Assembly (NCBI GenBank): GCA_017960525.1
Contig: JAGCZA010000138.1
Coordinates: 1-45,401, forward strand
Length of the DNA: 45,401 nt
Direction of reading: 5' to 3'
Source: Prevotella sp.
Lineage (GTDB): Bacteria; Bacteroidota; Bacteroidia; Bacteroidales; Bacteroidaceae
A model generated the notes under the pieces. It had not been told where the DNA came from, did no database searches, and worked only from the letters and a program-made list of their open reading frames with translations. The position numbers and the translations under genes are program-made. Every line of letters starts with the position of its first letter. Position 1 is the first letter of the stretch. This document shows, one piece after another, positions 1-45,401 of this stretch.

Positions 1-1290
1 CGTGTCGTATTCATACACTTTCTTGTCCTCTTCATACCATGCTCCCACATAGTTCAGGGATGGCTGTTGAGAAATAGCCTCATATTCCGGGAAGTCAGGA
101 CTGACATACTGCTGGCGCATCATCTGCTTGCAAGTCTTCCCGTCGATGATGGTGTCACCATCGAAATAGTAGTACTCAACCAGCTGCACAGGATTGCCCG
201 AGGTGACATCTCCCACTTTCCACACCTTGCCGTCTTCGATGAATGGGCGGTAAGCCATCTGTGATGTCTTGTTGATGACGGGATGTTCCTCGCCTTGATT
301 ATCAACCACGACGTAGCTGAGATTTGGGTCGAAGCCAGGGACATAGAAGTCGGTGGCATAAAGGGCCGCACAATTCATTGTTGGCTCCACTTCTTGTATT
401 GTGAATTCAATCTTGTTGACCCAAGGGTCATCAGTCTTCCTCTCGCGGAACAAGGCATAGTTGTTAGGCCCACATTGTGTGAACACATCTCCGTAGACAT
501 GCAGACGTTCACCTTCCAATTCGTAGGTGAGTTTATGATGCCTGTCGTCTTCCTCATTATTTTCCTCACCTGTTGGCAGGTCGCAGCCATGTATTTGGCC
601 AAACATGTCAAATAAGTTACAAAACGAGAAAGGTAGATATTCGTTTACCCAAGATTCTGTCTGTCTTTCTACGAAAGTCAAGCAATACTTCACGTTACTG
701 GAGGCAAGCGGACTGAACATGTTTCCAATGGTTCCGATACCTTCCACCCATGTTGTCACCTCATCATACTCACCCGCCCCGTTGTCACGTCCAATGGTCC
801 ATGTACGCAGAGGACGATAATTGATGTCCTGTGTGTCTGAGGTAAGAGTGCGAGACGACACGATTTTAGGACCGTCTTCCAGCCATCCCTGTTTCAGCAC
901 CTTGCAGTTCACTGGCTGGTCGAAGCCATATTCGTAAGTGAATATGTCGCCCTCTTTGAGCGAGAAGTCATAGAGCATAATTTCTCTGTCTGTATACTCG
1001 TCGTACAAATATACCCGACGGTTTTCCTCACGAAGGAATCCTACCTCTTCAACAGTGGCCAAGACATCGTATCGTAGGTATGTATATATGTATTTCTTGT
1101 TGTCAAACTCCATTTCTGCACGCATCCAGTATATTCCAGTTCTACGCAAATAGTTCGGGTTGTCTACAACAATTAAGTGCCACTGCTTGCCCAACTCCAC
1201 AAAGGGAAGGTAATCAGGATTTTCATCATTCTGTGCTAACATCGTAACAGATGCCAGTACACACGCAATAAATAATAATGTACGTCTCAT
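1..1290 (-). CDS. Secreted protein of unknown function, 3' end outside window
   Basis: The reading frame is open from an ATG at 1290 through the window edge, giving about 430 residues without a stop; the C-terminus is missing. The N-terminus MRRTLLFIACVLASVTMLAQ is a clear Sec signal peptide, so the product is exported. The rest is rich in Tyr, Asp, Glu and Trp. It contains a recurring pattern of the type 'REENRRVYLYDE...MLYDFSLKEGD' near residues 75-105 and again near the truncated end ('YEEDKKVYEYD'), each preceded by a 'YxPFxExGKxW' stretch, so the protein seems to contain two related beta-rich modules. Similar proteins are common in Prevotella as uncharacterised, sometimes type-IX-secreted, proteins; whether a T9SS C-terminal domain is present cannot be seen here. 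It lies 59 bp downstream of the TPR protein gene on the same strand and may be co-transcribed. No function is assigned. Confidence 0.8.
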   Translation of the reverse strand, partial: MRRTLLFIACVLASVTMLAQNDENPDYLPFVELGKQWHLIVVDNPNYLRRTGIYWMRAEMEFDNKKYIYTYLRYDVLATVEEVGFLREENRRVYLYDEYTDREIMLYDFSLKEGDIFTYEYGFDQPVNCKVLKQGWLEDGPKIVSSRTLTSDTQDINYRPLRTWTIGRDNGAGEYDEVTTWVEGIGTIGNMFSPLASSNVKYCLTFVERQTESWVNEYLPFSFCNLFDMFGQIHGCDLPTGEENNEEDDRHHKLTYELEGERLHVYGDVFTQCGPNNYALFRERKTDDPWVNKIEFTIQEVEPTMNCAALYATDFYVPGFDPNLSYVVVDNQGEEHPVINKTSQMAYRPFIEDGKVWKVGDVTSGNPVQLVEYYYFDGDTIIDGKTCKQMMRQQYVSPDFPEYEAISQQPSLNYVGAWYEEDKKVYEYDT

Positions 1291-1313
1291 AATAAATCTG
1301 TTTTTAGTTAATC

Positions 1314-1362
1314 TTCAATCTTCAATGTTCAATCTTCAATGTTCAATCTTCAATGTTCAATC
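1314..1362. repeat. Heptamer tandem repeat (TTCAATC/TTCAATG x7)
   Basis: Seven exact heptamers alternate TTCAATC and TTCAATG, so the tract is also 3.5 copies of a 14-bp unit. It covers the 3' end and stop codon (1350-1352) of the TPR gene and the spacer to the next gene. Read on the minus strand it supplies the last codons (K-I-E-H) and the TGA of that gene. Three other tracts with 7-bp periodicity occur in this window. Confidence 0.9.
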
Positions 1363-2759
1363 TTCAGAATCTGTTCCAGCGTGATGTCGGGATTGGTCTC
1401 TCCGAACACCTCTTTCTTCAGCTTGAGCTTGCGGTGCTGGACGGCAGAGACGGTGATGCAGTAGATGTTGCCGATGGTGCGGTTGCTCAGACCCAGGCGG
1501 GTGAGGATGCACAGGTGTATGTCGTCCTCCTGCATCGTGGGGTGCTGCTCGCGGAGACGGGCGAAGCGGTTGTTGTCGATGGCGTTGAGCGTGCGCTCTA
1601 TCTCGCTCCATTCGTGCGGACTGAGGTAGATGAGCGAATCGCCGCTTTGGTTCAGTTTCTTCAACGCCTCCGTGCGCTCAAGGATGAAGTTCTGGAGGAA
1701 CGCCACCACCTCGTTGGCCTGGTGCAGCAAAGTCTTCTGATGCTCCGCCTCCTGCTGGAGTTGGCGCTTTTCCTCACGCTGGGCACGCATCCTGTAGCGA
1801 ACCACCAGCACTATCGCCAAGATGACAAAGAGCGAGGCCGTAATCGTCAGAAGAAGCGTACGCGCATACATCTGCGAGCGGTATTCCAGTTGCTGGTTCT
1901 CCATCTCCTGGCGCAACGTCTCCTGATAGTACTCATCCTTCTGTTCGAGTGCCTTGTAGTAGAAGTCCTCCACCCGCTCAAAAGCCTCATCCACATCGTC
2001 CTCCACCTGTGTGGCCCCCATCCGCCGGAGCGCAATCTTGGCCAGGCTGCTCTGCACGATATAGGCCAGATGGACATCGTCGCCAGGCACAATCTGCCGA
2101 TAGACGACTTCAGCCGAATCGAGCATATTGAGACTCAGGTAACAGCGGGCCAGCACCTGAAGAGACCCTTGCAGCAAATCAGAAGACTCTCCCCCGTCCC
2201 TTCCCTGTTTAGAGATGAGGGCTTCTGCCTGGTGGGCATAGTCGAGGGCCTGGCGATAGTCCTCCTTTGCCCAGGCGATGTTGGCAAGGCTGGTCAGCGT
2301 CTGCACCGTCAGGTCCGTCATCCCTTTCTTCTCTGCCAAGTCGTAGGCACGATGGGTGAAGTCGAGGGCTTCGTCGTAGGTTCCCTCTTTGGCGTAGGCC
2401 ACTTGTGCAGCGTAAGTGCCGGCATAGTCGAGCAGGATCGCATAGTTCCGCTCATCGTCAGGGTGCTGCTCATAGACCGCCAGCGCCCGCTTCATCAGCC
2501 GCAACGCCTCCTCAGGGTTGCCCTGCGACAACGCCTCCGCCAACCGCTGGTACGCAATATAATTGGTGTGCCAGTCCTGCGACTCCTCCGCCAAACGGAT
2601 GGCCTTTCTGAGCAACGTCTCGCCCAGACGGATGCTGTCATCTGCCAAAGCAGCCTCCGCCTGCTCCAGACAAGCCTTCGCCGTCAGCACCGTAGGCCGC
2701 TGACCGCAAGCAGCCAGCATCACAACAACGAGGAATATGTACAATGCTCTCATAATCAT
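1350..2759 (-). CDS. TPR lipoprotein-like membrane protein with C-terminal HTH-like domain
   Basis: This 469-residue protein starts with a lipoprotein-type signal (VVMLAAC, Cys18). Helical tetratricopeptide repeats occupy roughly residues 30-275. A single strong membrane segment lies at about 301-321, followed by a basic coiled coil (322-350) and a C-terminal region at 415-450 (LCILTRLGLSNRTIGNIYCI) that resembles a LuxR/response-regulator-like helix-turn-helix. The inferred topology is TPRs outside the cytoplasm and the putative DNA-binding part inside, a layout common in Bacteroidales regulators of unknown signal. A -7 box TAACTTTG is at 2784-2791, and copies of a TTTTCCATAGG motif lie further upstream. 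The last four codons and the stop fall in a heptamer tandem repeat. Family assignment is good; regulatory function is inferred. Confidence 0.8.
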   Translation of the reverse strand: MIMRALYIFLVVVMLAACGQRPTVLTAKACLEQAEAALADDSIRLGETLLRKAIRLAEESQDWHTNYIAYQRLAEALSQGNPEEALRLMKRALAVYEQHPDDERNYAILLDYAGTYAAQVAYAKEGTYDEALDFTHRAYDLAEKKGMTDLTVQTLTSLANIAWAKEDYRQALDYAHQAEALISKQGRDGGESSDLLQGSLQVLARCYLSLNMLDSAEVVYRQIVPGDDVHLAYIVQSSLAKIALRRMGATQVEDDVDEAFERVEDFYYKALEQKDEYYQETLRQEMENQQLEYRSQMYARTLLLTITASLFVILAIVLVVRYRMRAQREEKRQLQQEAEHQKTLLHQANEVVAFLQNFILERTEALKKLNQSGDSLIYLSPHEWSEIERTLNAIDNNRFARLREQHPTMQEDDIHLCILTRLGLSNRTIGNIYCITVSAVQHRKLKLKKEVFGETNPDITLEQILKIEH

Positions 2760-2783
2760 TCACTATTCTTTGTTTTTCGGTTG

Positions 2784-2791
2784 CAAAGTTA
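2784..2791 (-). promoter_or_regulatory. -7 promoter box TAACTTTG for the TPR gene
   Basis: On the minus strand the sequence TAACTTTG matches the Bacteroidetes sigma-ABfr -7 consensus TAnnTTTG. It lies 25 bp upstream of the ATG at 2759, giving a short leader. TTTTCCATAGG-type motifs sit at 2820-2830 and 2898-2908. Confidence 0.6.
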
Positions 2792-2868
2792 CGACATTTC
2801 CCCGACATCCGTATCAGTTGCCTATGGAAAATGCTAAAACGGGGAGGAAAAACAAACCGTTGCAAATC

Positions 2869-2930
2869 AGTCTGTTATATAAAACAGACCAAATCACCCT
2901 ATGGAAAATTTGGGTTCAGGGTATGGAAAG
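2869..2930. repeat. Composite motif copy A: dyad plus 34-bp direct-repeat motif
   Basis: A dyad GTCTGTT-6-AACAGAC (2870-2889) is followed after 7 bp by a 34-bp segment (2897-2930) made of CCCTATGGAAAAT, 8 variable bases, and AGGGTATGGAAAG. The two TATGGAAA cores are 22 bp apart, about two helical turns. A second copy of both parts is found at 4337-4355 and 4590-4623, where an inverted-repeat element separates them. Possible roles are an operator for the adjacent TPR gene or part of a dispersed element; neither is proven. Confidence 0.6.
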
Positions 2931-2990
2931 TGGAGGAATAATTTGCTCTCTCTGAGTGTGATATTATCAGTAATATCCGGCTTCCACACC

Positions 2991-3279
2991 TTACCAACTG
3001 GCAGAATATGGCCTTCTTTTATCCATACTCAGTTTCTCGTATACAAATTTTAGATGGCAAGGTATGCGAATGATGAAGTAGGTGTGCTCATCGTCAGCCT
3101 CAATGATAGAGTCGGGCGAATAAGTTCCTCATGAATGGTGGGGAATCCAGTACTTCTGCCCTCTGTCAGATGCAGTTCTTTGAGGAACTCGCCCAAACTG
3201 GAATTGCGATAACGACGGGCATGAACAAGTTTGCCTGCACGAAGGTCGTCCAACTTGATGCTACGTTCATGGACTATAT
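2991..3279 (-). pseudogene. Fragment of AlbA_2/RecG-like ATP-binding protein (frameshifted)
   Basis: Minus-strand translation gives 'IVHERSIKLDDLRAG...RYRNSSLGEFLKELHLTEGRSTG', typical of the C-terminal HATPase_c_4 part of Divergent-AAA/AlbA_2 (RecG-like) regulators. The similarity then continues in another frame ('DSIIEADDEHTYFIIRIPCH') to a stop at 2991-2993, so a frameshift lies near 3105-3125. The 5' two thirds of the gene are absent: the fragment begins right at the stop codon of the Abi-like gene, which suggests a deletion junction. An intact relative lies at 28148-29620. Confidence 0.65.
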
Positions 3280-3948
3280 CTTTGTTCTGCCAACAGTATC
3301 AATCGCATCAAGGAATTTGTCTGGCTTCTCTGCCCAGGAAATCACATCGTCCGGTTGCTGCCCCATATAACCGAAGTACTCACAAATCAAGTCGTAGTGC
3401 TTGCGGGCAAAAGTTGAACTGACATTTCCCATGCTGTCGAAGCAGATGGGTTCATGGTGGGCTATACGATTGCGGAACTCGCGGATGGCCGTCAAGTCTT
3501 TATATACATCAGCCTGATTCTTGCCCTTGGCTTTATTGGGGAAAATGCGCAAAAGAGTCTTACCGCCTTTCTTGTAATTCTTCTTTGTGAACAGAAATGT
3601 CCAGAATCCCATCGTAAACGAGGCTACCATTTTGTCGTTACTATAAATGCCGTGCTTTCTGAAGCCAGCCTATGTGTCCTTAATCATAACTTCATCATCT
3701 GACAGCAACTTGCAGCTGGCGGCTTGGTTGATGATCCAGTCACTATCTGCCAACTGTGTCGAATAGTGATTGTTGATGGCATTCCTTAGTATCACCTCGA
3801 ACAAGTGTAGCACACCAAAGAACCGCTGACACAACCTAAGATTGTAGCGATACAACTGCATAGCCTGCCGTTTGTCGCCTGAGCAGGCATGTACATATTT
3901 GCCAATTCTGGCCGCTGAATATAGCTTCTGACTCGTCTTAAAGTCCAT
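3274..3948 (-). pseudogene. Abi family (Abi_2, AbiD/AbiF-like) HEPN protein interrupted by an in-frame amber codon
   Basis: Two minus-strand segments (3673-3948 and 3277-3672) are in the same frame and are separated only by a TAG at 3670-3672. Read through, they give one Abi_2-like protein: an N-terminal 'YSAARIGKYVHACSGDKRQA..LYRYNLRLCQRFFGVLHLFEV..RNAINNH' region and a C-terminal 'REFRNRIAHHEPI' segment that carries the RxxxxH HEPN RNase signature. Such proteins act in phage abortive infection. An ATG 33 bp after the stop could restart a 118-residue C-terminal piece that keeps the RxxxxH motif. The gene runs directly into a RecG-like fragment, and the surroundings are AT-rich and decayed. 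Pseudogene is the simplest reading; suppression or two-piece expression is not excluded. Confidence 0.7.
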
Positions 3949-4006
3949 TTTTCATTGTTTTTTTAAAATTCTTCTCATTTTTCTTGCAAGTTTCGGTTTT
4001 TATTCC

Positions 4007-4014
4007 TACCTTTG
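4007..4014 (+). promoter_or_regulatory. -7 promoter box TACCTTTG with no ORF downstream
   Basis: A consensus Bacteroidetes -7 box TACCTTTG lies on the plus strand, with TTG-containing sequence about 20 bp upstream. It is not followed by a recognisable ORF. Instead transcription would enter the structured segment at 4021-4060, which suggests a small RNA. Confidence 0.5.
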
Positions 4015-4020
4015 CATCGT

Positions 4021-4060
4021 TAGACCCCGTTGTCCCTGCCGAAAGGCATACTGCGGGGTT
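4021..4060 (+). ncRNA. Candidate small structured RNA
   Basis: Directly after a -7 box the sequence can fold into a closed stem-loop. The outer stem is ACCCCG (4024-4029) with CGGGGT (4054-4059), and the inner stem is TGCC (4037-4040) with GGCA (4045-4048) capped by a GAAA tetraloop. No open reading frame follows for more than 500 bp. It is divergent from the Abi-like gene at 3948. No RNA family was recognised. The 3' end is unknown; transcription may extend into the second hairpin at 4177-4220. Confidence 0.4.
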
Positions 4061-4176
4061 AGTGTTTTATATAGGGTTTGTGCTAAATTGGCCACAAATT
4101 TACTAAAATTCTGTGATAATGAGTAAGTATAAGGCGTAAATTACACATAATTTAATAAAAATAATTTCTTAGAAGC

Positions 4177-4220
4177 AACGCTCGGACACTTAAAGCCACA
4201 TCGGGGATTATCTGAGCGTT
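4177..4220. other. Long-stem hairpin in gene-free region
   Basis: The arms AACGCTCGGA (4177-4186) and TCTGAGCGTT (4211-4220) pair over 10 bp with one G-U. They enclose a 24-nt loop and are flanked by a very AT-rich stretch upstream. There is no T-run after it, so it is not an obvious intrinsic terminator. It could be the 3' domain of an RNA starting near 4021, or the remains of a mobile element end. Confidence 0.4.
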
Positions 4221-4357
4221 ACCAACGGCGTGCGCTGGATGTGAGTAGTGAATGTTGCTGATATTTCGGCCATCCACACCATTATGATTGAACAGAAGTA
4301 AGGACTGGTAGAGATGAAAAACTAACTATCCATTGATCTGTTACATAAAAACAGACC

Positions 4358-4565
4358 TATAGCTCATTTTGCAGGCTGAAACAACTCTCAAAGTATGATA
4401 AACATTGACGTTTTCAGAAATCAAGCTACCTTGAGTTGTGAACCATCTTTACTATTGGGTTTTATAAGGCATAGCTAAAACTCTAAGAATGAATTTGTTA
4501 GACATTAGAAGAGTGGTCAACACATTCTATAGATTATAGTGTTTCAGCCTGCAAAATGAGCTATA
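4358..4565. mobile_element. 208-bp MITE-like element with 26-bp perfect terminal inverted repeats
   Basis: The left end 4358-4383 (begins TATAGCTCATTTTGCAGG) and the right end 4540-4565 are perfect inverted repeats of 26 bp. The 156 bp between them contain no ORF of note and are AT-rich; a further ACAACTC/GAGTTGT inverted repeat (4381-4387, 4433-4439) lies inside. The ends carry TATA, compatible with a TA target-site duplication of IS630/mariner-like elements, but with a palindromic end this cannot be decided. It separates two motifs that are adjacent in the copy at 2869-2930, which supports insertion. No transposase is in the window. Confidence 0.65.
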
Positions 4566-4589
4566 CGCCTAAAAACAGCGCACGAAAAA

Positions 4590-4623
4590 CCCTATGGAAA
4601 ATACAAGCCAAGGGTATGGAAAG
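4590..4623. repeat. Composite motif copy B (34-bp part)
   Basis: CCCTATGGAAAAT, eight variable bases and AGGGTATGGAAAG repeat the arrangement at 2897-2930 with identical 13-bp flanks and a different 8-bp centre. The matching dyad TCTGTT-7-AACAGA is at 4337-4355, on the other side of the inverted-repeat element. Copies A and B are in direct orientation and bracket the decayed accessory genes. Confidence 0.6.
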
Positions 4624-4659
4624 AGAGAGAAAGCAGAACGAAATATGCAAAAAACGGGG

Positions 4660-4725
4660 CCAAAAGTTTGCTCCGTCCAAACTATGAGTTTGGTTCGTCC
4701 AAAGTGGGAGTTTGCTCCGTCCTTT
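4660..4725 (-). repeat. 22-bp hairpin module array 1 (three units)
   Basis: Three consecutive 22-bp units read on the minus strand with cores of the type TTTGGACGAACCAAAC or TTTGGACGGAGCAAAC, each followed by linkers TCCCAC, TCATAG or TTTTGG. The array overlaps the 3' end of the Wzy-type gene and provides its last residues and its TAG stop at 4682-4684. The same modules, in the same linker order TCCCAC then TCATAG, occur at 22122-22209, and related ones at 32268-32355. Confidence 0.85.
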
Positions 4726-5929
4726 CTGAAACGGTCTCTGGCGGTGCAGACGCAGTCAGGTAGGCGGCGGCGAATAACGGCAGGAAGACGCTCTCCCAGA
4801 GCATGAAGGCAGAGGCCCAGAAGAAGAGGGCGGCCACCGTCAGGACAGCTATGAGGGCCCGCTTGTTTGGGGTGCGCATCATCGACGTGAAATAGAAAGC
4901 GAAGAGGAGCAGGATGCCCACGAGGCCGTTCTCGTAGAAGAAGACGCGGTAGCCGGCGTTGCCGAACTCCACAATCTCGAATTTGCGCCCGAAAATGATG
5001 TCGGATGAGCCGAGGAAGTTTTCGTAGTCGGCCTGAAAGCCACCTGTCACACGGTTGTCGCCCGCCATCTGCCCCTGGTCGTCGATCTCCAGGCGCAGCA
5101 TGATGAGGTCGTGCACCAGGTTGTTGCCATCGTTGTAGGTGAAGGTGACGACGGTGCACACCGCGAGCACAGCTATGGCGGCAATCATCTTGCGCACAAT
5201 CTTGCGCCCGGCTGTCCAGGCGTTGAAGACCATTATAGCTACAAGATAGACGTAAGAAGCGACTGAGAAGGAGAAGACGACAGTAACCAGCAGCACCACG
5301 TTGTACCAACGCCGCCACTGCCCGCGCTGGGTGAAGAGCAGGAAGGCGCATGCAGCACCGATGTGGCTGGGTTCCAGGAAATAGCCGTTGAAACGGGGGA
5401 AGAGGCTGAAGATGTCGTTTTCGCGTACAAGGAAGAAGAAATAGTTGAGGTAGGTGTAGTACTCGTCGAACCTCACTTCCCGGTAGGGTAGGGGGAAGCC
5501 AATCAGATAGAGGAAATGAGCGGCCAGCGAGGGGATGAGCAGCACGGCCATTGCCTTGCAGAGAAAGGTGGCCAGCCGGTCAAGGTGGGGCAGGCTGAGG
5601 CGGAAAAGGGCAAAGAAGAAAACTATGCGGAAGACCAGCATCACAAAACCGTTAACGTTGCTCCCCGTGGAGATGCGCTCGTAGATGAGTATGGCTGTAA
5701 GGGTGAGCGTGGGCAGGAGAAAGTCGGTGCGGGTGAAGATGGGCTTCGGCTGTGTGGCTGAAACGATGTAGGCGGCACCGATGCAGAGGGCGGCGGGCAG
5801 GTGGTAGAGCTTGCCTATACTCCACATAAACCACGGATTGAGCGACCCCAGGAAAGCAATGAGCGTGCCGGTGTAGAGCAGTATAGCGGTGAGCCGCTCC
5901 TTGTTGAGGATGCACAGTTCGCGAAGCAT
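4682..5929 (-). CDS. O-antigen/exopolysaccharide polymerase-like membrane protein (Wzy type)
   Basis: This 415-residue protein is highly hydrophobic, with about ten predicted membrane segments spread over residues 15-390 and a large polar loop at roughly 265-330. The segment 'GYFLEPSHIGAACAFLLF' (about residues 180-200) resembles the conserved Glu-Pro motif before a helix in O-antigen ligase/polymerase families. Such enzymes polymerise lipid-linked repeat units at the outer face of the inner membrane. The ATG at 5929 is 12 bp after the Wzz-type gene, which places it third in a Wza-Wzz-Wzy operon. The last residues (TPTLDEPNS) and the stop codon are encoded by 22-bp repeat units, so the native C-terminus may have been replaced or extended. 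No glycosyltransferase genes follow. Confidence 0.75.
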   Translation of the reverse strand: MLRELCILNKERLTAILLYTGTLIAFLGSLNPWFMWSIGKLYHLPAALCIGAAYIVSATQPKPIFTRTDFLLPTLTLTAILIYERISTGSNVNGFVMLVFRIVFFFALFRLSLPHLDRLATFLCKAMAVLLIPSLAAHFLYLIGFPLPYREVRFDEYYTYLNYFFFLVRENDIFSLFPRFNGYFLEPSHIGAACAFLLFTQRGQWRRWYNVVLLVTVVFSFSVASYVYLVAIMVFNAWTAGRKIVRKMIAAIAVLAVCTVVTFTYNDGNNLVHDLIMLRLEIDDQGQMAGDNRVTGGFQADYENFLGSSDIIFGRKFEIVEFGNAGYRVFFYENGLVGILLLFAFYFTSMMRTPNKRALIAVLTVAALFFWASAFMLWESVFLPLFAAAYLTASAPPETVSERTEQTPTLDEPNS

Positions 5930-5941
5930 CTGGCGTGGGGC

Positions 5942-7030
5942 TTATGCTTTGGCACTCTGCTGCAGCGCGCTGCCAATGTCGTGGCGCAGCAGCCAGGCCG
6001 TGGTGGCAAAGAAGGCAAGCAGCACCATTGTGGCCACGAAAATCATGCGCTTGGGCTTGGCGGCCTTCAGCGGCACGCTGGCCCCTTGCAGCACGGTGAA
6101 CGCTGGTGTGCGCTCTTGGATGCGGGCCTTGGCTGCCTGTAGCTGGGTGTTGAACGTGGTATAGGCCGTGTACTTCTGCTGCATATCGTTCTCCAAGTCC
6201 TCCAGTTCCAGGCCTCTGCTGCGCAGCACCACGTTGGTGTTGGCGTCTGACATCTTGCCGTAAGTCTGGCGCACCTTGCGGTATTCCTCCAGGGCATCGT
6301 CGGTGAGCTGCTTGTAGTAGTTGTAGTCAATGCGTGCCTTGCTGGTGCGATAGTCGGTGATGAAGCGTTGCAGGCGGTCTTTCACCGAGTCGGCCATCGT
6401 CTTGCAAATGAGCGGGTCCTGCGCCTGTGTGCTGATGGTAATGACACCCGTCTTCTTGTCGATGGCAAAGCTGATGTTGGCTCTCACGGCTTCGGCCACT
6501 TCATTGTCGGTTCTTGTCAGGTGGTAGGGTTCCTGCTGTACGGCTTCTCCAGCAGGACTGTCGTCCTTACTGCTGCCTATGCTTTTGACCAAGTTTTTCA
6601 GCCACACCAGCGGCAGGCTCCAGATGCTTATCTTCTGGTGGCGCCTCAGGTAGTCGTAGTAGGTGGTCTGCAGTTCGCCGTCGACAGTCTGTACCTTGAC
6701 GTCGAACAGACTGGTCACGAAGCCGTTGTCCTTCATCAGATCGGGGTAGAGCAGGGGCGTAATGGCATCGCTGGTCTGGATATTGTTAAGGTCGAAGCCA
6801 AATGCCGAGGCAATGGAACCCAGCGTGGACGTTCCCGACATGGAGTTACCCAGTTCGGGTGCCAGACTGGTATCAGAGGTATAGGTGCGCGGCACGCCGA
6901 GAATGTAGACGCAGGCCAGCAGGAACGTGAGCGAAAGGGTTTTTAGATAGACTTTCTTCCCCGCCCATAGTTTTCTGGCATAGACGCGCAGGTCTATCAC
7001 TTCCGACTTGGCTTTTCTCTCTTCCGTCAT
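5942..7030 (-). CDS. Polysaccharide chain-length determinant (Wzz/PCP family)
   Basis: This 362-residue protein has the family layout. A cytoplasmic N-terminus precedes TM1 at about residues 33-50 ('TLSLTFLLACVYILGV'), then a periplasmic domain with a long helical part around 215-320, and a TM2 near 330-350 ('MIFVATMVLLAFFATTAWLL') preceded by the Pro-containing 'LKAAKPKR'. There is no C-terminal tyrosine-kinase domain, so it is a PCP without fused Wzc kinase. It would control polymer length together with the Wzy-type protein 12 bp downstream and the Wza-type exporter 12 bp upstream. The ATG at 7030 fits this spacing. Confidence 0.85.
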   Translation of the reverse strand: MTEERKAKSEVIDLRVYARKLWAGKKVYLKTLSLTFLLACVYILGVPRTYTSDTSLAPELGNSMSGTSTLGSIASAFGFDLNNIQTSDAITPLLYPDLMKDNGFVTSLFDVKVQTVDGELQTTYYDYLRRHQKISIWSLPLVWLKNLVKSIGSSKDDSPAGEAVQQEPYHLTRTDNEVAEAVRANISFAIDKKTGVITISTQAQDPLICKTMADSVKDRLQRFITDYRTSKARIDYNYYKQLTDDALEEYRKVRQTYGKMSDANTNVVLRSRGLELEDLENDMQQKYTAYTTFNTQLQAAKARIQERTPAFTVLQGASVPLKAAKPKRMIFVATMVLLAFFATTAWLLRHDIGSALQQSAKA

Positions 7031-7042
7031 CCCCGCGAGAGT

Positions 7043-9532
7043 TTACTTCAGAACGTTGAAAATAGTCGCAACCATAGTGGCGATGCTTGCCGTCGATGTA
7101 CCAATGGCCAGCATTTCGCCAGTGGTGAGTTTGTTCCTGCGCTGCTTGGTGGGTACCACTATCTCACAGCCGGGAGCAGGTTTGCTTTTCTTGGCCTTGG
7201 CAACAGTGCCGTTCATATAAATGATATAGGTCTTGCGCTTCTTGGCGTTGTCGCTCCAACCACCAGCCAGGTTGATATAGTAGTCAAGGCTTTTGCCCTC
7301 CTTAAAACTCACGGTGTTGGGGTACATCACCTCACCGTTGATTTTCACGGTATTGGTGTACTCCGGCACCACAATGCGGTCGCCTGGGCGCAATACGATA
7401 TCGGCATCGCAACCTGGCTTTTCAAGGGCTTTGTCCAACTCAATGCCTACAGGGTAGTTGGGCGAGAGGTTCAGCGTGCTGATGTCGATGGAATCCCTGC
7501 CGTTGGATGAACGCCTGGCGGCTTCAATCAGCGATAACTGGCGGGCCTTCTCCTCCGAGGTGAGTTCACGTATGAGACGTGCGCCGGGCGTATAGGCTGA
7601 CTTCTTCAGGCCTCCGCTTCTGGAAATAACCTCACTCAAGCGCTCGTTCTTCCTCGACAGAGTGTAGACGCCAGGATAGAGCACCTCGCCCTCAACCCGG
7701 ACCGTCTCGTGGTCGCTGAAGCCCGGACTGCGGCGCACAAACACTTCGTCGTAAGGCTCAAGATGGAAGGCCTGCTTGTCAGGCTCCACGACAAAGCCGT
7801 CCTTCAGCGAGAAGGTGAACAACTGAGAGATGGAGTCTTGTTCGGAAGTGGCATTGGGGTTAATGATGCGGCGAGAAATGTCGACCTTGGCTGTCGAAGC
7901 GGCATCGGTCAGGCCACCGGCTTGGAGGATGAAATCCTCGATGGTCTCGTTGTCGGCATACTTATACACACCAGGATATTGCACCTCACCGTGGATGGTC
8001 AGCGTCTGTGCCTCCTGAATGGCCTCCTTGCTCGCCACAAAGAGCGCATCCTCATTTTGCAGGGGAACATCGCTCACACGGCCTTCCAGTATGCCGGCAA
8101 TATCGACAGAGAGTACCTCCAGCGTACGGTCGGGCTTCATGCGGTGGAGCACGGCGTGCTGGGTGATGGCGTCTTCCTTCACACCCTGTGCAGCCTCCAG
8201 AAGGGAGCGCACAGTTGTCAGGTTGCCGCCAATCTCGTACATACCCGGACGGAACACAGCGCCCTTCACTTCAACCCTGTTGGAAAAGCGGCGGATATTC
8301 TGGTCTACCGATACCGAGTCGCCATCGACCAGATGGAAGGTGCCAAAGTCGAACTCAGTCACCGTGTGCACAGAATGGAGCGCACCGTTCTCGCGAATCA
8401 CCCTCACGGAGTTGCGATAGGCATCACCAGCAAAGCCTCCGGCATACTTGAGCAGCGACTGAAGACTCTCATCTTTCTTCATCTCATAGTACATAGGGCG
8501 CTTCACTCGGCCCGTGATATTGACCAAACTCTCGTAAGCCTCGACGATAATCATATCGTTGTCGGTCAGACGGATATTGCCCGTGGCCTTGCCGTTCACA
8601 ATGTAATCGTAGACGTCGACGGTGGAGATATGGCGGTTGTTACGATACACCTTAATGTTTCGCACGGTACCCAATTTGGTGATGCCGCCTGCCATATAGA
8701 GTGCATTGAACACGGTGGCGAAGGCCGAGAGCGTGTAAGTGCCTGGGGTGACCACCTCACCGGCAATGTTGACACTAATGGTGCGCGTCTGGCCTACGGT
8801 CAGGCGTATCTGACTGCTGCTGTAGCGGGCACCCAGCAGTGAACGCAAGCGGGCATTGGCCTTCTGCTCAGTAAGGCCACTGAGCATCACCGGCCCGAAG
8901 CCCTCGATGGTCACAAAACCGTCAGGTGCAATGGTGGCGGTCATCGTCTCCTGCGATGCACCGTAGATGTCGATAATGACAGCATCGCCAGGCCCCAGCA
9001 CATAGTCCTTGGGGGTGGCGATGTTCATATTTGGCTCAAAACTGAGAATCTTGTTGTTGAACAAGTCGTGGCCGTAAATCTTGTTCTTGTCGCTGCGTTG
9101 CTCCTCCAGTATTTTGTTCAGCATCGCAATGGAGTCAACGGGCAGCATATCGCCCAAAGCATCCTGCATCAACTCAAAATCTGTTTCTTCAGAGCCACCT
9201 CTTGCACTGGATATCTGTTGGCTGGCAGCGTCACTGCGCATCTGACCGTTGTTCTTGCGCATACGCTTTTCGGCTGAAGCCGCTGCCTTGTCAGCAGCAC
9301 CGCTCAGGCCAGCCTGCTTGATTTGCTTGTCATACATCCGCTTAACACGCTGTATCTGCTGAATGTCGACGCCACGCTGCATCAGTTTGGTGACAATATC
9401 GCTCTGCGAAGACCCTTTGTCTTTCTCTTCAACGATAAAATCAATGAGTTGTTGGTCACTCATAGAAGACTGGGCAAAGACACTTTGGCCGGAAAACCAA
9501 ATCAATGCGAATAAGAGAAGATATTTTTTCAT
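7043..9532 (-). CDS. Polysaccharide export outer-membrane protein, Wza-like with multiple SLBB domains
   Basis: This 829-residue protein has a Sec signal (MKKYLLLFALIWFSGQSVFA), a charged coiled region with 'KRMRKNNGQ' (about 85-115), and a Poly_export domain starting near residue 175 ('YVLGPGDAVIIDIYGAS'). It then has six soluble-ligand-binding beta-grasp (SLBB) repeats recognisable by 'V.GEV..PG.Y......A.GG' (about residues 255, 335, 420, 515, 615 and 735). A short hydrophobic C-terminus follows. E. coli Wza (about 380 residues) is much shorter; the extended multi-SLBB form is usual in Bacteroidetes. There is no lipobox cysteine, unlike E. coli Wza. It is the first gene of the Wza-Wzz-Wzy unit. 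Its promoter was not recognised: the 93 bp upstream lack a TAnnTTTG box. Confidence 0.88.
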   Translation of the reverse strand: MKKYLLLFALIWFSGQSVFAQSSMSDQQLIDFIVEEKDKGSSQSDIVTKLMQRGVDIQQIQRVKRMYDKQIKQAGLSGAADKAAASAEKRMRKNNGQMRSDAASQQISSARGGSEETDFELMQDALGDMLPVDSIAMLNKILEEQRSDKNKIYGHDLFNNKILSFEPNMNIATPKDYVLGPGDAVIIDIYGASQETMTATIAPDGFVTIEGFGPVMLSGLTEQKANARLRSLLGARYSSSQIRLTVGQTRTISVNIAGEVVTPGTYTLSAFATVFNALYMAGGITKLGTVRNIKVYRNNRHISTVDVYDYIVNGKATGNIRLTDNDMIIVEAYESLVNITGRVKRPMYYEMKKDESLQSLLKYAGGFAGDAYRNSVRVIRENGALHSVHTVTEFDFGTFHLVDGDSVSVDQNIRRFSNRVEVKGAVFRPGMYEIGGNLTTVRSLLEAAQGVKEDAITQHAVLHRMKPDRTLEVLSVDIAGILEGRVSDVPLQNEDALFVASKEAIQEAQTLTIHGEVQYPGVYKYADNETIEDFILQAGGLTDAASTAKVDISRRIINPNATSEQDSISQLFTFSLKDGFVVEPDKQAFHLEPYDEVFVRRSPGFSDHETVRVEGEVLYPGVYTLSRKNERLSEVISRSGGLKKSAYTPGARLIRELTSEEKARQLSLIEAARRSSNGRDSIDISTLNLSPNYPVGIELDKALEKPGCDADIVLRPGDRIVVPEYTNTVKINGEVMYPNTVSFKEGKSLDYYINLAGGWSDNAKKRKTYIIYMNGTVAKAKKSKPAPGCEIVVPTKQRRNKLTTGEMLAIGTSTASIATMVATIFNVLK

Positions 9533-9625
9533 TTCTTTTTAATTTGTATCAACTTTATTATATATTAACTCCATTTTCTGTGAATTATTGCAGCGAGGCG
9601 ATAATATTGTGAGCAATAGGCAGTT

Positions 9626-12250
9626 CTACTTGCCCGCCACAATCTTCTTGATGTCGTTCAGTTTGTTCAGGGCCTCCATAGGCGTGAGGTTGTTGATGTC
9701 CAGCCCCAGTATCTCGTCGCGTATCTGGCAGAGCACGGGGTCGTCAAGTTGGAAGAACGAAAGTTGCAGACCTTCGCGGCTTTCGGCAATCTCGGCCATT
9801 GGCCGTCCGGCCTTCCCCACTTGGGCATTCTCGCTCTCCAGTTGTTTCAAGATGACGTTGGCACGCTTCACGATGGAGCGGGGCATACCTGCAATCTCAG
9901 CCACGTGGATACCGAAGGAGTGCTCTGATCCGCCGCGTTCCAGTTTGCGCAGGAAAATCACCTTGCCGTCTACCTCGCGCACAGAAACATTATAGTTCTT
10001 GATGCGATTGAAGTTCTTCTCCATCTCGTTCAGTTCGTGGTAGTGGGTGGCGAAGAGCGTGCGGGCACGCGCCTTGGGTTGCTCGTGCAAATATTCCACA
10101 ATGGCCCAGGCTATCGAGATGCCGTCGTAGGTGGAAGTGCCGCGGCCCAACTCGTCGAAGAGCACCAAGGAGCGCGGCGTCACATTATTTAATATATTAG
10201 AGGCCTCGGTCATCTCGACCATAAAGGTCGATTCGCCCAGCGAAATGTTGTCGCTGGCCCCCACGCGGGTAAAAATCTTGTCCACCAAGCCGATTCGGGC
10301 AGCCTCGGCGGGCACGAAACAGCCCACTTGGGCGAGCAGCACGATAAGGGCTGTCTGGCGCAGCAGGGCCGACTTACCGGCCATATTCGGGCCGGTGATG
10401 ATGACGATTTGCTGCCGTTCCTGGTCGAGCACGATGTCGTTGGGTATATATTGCTCATCGACAGGCAATTCTGTTTCGATGACGGGGTGGCGGCCTTGGC
10501 GGATGTCTATCACGTCAGTGCCGTCCACCACGGGCCGCACGTAGCGGTGCTCCTCGGCTGTCTTTGCAAAGCCCAGCAGACAGTCGAGTTGTGCCAGCAG
10601 CGTGGCGTTGACCTGTATTTGAGGGATGAACTCCTGAATGGCCGTCACCAGTTCGTTGAAAAGACGGGTCTCCAAGGAGAGAATCTTGTCTTCCGCCCCC
10701 AGGATTTTCTCCTCATACTCCTTCAGTTCCTGGGTGATGTAGCGCTCGGCCTGGGCCAGCGTCTGCTTGCGCACCCATTCGGCAGGCACCTTGTCCTTGT
10801 AGGTGTTGCGCACCTCCAGGTAATAGCCGAACACGTTGTTATAGCCTATCTTCAATGACTGGATGCCTGTCTGCTGGGCTTCGCGCTCCTGAATCTGCAA
10901 CAGGTAGTCCTTGCCGCTGTAGGCAATGCGGCGCAGTTCGTCGAGTTCCTGGTTTACGCCGTCGGCGATGACGCTGCCCTTTTGCACCAACTGTGGCGGG
11001 TCGTTCACAATCTCGCGGGCGATGCGGTCGCGGATGCTCTCGCAGAGGGAGAGACGCTCGCCCAACCCTTTCAGCACGTCGTTGTTGGCATAGAGACAGG
11101 CGGTCTTGATGGGGTGGACAGCCATCAGGGCCAGTTTCAACTGGTTCACTTCGCGGGGACTCACGCGCCCCACGGCCACTTTCGAGATGATGCGCTCCAG
11201 GTCGCCCACACGGTGCAACTGGTCGTCGACACACTGGCGGAAGTCGGGTTCGCGAAAGAAATAGTCCACCACATCGAGGCGGTCCTCAATGGGTTTCTGG
11301 TCTTTCAGGGGGAAGACGAGCCAGCGCCTCAACAAGCGTCCGCCCATTGGCGACACGGTGCGGTCAATCACATCGAGCAGACTCCGCCCGTCATCCTGCA
11401 TAGGTTGTATCAACTCTAATGAGCGAATGGTAAACTTGTCAAGGCGCACGTATTTCTCTTCCTCGATGCGCTGTAAGTGGGTGATATGGCCTATCTGCGT
11501 GTGCTGCGTCAGTTCCAAGTAGTAGAGGATGGCACCGGCGGCCACAATGCCGCTGCGCAGATGCTCCACGCCGAAGCCCTTCAGGTTTTTCACCCGGAAG
11601 TGCTTCAGCAACTTTTGCATGGAGGCCTGCTCAGTAAACACCCAGTCGTCCATCTGGAAAGTGACATAGCGCGTGCCCAGATAGCGCTCGAAGTCCTGTC
11701 GGCGGTCGCGGTCGTAGAGCACCTCCTTCGGCTGGAAGTTGCCCAAGAGTTTCTCCACATAGTCGTAAGTGCCCTCGCCCACGAGGTATTCGCCCGTCGA
11801 GATGTCGAGCAGCGAGACGCCGCAGGCCGATTTACCGAAGTGGACGGCAGCCAGGAAGTTGTTCTCCTTGTAGTTCAGCACATTGTCCGAAAGGGCGACG
11901 CCAGGCGTCACCAGTTCGGTGATACCGCGCTTGACGAGTTTCTTCGTCAACTTCGGATCCTCCAATTGGTCGCAGATGGCAACGCGCTTGCCGGCACGGA
12001 TGAGTTTGGGCAGATAGGTGTCTAAGGCGTGGTGGGGGAAGCCCGCCATCTCGTCGCCCTTGTTATACCCGTTGTTGCGCTTGGTCAGCGTGATGCCCAG
12101 TATCTGTGATGCGATAACGGCATCGTCGCAGTAGGTCTCGTAGAAGTCGCCGCAACGGAACAGCAGCACCGCGTCGGGGTGTTTCGCCTTCAGGTCGAAG
12201 AACTGTTTCATCATCGGCGTCATTTCCTTGCCGTCTTTCCTTACTGCCAT
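9626..12250 (-). CDS. mutS: DNA mismatch repair ATPase MutS
   Basis: This 874-residue protein is full length for the MutS1 family. The N-terminal mismatch-recognition domain carries the Phe-x-Glu motif in 'RCGDFYETY'. Connector, lever and clamp domains follow, and the ATPase has Walker A '[13 protein letters not shown]' and Walker B '[16 protein letters not shown]' with 'ATHYHEL' near the end. It binds base mismatches and starts repair with MutL. The ATG at 12250 is preferred over an in-frame GTG six bases upstream because the family starts just before '[14 protein letters not shown]'. It follows the sodium symporter gene by 28 bp on the same strand and is probably co-transcribed. No anomaly was seen. 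Confidence 0.97.
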
Positions 12251-12278
12251 AATCACTTAATTATCATTCAATGTTAAA

Positions 12279-13646
12279 CTACGGTCGGATAAGCCCCAAT
12301 TGGTGGAGGAAGATGAAGAATATGCAGAGGGGGCAAACATACTTCACTTGGAAAAGGAAGAGGTGGAAGAAGCGGCCGCGCAGGGTGCCCCAGTTGGTGT
12401 ACTCGTCGCGCACCTCCTTGTAGGGGGCGAACCAGCCCAGGAAGATGCAGGTGAGGAAGCCGACCAGAGGCAGGAAAATCTGGCCCGTGATGAAGTCGAA
12501 CCAATCAAAGAGTGTGCGCCCGAAAAAGGCCAATCCATCGTAGGCTCCCAGCGAGAACGAGCAGAAGACGCCCACGATGCCTGTGGTCAGCGTGACGAGG
12601 AAAGCGGCCTTGCGGCGCGAAATATGCATCTCCTCATGGAAGAAGGCCGTGCTCACCTCGTGGAGCGACATGAGCGACGTGAGGGCAGCCAGCGAAAGGA
12701 GCAGGAAGAACAGGAAGGCGATGGCCCAGCCCAAGAAGGGTATGCCGGCGAAAGCCTGCTCGAAGACGTTGGGCAGCGTGATAAAGATGAGCGACGGGCC
12801 GCTGTCGGGCTCGACGCCCACAGAGAAAGCCGCTGGGAAAATCATCAGTCCGGCCAGGATGGCCACCATCGAGTCGATGATGCCTATCTGCAGGGCCGAG
12901 TTGGTCAGGTTGGTCTGGCGCGAAAAGTAACTGGCATAAGTGCAGATGCAGCCCATAGCGATGGAGAGCGAATAGAACGACTGCCCCAAGGCGCCGAGGA
13001 AGACGTCGCTGTTAATCATCTTGATGTCGGGCTTGAACAGGAACTCGATGCCCTTCTCCGCTCCTGGCAGCATGCACGAGGCCACTACAATGATGAGCAG
13101 CAGGATGAAGAGCAGCGGCATAAGCAGTTTCGACGCCCGCTCGATGCCGTCGCGCACGCCGTGGGCGATGATAAGGAAAGTCAGCATCAGAATGACTACG
13201 AGCCAGAAGATGGGCCGGACGGGGTCTTGCGAGAACTCGCTGAAATACTGGCGGAAATAGTCGGGGTCGCCCTGCAGTTGGCCGATGAGCGCCGCCCACA
13301 TATATTGCAGGCACCAGCCGGAGACCACAGCATAATAGCCCGTGATGAGAAAGCCTGTGAGCACGCCCATGTAGCCGATGAGCGACCAGGCCGAGCCGCC
13401 GGACATACGGGAGAAGGCCCGCGCCGTGTTGGCCTGTCCGTGACGACCGATGATGAACTCGCTGATCATGCAGGGAATGCCCAGCAACAGCACGCAGGCC
13501 AGATAGATGATGATGAACACGGCACCGCCGTTTTGCCCCGTCATATAGGGGAATCGCCACACGTTGCCCAGCCCCACAGCCGAGCCAGCCGTGGCCAGGA
13601 TAATGCCCAGTCGGCTGCCGAAGTTTGCCCTTTCTGTTCCGTCCAT
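12279..13646 (-). CDS. Sodium-dependent transporter of the neurotransmitter:sodium symporter (NSS/SNF) family
   Basis: This 455-residue protein has the family signature at its start, 'FGSRLGIILATAGSAVGLGNVWRFPY', which forms TM1 and its sodium/substrate-binding unwound part. 'FIIIYLACVLLLGIPCMISEF' follows as TM2, with about 11-12 membrane segments in all. Bacterial NSS members import amino acids such as tryptophan, tyrosine or leucine with sodium; the substrate cannot be told from sequence. It has a -7 box TAATTTTG (13673-13680, minus strand) that lies back to back with the promoter of the VanZ-like gene. mutS follows. Confidence 0.92.
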   Translation of the reverse strand: MDGTERANFGSRLGIILATAGSAVGLGNVWRFPYMTGQNGGAVFIIIYLACVLLLGIPCMISEFIIGRHGQANTARAFSRMSGGSAWSLIGYMGVLTGFLITGYYAVVSGWCLQYMWAALIGQLQGDPDYFRQYFSEFSQDPVRPIFWLVVILMLTFLIIAHGVRDGIERASKLLMPLLFILLLIIVVASCMLPGAEKGIEFLFKPDIKMINSDVFLGALGQSFYSLSIAMGCICTYASYFSRQTNLTNSALQIGIIDSMVAILAGLMIFPAAFSVGVEPDSGPSLIFITLPNVFEQAFAGIPFLGWAIAFLFFLLLSLAALTSLMSLHEVSTAFFHEEMHISRRKAAFLVTLTTGIVGVFCSFSLGAYDGLAFFGRTLFDWFDFITGQIFLPLVGFLTCIFLGWFAPYKEVRDEYTNWGTLRGRFFHLFLFQVKYVCPLCIFFIFLHQLGLIRP

Positions 13647-13672
13647 TTTCGTTTTATTTCGCTTTAGGCTTG

Positions 13673-13680
13673 CAAAATTA
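13673..13680 (-). promoter_or_regulatory. -7 box TAATTTTG of the NSS gene
   Basis: It matches the TAnnTTTG consensus on the minus strand, 26 bp before the ATG at 13646. It is only 12 bp from the oppositely oriented -7 box at 13693-13700, so the two promoters overlap and RNA polymerase binding may be mutually exclusive. Confidence 0.65.
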
Positions 13681-13692
13681 GCGATTTTTTCT

Positions 13693-13700
13693 TACTTTTG
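13693..13700 (+). promoter_or_regulatory. -7 box TACTTTTG of the VanZ-like gene
   Basis: It matches TAnnTTTG on the plus strand, 20 bp before the ATG at 13721, so the transcript would have a very short leader. It is divergent with the NSS promoter. Confidence 0.65.
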
Positions 13701-13720
13701 CACAAAAATTGGCAAGAAAT

Positions 13721-14134
13721 ATGGAAAAACTGCGACATTTTGTTTCACGCTACCCCTTTTCGCTGCTCTGTGTGGCCCTGGTGTGGTATCTCTCCATCTG
13801 GTTCCGTCCGCCTGAAGAACTGCCTCTGCCCAGTTTCAATTTCCTGGACAAGTGGACCCATTTCGTGATGTACGGCGGCCTGTGCTCCGTCATTTGGATA
13901 GAGTATCTGCGCAGCCACAACCGCCTCGACGCAGCGAAGCTGTTCCTCTGGGCCTGGCTGATGCCGGCAATTATGGGGGGAGTGATTGAACTGGTGCAAG
14001 CCTACTGCACCACCACCCGCTCAGGCGAATGGCTCGACTTTGCCGCCGATACCTTTGGCTGCACGCTGGCCATAGCCGTGGGGCTGGCCTGCCAACGCTG
14101 GTTGCCACAGCGGCCTAAAAGAGACGGCGAGTAA
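13721..14134 (+). CDS. VanZ-like family membrane protein
   Basis: This 137-residue protein begins MEKLRHFVSRYPFSLL. The pattern is VanZ-like: 'LSIWFRPP', 'FLDKWTHFVMYGGLCSVIW' (the Asp-Lys-x-x-His signature), 'AWLMPAIMGGVIELVQAY' (Glu before the Gln-rich segment) and 'GEWLDFAADTFGCTLAIAVG' (the Asp-x-x-x-Asp motif), within about four membrane helices. The family is linked to teicoplanin resistance in enterococci, but the role in Bacteroidetes is unknown. ATG 13721 is chosen over an upstream in-frame TTG because of the promoter position. Its last 20 bp overlap the 3' end of the convergent outer-membrane protein gene. Confidence 0.85.
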   Translation: MEKLRHFVSRYPFSLLCVALVWYLSIWFRPPEELPLPSFNFLDKWTHFVMYGGLCSVIWIEYLRSHNRLDAAKLFLWAWLMPAIMGGVIELVQAYCTTTRSGEWLDFAADTFGCTLAIAVGLACQRWLPQRPKRDGE

Positions 14135-15245
14135 TGCTGACGCTGAACATTGGGAACACCTTCAGACCACTGATGAAGTCGATGTAGCTTCCCACCTTAC
14201 CTCCGATGCCATCGATATCTTTTGTCAGGTTGACACCGTCGTGGGTGATGACGCTGGGCGTGCCGCCCCAGAACATCACGCCGGCATCGAAGCCCACCTT
14301 CCAGCGGTCGTCACCCTTCAGCAGCCGCCCTTCGTAGCCGAAGCCCAAGTAAGGCTTGAAGGCATTTACCCGCATGTCGACTTTCACCATGCCGTCGTTG
14401 TCGGGTTCAAGCATATAGGGGGTTCCGGCCTTGTGCATCAAGTCGCCAGCCTTGTGGGCTATGATGGGATTGATCAGATTGCCATCGGCATCGTAGATGT
14501 CGCCCTCATCGTTGGGAAGGCCCACGTAGACATCTTCCGTGTAGTAGACATCGTGGTTGTAGTTGCCAACGTTTACGCCCATACGTCCTACCTCTTTAAA
14601 TTTGGACTGCAGTCTCTCCAACATTTCAGGGTCGTTGCTGCTTGCGTATTCTGGTCCCAGTACGCTCAAGTCGATAATTTTCACCTCATAGAGCAGTTCC
14701 GGCACGGCATTTATCTGGTCATTGATGAGTTTGTCATACATTTTGTTATAGGCATTGACTGCCATTAGCGCCCCCATACTCTCGGTGGCGTTGTAGGCTT
14801 TGGCAATCTTGCTGTGGCCCAGGTAGAAACCGGCGGAGACGTGCCAGTGCTTGTTGTTCTTTAGTGGATAAAAGTCTACGAGCAGATTCCAGTTCCAGAA
14901 GTTCGTGGGCTTGCCTATCATCTCCACTTCGTCCTTGACCTTCTGGCCGGTGAAGCCCTCTAACAGCCCGGAAAGCTTGGTGAACTTGGAGTGGCTGGTT
15001 TTTGGGTCGTCGCCCACCATCACATCGAAATGCATGGGCACCTCAAACGACGGCAGATAGCTGAAGCCAGTACGCACCTTCAGCCAGTTGGCCATTGGAG
15101 CCGACAGCTCCAGACCGTAGCCTGGCGTGCCTGCCTTTACACTCAGGTCCAAGTTTTTGGGAACCCACCACTTCTCGTTCTGCGCCACGGCCTGCACAGC
15201 CACCAGCGCGGCCATAGCCAGACCTGTCAGGAAACTCTTCTTCAT
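14115..15245 (-). CDS. Putative outer-membrane beta-barrel protein, unknown function
   Basis: From ATG 15245 the product has 376 residues with a Sec signal (MKKSFLTGLAMAALVAVQAVA). The mature part has alternating aromatic/hydrophobic strands such as 'FWNWNLLVDFYPL', 'WHVSAGFYLGHS', 'FKPYLGFGYEG', 'WKVGFDAGVMFWGG' and 'KVFPMFSVSITRRLF'. It ends in a C-terminal Phe, typical of outer-membrane barrels recognised by BamA. A long polar insert lies near residues 150-260. No named family is recognised. A -7 box TATCTTTG at 15269-15276 precedes it. The 3' end overlaps the convergent VanZ-like gene by 20 bp. Confidence 0.75.
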   Translation of the reverse strand: MKKSFLTGLAMAALVAVQAVAQNEKWWVPKNLDLSVKAGTPGYGLELSAPMANWLKVRTGFSYLPSFEVPMHFDVMVGDDPKTSHSKFTKLSGLLEGFTGQKVKDEVEMIGKPTNFWNWNLLVDFYPLKNNKHWHVSAGFYLGHSKIAKAYNATESMGALMAVNAYNKMYDKLINDQINAVPELLYEVKIIDLSVLGPEYASSNDPEMLERLQSKFKEVGRMGVNVGNYNHDVYYTEDVYVGLPNDEGDIYDADGNLINPIIAHKAGDLMHKAGTPYMLEPDNDGMVKVDMRVNAFKPYLGFGYEGRLLKGDDRWKVGFDAGVMFWGGTPSVITHDGVNLTKDIDGIGGKVGSYIDFISGLKVFPMFSVSITRRLF

Positions 15246-15268
15246 ATTTGTCTGCGTGTTTAGTGCGG

Positions 15269-15276
15269 CAAAGATA
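15269..15276 (-). promoter_or_regulatory. -7 box TATCTTTG of the outer-membrane protein gene
   Basis: It matches TAnnTTTG on the minus strand, 23 bp upstream of ATG 15245. This also supports that start over an in-frame ATG further upstream. Confidence 0.6.
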
Positions 15277-15317
15277 GTGCTTTTATTTCGGCTGTCCAAA
15301 TGTTTTTTCCAAATGTG

Positions 15318-16283
15318 TCAGTTTTTAACAAGATTTTGTGCATAGTTTTTTTGGTGGTGGGGGAAGTCCAGACGGTAGAGGCGGGCGACGATGGCGCCGC
15401 TGATGTTGTGCCAGACGCTGAAGACGGCACCCGGGATGACGGCCATAGGATAGGCTGCGAAGTGGAGGGTGGCCAGGCTGGAGGCGAGCCCGCTGTTCTG
15501 CATGCCCACTTCTATGCTCAAAGCACGGCGCTTGGGCGAGGCAAGGCGCAGCAGGCGGGCAATGAGGTAGCCCACGGCGAGACCACCAACGTTGTGGAGT
15601 ATGACGACGGCTATGATGAGCAGGCCGCCAGTCATCAAGCGGTGGGCACTGGCAGCAATGATGATAAGCACGATGGCGGCGATGACAACCGACGACAGGG
15701 CGGGCAGATAGGCCGTGGCATGTTCTGTCTGCCGTGGCCACAGCCGTTTTACCAAAAGTCCGACGGCGATGGGCAGGATAACCACCCAGAGGATGCTGAG
15801 GAACATGGCGGCCACGTCGACATCGACAGTCTTGCCCGCCAATAGCCAGACGAGCAGGGGCGTAAGTACTGGAGCCAGCAGCGTGGAAACGCCCGTCATG
15901 CCAACACTCAGGGCCAGGTCGCCCTTGGCCAGATAGGTGATGACATTCGATGCCGTGCCGCCCGGACAGCACCCCACGAGTATCACGCCCACGGTAAGTG
16001 CCTCGTCGAGCTGGAAAAGGCGGGCCAGCGTCCAGGCCAGCAGGGGCATGACGGTGAACTGCGCGGCACAGCCGATGAGTACGTCTCGCGGACGAGTGAA
16101 CACCACGCGGAAATCGTCGAAGTGGAGCGTCATACCCATGCCGAACATGATGACGCCCAGCAGCGGATTGATGACAGTAGGCTTCACATGGCAGAACGCT
16201 TCAGGCCACAACAAAGCCACCACGGCAGCCAGCAGCACCAGTACGGCCATATTGTCGGAAATCAGCTTGCAGACCTTTTTCAT
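15318..16283 (-). CDS. Bile acid:sodium symporter (BASS) family transporter
   Basis: This 321-residue protein has about ten hydrophobic segments. Motifs are typical of BASS/ASBT proteins: 'NPLLGVIMFGMGMTLHFDDF' in the first half, 'VGVILVGCCPGGTASNVITYLAKGD' (the crossover sodium-binding region) and 'VGMQNSGLASSLA' near 255-265. Bacterial members carry organic anions such as pantoate or bile acids; the substrate is not predictable. It follows the nitroreductase gene by 7 bp, and that follows the GH67 gene by 13 bp, so the three should be one transcript. It might therefore carry a sugar-acid or aromatic acid released from xylan, but that is a guess from context. Confidence 0.88.
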   Translation of the reverse strand: MKKVCKLISDNMAVLVLLAAVVALLWPEAFCHVKPTVINPLLGVIMFGMGMTLHFDDFRVVFTRPRDVLIGCAAQFTVMPLLAWTLARLFQLDEALTVGVILVGCCPGGTASNVITYLAKGDLALSVGMTGVSTLLAPVLTPLLVWLLAGKTVDVDVAAMFLSILWVVILPIAVGLLVKRLWPRQTEHATAYLPALSSVVIAAIVLIIIAASAHRLMTGGLLIIAVVILHNVGGLAVGYLIARLLRLASPKRRALSIEVGMQNSGLASSLATLHFAAYPMAVIPGAVFSVWHNISGAIVARLYRLDFPHHQKNYAQNLVKN

Positions 16284-16290
16284 ACGTCAG

Positions 16291-17031
16291 TCAGACAGTA
16301 AAACCTTGGTGGCGCAGGGTGTCGATGAGCGTCTGGCTCATGGCCTCGTTGTCGGCCTTGGTATAACGGATGTCGGTATAGACCTGGGCAAGCGTTTCTT
16401 TGTGGTTTTCTTCGATGAAATCGCGGTTTTTTGCAAGTTTTTCCTTTTCAGCGTAGTAGGCGTCGATGTCGTTGGGGGTGTAGTCGCGATAAGTTTCGTT
16501 GTGCAGAAAACTCTCCAAGGGGAGACGGTCGGAGAGTGGCGGCTGCTCGTCGGGCCACCCCACGGTGAGCGTTGCCACGGGCATGGTGAGCTGCGGCAGG
16601 CCGAGCACGTCAATAATCAGTTGCGGCTGGTAAACGGTGGTGCCGAGGAAGCAGTAGCCCAGCCCCTCCTCTTCCAAGAGGCAGCAGAGTGTCTGCGTGT
16701 AGAGCAGCGCGTCGGTGGCAGCGTTGATGAACGAGAGGAAATTGGCGTAGCCTGGCACGGCCTTGCGGCAGCGTGCCCATTGCGAAGTGCGGTTGAAGTC
16801 GGCACAAATGGTGAGCACCACGGGGGCGTTGGTCACCATTGGCTGGTTGAAGTGTGCGGGGGCCAGGCGTTCCTTCATCTGCGGCGAGCGGGTCACCACG
16901 ACGCTGTAAAGCTGCAGGTTGCCCATTGTCTGTGTGCGTGCCGCCTCGGTCATCAGGCGCCGGAGCAGTTGCTCGTCGACATCGCGCTGTGAATAGCGGC
17001 GGATGCTCCTGCGGTTAAGAAGATTCTTCAT
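16291..17031 (-). CDS. Nitroreductase family FMN oxidoreductase
   Basis: From ATG 17031 the product has 246 residues. It begins 'MKNLLNRRSIRRYSQRDVDEQLLRRLMTEAARTQTMGNLQ', the FMN-binding RRSxR motif of the NfsA/FRP-like branch, and continues 'SVVVTRSPQMKERL', 'APVVLTICAD' and 'LEEEGLGYCFLGTTVYQPQ..I', which places FMN in the dimer interface. These flavoproteins use NAD(P)H to reduce nitro, quinone or other substrates. The 3' part ('FLHNETYRDYTPNDIDAYYAEKE') is the usual tail of the NfsA-type subgroup. An upstream extension of the frame overlaps GH67 and is not credible as coding. It lies between GH67 and a BASS transporter in an apparent operon. Confidence 0.9.
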   Translation of the reverse strand: MKNLLNRRSIRRYSQRDVDEQLLRRLMTEAARTQTMGNLQLYSVVVTRSPQMKERLAPAHFNQPMVTNAPVVLTICADFNRTSQWARCRKAVPGYANFLSFINAATDALLYTQTLCCLLEEEGLGYCFLGTTVYQPQLIIDVLGLPQLTMPVATLTVGWPDEQPPLSDRLPLESFLHNETYRDYTPNDIDAYYAEKEKLAKNRDFIEENHKETLAQVYTDIRYTKADNEAMSQTLIDTLRHQGFTV

Positions 17032-17044
17032 ACTCTTTTTTTTA

Positions 17045-18913
17045 CTAATTCTTAGTGAAGCTGTGAAAATAGGTGGTGCAGACGCGCTGCCACTCGCGGG
17101 CATTTTCGAGCTGTTCGTGCAGCTTGCGGTCCACCTCCTGCCACCTCTGGTCGTCGATGTACGGGCGGGCCTGCTGCCAGATGGCCACAAAGTCTTCGAC
17201 CTCGCTGACGCCGCGCTGGTAGCGGTAGTCCAGTTCTTCCATCACCGTGCGCCCGCTGTTCAGCCGCCGTGTCCAGGGTACATGGTGGAACCAAAGCAAA
17301 AGGTTCTCCGGACAAGTGTTCACGTTGTTGTAAAGCGAATTGTAGGGTTCACGATACTGCTGCGTGGCACCAGAACCGCCTGTGCTGCGGTCGAAACCGA
17401 TGCCCTGGCGGTCGGCCTGATGGTAGTACACGGGGCACCACTCTATTGGGTAGTGGGGCTTGAAGCCGTCAGGCTCCGGCCCGTAGTGGTGGTCGAACTT
17501 GAAGATGTGGTGCAGGCCGAGCGGCATCATATAGTCCACGCAGGCTTCACGTGAGCGGAGCATCATACTGGTCAAATGGGAAATGAAAGATGAGAAATGA
17601 GAAATATGATTACCTTTAGCCTCAATTGGTTCTTGAGTGTAACCATATTTCTCATTTCTCATTTCTAATTTCTCATTCCCAAACGTCAGTCGGAGCCATT
17701 CCTCGGCTATCTCCTTGGCTGTCAGGCTGGGGTTCCACGCCAGACGGCCAAAGGCATACCAGTTGGCCTGTGCAAAGTGGTGGCCGCACCAGTTGGCATC
17801 GGCACCCACGTTGGCCACTCCGGCGATGCCCACAAGCGTAGAAGGACTGACGTAGGAGAAGAACTCCTTCCACATAGGGGCAAGGTAGACCAAATGGACG
17901 CTCTGGCCCAGATACTCCTGAGTGATTTGCAGTTCGGCCATCTGCTGGGTCTGCTTCATCTGGTCGAAGATGGGGGCGTAAGGCTCACGCGGCTGGAAGT
18001 CAAGCGGGCCGTTTTTCGACTGCAGAATGACATTCGGGCGGAACTGTCCGTCGAGTTCGGCAAACTCCGAGACGGCCTGCTTCACGCGGTCTTCACCCTT
18101 GTGCTTGGCGCCATAGACAAACGAGCGCCACATCACAATGCCACCGTAGGGCTGGAGTGCATCGGCCAGCATATTGGCTCCGTCGGCATGGGTACGCCCA
18201 TAGTCGAATGGGCCTGGCTGGCCCTCGCTGTTGGCTTTCACCAAGAAGCCGCCGAAGTCGGGGATGGCGGTGTAAATCTCCTTCACCTTCTTCTGCCACC
18301 ACTTCTTGACGCGGGGATTTAGTGGGTCGGCTGTAGGCAGGTCACCAAGAGCCTTCGGTGAACCGAAGTTCACTGAGAGATAGACGCGCAGGCCCCACGG
18401 GCGCAGCAAATCAGCCATCTCCTTCACCTTGCCGATAATGGTGCTGGTGAGCATCTTCGGCGAGGCGTTCACATTGTTGAGTACCGTGCCGTTGATACCT
18501 ATTGAGGCGCAGGCCTCGCCGTATGCGCTGATGCGCTGTTTGTCGGTATCCTTCAGGTGGGGCGCATCGTCGGTCCAGAAGATGCTTGGTCCTGCATAGC
18601 CACGCTCAATAGAGCTGTCGAGGTTGTCCCAATGGTTAAGAATACGCAGGCGGAAGGCTGGGTGGCTCTCACCTTGTTCGCCGCGTATCAGGGCGTAACG
18701 ACCGTAGAGCAGTCCCTGCTGGGTGCGCGCCTCCACAGTACGCCCTTTGATGCGATAGCCGTCATCGTCGGGCATCGTCGGGTCTATACGCAAAGTGATG
18801 TCCTTGGGCATTTCGCCGCGCAGCCACAGACGGTGGCCGTCCTCGGCATTGACATAAAGATTGAACAGCACGAACAGCAGGAAGATGCTGGTGCGAATGG
18901 TTGTGTCTTTCAT
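17045..18913 (-). CDS. GH67 alpha-glucuronidase with in-frame repeat insertion
   Basis: This 622-residue protein has a signal peptide (residues 1-23, '...FLLFVLFNLYVNA') and GH67 motifs throughout. The proposed general acid is Glu230 in 'VKANSEGQPGP'; the proposed base pair is Asp305 in 'KNGPLDFQPREP' and Glu333 in 'ELQITQEYLGQ', by analogy with Cellvibrio GlcA67A. The enzyme removes 4-O-methylglucuronic acid from the non-reducing end of xylo-oligosaccharides. At residues about 412-448, between 'EEWLRLTF' and 'SMMLRSREACVDYMMP', a low-complexity stretch (NEKLEMRNEK...ISHFSSFISH) replaces what is normally a short acidic segment; it is encoded by a heptamer-rich inverted repeat. ATG 18913 follows a -7 box by 35 bp. 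First gene of GH67-nitroreductase-BASS. Confidence 0.93.
   Translation of the reverse strand: MKDTTIRTSIFLLFVLFNLYVNAEDGHRLWLRGEMPKDITLRIDPTMPDDDGYRIKGRTVEARTQQGLLYGRYALIRGEQGESHPAFRLRILNHWDNLDSSIERGYAGPSIFWTDDAPHLKDTDKQRISAYGEACASIGINGTVLNNVNASPKMLTSTIIGKVKEMADLLRPWGLRVYLSVNFGSPKALGDLPTADPLNPRVKKWWQKKVKEIYTAIPDFGGFLVKANSEGQPGPFDYGRTHADGANMLADALQPYGGIVMWRSFVYGAKHKGEDRVKQAVSEFAELDGQFRPNVILQSKNGPLDFQPREPYAPIFDQMKQTQQMAELQITQEYLGQSVHLVYLAPMWKEFFSYVSPSTLVGIAGVANVGADANWCGHHFAQANWYAFGRLAWNPSLTAKEIAEEWLRLTFGNEKLEMRNEKYGYTQEPIEAKGNHISHFSSFISHLTSMMLRSREACVDYMMPLGLHHIFKFDHHYGPEPDGFKPHYPIEWCPVYYHQADRQGIGFDRSTGGSGATQQYREPYNSLYNNVNTCPENLLLWFHHVPWTRRLNSGRTVMEELDYRYQRGVSEVEDFVAIWQQARPYIDDQRWQEVDRKLHEQLENAREWQRVCTTYFHSFTKN
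17578..17680. repeat. 103-bp heptamer-rich inverted repeat inside the GH67 gene
   Basis: The left arm 17578-17613 and right arm 17639-17680 are near-perfect inverted repeats made of GAAATGA/TTTCTCA heptamers, both ending in TAC/GTA next to the loop. The 25-nt loop holds a nested CTCAA/TTGAG dyad. The insertion keeps the frame and adds about 35 residues to GH67. Confidence 0.85.
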
Positions 18914-18948
18914 TTGCTTGATAATGATTTGTGAGACATTGTTTGGTG

Positions 18949-18956
18949 CAAAAGTA
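18949..18956 (-). promoter_or_regulatory. -7 box TACTTTTG of the GH67 operon
   Basis: TACTTTTG on the minus strand, 35 bp before ATG 18913, in an AT-rich stretch. It fits the TAnnTTTG consensus. Confidence 0.6.
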
Positions 18957-19039
18957 ATCATTTATTTCCATTCTGCCAACTATTTATCCGCTTTTTTAAC
19001 ACTCTCTAAAATAAAAGTCGATGACACCACGTTTTTTTA

Positions 19040-19095
19040 AGTGATAAGTGATAAGTGATAAGTGGCAAGTGAAAAGTGAAAAGTGAAAAATGGGG
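19040..19095 (+). repeat. Heptamer tandem repeat (AGTGATA/AGTGAAA) carrying a start codon
   Basis: Seven heptamers in register: AGTGATA three times, AGTGGCA, and AGTGAAA three times, followed by a diverged AATGGGG. The GTG at 19076-19078 in the sixth unit is the only start codon available to the C1-like peptidase frame. Confidence 0.9.
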
Positions 19096-19909
19096 CTTGG
19101 CGGTCATCTTTGCCTTTTTGTTGGCTGCCTGTACAAAAAGCCCGCACCAATTCGAGACAGAGGTGCTGTTGCCCTACACGCCAGTGAAGAGCCAGGGCAG
19201 CACGCAGTTGTGCTGGGCCTATGCGATGCTGTCGGCCATAGAGACCGAACACATCTGTAGGGGCGACTCCGTGGAACTTTCTGTGGCATACGTGGCCAAG
19301 ATGCTGGAACGCGAGGCAGCCGCTCCGCCCTCCGGACGTGCTATGGCGGCGACAACGCTCAACCTGATTGACAAATACGGACTGGTGCCTTGGCAGTCGA
19401 TGCCGTCTGACGACTATCCCCTACCCGTCCATGCTTATATGCTGGGGTGCGAGTACACCCCGCTGGAGTTTGCCCACAGTGTGTGTGCGCCAGGCGAATA
19501 CGCCTCCCTCACATCCACCGACGGCTATGCTTATTACGAAGAGGTCGTACTGGAACTGCTCGACAACTGGGAACACAACCGTTTTCTGAACCTGCCTGCC
19601 GACTCGCTCCTGGCTCTCACCGAAAGGGCTGTCAGGCAGCATCGTGGCGTCTGCTGGGAAGGCGACACATCGGAATGGGGCTATGACTGGAAAGAGGGCG
19701 TGGCCGTCACGTCGCTTTGGAACGGCAGAACGACCGACGACCATTGCATGGCCATCGTAGGCATCGCCCACGACGAAGAGGGAGACCGCTACTTTATAAT
19801 GAAGAATTCGTGGGGCACAAACAACCGCTATGACGGGCTACTATATCTCTCTTTCGACTATTTCCTCCGAAAGACCATCGCCGTCTATCTGCCTGCCGAA
19901 ATGCTGTAG
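19076..19909 (+). CDS. C1-like (papain-fold) cysteine peptidase, lipoprotein
   Basis: This 277-residue protein has a lipoprotein signal 'LAVIFAFLLAAC' with Cys19. The papain-clan triad is visible: Cys46 in 'VKSQGSTQLCWAYA' (Gln40 as oxyanion residue), His223 in 'DDHCMAIVGIA' and Asn244 in 'MKNSWGTNN'. This resembles the PepC/bleomycin-hydrolase (C1B) branch rather than C39, but it is much shorter than PepC (about 440 residues). It is probably a periplasmic or surface peptidase. The frame has an in-frame TGA at 19070-19072, and its only usable start is GTG 19076, which lies inside a heptamer tandem repeat, so residues 1-5 (MKSEK) are repeat-encoded. It ends 3 bp from the convergent FucP-type gene. 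Confidence 0.82.
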   Translation: MKSEKWGLAVIFAFLLAACTKSPHQFETEVLLPYTPVKSQGSTQLCWAYAMLSAIETEHICRGDSVELSVAYVAKMLEREAAAPPSGRAMAATTLNLIDKYGLVPWQSMPSDDYPLPVHAYMLGCEYTPLEFAHSVCAPGEYASLTSTDGYAYYEEVVLELLDNWEHNRFLNLPADSLLALTERAVRQHRGVCWEGDTSEWGYDWKEGVAVTSLWNGRTTDDHCMAIVGIAHDEEGDRYFIMKNSWGTNNRYDGLLYLSFDYFLRKTIAVYLPAEML

Positions 19910-19912
19910 GGG

Positions 19913-21247
19913 TCAGACAAAGTCCTTGTGACCAGGCTTCAGGATGTAGTGGCGCACGTAGGCCCGGTGGCCGTAGGCAGTAATGACTACAAAGCAAGCA
20001 AGCGGCACAATGAATGAGAGGTTGTAGGAGGAAAGTCCGAGCAGGCTGAAGTCCAGGTCGATGATGATGGCCTGTAGCGGCGGGAACACCGAGCCGCCCA
20101 GAATGGCCATAATCAGTCCGGCTCCGGCATACTTCACATTGTCGCCGACACCACGCAGGGCAATGCCGTAGATGGTGGGGAACATAAGCGACATACAGGC
20201 CGAAATACCCACCAGGCAGTAGATGCTGTTGCGGTCGGGAAAGACAATCACACCGGCGGTGAAGGCAATGGCCATAATGGCAAGCACAGAGAGCAGCTGC
20301 CCGGCTGGCACGTATTTCAAGAACCATGTGCAGACAAAACGGTTCACGGTGAAGAATACCATAGCCAGCATATTGTATTTCTGCGACAGCATTTCGGCAT
20401 ACTTCTCGTCCATTCCCTCAAGCATAAAGATGTGGGTGCCATGCTGGATGATGAACGTCCAGCAGCTCACCTGTGCCCCGACATAGAAGAACTGAGCCAG
20501 AACGCCCTCGCGGTAGTTCTTTATCCTGACCAGCTCGGCCATCGACTCTTTCAGTCCTTTTGTTGGCTTTTCGCTGCTTATCTTCGGCATACGGTAGATG
20601 CGGATGAGGATGAGCAGGAGGACGCTCACGGCGCACAAACCCAGATAGGGGCCGATGAGCATGCCCAAGTCGTGGTCTTTCAGAATGTTGAACTGGGCGT
20701 CAGCCAGATTGGCCCGCTGCTCGGTGGAGAGAGGGCTCATACGCCCTTGCACGCTTTCCATGGCGATGTACATACCCAGCAGGGCGCCGATGGGATTGAA
20801 GGCCTGCGCCAGGTTGAGCCGCTGTGTGGCCGTGTCCTCGCTGCCCATGCAGTAGATGTAAGGGTTGCAGGATGTTTCGAGGAACGACAGTCCGCAGGTC
20901 AATATGAAATAGGCCAGCAGGAAGGGGTAGTAGTAGCCCAGCAACTTGGCAGGGAAAAACAGGAACGAGCCGATGGCGAAGAGTGCCAAACCCACCAAAA
21001 CGCCCGATTTGAACGAAAAACGCTGGATGAACTTAGCGGCAGGGAAGGCCATAGCGAAATAGCCCAAATAGAACGCCACCTGAACCAAGGCTCCCTCGGT
21101 GACGCTCATTCGGAATATTTTCGAGAAAGCCTTCACGATAGGCCCCGTCATATCGTTGGCAAATCCCCAAAGTGCAAAGCACGAAGTGATGAGTATGAAC
21201 GGAACGAGGTAGCTGGTATTGTTTTTAGTAAGAATATCGGTCTTCAT
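19913..21247 (-). CDS. fucP: FucP-type sugar:proton symporter (MFS)
   Basis: This 444-residue protein has 12 hydrophobic segments. Its sequence is typical of the L-fucose permease/glucose-galactose MFS branch: 'SYLVPFILITSCFALWGFANDMTGPIV', 'VQVAFYLGYFAMAFPAAKFIQRFSFKSGVLVGL', 'SFLETSCNPYIYCMG' and 'RLNLAQAFNPIGALLGMYIA'. These carriers take up L-fucose or related hexoses with protons. A GH29 fucosidase is encoded 18 kb away in this window, so fucose is plausible, but other hexose specificities occur in this family. A -7 box TAATTTTG is at 21276-21283. It is divergent from dapB. Confidence 0.85.
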   Translation of the reverse strand: MKTDILTKNNTSYLVPFILITSCFALWGFANDMTGPIVKAFSKIFRMSVTEGALVQVAFYLGYFAMAFPAAKFIQRFSFKSGVLVGLALFAIGSFLFFPAKLLGYYYPFLLAYFILTCGLSFLETSCNPYIYCMGSEDTATQRLNLAQAFNPIGALLGMYIAMESVQGRMSPLSTEQRANLADAQFNILKDHDLGMLIGPYLGLCAVSVLLLILIRIYRMPKISSEKPTKGLKESMAELVRIKNYREGVLAQFFYVGAQVSCWTFIIQHGTHIFMLEGMDEKYAEMLSQKYNMLAMVFFTVNRFVCTWFLKYVPAGQLLSVLAIMAIAFTAGVIVFPDRNSIYCLVGISACMSLMFPTIYGIALRGVGDNVKYAGAGLIMAILGGSVFPPLQAIIIDLDFSLLGLSSYNLSFIVPLACFVVITAYGHRAYVRHYILKPGHKDFV

Positions 21248-21275
21248 TGGGTTGCAGGGTGGGTCATACAGGGCG

Positions 21276-21283
21276 CAAAATTA
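21276..21283 (-). promoter_or_regulatory. -7 box TAATTTTG of the FucP-type gene
   Basis: TAATTTTG on the minus strand, 28 bp upstream of ATG 21247, matching TAnnTTTG. Confidence 0.6.
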
Positions 21284-21368
21284 CAATAAAAAATTCAAAT
21301 TCAGCGCATTTCTGTCTTTTTTATTGTTTATTTACAATTATATAGGCCCTTAATTCATATTTATTTCA

Positions 21369-21376
21369 TACCTTTG
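21369..21376 (+). promoter_or_regulatory. -7 box TACCTTTG of the dapB operon
   Basis: TACCTTTG on the plus strand, 25 bp upstream of the dapB ATG (21402), preceded by an AT-rich stretch. It is a strong consensus match. Confidence 0.7.
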
Positions 21377-21401
21377 CACCCAGTTTCTAATTTAAAAAAG
21401 T

Positions 21402-22118
21402 ATGAAGATAGCATTAATCGGCTACGGCAAGATGGGCAAGATGATCGAGGAGATAGCCCGCAGCCGGGGCCATGAAATTGTAAGTATTATCGACATCGAC
21501 AACCAAGAGGAGTTTGAGGGCGAGGCTTTCGCCAGTGCCGACGTAGCCATCGAGTTCACAGCCCCACAGGCTGCCTACGGCAACTATCTGAAAGCGTGGG
21601 CACGGGGCGTAAAAGTGGTTTCAGGCTCGACAGGCTGGATGAAGGAGCACATCAACGATGTGCGCCGGGCCTGCGAGACTGAAGGCAAGACGCTATTCTG
21701 GGCCTCGAACTTTAGCATCGGCGTGGCCATCTTCTCTGCCGTGAACCGCTATCTGGCCAAGATTATGAACCAGTTCCCGCAGTACGACGTGGAAATGGAG
21801 GAGACCCACCACGTGCATAAGCTCGACCACCCCAGCGGCACGGCCATCACCCTGGCCGAGGAAATCGTGGAGAATATCGACAGGAAGACGGCATGGGCTG
21901 AAGACACCACCGACCCCGCCTTGTTGCGCGTCGACCATATACGTCGAGGCGAAGTGCCAGGCATACACACTGTCCGTTACGACAGCGATGCCGACCTCAT
22001 CACCATCACCCACGACGCCCATTCGCGCCGGGGGTTCGCACTGGGTGCCGTGCTGGCTGCCGAGTACACCAAGGAGCACAGCGGACTGCTCACCATCAGC
22101 GACATGTTTAAGTTCTGA
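21402..22118 (+). CDS. dapB: 4-hydroxy-tetrahydrodipicolinate reductase DapB
   Basis: This 238-residue protein has an N-terminal Rossmann motif 'MKIALIGYGKMGKMIEEIA' for NAD(P)H and the family motif 'EETHHVHKLDHPSGTAITLAEEI' (about residues 131-153), with the catalytic His and Lys and the substrate-binding GTA. It catalyses the second committed step of the diaminopimelate/lysine pathway in the cytoplasm. Its length is slightly shorter than E. coli DapB (273), usual for Bacteroidetes. It is the first gene of dapB-lepB-lepB2, with a TACCTTTG promoter. The stop codon is followed after 3 bp by a four-unit 22-bp hairpin array that separates it from lepB. Confidence 0.96.
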   Translation: MKIALIGYGKMGKMIEEIARSRGHEIVSIIDIDNQEEFEGEAFASADVAIEFTAPQAAYGNYLKAWARGVKVVSGSTGWMKEHINDVRRACETEGKTLFWASNFSIGVAIFSAVNRYLAKIMNQFPQYDVEMEETHHVHKLDHPSGTAITLAEEIVENIDRKTAWAEDTTDPALLRVDHIRRGEVPGIHTVRYDSDADLITITHDAHSRRGFALGAVLAAEYTKEHSGLLTISDMFKF

Positions 22119-22121
22119 AAA

Positions 22122-22209
22122 TTTGGACGAACCAAACCTTGAGTTTGGACGAACCAAACTCCCACTTTGGACGAACCAAACTCATAGTTAGGACGAACCA
22201 AAATTATAA
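22122..22209 (+). repeat. 22-bp hairpin module array 2 (four units)
   Basis: Three units with the perfect core TTTGGACGAACCAAAC and linkers CTTGAG, TCCCAC and TCATAG are followed by a diverged fourth unit (TTAGGACGAACCAAAA). With flanking bases each can fold as GTTTGG-ACGAA-CCAAAC. It occupies almost the whole dapB-lepB spacer. An in-frame TTG at 22139 would let the repeats be read as an N-terminal LepB extension, but that is unlikely. Confidence 0.9.
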
Positions 22210-22222
22210 AGAGAAAAAACCA

Positions 22223-23761
22223 ATGAAAAAAGGAGAAAAGAAAAAGGTGAACAAGAAGATGCAGTGGCTCAAGTTCATTGTCGTGCTGGTGCTCTGGCTG
22301 CTCTTCCTCTATTGGGTGAAATCGTGGCTGGGCCTCATCGTGGTGCCCTTTATCTACGACGCCTATATCTCGAAGAAAATCAACTGGCAATGGTGGAAAG
22401 ATGCTGAAGGCCCCACACGCGCCATCATGTCGTGGGTCGATGCCATCGTCTTCGCCCTTGTTGCCGTCTATTTCATCAACCAGTTCTTCTTCCAGAACTA
22501 CGTCATCCCCAGTTCGTCGCTGGAGAAGTCGCTACTTACGGGCGACTACCTTTTTGTGTCGAAAGTGAGTTATGGCCCGCGCATCCCTGAAACACCGTTG
22601 ACGGTTCCCCTGACGCAGCACACGTTGCCCTTCGGCAACCTGAAGTCGTACATCGAATGGCCTCATTGGGATTACCGCCGTGTGAAGGGTCTGGGCAACG
22701 TTGAACTGAACGACATTGTGGTGTTCAACTATCCCGCTGGCGATACCATCATTACTGAGCCGCCCTACCAGACCTATTACTACCAGTTCTGCTACGAATT
22801 CGGACAAGGTATTTACGCACAGCTGAACCCTGAAGCCGTGCCAATTGACTCGCTCACGAAAGCCGAACAACTGAAGCGCTTCGAGGACATCTATTCCCTC
22901 GGTTCAGAGTTCATCAAGCACAATCCCGGCTACAGCCCTACTCCAGGCGGCTATCCGCTGGGGCAGGTGGACTGGCGCCCCACCGACCGGCGTGAAAACT
23001 ACGTGAAGCGCTGCGTGGGACTGCCCGGACAGACGCTAGAGATAAAAGACCGTATCGTCTATCTCGACGGCAAGCCTAACAAGGAACCCGACCAGGTGCA
23101 GTACTCCTACGAAGTGCGCTTCCACAACGGAGCGGTGATGACCGACGACTTTATGAGCGAGTATGGCATCACCTGCGAAGACCTGGGACTGAGCAACGCT
23201 GACCAAGCCTTCTTCAAGAGCAACGGACAGATAGCACTGACCGACCAGATGCGCAACACCCACTCCATCGTGCCAATGACGGCGGCCACCTATAAGGCAC
23301 TCGCTGCACGCACAGACCTGGTAGAAAGCATCAAACCAACGGTCAGCGAGCCGTCGATAGACCTCTATCCCTCAAACGGCAACACCCACTGGACACGCGA
23401 CAACTACGGCCCTGTCTGGATACCCAAAAAGGGCGAATCCATCGATTTATCGCTCGATAATATCGCCATCTATATGCGTCCCATCAAGGCTTACGAGAAA
23501 AACGAACTTGAAATACGCGACGGAAAAATCTTCATCAACGGCGAGCAGGCCACAAGTTACACGTTCAAGATGGACTACTATTGGATGATGGGCGACAACC
23601 GCCACAACTCAGCCGACTCGCGCTATTGGGGCTTCGTGCCTGAAGACCATATCGTGGGCAAGCCCATCTTCATCTGGTGGAGCAGCGACCCAGACCGCGG
23701 CCTCTTCTCTGGCGGCATACGCTGGAGCAGACTGTTCCGATTTGTCGACAACATAAAATGA
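22223..23761 (+). CDS. lepB: Signal peptidase I (S26A), long Bacteroidetes form
   Basis: This 512-residue protein has a very basic start (MKKGEKKKVNKKMQ), TM1 at about 16-45 and TM2 at about 71-92. The catalytic Ser99 is in 'IPSSSLEKSL' (box B) and Lys262 in 'NYVKRCVGLPGQ' (box D), with box E 'MMGDNRHNSADSRYWGFVPEDHIVGKP' near residues 455-485. It removes Sec signal peptides at the outer face of the inner membrane. It is longer than E. coli LepB (324) because of inserts between boxes C and D and between D and E, as in other Bacteroidales. ATG 22223 lies after the repeat array. Its stop overlaps the ATG of the next gene (ATGA at 23758-23761). Confidence 0.93.
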   Translation: MKKGEKKKVNKKMQWLKFIVVLVLWLLFLYWVKSWLGLIVVPFIYDAYISKKINWQWWKDAEGPTRAIMSWVDAIVFALVAVYFINQFFFQNYVIPSSSLEKSLLTGDYLFVSKVSYGPRIPETPLTVPLTQHTLPFGNLKSYIEWPHWDYRRVKGLGNVELNDIVVFNYPAGDTIITEPPYQTYYYQFCYEFGQGIYAQLNPEAVPIDSLTKAEQLKRFEDIYSLGSEFIKHNPGYSPTPGGYPLGQVDWRPTDRRENYVKRCVGLPGQTLEIKDRIVYLDGKPNKEPDQVQYSYEVRFHNGAVMTDDFMSEYGITCEDLGLSNADQAFFKSNGQIALTDQMRNTHSIVPMTAATYKALAARTDLVESIKPTVSEPSIDLYPSNGNTHWTRDNYGPVWIPKKGESIDLSLDNIAIYMRPIKAYEKNELEIRDGKIFINGEQATSYTFKMDYYWMMGDNRHNSADSRYWGFVPEDHIVGKPIFIWWSSDPDRGLFSGGIRWSRLFRFVDNIK

Positions 23762-24291
23762 GACGACTCTCACTTTTTGCCATCCCTTTCCTCCTGGCCA
23801 TCGTGCTGATGCTCGTGTTTCGTGCCGTGGGAATGACCGTCTGCACCGTAGAGGGCGATGCGCTGTCGCCCCAGTTCATAGCAGGCGACCGCGTGCTGGT
23901 GAACAGATGGAGTTACGGCCTGCGCATAGCGGGCGGCCCGCACTTCGGCTACGGCAGATTGTGGAGGCAGAAAGTGGAACGCGGCGACCTGGTGGCCTTT
24001 GACCACCCACAGACTGGCGAGATGCTGCTCTGTCGTTGCAAAGGCCTGCCTGGCGACACGCTTCAGGTGGAAGGCAAATCGCTCGTTGTGCCCAGCCTGA
24101 AAGCCTGTGCCGACGGCGACTACTACTGGATGGAGAGTCTCGGCAGAGACAAGTCGCAGGACTCCCGTCTGCTGGGCTTCGTCGCCGAGGAGCACATCAT
24201 CGGGCGGGTGATAATGGTGGTCTACAGCCACCATCCCGACTCCTCCCTCTGGAAAGGCTGGCTCGGCAACCGCTTTATGAAGTCATATTGA
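23758..24291 (+). CDS. S26 signal-peptidase-like protein lacking both catalytic residues
   Basis: This 177-residue protein has one N-terminal TM (residues 5-25) and the S26 fold pattern. Box B is 'CTVEGDALSPQFIAGDRVLVNRWSYGLR', box D 'LLCRCKGLPGDTLQVEG' and box E 'DYYWMESLGRDKSQDSRLLGFVAEEHIIGRV'. Aligned with the preceding LepB, the nucleophile Ser99 corresponds to Ala35 and the general base Lys262 to Cys92, and GDNR in box E is changed to 'SLGRD'. It should be catalytically dead unless it uses an unusual mechanism. The 4-bp ATGA overlap with lepB implies translational coupling, so a regulatory or structural partner role for LepB is an attractive inference. A strong terminator follows at 24305-24336. 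Confidence 0.8.
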   Translation: MRRLSLFAIPFLLAIVLMLVFRAVGMTVCTVEGDALSPQFIAGDRVLVNRWSYGLRIAGGPHFGYGRLWRQKVERGDLVAFDHPQTGEMLLCRCKGLPGDTLQVEGKSLVVPSLKACADGDYYWMESLGRDKSQDSRLLGFVAEEHIIGRVIMVVYSHHPDSSLWKGWLGNRFMKSY

Positions 24292-24304
24292 GCAATTGAA
24301 CAAT

Positions 24305-24336
24305 AAAAAGCCTCCCTGTTTGTTGGGAGGCTTTTT
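24305..24336. terminator. Bidirectional intrinsic terminator
   Basis: AAAAAGCCTCCC, an 8-nt loop, and GGGAGGCTTTTT form a perfect 12-bp arm pair with A- and T-tracts. It sits between the ends of the convergent lepB2 and GH43 genes and can terminate both. Confidence 0.93.
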
Positions 24337-24340
24337 ACTA

Positions 24341-25372
24341 TTATTCATTGACGACCTTCTCGATGGTGCCATCCTCGCGGTAGAAGAGGCGCTGCACCTT
24401 CAGCGAGCGCAGATGCGTGATGTCGTTGGAGGGCACGCAGTCGTGGTAGAGCAGATACCACTGACCACGGAACTCGACGATACAGTGGTGTGTGGTCCAG
24501 CCCACGACGGGGTCGAGGATGACACCCTGATAAGTGAACGGGCCGTAGGGGTTGTCGCCCGTGGCGTAGCACAAGAAGTGGCTGTCGCCAGTACTGTAAC
24601 TGAAGTAATACTTACCGTTGTACTTGTGCATCCAAGATGCCTCAAAGAAACGGTGCGGATCCTCAGCACGCAGGGGCTGGCCGTCTTTGTCGAGGATGAC
24701 CACAGGGCGGGGAGCCTCGGTGAACTGCAGCACATCGTCGGTCATACGGGCCACATAACTGGAAAGGGCTGGCACGCCTTTGGGTGCCCAAAGTTCTGTC
24801 TTCTTGTCGGAAGCGTGGCCGATGTCAACGTATCCGTCAGGGGCTGCCTCGGTGTCGGGCTGCTGCAAAGGCCGTATGCTCAGGGGCACATGCCACTGGA
24901 GTTGTCCGCCCCACAGTCCGCCATAGTAGCAATAGATTTGGCCGTCATCGTCCTTGAACACACAGGGGTCAATGCTGTAGGCACCACGGATGGGGTGTTC
25001 CTGCGGGATGAACGGGCCTTCGGGCTTGTCGGCGATGGCCACGCCGAGGTGGAACTCGCCATTGTAGTCTTTGGCCGAGAAGACGAGGTAGTACTTGCCG
25101 TCCTTCTCAACGACGTCGCTGTCCCACATCTGCTTGTCGACCCAAGCCACCTGGTCTTGGTCGAGAATCACGCCGTGGTCAGTCACGGGGCCGTTCTCAA
25201 TGTCGTCGAATGAGAGCACGTGGTAGTCGCGCATCTGGAAGTGTCCGCCGTCATCGTCAAACACATTGTCGCACTCGCGGTCGTGCGAAGGATAGATGTA
25301 CAGACGTCCGTTAAACACATGGGCTGCAGGGTCAGCCATGTAATCACTGGGGAATAAATACCTTGGTTTCAT
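24341..25372 (-). CDS. GH43 family glycosidase without signal peptide (xylosidase/arabinofuranosidase type)
   Basis: This 343-residue five-bladed propeller enzyme starts 'MKPRYLFPSDYMADPAAHVFNGRLYIYPSHD' and has no signal peptide, so it should act in the cytoplasm. The GH43 triad is visible: Asp14 (base) in 'YMADPAAH', Asp135 in 'GAYSIDPCVFKDDDG' and Glu244 (acid) in 'RFFEASWMHKYNGKYYFSYS'. Family members are beta-xylosidases or alpha-L-arabinofuranosidases; a role in cleaving imported xylo-oligosaccharides fits the xylan genes from 29.7 kb on. It lies 36 bp downstream of the Fic gene on the same strand, and no promoter box was seen in that gap, so it may be transcribed from the AlbA-LRR-Fic unit. 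Confidence 0.9.
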   Translation of the reverse strand: MKPRYLFPSDYMADPAAHVFNGRLYIYPSHDRECDNVFDDDGGHFQMRDYHVLSFDDIENGPVTDHGVILDQDQVAWVDKQMWDSDVVEKDGKYYLVFSAKDYNGEFHLGVAIADKPEGPFIPQEHPIRGAYSIDPCVFKDDDGQIYCYYGGLWGGQLQWHVPLSIRPLQQPDTEAAPDGYVDIGHASDKKTELWAPKGVPALSSYVARMTDDVLQFTEAPRPVVILDKDGQPLRAEDPHRFFEASWMHKYNGKYYFSYSTGDSHFLCYATGDNPYGPFTYQGVILDPVVGWTTHHCIVEFRGQWYLLYHDCVPSNDITHLRSLKVQRLFYREDGTIEKVVNE

Positions 25373-25408
25373 AGTTTTTAGGAATTAATTATTAAAAAAA
25401 AGATTGTC

Positions 25409-26539
25409 TCATCTCTCTGAATGGTTAAGCAACAGCGTCCCCTTTACCGTCAACAGATATTTCTGGCGGGGATGGTGGGGCTTGTCGGGATAAAGCAGGG
25501 TGACGAAACCCTCGGCAATGGCGGGGCTAAGATATTGACTAAGGAAATTGTCACGTCCTCTAAGGGCAAGTGCTTCCATCATTTCCCTTACCGACATCTG
25601 TTTATTGCCAATGGCTTTAACGGTGCTTAAAATGTTGACATTGTCAGTATGCAACTTGTCCTGTACTTGTCCTGTACTTGTCCTGTACTTGTCCTGTTCG
25701 ACCTTCCAATCCTCAAGTGGATTGATAACCATATAGCGGTTTCGCAGTTCGTTATTCTCGCCGAAAAGTAAATTACGGAAAAACATTTCCAAGAAACTAG
25801 TATCGCGGAAAATTTTCTTCTGGTAGTTGCTGTAGTTAGCCCTTACCAGCGCATTGCGGAAGTACCAGGAGTGCTTGGCGAAAAGGTCATTATCCACATT
25901 GAATCCCAGCGACCGCAAATACTGTATGGTGAAGACCGCCGTGGTGCGTGTGTTTCCCTCCCTGAAAGGATGAATCTGCCAAAGGCCAGAAACAAACTGG
26001 CAAAGATGGCGCACAAAGTCATCGGGCGAAAGATTTGTATGGTCGAAGTCCTTTTCTTGTTTGATGTCATAGTCGATGGCCCGACGTAGGTCTTCCCAAT
26101 TTAGGTAACTCACCGTGTCGCCTCGCAGCACCCACTCTCGCTTGGTGATATCGTATTTCCTAAGTTGTCCGGCATGTTTGAATACTCCCTCGAAGATTCT
26201 GCGATGTACCGAGATATATCCGTTGGCGTTGAAGGCAAATGTAGGATGAGACAGCACTTTCACGATGTTGGCTGAGACACGGTCGGCCTCCTCCCTTTCG
26301 TCATCGTCGGCAGTACGTACGCTCTTGTTCTCGTAATACGTCTTTATCAGTTGGCGTGCCTCGTCGATAGTGATGTCGCCCTCGATATGTCTGCGAGCGG
26401 TCTCCTGCAGATACTCCGAGGTCTTCAGCCCGTCCACGGCCTGCAAGCCGATGGCCGTGCTCCAAGCGTAAGCCGCCTCACGCCGTCCCGGTTCTCCCTG
26501 ACGGATGTACTCGTCGAAATTGATATACAGTTCGTCCAT
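25409..26539 (-). CDS. Fic/DOC family protein (predicted AMP transferase) with internal 11-bp tandem repeat
   Basis: This 376-residue protein has the Fic core motif 'HPFREGNTRT' at residues 190-199, a variant of HPFx(D/E)GNxRxxR with Thr instead of Gly after Asn and without the last Arg in its usual place. 'GQLRKYDITKREWVLRGDT' about 60 residues before it fits the flap region. N-terminal residues 38-70 ('KTSEYLQETARRHIEGDITIDEARQLIKTYYENK') look like a VbhA-type inhibitory/antitoxin helix region fused in cis. The C-terminal 80 residues resemble a winged-helix domain. Fic enzymes add AMP or other phosphate groups to target hydroxyls. Codons about 281-295 are made of four 11-bp repeats; changing their number would shift the frame. 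Only 3 bp separate it from the upstream LRR gene. Confidence 0.88.
   Translation of the reverse strand: MDELYINFDEYIRQGEPGRREAAYAWSTAIGLQAVDGLKTSEYLQETARRHIEGDITIDEARQLIKTYYENKSVRTADDDEREEADRVSANIVKVLSHPTFAFNANGYISVHRRIFEGVFKHAGQLRKYDITKREWVLRGDTVSYLNWEDLRRAIDYDIKQEKDFDHTNLSPDDFVRHLCQFVSGLWQIHPFREGNTRTTAVFTIQYLRSLGFNVDNDLFAKHSWYFRNALVRANYSNYQKKIFRDTSFLEMFFRNLLFGENNELRNRYMVINPLEDWKVEQDKYRTSTGQVQDKLHTDNVNILSTVKAIGNKQMSVREMMEALALRGRDNFLSQYLSPAIAEGFVTLLYPDKPHHPRQKYLLTVKGTLLLNHSER
25654..25697. repeat. Perfect 11-bp x4 tandem repeat (ACTTGTCCTGT) in the Fic gene
   Basis: Four identical copies of ACTTGTCCTGT occupy 25654-25697. The unit is not a multiple of three, so gain or loss of one copy shifts the Fic reading frame upstream of its C-terminal domain. 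It is translated here as '...DKYRTSTGQVQDK...'. Confidence 0.95.
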
Positions 26540-26542
26540 TTT

Positions 26543-28132
26543 TCACTCAATCCTTGACTTGGTTGACATAATGGTGAGGATGGTAGCAATATCGGCCACA
26601 TCGACACCATTATCGTTGTTTACGTCCCCCCTTATTCCAATGCCGTTTGCTGAGAGTTGGATTTCGGCAGAGGCAACGTCTGAGTTAGCACAGCCTTCCT
26701 TCGTGGCATATACCGAAATGGTGTAAGAACCACCTATTGGAATGCCATTGCCAGTACCAGATTTGGAGTCGTTGCTCTTAATGTCATATACATAGTCCAC
26801 GCCATCGGTCTCGCAACTGAATTCCAGTTTTCCATCCACAAAGGTGATAGTCGGCTTGGCACACTTCGGCGTTTCTGGCATTATCCCGTCCAGGCTCACG
26901 ATTGTTCCAAAGTTTTTCCAAGGTTCCGTTGCCTTATAGGCATCAATAGAGGTCTCAGGCACATACAGCGTGGCATATTCGATGTAGGATCCATCGAAAA
27001 TATCAGCCCAAGAATTGCTCCGAGTAATAATTTCCTCCATACCCGGCACTTTCTCTGCATAGCAATATACGTCAGTCAGTTCGAGGCAGTTGGCAAAAGC
27101 TTGACTGCCTATAGTCTTCACACCACTACCTATAGTTACGGTGGTCAGACTGTTGCAATAACAGAAAGCATAAGGGCCTATACTTGTAACGCTGCTCGGA
27201 ATTATGATGGAGGACAGGCTGTTGCAACGAATGAAAGCATGGTTTCCTATGCTTGTAATACTGTTAGGAATCGTGACGGAGGACAGACCGCTGCACCCCT
27301 GGAAAGCACCACCTCCTATAGTCATAACGCCATTCTGAATCACGACAGAGGTCAAGCTAATGCAATATCCAAAAGAGTTTCCCGCTATACTCGTCACACT
27401 GCCTGGAATCGTAATAGAGGTAAGGCTACTACAATTGGCAAAAGCATTTTCTCCTATACTCGTCAGGCCGTCTTGGAACATAATGGAGGTTAGGCCACTA
27501 CAATTTTGGAAAGCACCGCTCCCCATTTTTGTCACACTACCAGGAATTGTGATAGTGGTCAGACTACTGCAATCAGAGAAGGCAACACTTCCTATGTTCG
27601 TCACGGTGTTGGGAATTGTGATGGAAGTCAGGCCACTACAACCACCGAAAGCACCATTTCCAATACTTATCACCCCACTTGGTATTGTGATGGAGGTCAG
27701 ACCACTACAACACCAAAAAGCACCGTTTCCTATACTCGTCACGCTGCCAGAAATTATGACAGAAATAAGGTTGATACAACCAGAGAAAGCGTTTTCTCCA
27801 ATACTCGTTACACTACCTGGAATTGAGGCGGAAGTTAGCTCCCAGCAACTGGAGAAAGCATCATTCCCTATCTTTGTCACACTATAGGTAGCACTTTCAT
27901 ACTCTACTGTTTCGGGAATCACGATGTTACCACTATACTTGATGTTGTTCTTGTACTGGATAACTTGAGCAACTTTTCCCTTAGTAATAATCTCATACCA
28001 CAGGCCACCGATTTCTGCCTCTACGGCAAAGGCACTTGCTGTCACTGACAGCATCAGTACGAGTAGTATAATCTGTTTATTAGCTGTCATGGACAAGATG
28101 GTGGCAAAATGGAAGAATATAACCTTTTTCAT
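26543..28132 (-). CDS. BspA-type leucine-rich-repeat surface protein with dockerin-like tail
   Basis: This 529-residue protein has a signal peptide; the hydrophobic stretch 'IILLVLMLSVTASAFA' (21-36) suggests the true start may be Met16 rather than Met1. Residues 85-360 are twelve 23-residue LRR_5 repeats of the form 'VTSIGxxAFxxCSxLTSITIPGS', as in BspA/TpLRR adhesins. A region near residues 370-420 ('LYVPETSIDAYKATEPWKNFGTIV') is the standard BspA cap, followed by a beta-rich domain and a C-terminal dockerin-like calcium motif 'GDVNNDNGVDVADIATILTIM'. It is probably a surface binding protein. It is placed between AlbA_2 (15 bp upstream) and Fic (3 bp downstream), which is an unusual operon setting. 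Confidence 0.9.
   Translation of the reverse strand: MKKVIFFHFATILSMTANKQIILLVLMLSVTASAFAVEAEIGGLWYEIITKGKVAQVIQYKNNIKYSGNIVIPETVEYESATYSVTKIGNDAFSSCWELTSASIPGSVTSIGENAFSGCINLISVIISGSVTSIGNGAFWCCSGLTSITIPSGVISIGNGAFGGCSGLTSITIPNTVTNIGSVAFSDCSSLTTITIPGSVTKMGSGAFQNCSGLTSIMFQDGLTSIGENAFANCSSLTSITIPGSVTSIAGNSFGYCISLTSVVIQNGVMTIGGGAFQGCSGLSSVTIPNSITSIGNHAFIRCNSLSSIIIPSSVTSIGPYAFCYCNSLTTVTIGSGVKTIGSQAFANCLELTDVYCYAEKVPGMEEIITRSNSWADIFDGSYIEYATLYVPETSIDAYKATEPWKNFGTIVSLDGIMPETPKCAKPTITFVDGKLEFSCETDGVDYVYDIKSNDSKSGTGNGIPIGGSYTISVYATKEGCANSDVASAEIQLSANGIGIRGDVNNDNGVDVADIATILTIMSTKSRIE
27053..27880 (-). repeat. Twelve 69-bp LRR-coding repeats
   Basis: Degenerate 69-bp units in frame encode twelve 23-residue LRR_5 repeats of the BspA-like protein. 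DNA identity between units is visible (for example repeated TCACACT/GGAATTGTGA segments), so recombination between copies could change repeat number without shifting the frame. Confidence 0.85.
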
Positions 28133-28147
28133 ACGTATCGTAAGTTA

Positions 28148-29620
28148 TTATAGGTTATTATTGTTTCTTTTTTTCTCTATTAAGGTCCAATGGCCGTTCC
28201 TGCTGTTACCCTCCCAAATTAGACGACCATCCTTTCTTAATTTCTCGATATGATATTTCACTCCGCGAACAGTTATACCCAAATATGCGGCTAAATCGGA
28301 TTTCCTAATATTAGGTGTTCGTCGTATCATACGAATGATGCTATCCTTAACGTTCTCTTTAGAGACAGTGACGGGGACAGTATCGGGGACAGTAACGGGG
28401 TCAGCATCGGGGACAGTAATTCCACTATTAGTGATCTTTTGGGCTAAATCGGTTGCTTGACTACCTTTCTGACCATCAGCTTGGTCACTAACTTGACCAC
28501 CCACACCCTCCTGATACTCCTCACTAAAATGGAAGACGCTCCACATTTCGCCTGTGCTGTACCGGAAGGTGGGTACAGGGCATCCTGCTGCCTTGCAGCC
28601 ACCTATGATACGCTCTATACCGCGCCCCCAGGTCTCTATCTCGCCTGCACGGAAGAATGTATGGGCTATGTCTGGGTTATAGGGACGGCTGCGGTGGCTT
28701 ACTAAAAGATTGTCTATTGTCCAGTCATCGGGGAGGTAGCCGCAGTTGAAGATTTCCAGTTTGTCATCATATACGGCTATCTGTATGGGTGTCAGCGATT
28801 CGTAGGCCTTATGGACTATGCTATTGAGAAGGGCTTCGCGCAGGGCCTCCCTTGGCATAGGTAACGACTCTATGCGCTGAATGCCCTCATAACTGATTAA
28901 TGCCTTCAGGTACTTCGTTGTCAGCAAGTCCATCGTCTGTTTCACCTGTTGGAACAGACTGCCGTGGACTTCGTCCTGATAGATTAGGTCATCCCTGAAG
29001 AAGCCAATTTTGATGTATGCCCCCGTCACGAACCGCTCTGGGTCTGGATGGAACGTCAGAACAGCCGCCCGTTTCAAGTAGTCGCCCTCTACAAGACGCA
29101 ACCTGTAGAGCAATGTGGCGTTATCGTCCATCAGGTCTGCCTCCTCCATACGTCCGCTATGCTTGGCATATCTGCGGAAAAGGGCGAAACTTGCATCGTC
29201 CAAATCCCCCACTTTTACGAATGGTACAGGCACGCCATCCCACGTCTTGCCCTGCTTGCGAAGGATGAAACGGTCGAGGGCCGCACCTTTCAATTCCTGC
29301 TTTGTGCTACCGCTACGATAGTGATACTCACCTTTGTAACTCACAGGATAAGGATAGGCTCCTGTCACTATCTCCAGATATTGTAGTCCGTCCTGCTCGT
29401 GGAGGTTTACATCAATCACTATCCCTAACACGTCACGCACCTTGTTGGGGATGTCCTCCATCAGCCGCTTGGCGTTGGCCACGCCGCAGACGCTGCCGTC
29501 ATCATTCATTCCGATGAAGATGGTGCCGCCTTGTGCATTGGCGAAGCCGCATATCCATTTCAGATACTCGTCACGCCAACTCTGCTTGTACTCTACATTC
29601 TGGGACTCTTCTGGTGTCAT
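28148..29620 (-). CDS. AlbA_2 (Divergent AAA-4)/RecG-like putative transcriptional regulator
   Basis: This 490-residue protein has an N-terminal AlbA_2 domain ('ESQNVEYKQSWRDEYLKWICGFANAQGGTIFIGMNDDG', about residues 4-43, then 'YRSGSTKQEL'). The middle HATPase_c_4 domain has 'LPREALREALLNSIVHKAYES' type helices (about 255-275) and 'GEIETWGRGIERIIGGCKAAG' (about 325-345). A low-complexity linker with repeated V-P-D/V-T-V units (about 400-420) leads to a C-terminal winged HTH ('RKSDLAAYLGITVRGVKYHIEKLRKDGRL'). Such proteins are often annotated as RecG-like or ATP-binding regulators; some occur with toxins and defence genes. A decayed relative is at 2991-3279. First gene of the AlbA-LRR-Fic unit, with a -7 box at 29679-29686. 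Confidence 0.85.
   Translation of the reverse strand: MTPEESQNVEYKQSWRDEYLKWICGFANAQGGTIFIGMNDDGSVCGVANAKRLMEDIPNKVRDVLGIVIDVNLHEQDGLQYLEIVTGAYPYPVSYKGEYHYRSGSTKQELKGAALDRFILRKQGKTWDGVPVPFVKVGDLDDASFALFRRYAKHSGRMEEADLMDDNATLLYRLRLVEGDYLKRAAVLTFHPDPERFVTGAYIKIGFFRDDLIYQDEVHGSLFQQVKQTMDLLTTKYLKALISYEGIQRIESLPMPREALREALLNSIVHKAYESLTPIQIAVYDDKLEIFNCGYLPDDWTIDNLLVSHRSRPYNPDIAHTFFRAGEIETWGRGIERIIGGCKAAGCPVPTFRYSTGEMWSVFHFSEEYQEGVGGQVSDQADGQKGSQATDLAQKITNSGITVPDADPVTVPDTVPVTVSKENVKDSIIRMIRRTPNIRKSDLAAYLGITVRGVKYHIEKLRKDGRLIWEGNSRNGHWTLIEKKRNNNNL
28364..28420. repeat. Degenerate 12-bp repeats coding the linker of the AlbA_2 protein
   Basis: Minus-strand units of the type ACTGTCCCCGTT/ACTGTCCCCGAT recur about four times and encode V-P-D-T/V-P-V-T steps. 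Twelve base pairs is a whole number of codons, so length changes would alter linker length without a frameshift. Confidence 0.7.
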
Positions 29621-29644
29621 TGTTTCATTTCTGTGTTCACAAAG

Positions 29645-29676
29645 AAAAACCTGCGCCTTTGGTTAGTGGGCGCAGG
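29645..29676 (-). terminator. Intrinsic terminator of the GH10 operon, also in the AlbA_2 leader
   Basis: On the minus strand CCTGCGCC (29676-29669), an 11-nt loop and GGCGCAGG (29657-29650) form a perfect 8-bp stem followed by TTTTT. It lies 60 bp past the GH10 stop codon and so can end that transcript. It is also immediately downstream of the -7 box at 29679-29686, so any AlbA_2 transcript starts at or in this hairpin. Confidence 0.75.
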
Positions 29677-29678
29677 TG

Positions 29679-29686
29679 CAAAGATA
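29679..29686 (-). promoter_or_regulatory. -7 box TATCTTTG before the AlbA_2 operon
   Basis: TATCTTTG on the minus strand fits TAnnTTTG. The ATG is at 29620, and the hairpin with T-run lies between them, giving either a 5'-terminal stabilising hairpin or an attenuator. Confidence 0.55.
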
Positions 29687-29735
29687 CGGATAATTTCTGT
29701 AACAGCCAAACAAAAACGCTGTTTTTTGAGAAGAC

Positions 29736-30845
29736 TCACTGGTAGAGTTTGACAATCTGGTCGATGACGGGCTTGGCCTTGTACTGGCGGTCGAAGAGGA
29801 GGGGGTAGTTGGTGCGGCCTTTGATAGGCCAGCCGTTGAGCCAGGAGCCGGCATCGCTGACACCCCAGAGGGTGATGCGTGAGATTTGCGCACGATGCTT
29901 GTAGTAGAGGCGGAAAAGGGCGAGCCAGCGGTCGTCCAACTCCTTCTGCTTGGCAACGGGCAGGCCGTTGGTGTAGGGGTTGAACCTTTGCTGTAACTCA
30001 AAGTTCTGGCTGATGTCGGCACCACCGAAGCCCTGTGGGTTGGGCAGTACGTTGACGTCCAGTTCGGTCATCATCACCTTTACGCCGCAGGCGGCAAAGG
30101 CGTCAATCGACTTTTCGTACTCTGTGAGATTGGGATAGTCCAGTCCGTTGTGGCTTTGCATACCCACGCCGTCGATGCGCAGACCCTTGGTTTTCAGGCC
30201 CTTCACCAGTCGGCAGACGGCCTCGCGCTTCTTCTCACCGGCCATTGAATAGTCGTTGTAATAGAGTTCGGCGTTGGGGTCGGCCTCGTGGGCAGTACGA
30301 AAGGCTATTTCGATGAACTCCTCGCCTAAGAGGTTGTAATAGGGAGACTTACGGAACGAGCCGTCGTCCTCAATGGCTTCGTTCACCACGTCCCAGCCGT
30401 GCACCTGTCCCTTGAAGTGACCAACCACGGTCTTGATGTGCTTGATGAGGCGTTCCTTTACGACCTCCTTCGAGGCTGGGCTGGCGGTATAGCCGTTGGT
30501 GAACCACCAGTCAGGCGCCTGCGAGTGCCAGACCAGACAATGGCCAATGACCTTCAACTGGTGCTGCTGGCAGTAGTTGACGAACTTGTCGGCCACGCGG
30601 AAGTCGAAGATGCCCTCGGCTGGAGCCAGCGACTCCGGCTTCATACAGTTCTCGGCGGTGGCGCAATTGAAGTGCTTGTCCATCACGGCATCGGCCTCTG
30701 GCACCTGTCCGTCGCTCTGCCACTGGTTGATGGCCGCGCCGATGAGGCAATACTTGCCAACTGCGTCCTTCAAGCCCTGCTGGGCCATAGATGCCAGCGG
30801 CATTATGGCCAGACAGAGCGTCAGCGTTTTTGCGATTTTAATCAT
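29736..30845 (-). CDS. GH10 endo-1,4-beta-xylanase
   Basis: From ATG 30845 the product has 369 residues with a signal peptide ending near 'MPLASMAQ' (residue 21). The GH10 TIM barrel is complete: acid/base Glu156 in 'GWDVVNEAIED', nucleophile Glu261 in 'VMMTELDVNV', the substrate-binding 'GHCLVWHSQAPDWW' (101-114), 'YYNDYS' and 'GVGMQSH'. It hydrolyses internal xylan linkages, probably in the periplasm or at the cell surface. Its ATG lies inside the end of the GPH symporter gene (8-bp overlap ATGATTAA), so the two are translationally coupled, as in the xynD-xynA type arrangement known in Prevotella bryantii. A terminator follows at 29645-29676. Confidence 0.95.
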   Translation of the reverse strand: MIKIAKTLTLCLAIMPLASMAQQGLKDAVGKYCLIGAAINQWQSDGQVPEADAVMDKHFNCATAENCMKPESLAPAEGIFDFRVADKFVNYCQQHQLKVIGHCLVWHSQAPDWWFTNGYTASPASKEVVKERLIKHIKTVVGHFKGQVHGWDVVNEAIEDDGSFRKSPYYNLLGEEFIEIAFRTAHEADPNAELYYNDYSMAGEKKREAVCRLVKGLKTKGLRIDGVGMQSHNGLDYPNLTEYEKSIDAFAACGVKVMMTELDVNVLPNPQGFGGADISQNFELQQRFNPYTNGLPVAKQKELDDRWLALFRLYYKHRAQISRITLWGVSDAGSWLNGWPIKGRTNYPLLFDRQYKAKPVIDQIVKLYQ

Positions 30846-32229
30846 TGTTTCGGGCCTCAATTTCTTTGTTGATTTCGTCAAGTCTCTCGTCGGTAAGAGG
30901 ATACTTGTAAATAAGATAGCCTACGAGAACCAGAAGAATGGCTGGAATGATAGTCGTGAACAACAGAATGGCATTCTGAGCAATTTCAGAATAGTTGGCC
31001 AGTTTGGGATAGTAGGCGTTTACGGGTGCGCTGATAAATGATGCCAGGAACACCACGACAAAGATGGCAAGCACCAGTTGGAGGCACTTGTTTGCCTTGA
31101 ACTCCTGCCACATTTCGCCGAATGAAACAGGCTTTTCCGGGGTAGTGGTGATATTCTCCTTGCTGCCCAAGAAGCAAAGCATCAAGAGAACAAAACCGAC
31201 GAGTGCAAAGACACAAGTAACCGTAAACCAGGCACTTGGCTCAACGGGCAAGGCAGACTCTTCACTGGCGAAGTTGAAGCCAATCATTCCCATCACCAAT
31301 GGAGTAATCCAGCCAGCAATTGAGAATCCAGCCTTGAAAGCGACACCGGCAAGTGCGTTTACCGTGGCTGCGGGCCTGTTTCCTGTACGATATTCAGCCT
31401 CTGTGATGACTTCAGGAACCAGCGCCCACATCAGTGAACCCACAAGCAGTCCCACGCCCGTCATCACCTTTGCGGTCTGGACAAGTGCGTTAAAATTGCC
31501 TACATCGAAGAACTTGCCGATGGTGAACAAGATGGCAAATCCGACTAATCCGATGGCGAGAAGCGTATAATAGAGGCCCTTCTTGCCCAACCACTTTTTC
31601 AGCATTGGCATAGAAGGCAGGATGACGAAAGCGGGAATCGTGCCAATAGCCATAAATGTTGCCTGATTCCAGTCAATTGCAGCGTGCACACACATAGCGA
31701 GGCCGATGGGGAAACCTGCCTGCACGATAATCTGGCCGATATTGGCGCAGACCATTCGAGTTGAAGTAAGAATAAGCACTTCATCGTTATCGCGTGTCAT
31801 ACTGGCCATAATGGAGCCGTAAGGTATGTTCACTACCGAATAAATCATACTCAGCACAGTATAACTGACTGTAGCATAAATCATCTTCATAGTCACAGAC
31901 CACGTGGCAGCCTGGGGAAGCATCAACAGGCAGGCGGCAACTGTCAGGGGAATACCTCCATAAAGAAGATAAGTGCGATATTTTCCTAACTTTGGGTTGC
32001 GATTGTCAATATATCGCCCCACTACAGGACTCCAAAAACAGTCGATGAGTCGGACTGTGAGAATCAGTCCGCTGACAAAGGCCGGATTGATTTTCAGTAC
32101 TGTAGTAAGGTAAATCATCAGGTAGCACGCTACCGTTTGGAAAATCAGGTTCTGTGCCAGGTCGCCCGAGCCGAAACCGATGCGCTGTAGCCACGACAGC
32201 TTGTAAAATCCTTTTTCTTGAATCTCCAT
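30838..32229 (-). CDS. GPH (MelB/XynP-type) sugar:cation symporter, probable xyloside/xylo-oligosaccharide importer
   Basis: This 463-residue MFS protein has 12 membrane segments and GPH family motifs: 'RIGFGSGDLAQNLIF' in TM1 and 'RLIDCFWSPVVGRYIDNRNPKLGKYRTYLLYGG' in the first cytoplasmic loop, with 'ASMTRDNDEVLILTSTRM' in the third. It is predicted to import oligosaccharides or glycosides with sodium or protons. The coupling with GH10 (8-bp overlap) and the SGNH esterase gene upstream points to xylo-oligosaccharides. The 124-bp spacer to the upstream SGNH gene is mostly a 22-bp hairpin array; whether it contains a promoter is unclear. Confidence 0.9.
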   Translation of the reverse strand: MEIQEKGFYKLSWLQRIGFGSGDLAQNLIFQTVACYLMIYLTTVLKINPAFVSGLILTVRLIDCFWSPVVGRYIDNRNPKLGKYRTYLLYGGIPLTVAACLLMLPQAATWSVTMKMIYATVSYTVLSMIYSVVNIPYGSIMASMTRDNDEVLILTSTRMVCANIGQIIVQAGFPIGLAMCVHAAIDWNQATFMAIGTIPAFVILPSMPMLKKWLGKKGLYYTLLAIGLVGFAILFTIGKFFDVGNFNALVQTAKVMTGVGLLVGSLMWALVPEVITEAEYRTGNRPAATVNALAGVAFKAGFSIAGWITPLVMGMIGFNFASEESALPVEPSAWFTVTCVFALVGFVLLMLCFLGSKENITTTPEKPVSFGEMWQEFKANKCLQLVLAIFVVVFLASFISAPVNAYYPKLANYSEIAQNAILLFTTIIPAILLVLVGYLIYKYPLTDERLDEINKEIEARNND

Positions 32230-32267
32230 AATTATTTAAAATTTTTATTATAAAGTTTCTATCTCAT

Positions 32268-32355
32268 AGTTAGAAGGTATATAACTCATAGTTAGAAGGC
32301 ATCTAACCCATAGTTAGAAGGTATATAACTCCTGGTTTGGACGAACCAAACTCTT
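32268..32355. repeat. 22-bp hairpin module array 3 (four units, two core types)
   Basis: On the plus strand three units have cores GTTAGAAGGTATATAAC, GTTAGAAGGCATCTAAC and GTTAGAAGGTATATAAC, and the fourth has GTTTGGACGAACCAAAC. All are spaced by exactly 22 bp and joined by 5-bp linkers such as TCATA and TCCTG. The last unit overlaps the stop codon of the SGNH gene (32354-32356). The two core types keep the same 6-5-6 dyad layout. Confidence 0.88.
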
Positions 32356-33511
32356 ACTTTAGTTTCTCGGCTGCAAATTCGCCCATCACGCGATAGCCCT
32401 CCGGATTCAGGTGGAGCCAGTCTTCGCTGTACTCCTTCTTCAACTTTTCACGGTCGGAGGGGTCACGGGTGAGTTGGTCGAAGTCTATCACGCCATCGAA
32501 CTCGCCGCTGGTGCGAATCCACTCGTTCACCACCTGGCGGGCAGTCTCGTGGAAGGGCGTGTACCAGCCATTGCCCTTGAAGGCGGTGATGGTGGCGCCA
32601 TAGACCTTCTTGATGCCAGCGTCGTGCGCCCGCTTGATGAGCGTCTTGTAGGCATCAATGAGTTCGTTGGCCGTCTTCTCTGCGTGGTGCGAAGTGCCTA
32701 TGTCGTTGGTTCCCTGAAAGATGATGAGGCGGTCAACGTTCTTCTGGCCCAGAATATCTCGGTCGAAGCGCTTCAGCGCCGGCTCGGAGAGGCCCCCGCG
32801 CACTACGCAGTTGCCACCGATTCCCAGGTTCAGCACGCCACAATCCAGATGGGCTGCCATCTGGTCGGGCCAGCGGTTCTGCAGATTGGTAGTACTGCCG
32901 CGCCCATCGGTAATGCTGTTGCCTAAGACGGCCACGGCTTTCACCTGCCCGTCGGTCTTAACGTTCAACTGCGCTATGTTATACCAATGGTCCAGTTTCT
33001 CTGCCGACACGAATTTCTTCTTTGCGGCCACCTCGCCCACGGCAATGTAACTCGTTGTGCGCGAGCCACGGTGGGAAGTGACGTTAGTGGGCATCGAAGC
33101 GCCGTAGCAAATGGTGATGGCCAGGCGCTGACGCGGCTTCAGGTTATAGGCAAAGTCGTCGCTCATCACCGTCTTCCCCGGCTCTATGGTCACAGAGCGG
33201 CTTTTGCCGAAAGTCAGTTGGACGGCGCTTTTCTTATTGATGTCGCAGGAGTCCAAGGCGTCGGCCACGTAGACTGACTTAATGTCCACAGGCTCCTTGC
33301 TGAATTCGTTTGACAGTTGCAGTTGCAACACCTTGCCGCCAATGCTCACTTGGACTATTTCCCTGAGCGTATTTCCGCTGAGGGTCATACGGGGCGAATC
33401 GGCAGGGCCAGTCCATTCAGCCGCTGCTGCCCAGGTGCCTGTGTAGTCATTCTGGGCACTTGCTGTCATTGTTGCCGCCAAGAGGGTGGCGCACAGTATT
33501 AGTCTTTTCAT
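32354..33511 (-). CDS. SGNH/GDSL-family esterase (probable acetyl xylan esterase)
   Basis: From ATG 33511 the product has 385 residues with a signal peptide (MKRLILCATLLAATMTASA). An N-terminal beta-rich region (about 25-185) precedes the SGNH hydrolase domain: block I 'VLGNSITDGRGS' with the nucleophile Ser, block II Gly in 'NLGIGGN', block III 'IFQGTNDIG' with Asn, and block V 'DWLHLNPEGY' with the Asp-x-x-His pair. It probably removes acetyl groups from xylan, judging from its neighbours; XynE of Prevotella bryantii is a comparable enzyme in a xylan cluster. It is first in the SGNH-GPH-GH10 unit, with -7 box TATCTTTG at 33546-33553. The frame could extend upstream, but the promoter and signal peptide fix the start. 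Confidence 0.88.
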   Translation of the reverse strand: MKRLILCATLLAATMTASAQNDYTGTWAAAAEWTGPADSPRMTLSGNTLREIVQVSIGGKVLQLQLSNEFSKEPVDIKSVYVADALDSCDINKKSAVQLTFGKSRSVTIEPGKTVMSDDFAYNLKPRQRLAITICYGASMPTNVTSHRGSRTTSYIAVGEVAAKKKFVSAEKLDHWYNIAQLNVKTDGQVKAVAVLGNSITDGRGSTTNLQNRWPDQMAAHLDCGVLNLGIGGNCVVRGGLSEPALKRFDRDILGQKNVDRLIIFQGTNDIGTSHHAEKTANELIDAYKTLIKRAHDAGIKKVYGATITAFKGNGWYTPFHETARQVVNEWIRTSGEFDGVIDFDQLTRDPSDREKLKKEYSEDWLHLNPEGYRVMGEFAAEKLK

Positions 33512-33545
33512 TTTCTTTGAAAATTTAATTATTGATAATTTGCCG

Positions 33546-33553
33546 CAAAGATA
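33546..33553 (-). promoter_or_regulatory. -7 box TATCTTTG of the SGNH-GPH-GH10 operon
   Basis: TATCTTTG on the minus strand, 34 bp before ATG 33511. It is divergent from the promoter at 33661-33668, and the 107 bp between them would be the shared control region of the whole xylan locus. Confidence 0.65.
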
Positions 33554-33660
33554 CAGAAAAAACCTGATATGCACGATAAGTATTGGCAAGAAACTGCCGA
33601 AATGATACATATTTGAAAAAAAGAGACACGATAACCAAGAACAGTGTAAGCATTTTTCAG

Positions 33661-33668
33661 TAACTTTG
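33661..33668 (+). promoter_or_regulatory. -7 box TAACTTTG of the GH43-GH10/CE1 operon
   Basis: TAACTTTG on the plus strand, 60 bp before ATG 33729. It heads a five-gene, 7.9-kb plus-strand unit. Confidence 0.65.
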
Positions 33669-33728
33669 CACCGCAATTATATGCGCGAATATAAAACCCA
33701 TAATCCCATAAAACCAAAACATTCAAAA

Positions 33729-35771
33729 ATGAAAAGACTTCTTACCCTCGCGCTGACGTTCTTTGCCGCCTTGGCCGTCAAAGCGCAAAACCCCTATCTC
33801 CCGCTCTGGGAACATCTGCCCGACGGCGAACCCCGCGTGTTTGAAGACCCAGACAATCCCGGCAAACTGCGTGCCTACATCATCGGCTCGCACGATGTGA
33901 CCTACTCGGCCTATTGCGGCCCAGACATCCGTATGTGGTCGGCTCCTGTCGAAGACTTGTCGCAATGGCGCGACGAAGGCCCCATCTTCTCGTGGTACGT
34001 CAATGGTCAGTGGGACACGATGTTCGCCCCTGACCTCGTCTGCACCACCGACCGCCAGACGGGCAAGAAAACCTACTGGCTCTATCCCCACAGCCGTGGC
34101 TGGGGCCGCATTGCTATGGTCTGCAAGGGCGACCGCCCCAACGGACCTTTTACGCCTGTGAACCTCACCTCTGACGGCACTCGCTGTGTCGAAGGGTCGC
34201 TCATCGACTTCGACCCCTCGGTGTTCATCGAGAACATCACAAACAAGAAAGACCCCGACTACGACAAGGGCTTCCGTGCCTACGTGTTCTATGGTTTCCA
34301 GCACTCTACCGCCTGCGAACTCGACCAGAACACGATGTACTCGAAGCGCCCTGGCACGGAACTGATAGACCCCTTCATCCCTGCCAGCAGCCGCGACGGC
34401 AAACTGCTCGACAAGGAGGGCAGCGAGTATAAGGCTCTCTACAAGGGCCAGAACCCGCTCGACTTCAACTTCTTCGAGGCTTCGTCCATCCGTCAGGTAG
34501 GCAACAAGTACGTGATGGTGTTCTCTGGTTACTCTGGCAAGGAGTACGGCTTGGACAACACGAACTCCGCCCTGCGCTATGCCTATGGCGACTCGCCCCT
34601 CGGCCCTTGGCGTTCTGGCGGCGTGCTTGTCGATTCACGTGGTGTGGTTTCCAACGAGGACGGCTCGAAGTTGATTACCACTAATGCCGGCCACAACACC
34701 CACGGCTCTATCCAGGAAATCAATGGCCAGTGGTACGTGTTCTATCACCGTCCGCCGCGTGGCTTTGGCAATGCCCGCCAGGCTATGGTGGCTCCCGTGA
34801 AGATTACCTGGGACAAGAAGCCCGTGGCCAAAGGCGGTCAGGTGCGCATCACTGGCTATGACCCCTTCGCTCCAACCAATGAGTGGACGGCCAAGGCTAC
34901 CGACGGCAACGAATATACGGGTGCCGAGGTGACTAGTGAGGGCTTCCAAGTCTTCGGCCTGCCACCATACAACTATTATTCTGCCGGTATCGCCTGCTTT
35001 ATGTACGGCCCCAATGCCAACCAGTATATGCAGGACAACCACGATGTATGGAACAACTCGATGGACCTCGCCGGCATCCAGAACGGCGGCATCATCGGCT
35101 TCAAGTACTTCGGTTTCGGCGGCTTGGCCCAGGACACCAAGGGCGTAAAGGCTTTCGAGGGCACTAAGAAGGGCGACAACACCACGATAGGACTCAATCT
35201 GACGCCCAGCGGCAAGGGTGCCTTTAAGATTCACATCAAACTCGATGACCCTTGGAAGGGACAGGAGATTGGCGTGATTGACGTGCCAGCCAATGCTGCC
35301 ACCACAACGACAATGTATTATGCAGCCGTGCCTGCTGTCGAGGGACTCACAGGCAAACGCGCCATTTACCTCATTGCCGACGGGCCTGAGGTGAAACAGC
35401 CCGAGCAGCCACAGCGTGGCCAGTTTGGTCGCCGCCCGCAGGAGCCGCAACGCCCTCAGGGTCTGTTCGACCTTCACGGCATCAGTTTCTCGAAAGGAGC
35501 AGACCACACGGCTCCCTTTGTGCCTCAGGTCACTATCACCGTCGACGGCAAAAAGGTCAATATTCCCAACACGCCTGTCCGCTCCACCAACCAGAACGGC
35601 TATATGGACGCCACCACCTATCAGTGCTACGCCCCGAAGTTACCAGGCTCGAAGATTGAAGCCAAGGCAGATGACCCCAAAGTGACATTTGAAATTCTCA
35701 CCGGTATGGAATATCGCGCTACGGTGAAGGCCACCTATAAAGGAAAGACAAAGACTTTCAACATAAACTAA
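33729..35771 (+). CDS. Secreted GH43 glycosidase with C-terminal CBM6-like and extra domains
   Basis: This 680-residue protein has a signal peptide (MKRLLTLALTFFAALAVKA). The GH43 propeller carries Asp40 ('RVFEDPDNPG'), Asp162 ('SLIDFDPSVFIEN') and Glu250 ('NFFEASSIRQVGNK') as base, pKa modulator and acid. From about residue 395 a CBM6-like beta-sandwich follows ('NSMDLAGIQNGGIIGFKYFGFGG...FKIHIKLDD'), then a Pro/Gln-rich linker (about 555-580, 'EQPQRGQFGRRPQEPQRPQ') inside the sandwich region and a C-terminal domain of unknown type. It is predicted to be an arabinofuranosidase or xylosidase acting on arabinoxylan outside the cytoplasm. The ATG at 33729 is chosen by the signal peptide. It precedes the xylanase-esterase gene by 15 bp. 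Confidence 0.9.
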   Translation: MKRLLTLALTFFAALAVKAQNPYLPLWEHLPDGEPRVFEDPDNPGKLRAYIIGSHDVTYSAYCGPDIRMWSAPVEDLSQWRDEGPIFSWYVNGQWDTMFAPDLVCTTDRQTGKKTYWLYPHSRGWGRIAMVCKGDRPNGPFTPVNLTSDGTRCVEGSLIDFDPSVFIENITNKKDPDYDKGFRAYVFYGFQHSTACELDQNTMYSKRPGTELIDPFIPASSRDGKLLDKEGSEYKALYKGQNPLDFNFFEASSIRQVGNKYVMVFSGYSGKEYGLDNTNSALRYAYGDSPLGPWRSGGVLVDSRGVVSNEDGSKLITTNAGHNTHGSIQEINGQWYVFYHRPPRGFGNARQAMVAPVKITWDKKPVAKGGQVRITGYDPFAPTNEWTAKATDGNEYTGAEVTSEGFQVFGLPPYNYYSAGIACFMYGPNANQYMQDNHDVWNNSMDLAGIQNGGIIGFKYFGFGGLAQDTKGVKAFEGTKKGDNTTIGLNLTPSGKGAFKIHIKLDDPWKGQEIGVIDVPANAATTTTMYYAAVPAVEGLTGKRAIYLIADGPEVKQPEQPQRGQFGRRPQEPQRPQGLFDLHGISFSKGADHTAPFVPQVTITVDGKKVNIPNTPVRSTNQNGYMDATTYQCYAPKLPGSKIEAKADDPKVTFEILTGMEYRATVKATYKGKTKTFNIN

Positions 35772-35786
35772 ATATCAAACAAAATT

Positions 35787-37997
35787 ATGAAAAACCTAAG
35801 TAAAAAACTTTTGGCCCTTACGGCCATCATTGCACTCGCCTCTGTCTGCACCTCTGCTTGGGCACAGTGGCAACAAAGAGACCCCAGGGCTAACGTAGGC
35901 CTGAAAGAAGCCTACAAGGACTATTTCACCATTGGTGTGGCGCTCAACCAGCGCAACGTCAGCGACGATGCCCAGAAAGCGCTCGTCCTGAAAGAATTTA
36001 ACAGCGTCACCGCCGAGAACGACTGGAAACCCGGAGAAATTCACCCCAAGGAAGGCGTCTGGAATTTCGAGAAGGCCGACAAGATTGCCGACTTCTGCCG
36101 TCAGAATGGCATCAAGATGCGCGGCCACTGCCTCTGCTGGCACAGCCAGTTTGCCGACTGGATGTTTACCGACAAGAAAGGCAAGCCCGTGAAGAAGGAG
36201 GTCTTCTATGAGCGCCTGCGCGACCATATCCACACCATTATGAAGCGCTACAAGGATGTGGTTTATGCTTGGGACGTGGTGAACGAGGCTATGGCCGACG
36301 ACGGTGGTGGTCCCCGCTGGGGCCGTCGTCCTGGAGAGGAGCCAAGCCCCTACCGCCAGAGCCGCCACTTCCAACTCTGCGGCGACGAGTTCATTGCCAA
36401 GGCATTTGAGTTCGCCCGTGAGGCCGACCCCGACGTGCTGCTGTTCTACAACGACTACAGTTGCGTGGACAATGGCAAGCGCGAGCGTATCTATAATATG
36501 GTGAAGAAGATGAAGGACGCTGGCGTGCCTATCGACGGTATCGGTATGCAGGGCCACTACAACGTCTACTTCCCCGACGAGGACCAGTTGGAGAAGGCCA
36601 TCGTCCGTTTCAAGGAGATTGTGAAGCACATCCACATCACCGAACTTGACCTCCGTATGAACAACGAGAGCGGCGGCCAACTGATGTTCTCGCGTGGCGA
36701 GGCCAAGCCGATGGCTCCTCACATGAACACGTTGCAGACCGACCAGTACAGTCGTCTGTTCAAGGTTTTCCGCAAGCATGCCGATGTCATCGACAACGTG
36801 ACCTTCTGGAACCTCGGCGACAAGGATTCTTGGCTCGGCGTGAACAACCATCCGCTACCCTTCGACGAGAACTACAGGCCGAAGCAGTGCTACCGCGCCA
36901 TCCGCGACTTTGACCCCGCCCTCGACAAGCGCGTGCCGAAGGAGGACTTCGTGCCCAACGAAATGAACCAGCCCGGACAGGAGTATCCGCAGGTGAACAG
37001 TGAGGGCTATGCCCGCTTCCGTATTGAGGCTCCCGATGCCAAGTCGGTCATCGTCAGCCTGGGCCTCGGCGGCCGTGGCGGCACCGTGCTGCACAAGGAC
37101 AAGGATGGCGTCTGGACAGGCACCACCGACGGTCCTATGGACGAAGGTTTCCACTACTACCACCTGACCATCGACGGCGCTACCGTCAACGACCCCGGCA
37201 CGCACAACTACTTTGGTTCCTGCCGTTGGGAGAGCGGTATTGAGATTCCCGCCAAGGACAAGGACTTCTACGCCTGCCGCCAGGACATTCCTCACGGAGC
37301 CATCCAGGAAGTGCTCTTCTACTCGCCGAGCACCAACAAGATGCAGACGGCTATGGTCTATCTGCCCCCCACCTACGGCAAACTCATCGGCAAGGGTGCC
37401 AAGGCCACCCAGGAGCGTTTCCCCGTGCTCTATCTGCAACACGGCTGGGGCGAGAACGAGACCAGTTGGGGCAAGCAGGGCCACGCCGGACTTATTATGG
37501 ACAATATGATTGCCGACGGCAAAATCAAGCCCTTCATCGTCGTGATGGCCTACGGTCTGACCAACGACTTCAAGTTCGGCACCATCGGCCAGTTCACCGC
37601 CAAGGAGTTTGAGACGCTGCTCTGCGACGAACTTATCCCCTTCATTGACAAGAACTACCTGACGAAGACCGACAAGTGGAACCGTGCAATGGCCGGCCTG
37701 TCGATGGGCGGTATGGAGACCAAACTCATCACCCTGCGCCGTCCGGAACTGTTCGGCTACTGGGGTCTGCTCAGCGGCGGCCAGTATGCCCCCGACGAAA
37801 TCAAGGACAAGAGCCTGGTGAAGGTTATCTTCGAGAGTTGCGGCTCAAAGGAGAATCCTGACGGCATCAACAAGTCGGTAGAAGCCCTGAAGGCCGCCGG
37901 CTACAACGCCCACGGCTTCATCAGCGAAGGCACCGCCCACGAATTCCTCACCTGGCGCCGCAGCCTGCGTGAGATGGCTCCACTGCTCTTCAAGTAG
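35787..37997 (+). CDS. xyn10D-fae1A: Bifunctional GH10 xylanase / CE1 feruloyl esterase
   Basis: This 736-residue protein has a signal peptide ending near 'SAWAQ' (27). Residues about 35-380 are a GH10 barrel with acid/base Glu168 in 'AWDVVNEAMAD' and nucleophile Glu286 in 'HITELDLRM'. Residues about 395-500 form a CBM48/E-set-like module typical of esterase N-termini ('YARFRIEAPDAKSVIVSLG'). Residues about 505-736 are a CE1 esterase with Ser639 in 'AGLSMGG', Asp692 and His718 ('GTAHEF'). The layout matches Xyn10D-Fae1A of Prevotella ruminicola, which cuts xylan and releases ferulate. It carries a Gly/Arg/Pro-rich loop in the GH10 part (173-190) absent from the window's other GH10. Second gene of the plus-strand xylan operon. 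Confidence 0.95.
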   Translation: MKNLSKKLLALTAIIALASVCTSAWAQWQQRDPRANVGLKEAYKDYFTIGVALNQRNVSDDAQKALVLKEFNSVTAENDWKPGEIHPKEGVWNFEKADKIADFCRQNGIKMRGHCLCWHSQFADWMFTDKKGKPVKKEVFYERLRDHIHTIMKRYKDVVYAWDVVNEAMADDGGGPRWGRRPGEEPSPYRQSRHFQLCGDEFIAKAFEFAREADPDVLLFYNDYSCVDNGKRERIYNMVKKMKDAGVPIDGIGMQGHYNVYFPDEDQLEKAIVRFKEIVKHIHITELDLRMNNESGGQLMFSRGEAKPMAPHMNTLQTDQYSRLFKVFRKHADVIDNVTFWNLGDKDSWLGVNNHPLPFDENYRPKQCYRAIRDFDPALDKRVPKEDFVPNEMNQPGQEYPQVNSEGYARFRIEAPDAKSVIVSLGLGGRGGTVLHKDKDGVWTGTTDGPMDEGFHYYHLTIDGATVNDPGTHNYFGSCRWESGIEIPAKDKDFYACRQDIPHGAIQEVLFYSPSTNKMQTAMVYLPPTYGKLIGKGAKATQERFPVLYLQHGWGENETSWGKQGHAGLIMDNMIADGKIKPFIVVMAYGLTNDFKFGTIGQFTAKEFETLLCDELIPFIDKNYLTKTDKWNRAMAGLSMGGMETKLITLRRPELFGYWGLLSGGQYAPDEIKDKSLVKVIFESCGSKENPDGINKSVEALKAAGYNAHGFISEGTAHEFLTWRRSLREMAPLLFK

Positions 37998-38020
37998 AAA
38001 TATAAAATAATCCCTTTATC

Positions 38021-39436
38021 ATGAAAAAAACACTTTTGTTTGTAGGTCTGTGCCTCACCGCTCTGGCGGTTGGGGCACAGAACCCTATTGTGCAGACCTG
38101 GTTCACGAGCGACCCTGCACCGTTGGCTACTGCCGACCGCCTGTATGTCTACACCGGTCACGATGAAGACCACGCCGACTTCTTCTGGATGTACGAGTGG
38201 CGCATCTACTCGACCACCGATATGGTGAACTGGACCGACCACGGCACACCCCTCGGCCTCCACTCCTTCAGTTGGGCCGACGACCGTGCTTGGGCTGCCC
38301 AGACCATTGAGCGCAACGGCAAATACTATTGGTACATCTGCGCCCATTCCAAGATTTCGCGCGGTATGGCCATTGGTGTGGCCGTTGGCGACAGCCCTAC
38401 GGGGCCTTTCCGCGATGCCATCGGCAAGCCGCTCTTCGAGAACGGCTCGTGGGACCACATCGACCCCACGGTGATGATTGACGACGACGGCCAGGCCTGG
38501 CTGATGTGGGGCAATCCCCGTGTCTACTATCTGAAACTCAACGAGGATATGATTTCCTACTCCGGCGAACTGGGTATGCTGCCTATGACCGAAGAGGCTT
38601 TCGGCTCGCCCTCTATGAAAGAACGCGAGAAAGACAAGCAGTACAAGGACAGTTATGTGGAAGGCCCGTGGCTGATGAAGCGCAGTTTCTTCCCGCTGAC
38701 CAAGAAGGGCAAGCCCGCCAAGAAGGCGCAGCAACTCTACTATCTGCTCTATGCCGCCGGAGGCGTGCCCGAGCATATCAGCTACAGTACGGCACCGTCG
38801 CCCACCGGCCCTTGGACCTACGCCGGGCAGATTATGCCACTGGAGGACACCAAGTCATTTACCAACCATTGCGGCGTAGTCGATTTCAAAGGGCACTCCT
38901 ACTTCTTCTACCACACGGGCAAACTGCCTGGCGGTGGCGGCTTCGGACGTAGTGCCGCCGTGGAGGAGTTCACCTACAATGCCGACGGCTCCATCCCCAC
39001 CATCCACCACACCGACGAGGGTGTCAGCCCCATCGGCACGCTCAATCCCTACCAGCGGCAGGAGGCCGAGACCATTGCCTGGAGCGTGGGCGTGAAGACC
39101 GAGCAGAACGACCAGACGGGTGTCTTCGTGAGCGATATCCAGAACGGCGACTACATCAAGGTGCGCGAGGTGGACTTCGGCACACAAGGAGCCGCTTCGT
39201 TCACGGCCAGCGCCGCCTCGGCCCTGCAAGGGGGCCGGATTGAGGTACGCCTCGACAGCCTGGGTGCTCAGCCTGTAGCCGTGGCCGAAGTGCCCCATAC
39301 CGGCGGATGGGAGAAGTGGCAGACCGTGCGGGCAAAGGTGGCGCAGGCCACAGGCAAGCACGATGTCTACTTCGCCTTCGTTGGCAACAAGGGCGCCAAA
39401 CTGTTCAACTTCGACTGGTGGTGCTTCGAGCAGTAA
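38021..39436 (+). CDS. GH43 + CBM6 arabinoxylan-active glycosidase
   Basis: This 471-residue protein has a signal peptide (MKKTLLFVGLCLTALAVGA). The GH43 propeller has Asp31 in 'WFTSDPAPL', Asp149 in 'WDHIDPTVMIDDDG' and Glu214 in 'DSYVEGPWL' as catalytic residues. A C-terminal CBM6 domain covers about residues 345-471 ('QRQEAETIAW...GDYIKVREVDFG...GGRIEVRLDS...HDVYFAFVG'). This domain order is that of arabinoxylan arabinofuranohydrolases and some beta-xylosidases. It lies 23 bp after the GH10-CE1 gene and should act on the side chains of its products. Confidence 0.92.
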   Translation: MKKTLLFVGLCLTALAVGAQNPIVQTWFTSDPAPLATADRLYVYTGHDEDHADFFWMYEWRIYSTTDMVNWTDHGTPLGLHSFSWADDRAWAAQTIERNGKYYWYICAHSKISRGMAIGVAVGDSPTGPFRDAIGKPLFENGSWDHIDPTVMIDDDGQAWLMWGNPRVYYLKLNEDMISYSGELGMLPMTEEAFGSPSMKEREKDKQYKDSYVEGPWLMKRSFFPLTKKGKPAKKAQQLYYLLYAAGGVPEHISYSTAPSPTGPWTYAGQIMPLEDTKSFTNHCGVVDFKGHSYFFYHTGKLPGGGGFGRSAAVEEFTYNADGSIPTIHHTDEGVSPIGTLNPYQRQEAETIAWSVGVKTEQNDQTGVFVSDIQNGDYIKVREVDFGTQGAASFTASAASALQGGRIEVRLDSLGAQPVAVAEVPHTGGWEKWQTVRAKVAQATGKHDVYFAFVGNKGAKLFNFDWWCFEQ

Positions 39437-39468
39437 TAGCAGTATCTACACCTAAAACAACAACATCA

Positions 39469-41088
39469 ATGAAGACATTTGCAACAACCCTGTGCCTGCT
39501 GGCCTTTGCACTTTGTGCGCAGGCGCAGACCGAATGGCGGATTCCCGTGTCGGAGCAGCACGAGCCGATGCTCAAGGGCAAGTATGAACCCACGTGGGAG
39601 TCGCTGAAGACCCACCAGACGCCGGAATGGTTCCGCAACGCCAAGTTCGGCATCTGGGCACACTGGGGCCCTCAGTGCGTGGAAGGCTCCGGCGACTGGA
39701 TGGCCCGCGAAATGTATATGGAGGGCAACGGCAAGTACAAGCACCACGTGGCGCACTACGGCCACCCCTCTGAGTTCGGCTTCAAGGACATCCTGCCCCT
39801 CTTCCGTGCCGAGCGCTGGCAGCCCGACAGCCTGCTGGCCCGCTACAAGAAGTTGGGCGCACAGTACTTCTTCGTCCTTGGCAACCACCACGACAACTTC
39901 GACCTCTGGGACTCCAAGTACCAGCCCTGGAACTCGAAGAACATTGGCCCCAAGCGCGACATCCTGGCCGAATGGGCCGCTGCCGCCAAGAAGGCAGGCC
40001 TGCCGTTAGGCATCTCGTTCCACGCCGACCACGCCTGGAACTGGTACGAGCCGTCGCAGCGCTGGGACCTGGAAGGCCCGAAGGCCGGCATCTACTACGA
40101 CGGCACACTGACCAAGGAGGACGGCAAGGGCAAATGGTGGGAAGGCCTCGACCCGCAGATGCTCTACCAGCAGCGCCACCCCCTGAGCAAAGGCTCGTGG
40201 GACAACGGTGCCTGCCACGGGCAGTGGGACTGGAGCCACGGCGCCTGTCCGCCCAGTCAGGAGTTTGTCACCAACTTCTACGACCGCACGCTCGATGCCA
40301 TCAACCGCTACAATCCCGACCTCATCTACTTCGACGTCACCGTACTGCCCTTCTTCCCCCTGAGCGACGCCGGACTGAAGATTGCCACCCACCTCTATAA
40401 TAAGAACCCCCGAGGCGTGGTCTTCGGCAAGATTCTCAACGACGAGCAGAAGAAGGCCCTCACCTGGGACGTGGAGCGCGGCGCCCCCAACCATCTGGCC
40501 GACCAGCCCTGGCAAACGTGCAACTGCATCGGCGGATGGCACTACAACACCAGCATCTACGAGAAGAACCGCTACAAGAGTGCGGCCTTCGTGGTGCGCG
40601 AGTTGGTCGATGTGGTCTCGAAGAACGGCTGCCTGCTGCTCTCCGTACCCCTGCGCGCCGACGGCACCTACGACGAGAAGGAGGCCGCCATCCTCGACGA
40701 CCTGGAGGCGTGGATGAAGCAGAACGGCGAGAGCATTTTTGGCACTCGCCCGTGGGTGAAGTTTGGCGAAGGCCCCATTGCCGACAGCGACATCAAAATC
40801 AACGCCCAGGGCTTCAACGACGATATGTACAACAAGATGAGCGCCGAGGACATCCGCTTCAACCAGTCCGCCAAGTACCTCTACGTCACGGCTATGCACT
40901 GGCCCAAGGACGGACGTATGGTGGTGAAGAGCCTGGCCAAGGGCAACACCGACCTGAAGAAGCGCATCAGCAGCGTCCACCTGCTCGGCTATGGAAAACT
41001 GAAAGCCACACAGACAACAGAAGGCTTAGAGGTACAGCTGCCCCAGCCTGTCAATAACATCGCCCCAGTCATCAGAATAGCAAAATGA
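39469..41088 (+). CDS. GH29 alpha-L-fucosidase family enzyme
   Basis: From ATG 39469 the product has 539 residues with a signal peptide (MKTFATTLCLLAFALCAQA). GH29 hallmarks are 'WFRNAKFGIWAHWGPQCVEGSGDWMAREMY' (about 55-83), 'GNHHDNFDLWDSKY' (138-151) and 'YNPDLIYFDVTVLPF' with the predicted nucleophile Asp289. The usual continuation after that Asp is Gly; here it is Val. The enzyme would release alpha-L-fucose (or possibly another alpha-L-linked sugar). A fucosidase inside a xylan-degrading operon is not expected for grass xylan, but fits fucose-bearing hemicelluloses such as xyloglucan or dicot xylans. It follows the GH43-CBM6 gene by 32 bp; its stop overlaps the next ATG. Confidence 0.9.
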   Translation: MKTFATTLCLLAFALCAQAQTEWRIPVSEQHEPMLKGKYEPTWESLKTHQTPEWFRNAKFGIWAHWGPQCVEGSGDWMAREMYMEGNGKYKHHVAHYGHPSEFGFKDILPLFRAERWQPDSLLARYKKLGAQYFFVLGNHHDNFDLWDSKYQPWNSKNIGPKRDILAEWAAAAKKAGLPLGISFHADHAWNWYEPSQRWDLEGPKAGIYYDGTLTKEDGKGKWWEGLDPQMLYQQRHPLSKGSWDNGACHGQWDWSHGACPPSQEFVTNFYDRTLDAINRYNPDLIYFDVTVLPFFPLSDAGLKIATHLYNKNPRGVVFGKILNDEQKKALTWDVERGAPNHLADQPWQTCNCIGGWHYNTSIYEKNRYKSAAFVVRELVDVVSKNGCLLLSVPLRADGTYDEKEAAILDDLEAWMKQNGESIFGTRPWVKFGEGPIADSDIKINAQGFNDDMYNKMSAEDIRFNQSAKYLYVTAMHWPKDGRMVVKSLAKGNTDLKKRISSVHLLGYGKLKATQTTEGLEVQLPQPVNNIAPVIRIAK

Positions 41089-41591
41089 AACACACCACAT
41101 CGTTTCTGTTCCTTTTCCTGCTCGTCTTCACCCTTCCCGCACTTGCCCAGGAGCCTGAAGGCCCGCAGACCCAGTTCGTTATGCAGTTGAAAGTCACGCT
41201 CGACAAGCCTTACACCGTAGGCGAGACGCCCCACGGCCGCCGCACGGTGATACCCATTACGGGCGGCACCTTCGAGGGGCCGCAACTGCACGGCACCATC
41301 CTCAACGGCGGGGCCGACTGGCAACTGGCGAAGGGTGGCCGCACCGAGGTGGAGGCCATCTACAGCATCAAGACCCACGACGGCGTCTACATCCACATTC
41401 GCAACCGTGGCCTCATCACTGGCGGCACCGACGAGCAGGGCCGTCCCTCGTTCTACTTCAGGACCGCCCCTCAGTTTGAGGCCCCCGAAGACAGCCCCTA
41501 CGCCTGGCTCAACAACTCCCTTTTCCTCTGTGCCCCTGCCCCATCCAGCGACCCCGGCACCATCTGCCTGAACGTCTGGAAAGTAAAATAA
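41085..41591 (+). CDS. DUF3237-family secreted protein
   Basis: This 168-residue protein has a signal peptide (MKHTTSFLFLFLLVFTLPALA). The mature part has the DUF3237 pattern: 'FVMQLKVTLDKPYTVGETPHGRRTVIPITGGTFEGPQLHGTILNGGADWQLAKGG', 'RTEVEAIYSIKTHDGVYIHIRNRG' and 'FYFRTAPQFEAPEDSPYAWLNNSLF'. The function of the family is not established to my knowledge; it is predicted to be a small beta-barrel. The ATG overlaps the stop of the GH29 gene (ATGA), so it is translationally coupled to it and is the last gene of the plus-strand operon. That setting hints at a role in sugar or lactone handling, which is only an inference. Confidence 0.88.
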   Translation: MKHTTSFLFLFLLVFTLPALAQEPEGPQTQFVMQLKVTLDKPYTVGETPHGRRTVIPITGGTFEGPQLHGTILNGGADWQLAKGGRTEVEAIYSIKTHDGVYIHIRNRGLITGGTDEQGRPSFYFRTAPQFEAPEDSPYAWLNNSLFLCAPAPSSDPGTICLNVWKVK

Positions 41592-41593
41592 AC

Positions 41594-41618
41594 AGACCCC
41601 GTCATCACGACGGGATCT
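41594..41618. terminator. Hairpin after the xylan operon (weak terminator)
   Basis: CCCGTC (41598-41603), a 5-nt loop and GACGGG (41609-41614), extended by AGA/TCT, form a stem 6 bp after the DUF3237 gene. There is no T-run directly after it, so termination efficiency is uncertain; it may protect the 3' end instead. Confidence 0.45.
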
Positions 41619-41756
41619 GCCACAAAAACGAGAGAGCCTTTATAGGAAAAGACTCACGGGTGCAAAGGTAAACATTTCAACGCATAATGCCCTCGGCAAA
41701 ACCAGAAAAGTTGGTGCCGAGGGCAAAAGTCTTTACTTTGGTAAAGGGATTGCCTG

Positions 41757-42335
41757 TTATTTATCAAAGGTGATTTGGCGGCGCAGCATCGAGATAGTCT
41801 TGGGCGTGACGTTGAGGAAAGAGGCAATGGCGTTGAGCGGCAACTCGTTGACAATGCCAGGGCAGCGCCTCATCAACAATTCGTAACGCTCACGGGGCGT
41901 GGCGCGGTGGAAGTCCTGATAGCGGGCCTTGAACTGTCTCAGCATGTGTTCGCCAATGACAGCACGCATCTCCAACGTGTCGGTGTCTTGGGTGAAAAAA
42001 CACTTCAGGTTTTCGCCGCTGACTCTCCACACACGGCTGGGCATCATCGCCTCGATAGTGGCCTGCGACAGACTGCCAGAAAGCGCACTCGGATAGTCGG
42101 CCACAAACTCGCCCTCAAAGGAGAACCACGTGATATGCTCCTTGCCATCGCTGATGCCATGCGTCAGGTACTTGAAGCATCCGCTCTCGACAAATGCGAA
42201 CCAGCACGCCCGCTCGCCCTCACGCTCTAACTGCTCACCCTTGTTATAGACGACCAACTCGCCCTCACGCTTACAGTAATCCTGGAGCCTTGCCAGTTCC
42301 GTTTCCAGTACCGAAGTGTTGTATTTCTGTTCCAT
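41757..42335 (-). CDS. Crp/Fnr family transcriptional regulator
   Basis: This 192-residue protein has an N-terminal cyclic-nucleotide-binding-like jelly roll (about 15-125; 'LVVYNKGEQLEREGERACWFAFVESGCFKYLTHGISDGKEHITWFSFEGEFVADY'). A long dimer helix (125-150) and a C-terminal HTH follow ('PLNAIASFLNVTPKTISMLRRQ', about 165-187). The cAMP-contact residues of E. coli Crp are not conserved, so the ligand is unknown. It converges on the xylan operon, with 165 bp between them, and could regulate nearby metabolism, but no target is visible. No TAnnTTTG box was seen upstream. Confidence 0.9.
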   Translation of the reverse strand: MEQKYNTSVLETELARLQDYCKREGELVVYNKGEQLEREGERACWFAFVESGCFKYLTHGISDGKEHITWFSFEGEFVADYPSALSGSLSQATIEAMMPSRVWRVSGENLKCFFTQDTDTLEMRAVIGEHMLRQFKARYQDFHRATPRERYELLMRRCPGIVNELPLNAIASFLNVTPKTISMLRRQITFDK

Positions 42336-42771
42336 GTCTTAACCTGTTATTGTAAATTGTTGTTCCTTCTGAAATTGCAGGACATAAAGAAGGCACGAGC
42401 CTGATTCTGTGTATCCGTATTCTCGGCATCGCCAAACGCCTTTCTCCCAAATACAAGTTTCAGCCCGCGCCTAAACGCGAGCATCAACTTCTTTCATCTT
42501 GGGAGTCTTATTTTGGCGAAATTCAGAATACAAGAATCAAAAAGTCAACGCATCTTTTATGTCATTCTATGTCTGGGTCTATCCACTCATATTAGTGCTG
42601 TTCAACTAAAGTTTTCCATTATTTGATTCAAAGTAATAACGTAACAACTTGAGAATTGTTTTGTTGTCCCCATATTAATGTTTATAATCTCTGTGACACC
42701 GACCGCAGCCAGAGCGACATCTACGATGACGGATATCTAACGCCCGACAAACTCGAAAAGGAGGCAAAGAA
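42336..42771. other. Gene-poor AT-rich region
   Basis: These 436 bp hold no credible gene on either strand. A short open stretch before 42772 ('SDIYDDGYLTPDKLEKEAKK', plus strand) runs into the GH2 pseudogene in a different frame, so it may be foreign sequence joined at a deletion or shifted sequence of the same gene. No promoter box or strong hairpin was recognised. Confidence 0.5.
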
Positions 42772-43335
42772 GGTTACAACGGCCTCATCGCCCCTGATCG
42801 CAAGCCGCATCCGCATTACTATGAGGTGCAATACATCTATCAGCCTCTCAGCTTCAAGTTGGAGAATGGTCGTCTCCGCATCATCAACCACGACTTCTTC
42901 ACCTACTCCAGCGAGTACGACATCATTTGCGATACCGTCACCATCTGTGGTGAACGCCTGATGAACGTCTATGCTCGTCTGAAAGAGGACAAGCCTTGGG
43001 CAAAGAAAGGTTTCGTGGTGGCTAAAGAGCAGTTCGTGCTCACTCTCCGCTCGGCAGCGTCAGCAGACGCTTCGCTTGAAGACTCTCAACCCTCAACTTT
43101 ACGCGTCGACGGCTGCCAGCCCCTCTGCATCCGTGCCTGGGATTACAACGAGGAAGACCTTGAAAAAGCTGATCATCCATACGAGATTAAGTGTGGACAG
43201 TTCGTCAATCTGAACATCGATCTTAACGTTCATGGCGTAGGTGGTGTCGACACATAGGGAGCACGCACACTCCCGCAATACACAATCGACGGCAATAAGC
43301 CCTACCACTACTCATTTATCCAGTCGTGGGAATAA
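42772..43335 (+). pseudogene. Remnant of a GH2 beta-galactosidase (C-terminal part)
   Basis: Translation from 42772 gives 'GYNGLIAPDRKPHPHYYEVQYIYQPLSF', the LacZ-type junction between the TIM barrel and domain 4. The small-chain region follows, up to 'LNVHGVGGVDT', a TAG at 43255-43257, and in the same frame 'GARTLPQYTIDGNKPYHYSFIQSWE' to a TAA at 43333-43335. In homologues the position of the TAG is Trp (VDxWGA), so one G-to-A change explains it. The large N-terminal part with the catalytic residues is missing, and a central segment looks shortened. It is therefore not functional. Confidence 0.8.
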
Positions 43336-43344
43336 TATATGAAA

Positions 43345-43371
43345 GGTGGACATTTCAGATGAATGTCCACC
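43345..43371 (-). terminator. Hairpin downstream of mdh
   Basis: GGTGGACATT (43345-43354), a 7-nt loop and AATGTCCACC (43362-43371) form a perfect 10-bp stem 31 bp past the mdh stop. On the minus strand it is followed by TTTCATATATT, a weak U-rich tail, so it probably terminates mdh. Confidence 0.65.
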
Positions 43372-43402
43372 TCCCATTCGATTTGTGTTACGCCAAAAGG
43401 GC

Positions 43403-44395
43403 TTACAGGTTGGGGTTCAGTTCGCTCCACTTGTCGATGGCTGGCACGATGTTGAGCGTCACCAGTTCGTCGCGCATCTTGCAGAGGTGCTCATAGCTCT
43501 GGTCGAGCTTGGCGTTCTCCTCAGCAGTACCCTGAGGCACCTCGAACTTGGCGCCATCCTTGTCGAGGGTGGTCTTCATGGCCATCATGATGTGGTCGTA
43601 CTTGTCGGTTTTCACGTAGGTGCCGACGGGGAAGCGGAACGGCTCTCCGCCCATAGCGGCGCGAATCATTTCAACTGAGAGGTACGAGGGGCTCTGGAAC
43701 GAGCTGCGGCCGCGCAGCTTGATGATGGCGGCTCCGCCCTTGGTCACGTCGGTCTTCATCTGCTCCCACTCCTCGGCGGGGAACTCAGCGGTGCCGATGA
43801 TGTCGGTCAGTTTGCGGTCCTTGATGGTCACGTGGCTGCCGAAGACGGCCATCTGCTCGCCGTGTCCGCCGTATGTGGCGCAACCCTTGATTTCGCTCTG
43901 GAGCACGCCAAACTTCTTGGCCAGGGCGCTCTGCAGGCGGGTGGTGTCGAGACCGGCCAGCGTGGTCACCTGTCCAGGCTTCAGGCCGCTATAGAGCAGG
44001 GTGACGAGACCTGTGAGGTCGGCAGGGTTGAAGATAATGACCACGTGCTTCACGTCGGGGCAGAACTTCTTGATGTTCATACCCAGTTCTTCAGCTATCT
44101 TGCAGTTGCCTGCCAGCAGGTCTTCGCGAGTCATGCCCTCCTTGCGGGGAGCACCGCCAGAAGAAATGATGTACTTGGCACCACGGAAAGCCTCCTCGGC
44201 ATCGGTGGTGGCGGTGATGGTAGCCTCGTCGAAGCCGCTCTGACGCAATTCCTCGGCAACGCCCTCAGGTGAAAACACGTCGTAGAGGCAAAGATTGCGG
44301 GTAAGGCCCATCATCAGGGCACACTGAGCCATGTTTGAGCCAATCATGCCGGCAGCACCGACGATGACCAGCTTGTCGTTTGTCAGAAATTCCAT
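43403..44395 (-). CDS. mdh: Malate dehydrogenase
   Basis: This 330-residue protein has an N-terminal NAD-binding motif 'KLVIVGAAGMIGSNMAQCALMMG' and 'IISSGGAPRKEGMTREDLLAGN', the mobile loop with the Arg that selects malate/oxaloacetate. 'VVIIFNPADLTG' and the catalytic His region 'GCATYGGHGEQMAVFGS' follow. It interconverts malate and oxaloacetate with NAD(H); in Prevotella it belongs to the reductive succinate branch. A -7 box TAATTTTG is at 44448-44455, and a hairpin follows the gene. It is divergent from the lipoprotein gene at 44593. Confidence 0.95.
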   Translation of the reverse strand: MEFLTNDKLVIVGAAGMIGSNMAQCALMMGLTRNLCLYDVFSPEGVAEELRQSGFDEATITATTDAEEAFRGAKYIISSGGAPRKEGMTREDLLAGNCKIAEELGMNIKKFCPDVKHVVIIFNPADLTGLVTLLYSGLKPGQVTTLAGLDTTRLQSALAKKFGVLQSEIKGCATYGGHGEQMAVFGSHVTIKDRKLTDIIGTAEFPAEEWEQMKTDVTKGGAAIIKLRGRSSFQSPSYLSVEMIRAAMGGEPFRFPVGTYVKTDKYDHIMMAMKTTLDKDGAKFEVPQGTAEENAKLDQSYEHLCKMRDELVTLNIVPAIDKWSELNPNL

Positions 44396-44447
44396 AACTG
44401 AATGTTTGAATTATGAATTGATAAGTGTTAATTGAGTTTTTCGTGCG

Positions 44448-44455
44448 CAAAATTA
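44448..44455 (-). promoter_or_regulatory. -7 box TAATTTTG of mdh
   Basis: TAATTTTG on the minus strand, 52 bp upstream of ATG 44395, matching TAnnTTTG. Confidence 0.6.
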
Positions 44456-44550
44456 CAAAAAAACAAGCAGAAACGGAAGTGAAAAACCAAAAATATCTCG
44501 CCTCAGATGTTTTTTTGAATTTTATAATTATATAATTTCCAAATTTTTCG

Positions 44551-44558
44551 TACCTTTG
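44551..44558 (+). promoter_or_regulatory. -7 box TACCTTTG of the truncated lipoprotein gene
   Basis: TACCTTTG on the plus strand, 34 bp before ATG 44593. It is a strong consensus match in AT-rich DNA. Confidence 0.65.
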
Positions 44559-44592
44559 CCACATCGAAATGACAAAAACCAAACTTACAACT

Positions 44593-45401
44593 ATGAAAGT
44601 CAATCTCTCACTCTTCACACTCCACTTTTCATTTATCACTTTATTAACTCTTGCCGCTTGCAGGCAAACACCGGCTCCAGCGCCTGACGCTCCAGAAGAA
44701 GTGCTTGACATTCCCGAATGTATCGTCACCGCGCCACCCGACTCGCTCCAGTTTGACCCATTCTACACGAAATATGTCGACGTGAACGGCCTGCCGCTCA
44801 TCTCTTCTTGGCGCGTGCCTGACTCGGCCTTCACAGCCGCCCACCGCACGCTCTACGCTATGACCTCAATGCTGCCAAAAGCTGTACTCGACTCGATGGT
44901 GGCACGCGGCACCCGTGTGGCCATTATGGCCCGCTATGAGGGTACTACCGACATCCCAGAGCATCGACATCTGGCAACCGACACTACGCTCAATTGGGAC
45001 TTGCGGGCACGCGGACTGGGAGGCGACCTGGAACTGCCGCTCACCAGTTGCGCCGAAGAAAATATCCTCGCCTACCAGATTGACAAATACCACGCCGAGG
45101 ACATCCTCATCCACGAGTTCGCCCACTCCATCCACCTTATCGGCCTGATGCTCGCCGTGCCCGACTTCGACTCGCGTCTGCGCCAGTGCTACGAGCGGGC
45201 AAAGGCCAGCGGCATCCTCGACGGCACCTACCGCATCACCGACAAGGAGGAATATTTCGCCGAAGCCGTACAGGACTGGTTCAACGTCAATGCCGAAATG
45301 CCCCACACCGACGGCAAGCACAACTGGTGCAACACCCGCGAGGAACTCCAGCAGTTCGACCCCGACCTCTACGCCCTCCTCGCCGAGTATTTCCCCGCCA
45401 C
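44593..45401 (+). CDS. Putative HExxH zinc metallopeptidase lipoprotein, 3' end outside window
   Basis: The frame is open from ATG 44593 to the window end (269 codons seen). A lipoprotein signal ends 'TLLTLAAC' with Cys23. The zinc-peptidase motif His-Glu-Phe-Ala-His lies at residues 174-178 ('ILIHEFAHSIHLIG'), and a downstream 'EEYFAEAVQDWFNVN' (219-233) supplies the probable third zinc ligand Glu. This spacing resembles the ATLF/M34-like gluzincin group, so it may be a periplasmic or surface peptidase; the substrate is unknown. The signal-peptide codons 3-16 coincide with a degenerate heptamer repeat, so the signal sequence seems to be built from repeat DNA. Confidence 0.75.
   Translation, partial: MKVNLSLFTLHFSFITLLTLAACRQTPAPAPDAPEEVLDIPECIVTAPPDSLQFDPFYTKYVDVNGLPLISSWRVPDSAFTAAHRTLYAMTSMLPKAVLDSMVARGTRVAIMARYEGTTDIPEHRHLATDTTLNWDLRARGLGGDLELPLTSCAEENILAYQIDKYHAEDILIHEFAHSIHLIGLMLAVPDFDSRLRQCYERAKASGILDGTYRITDKEEYFAEAVQDWFNVNAEMPHTDGKHNWCNTREELQQFDPDLYALLAEYFPA
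44599..44640. repeat. Degenerate heptamer tract coding a signal peptide
   Basis: Six consecutive heptamers GTCAATC, TCTCACT, CTTCACA, CTCCACT, TTTCATT and TATCACT share a TnTCACT-like consensus. Their complements resemble the AGTGATA/AGTGAAA units at 19040-19088. They encode the hydrophobic part of the lipoprotein signal. Confidence 0.65.

Follow-up and report, generated by a model that had tools for sequence, protein, structure and literature searches.

Palindrome ladders with a 22-bp pitch in the intergenic DNA of Prevotella-type bacteria, tentatively read as DNA-level platforms at gene boundaries

A class of helically phased palindrome ladders is present in Prevotella-type bacteria. Each ladder is an intergenic array of palindromic cores repeated at 22-bp spacing, and the geometry is common to much of the sampled genus and to other Prevotellaceae, with letters that are species-specific and turning over. 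That related species have the same geometry in different letters suggests that spacing and mirror symmetry outweigh sequence. The reading that we prefer, although we would place it somewhat below even, is that the ladders work at the DNA level, as platforms at gene boundaries for an abundant protein that bends or wraps them.

The earlier note on this DNA had described three arrays of 22-bp units in the window (the whole stretch of 45,401 nucleotides that was analysed), and all three were recovered with every core at 22-bp spacing (Table 1). The 6-5-6 dyad layout that it gave for the units was also borne out, since the window contains 10 pairs of such dyads located 22 bp apart (each dyad with at least 5 of 6 base pairs) whereas 50 first-order Markov simulations gave 1.3 on average and never more than 4. 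The main array begins 2 bp past the dapB stop codon, and at the mosaic array the periodicity extends back to about 32247. In the minus-strand array two of the three cores are of the ...GGACGGAGCAAAC type, and the array overlaps the 3' end of a minus-strand ORF (4682-5929). This ORF enters the array, which supplies its stop codon (window 4682-4684); arrays may in this way provide stop codons or lengthen C-termini.

Table 1. Arrays, cores and genes adjoining the main array in the window.
Feature	Coordinates	Strand	Remarks
Main array, four palindromic 17-bp cores at 22-bp spacing	22121..22203	+	between dapB and lepB
Main-array cores	22121-22137, 22143-22159, 22165-22181, 22187-22203	+	
Array of three cores	4666..4726 (4666-4682, 4688-4704, 4710-4726)	-	
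Mosaic array, three second-family cores and one GTTTGGACGAACCAAAC core, one 22-bp register	32269..32351	+	
Second-family cores, GTTAGAAGG(T/C)AT(A/C)TAAC	32269-32285, 32291-32307, 32313-32329	+	
GTTTGGACGAACCAAAC core of mosaic array	32335-32351	+	
dapB (4-hydroxy-tetrahydrodipicolinate reductase)	21402..22118	+	TIGR00036, 141 bits; upstream of main array
lepB (signal peptidase I)	22223..23761	+	TIGR02227, 116 bits; downstream of main array

The whole genome to which the window belongs (3.97 Mb in 146 contigs, 94% complete) was searched for the 15-bp core TTTGGACGAACCAAA with at most 2 mismatches, and 493 matches were obtained compared to 5 for the reversed control. The earlier note had proposed such a search and held that a lack of other arrays in the genome would speak for chance local duplication; given these numbers, that objection fails. 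The core was at control level in the 59 other genomes searched, 35 of which belong to the same genus. Arrays were characterised in 40 stretches and the window (754,776 bases, from contigs picked for having core matches), with genes called by a simple in-house ORF and codon model and not by a published caller. Among the 47 arrays in this sample 26 had three units, 14 had four, two had five, two had two and three were single units, and the unit spacing was exactly 22 bp in 101 of 104 cases. All except one of the 47 arrays were located outside called genes, the remaining one being called within a gene. The number of arrays in the genome was estimated as about 170 (493 matches divided by 2.87 close units per array) and could be up to about 250 by sampled density (the first 20 stretches, 359,645 bases, contained 22 arrays). 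The flanks of 44 arrays begin with A/T and show a weak but symmetric AT/GC wave that extends about 20 bp outwards, and there was no excess of complementary flanks around the arrays (4.17 vs 4.38 shuffled). At one locus (L070) two near-identical arrays (13739-13800 and 15058-15119) are separated by 1.3 kb and have similar right flanks, flanking sequence being part of this local duplication.

Among 101 linkers in the window genome there were 43 distinct 7-mers, and for 68 of the 101 the reverse complement was also present in the set. A second family (GTTAGAAGGTATATAAC and variants) gave 39 two-unit matches (control 0), and its units are linked by many of the 7-mers also used in the main family, which agrees with the earlier description of the linkers as a small shared vocabulary. 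The two families join in one register in the mosaic array of the window, and lone TTGCCGTAA-type units are found within three arrays (L078, L091, L107). Shared linkers, mixed families and lone units indicate that cores and linkers act as exchangeable modules. Given this modularity, the genome-wide occurrence, the strict 22-bp register and the recurring dyad layout, the view that the units are not a random satellite was upheld.

Compensatory changes in the stems had been suggested from the unit GTTAGA-AGGCA-TCTAAC. This unit is real, but it is a single one and both its neighbours are GTTAGA-AGGTA-TATAAC, mismatched at pair 5-13, and such examples are rare. Of the 39 first-listed second-family units, 28 were unpaired at pair 5-13, 9 had T-A there and 2 had G-C. 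In the main family (151 units) pair 4-14 was T-A in 121 and A-A in 27 units, and pair 6-12 was G-G in 9; the stem is broken by common variants. Within-family compensatory change is weak in the main family, with 3 doubly changed pairs vs 73 one-sided changes (permutation test, P = 0.06 with all units and 0.26 with unique units only; fraction paired, P = 0.03 and 0.26, respectively). The TCTAGA units of Xylanibacter brevis had 7 doubly changed pairs (P = 0.01 for all and 0.02 for unique units; fraction paired, P = 0.002 and 0.01), which is better support than in the window genome but still modest. One array built on weak matches (L233) was excluded from the covariation and row-pairing tests. After these permutation tests, within-family covariation was given up as the chief argument.

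With respect to neighbouring genes, 28 window-genome arrays were co-directional, 14 divergent and 2 convergent, and 2 were at stretch edges. This mix matches that of the intergenic regions of at least 60 bases (163 co-directional, 58 divergent and 15 convergent). Within their spacers, co-directional arrays were closer to the upstream stop than expected from a uniform distribution in the window genome (n = 26, P = 6×10−4) as well as in X. brevis (n = 17, P = 4×10−4), and the divergent arrays of the window genome were nearer the middle of the spacer.

The ladders of X. brevis, the most informative of the cases, allow cores and linkers to be compared in different letters. Eleven arrays comprised 61 units of TTCTA-N5-TAGAA, and 44 of 50 spacings were 22 bp, the others being 33, 33, 44, 77, 54 and 114 (the last two adjoin weak matches). 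The linkers were nearly random (39 of 44 distinct), with cores kept and spacing held at 22; recent tandem duplication would be expected to leave linkers similar, and neutral decay would not be expected to spare the cores. Of five regions aligned as 22-bp rows, four extend over about 13 to 17 rows, along which the family changes (AAAAG..CTTTT, AATAG..CTATT, TTCTA..TAGAA and TTTTG..CAAAA, sometimes with an 11-bp step) and the register is kept; the fifth (L239) had no odd-centred dyads in the chosen register. In rows outside the TCTAGA units 2.99 of 5 positions were paired, compared to 2.55 when arms were permuted across ladders (0 of 5000 permutations reached 2.99) and 2.78 when they were permuted within a ladder (40 of 5000).

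The distances between dyad centres were examined by autocorrelation in several genomes, of which X. brevis and P. ihumii were represented by one genome each, with six stretches of each selected for TTTGGN5CCAAA. In intergenic DNA of the window genome, the pooled genus and X. brevis, centres recur at 11, 22, 33, 44 and 55 bp. The counts at 11, 22, 33 and 44 bp were 256, 199, 156 and 100 in the window genome (background 40), 185, 153, 118 and 113 in 21 pooled same-genus genomes (background 60.5) and 119, 104, 88 and 83 in 20 further X. brevis stretches (background 33.5), or 103, 88, 79 and 69 (background 31) when the two stretches holding TTTGGN5CCAAA were left out. In P. ihumii the centres recur mainly at 11. 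Coding DNA showed no peaks at multiples of 11 bp, and 14 genomes from other families in the order gave counts barely above background (59, 54, 65 and 53 vs 47.5). Among periods 8 to 15 only 11 stands out in the 21 genomes of the genus (ratio 2.14, next best 1.00; 1.83-2.23 when one genome at a time was left out). In the other families the period-11 ratio was 1.13 and dropped to 1.00 without one genome, and one such genome (G045) shows 99 vs 61. Several same-genus genomes show no grid within the 7-40 kb sampled of each. A periodic palindrome always has a second dyad at half its period, so the peaks at 11 and 33 follow from that at 22, and only the period and the palindromy count as independent facts. 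AT peaks were located 5-7 bp on either side of the dyad centres in the window-genome, genus and X. brevis sets, and in the window genome also at 2 and 9 bp. The two-turn phasing proposed for the units in the window is strengthened by these other genomes, in which dyad centres lie on an 11-bp grid with different sequences.

Intergenic arrays had a period of 22 or 44 in 43 of 61 cases in the window genome, in 11 of 13 in the six X. brevis stretches selected for TTTGGN5CCAAA and in 18 of 29 in the twenty other X. brevis stretches (16 of 27 without the two holding TTTGGN5CCAAA). The corresponding number was 13 of 52 in the 21 same-genus genomes, 8 of which had such an array within the 7 to 40 kb sampled of each, 2 of 9 in P. 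ihumii, where four more had period 23, and 1 of 6 in the 14 genomes of other families. Two P. ihumii loci (L150, L155) carry arrays of a AAACATATATGTTT palindrome with period 23 and not 22. When periods below 15 bp and the main family were left out (49 and 49 arrays), 25 of the 49 period-22/44 arrays were palindromic at no more than 5% of column permutations, compared to 9 of 49 with other periods (P = 6×10−4), and the other 24 had no significant odd-centred dyad. A Mann-Whitney P of 3×10−7 for palindromy was set aside as biased by period. In a strict test that required arms differing entirely, the counts at 22 bp did not exceed background in the two X. brevis sets (25 vs 26; 6 vs 6) and barely did so in the genus (56 vs 43) and the window genome (32 vs 30.5), and those at 44 bp were 38 vs 26 and 15 vs 6, 50 vs 43, and 26 vs 30.5, respectively. 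Given the weak result at 22 bp, the case for a register shared by different palindromes is carried mainly by the written-out X. brevis rows and the row-pairing permutation.

The exact two-unit pattern had no matches across 84,980 species genomes, from which the window's own genome was possibly left out. Two copies of TTTGG-N5-CCAAA at 22-bp spacing were found in 10 stretches among these genomes, none with the ACGAA loop. Seven of the 10 were in six Prevotellaceae/Bacteroidales genomes, several with further units in register, and three were in Clostridia/Acidaminococcaceae; the closest architectural matches of the window genome are named Prevotellaceae. In one stretch (L083, RUG571) the TTTGG-type array is closely followed by a further 22-bp array (1832-1914), made of a different palindrome (AGCACGCCCGTGCTGAATATCA). 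Another (L089, 2928-3030) carries tandem TTTGGCCCAACCAAAC-type units spaced by 22 and 21 bp; its contig is labelled an Acidaminococcaceae MAG, so either such arrays are more widely distributed or the contig was misbinned.

Other repeats were also seen in the window. A MITE-like element (4353-4570), with 31-nt arms that are 94% complementary and 156 nt apart, is located about 100 bp from the array at 4666, and the genome contains 7 matches to its 25-nt end, of which 6 are exact and two lie near contig starts. Tandem arrays based on 7 bp are present at 1310-1366, 17574-17605, 17647-17677 and 19038-19086, and arrays with multiple-of-7 periods (15 of 52 in the genus sample) form a second kind of spacer satellite. 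Four perfect 11-bp units (ACTTGTCCTGT), equal to the ladder half-period, are found at 25654-25697, and two 69-bp repeat blocks (27138-27505) lie within a minus-strand ORF (26543-28132).

The nearest described elements are REP/BIME, BrickBuilt and PINSR. REPs are short intergenic palindromes of high copy number, often clustered and species-dependent, and in the available part of their description they carry an invariant, unpaired tetranucleotide (GTAG or CGTC) at one end, with a REP-associated tyrosine transposase flanked by repeats for the GTAG type only (PMC3733652). CGTC-tagged palindromes have been reported in Bacteroidetes. With 493 cores, and 46 of the 47 sampled arrays outside called genes, the ladders resemble REPs as high-copy extragenic palindromes. 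They differ in their direct orientation, their strict 22-bp pitch and the occurrence of different sequences in one register, and no tag was seen in 101 linkers, where the four bases ending at the first base of the core vary (ATAG, CCAG, GGAG, TGAG, GTAG and others). BrickBuilt of Porphyromonas gingivalis, a minisatellite/MITE of 23-nt units in 19 copies, belongs to the same order and is likewise intergenic and species-restricted with near-equal unit length, but it is described with a leader, a tail and IS5-like terminal inverted repeats, and 22-nt tandem repeats were earlier reported in P. gingivalis W83 (PMC4596501; both compared with the ladders by description only). The ladders lack such ends, as no fixed inverted repeat of MITE type was found in the flanks of 44 arrays, and are present in far more copies. 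The PINSR of Prevotella intermedia/nigrescens is also lineage-specific and intergenic (177 and 184 copies in two strains) but, compared by description, it is a single 188-bp repeat that the available text does not present as a 22-bp array (PMC4755523). AT/GC content phased at about one helical turn is known from the E. coli gyrase motif and from class A flexible patterns of 11 bp, the latter being loose, found in coding and non-coding DNA alike and not called palindromic in the accessible description (PMC6379681, PMC1242344), whereas the ladder grid is exact and intergenic. CRISPR was rejected because the linkers are only 5-7 nt (depending on how the core is cut) and in the window genome form a small vocabulary, and are not unique spacers of repeat length. 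Plasmid iterons are direct repeats with a pitch of about 22 bp, two turns apart and bound on one face of the DNA; to our knowledge they are confined to origins and are not palindromic, and the ladder loci, unlike them, are dispersed. No description of palindromic or 22-bp repeats of this kind in Prevotella or Bacteroidetes was found in the open-licence papers searched; elements defined by geometry would escape homology searches, and this may explain the absence of a published description.

A ladder is a short intergenic stretch with a dyad on an exact 11-bp grid, each 22-bp unit containing two dyads, with AT-rich arms and centres and linkers richer in G+C. We propose that the grid is read as DNA. 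The strand indifference, exact register, AT arms, AT/GC wave, gene-boundary placement and free letters fit best with a bent or wrapped DNA platform. The wrapping protein would be the reader, with DNA gyrase, an enzyme that favours long DNA in which G/C content is phased, as the leading candidate and a nucleoid-associated dimer as an alternative. One sequence family has been amplified to roughly 170-250 loci in the window genome, units presumably being copied between loci by recombination or a mobilising activity. The candidacy of gyrase is an analogy with E. coli and not a test, likened by description: with flanks included, the alternation in ladders of 3-4 units spans about 100-125 bp at an 11-bp pitch. 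One paper (PMC7537859) reportedly argues that a 10-11-bp periodicity need not imply bending. In the parts of the E. coli gyrase study that are available, the enzyme recognises a motif that spans about 130 bp and varies in G/C content in a phased manner, BIME-2 repeats are enriched in its cleavage sites, and the phasing is 10 bp and described without palindromy, as compared to exactly 11 bp in the ladders; motif scores were not higher downstream of transcription units, so that placement of gyrase there is not hard-wired in E. coli (PMC6379681). More broadly, it is conceivable, though again at less than even probability, that this is a class of bacterial elements conserved in geometry and not in sequence, in which letters are replaced in each species in layers while register and symmetry are kept.

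It is also possible, although we consider it rather unlikely, that the arrays are selfish REP- or MITE-like palindromic repeats spread between intergenic sites by a mobilisation that requires hairpins, in which case the species differences would be successive bursts of new families and the 3'-end location would reflect tolerance only. The burst in one genome, at background in the 59 others, and the dapB-lepB locus are better explained in this way than by a DNA platform: the array past the dapB stop was present in none of 24 readable stretches of relatives in which dapB was found (240 bases past the stop; 18 of the same genus and 6 of other families), 5 further loci that yielded no dapB being outside this count. 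A 93% identical MFS transporter locus in another genome (G013) is without the array, but since its upstream gene is different it is uninformative on array conservation. Copying between loci is also indicated by two X. brevis arrays (L224 16929-17010 and L226 685-766) with an identical array start and 22 identical upstream bases, a dispersed copy of a ladder segment, and by two window-genome arrays (L073, L078) that have two of three linkers in common, and the match of neighbour-gene orientations with the intergenic make-up is in line with the selfish reading. A selfish copy would, however, bring its linkers along, and those of X. brevis are nearly random at fixed length; different palindromes in one register within an array are left unexplained as well. 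Mobilisation by a REP transposase found no support in the window genome, where a search gave a single weak partial Y1_Tnp match (32 bits, positions 27-105 of 121; a miss is possible in a genome that is 94% complete) with no core in its 2,989-base locus, and phage carriage was rejected when the exact two-unit pattern had no matches in one scan of viral contigs. The structural and the selfish reading may both be partly true, the ladder being a scaffold that is also copied between loci.

Less probable still is that the arrays act as RNA hairpins in 3' untranslated regions, stabilising mRNA ends or ending transcription, as in the RNA hairpin reading of the earlier note. The bias towards the upstream stop, the convergent placement of 9 of the 28 X. 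brevis arrays, the modest X. brevis covariation and the RNA fold of the main array (-24.9 kcal/mol, z -4.8) are in line with this, but the fold is even stronger as DNA (z -7.2), and strong folding as both is expected of any palindrome array. Array strand was unrelated to gene strand (17 co-directional window-genome arrays on the strand of the gene and 11 on the opposite one) and sense-strand mismatches showed no clear excess of G-T over A-C (15 vs 10 and 23 vs 30), and for these two reasons the RNA reading is not favoured. A terminator scan flagged the core at 32334-32352, but it gave 9 sites vs 9.4 in shuffles with a much stronger hairpin at 24304-24337, and Rfam gave no match above gathering score (6 sources, 145,401 bases). 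The flanks first looked terminator-like, but an intrinsic terminator was rejected with 14 of 47 window-genome arrays between divergent genes; X. brevis (2 of 28) fits better. The remaining explanation, functionless slippage minisatellites in which palindromes and the period of 22 are accidents of the founder units, we regard as very improbable. Multiple-of-7 periods in genus spacer arrays, the near-perfect copies in some arrays and the 24 of 49 period-22/44 arrays that are not significantly palindromic speak for it. On the other side, 11 is the sole preferred dyad spacing over 21 genomes, X. brevis has conserved its cores and not its linkers at fixed length, and adjacent linkers resemble each other little more than random pairs do (0.60 vs 0.58 identical in the window genome and 0.42 vs 0.33 in X. 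brevis), and plain minisatellites are already disfavoured.

If the platform reading is true, Prevotella-type bacteria carry genome-wide DNA elements that are defined by helical phasing and symmetry and not by sequence. Such ladders would constitute a natural system for DNA wrapping, supercoiling and insulation at gene boundaries, and the reading is testable in a named strain, X. brevis ATCC 19188 (Prevotellaceae). They would also lend themselves to studying how such scaffolds get rewritten between species, and would parallel, in bacteria, the turnover of satellites on a fixed structural scaffold.
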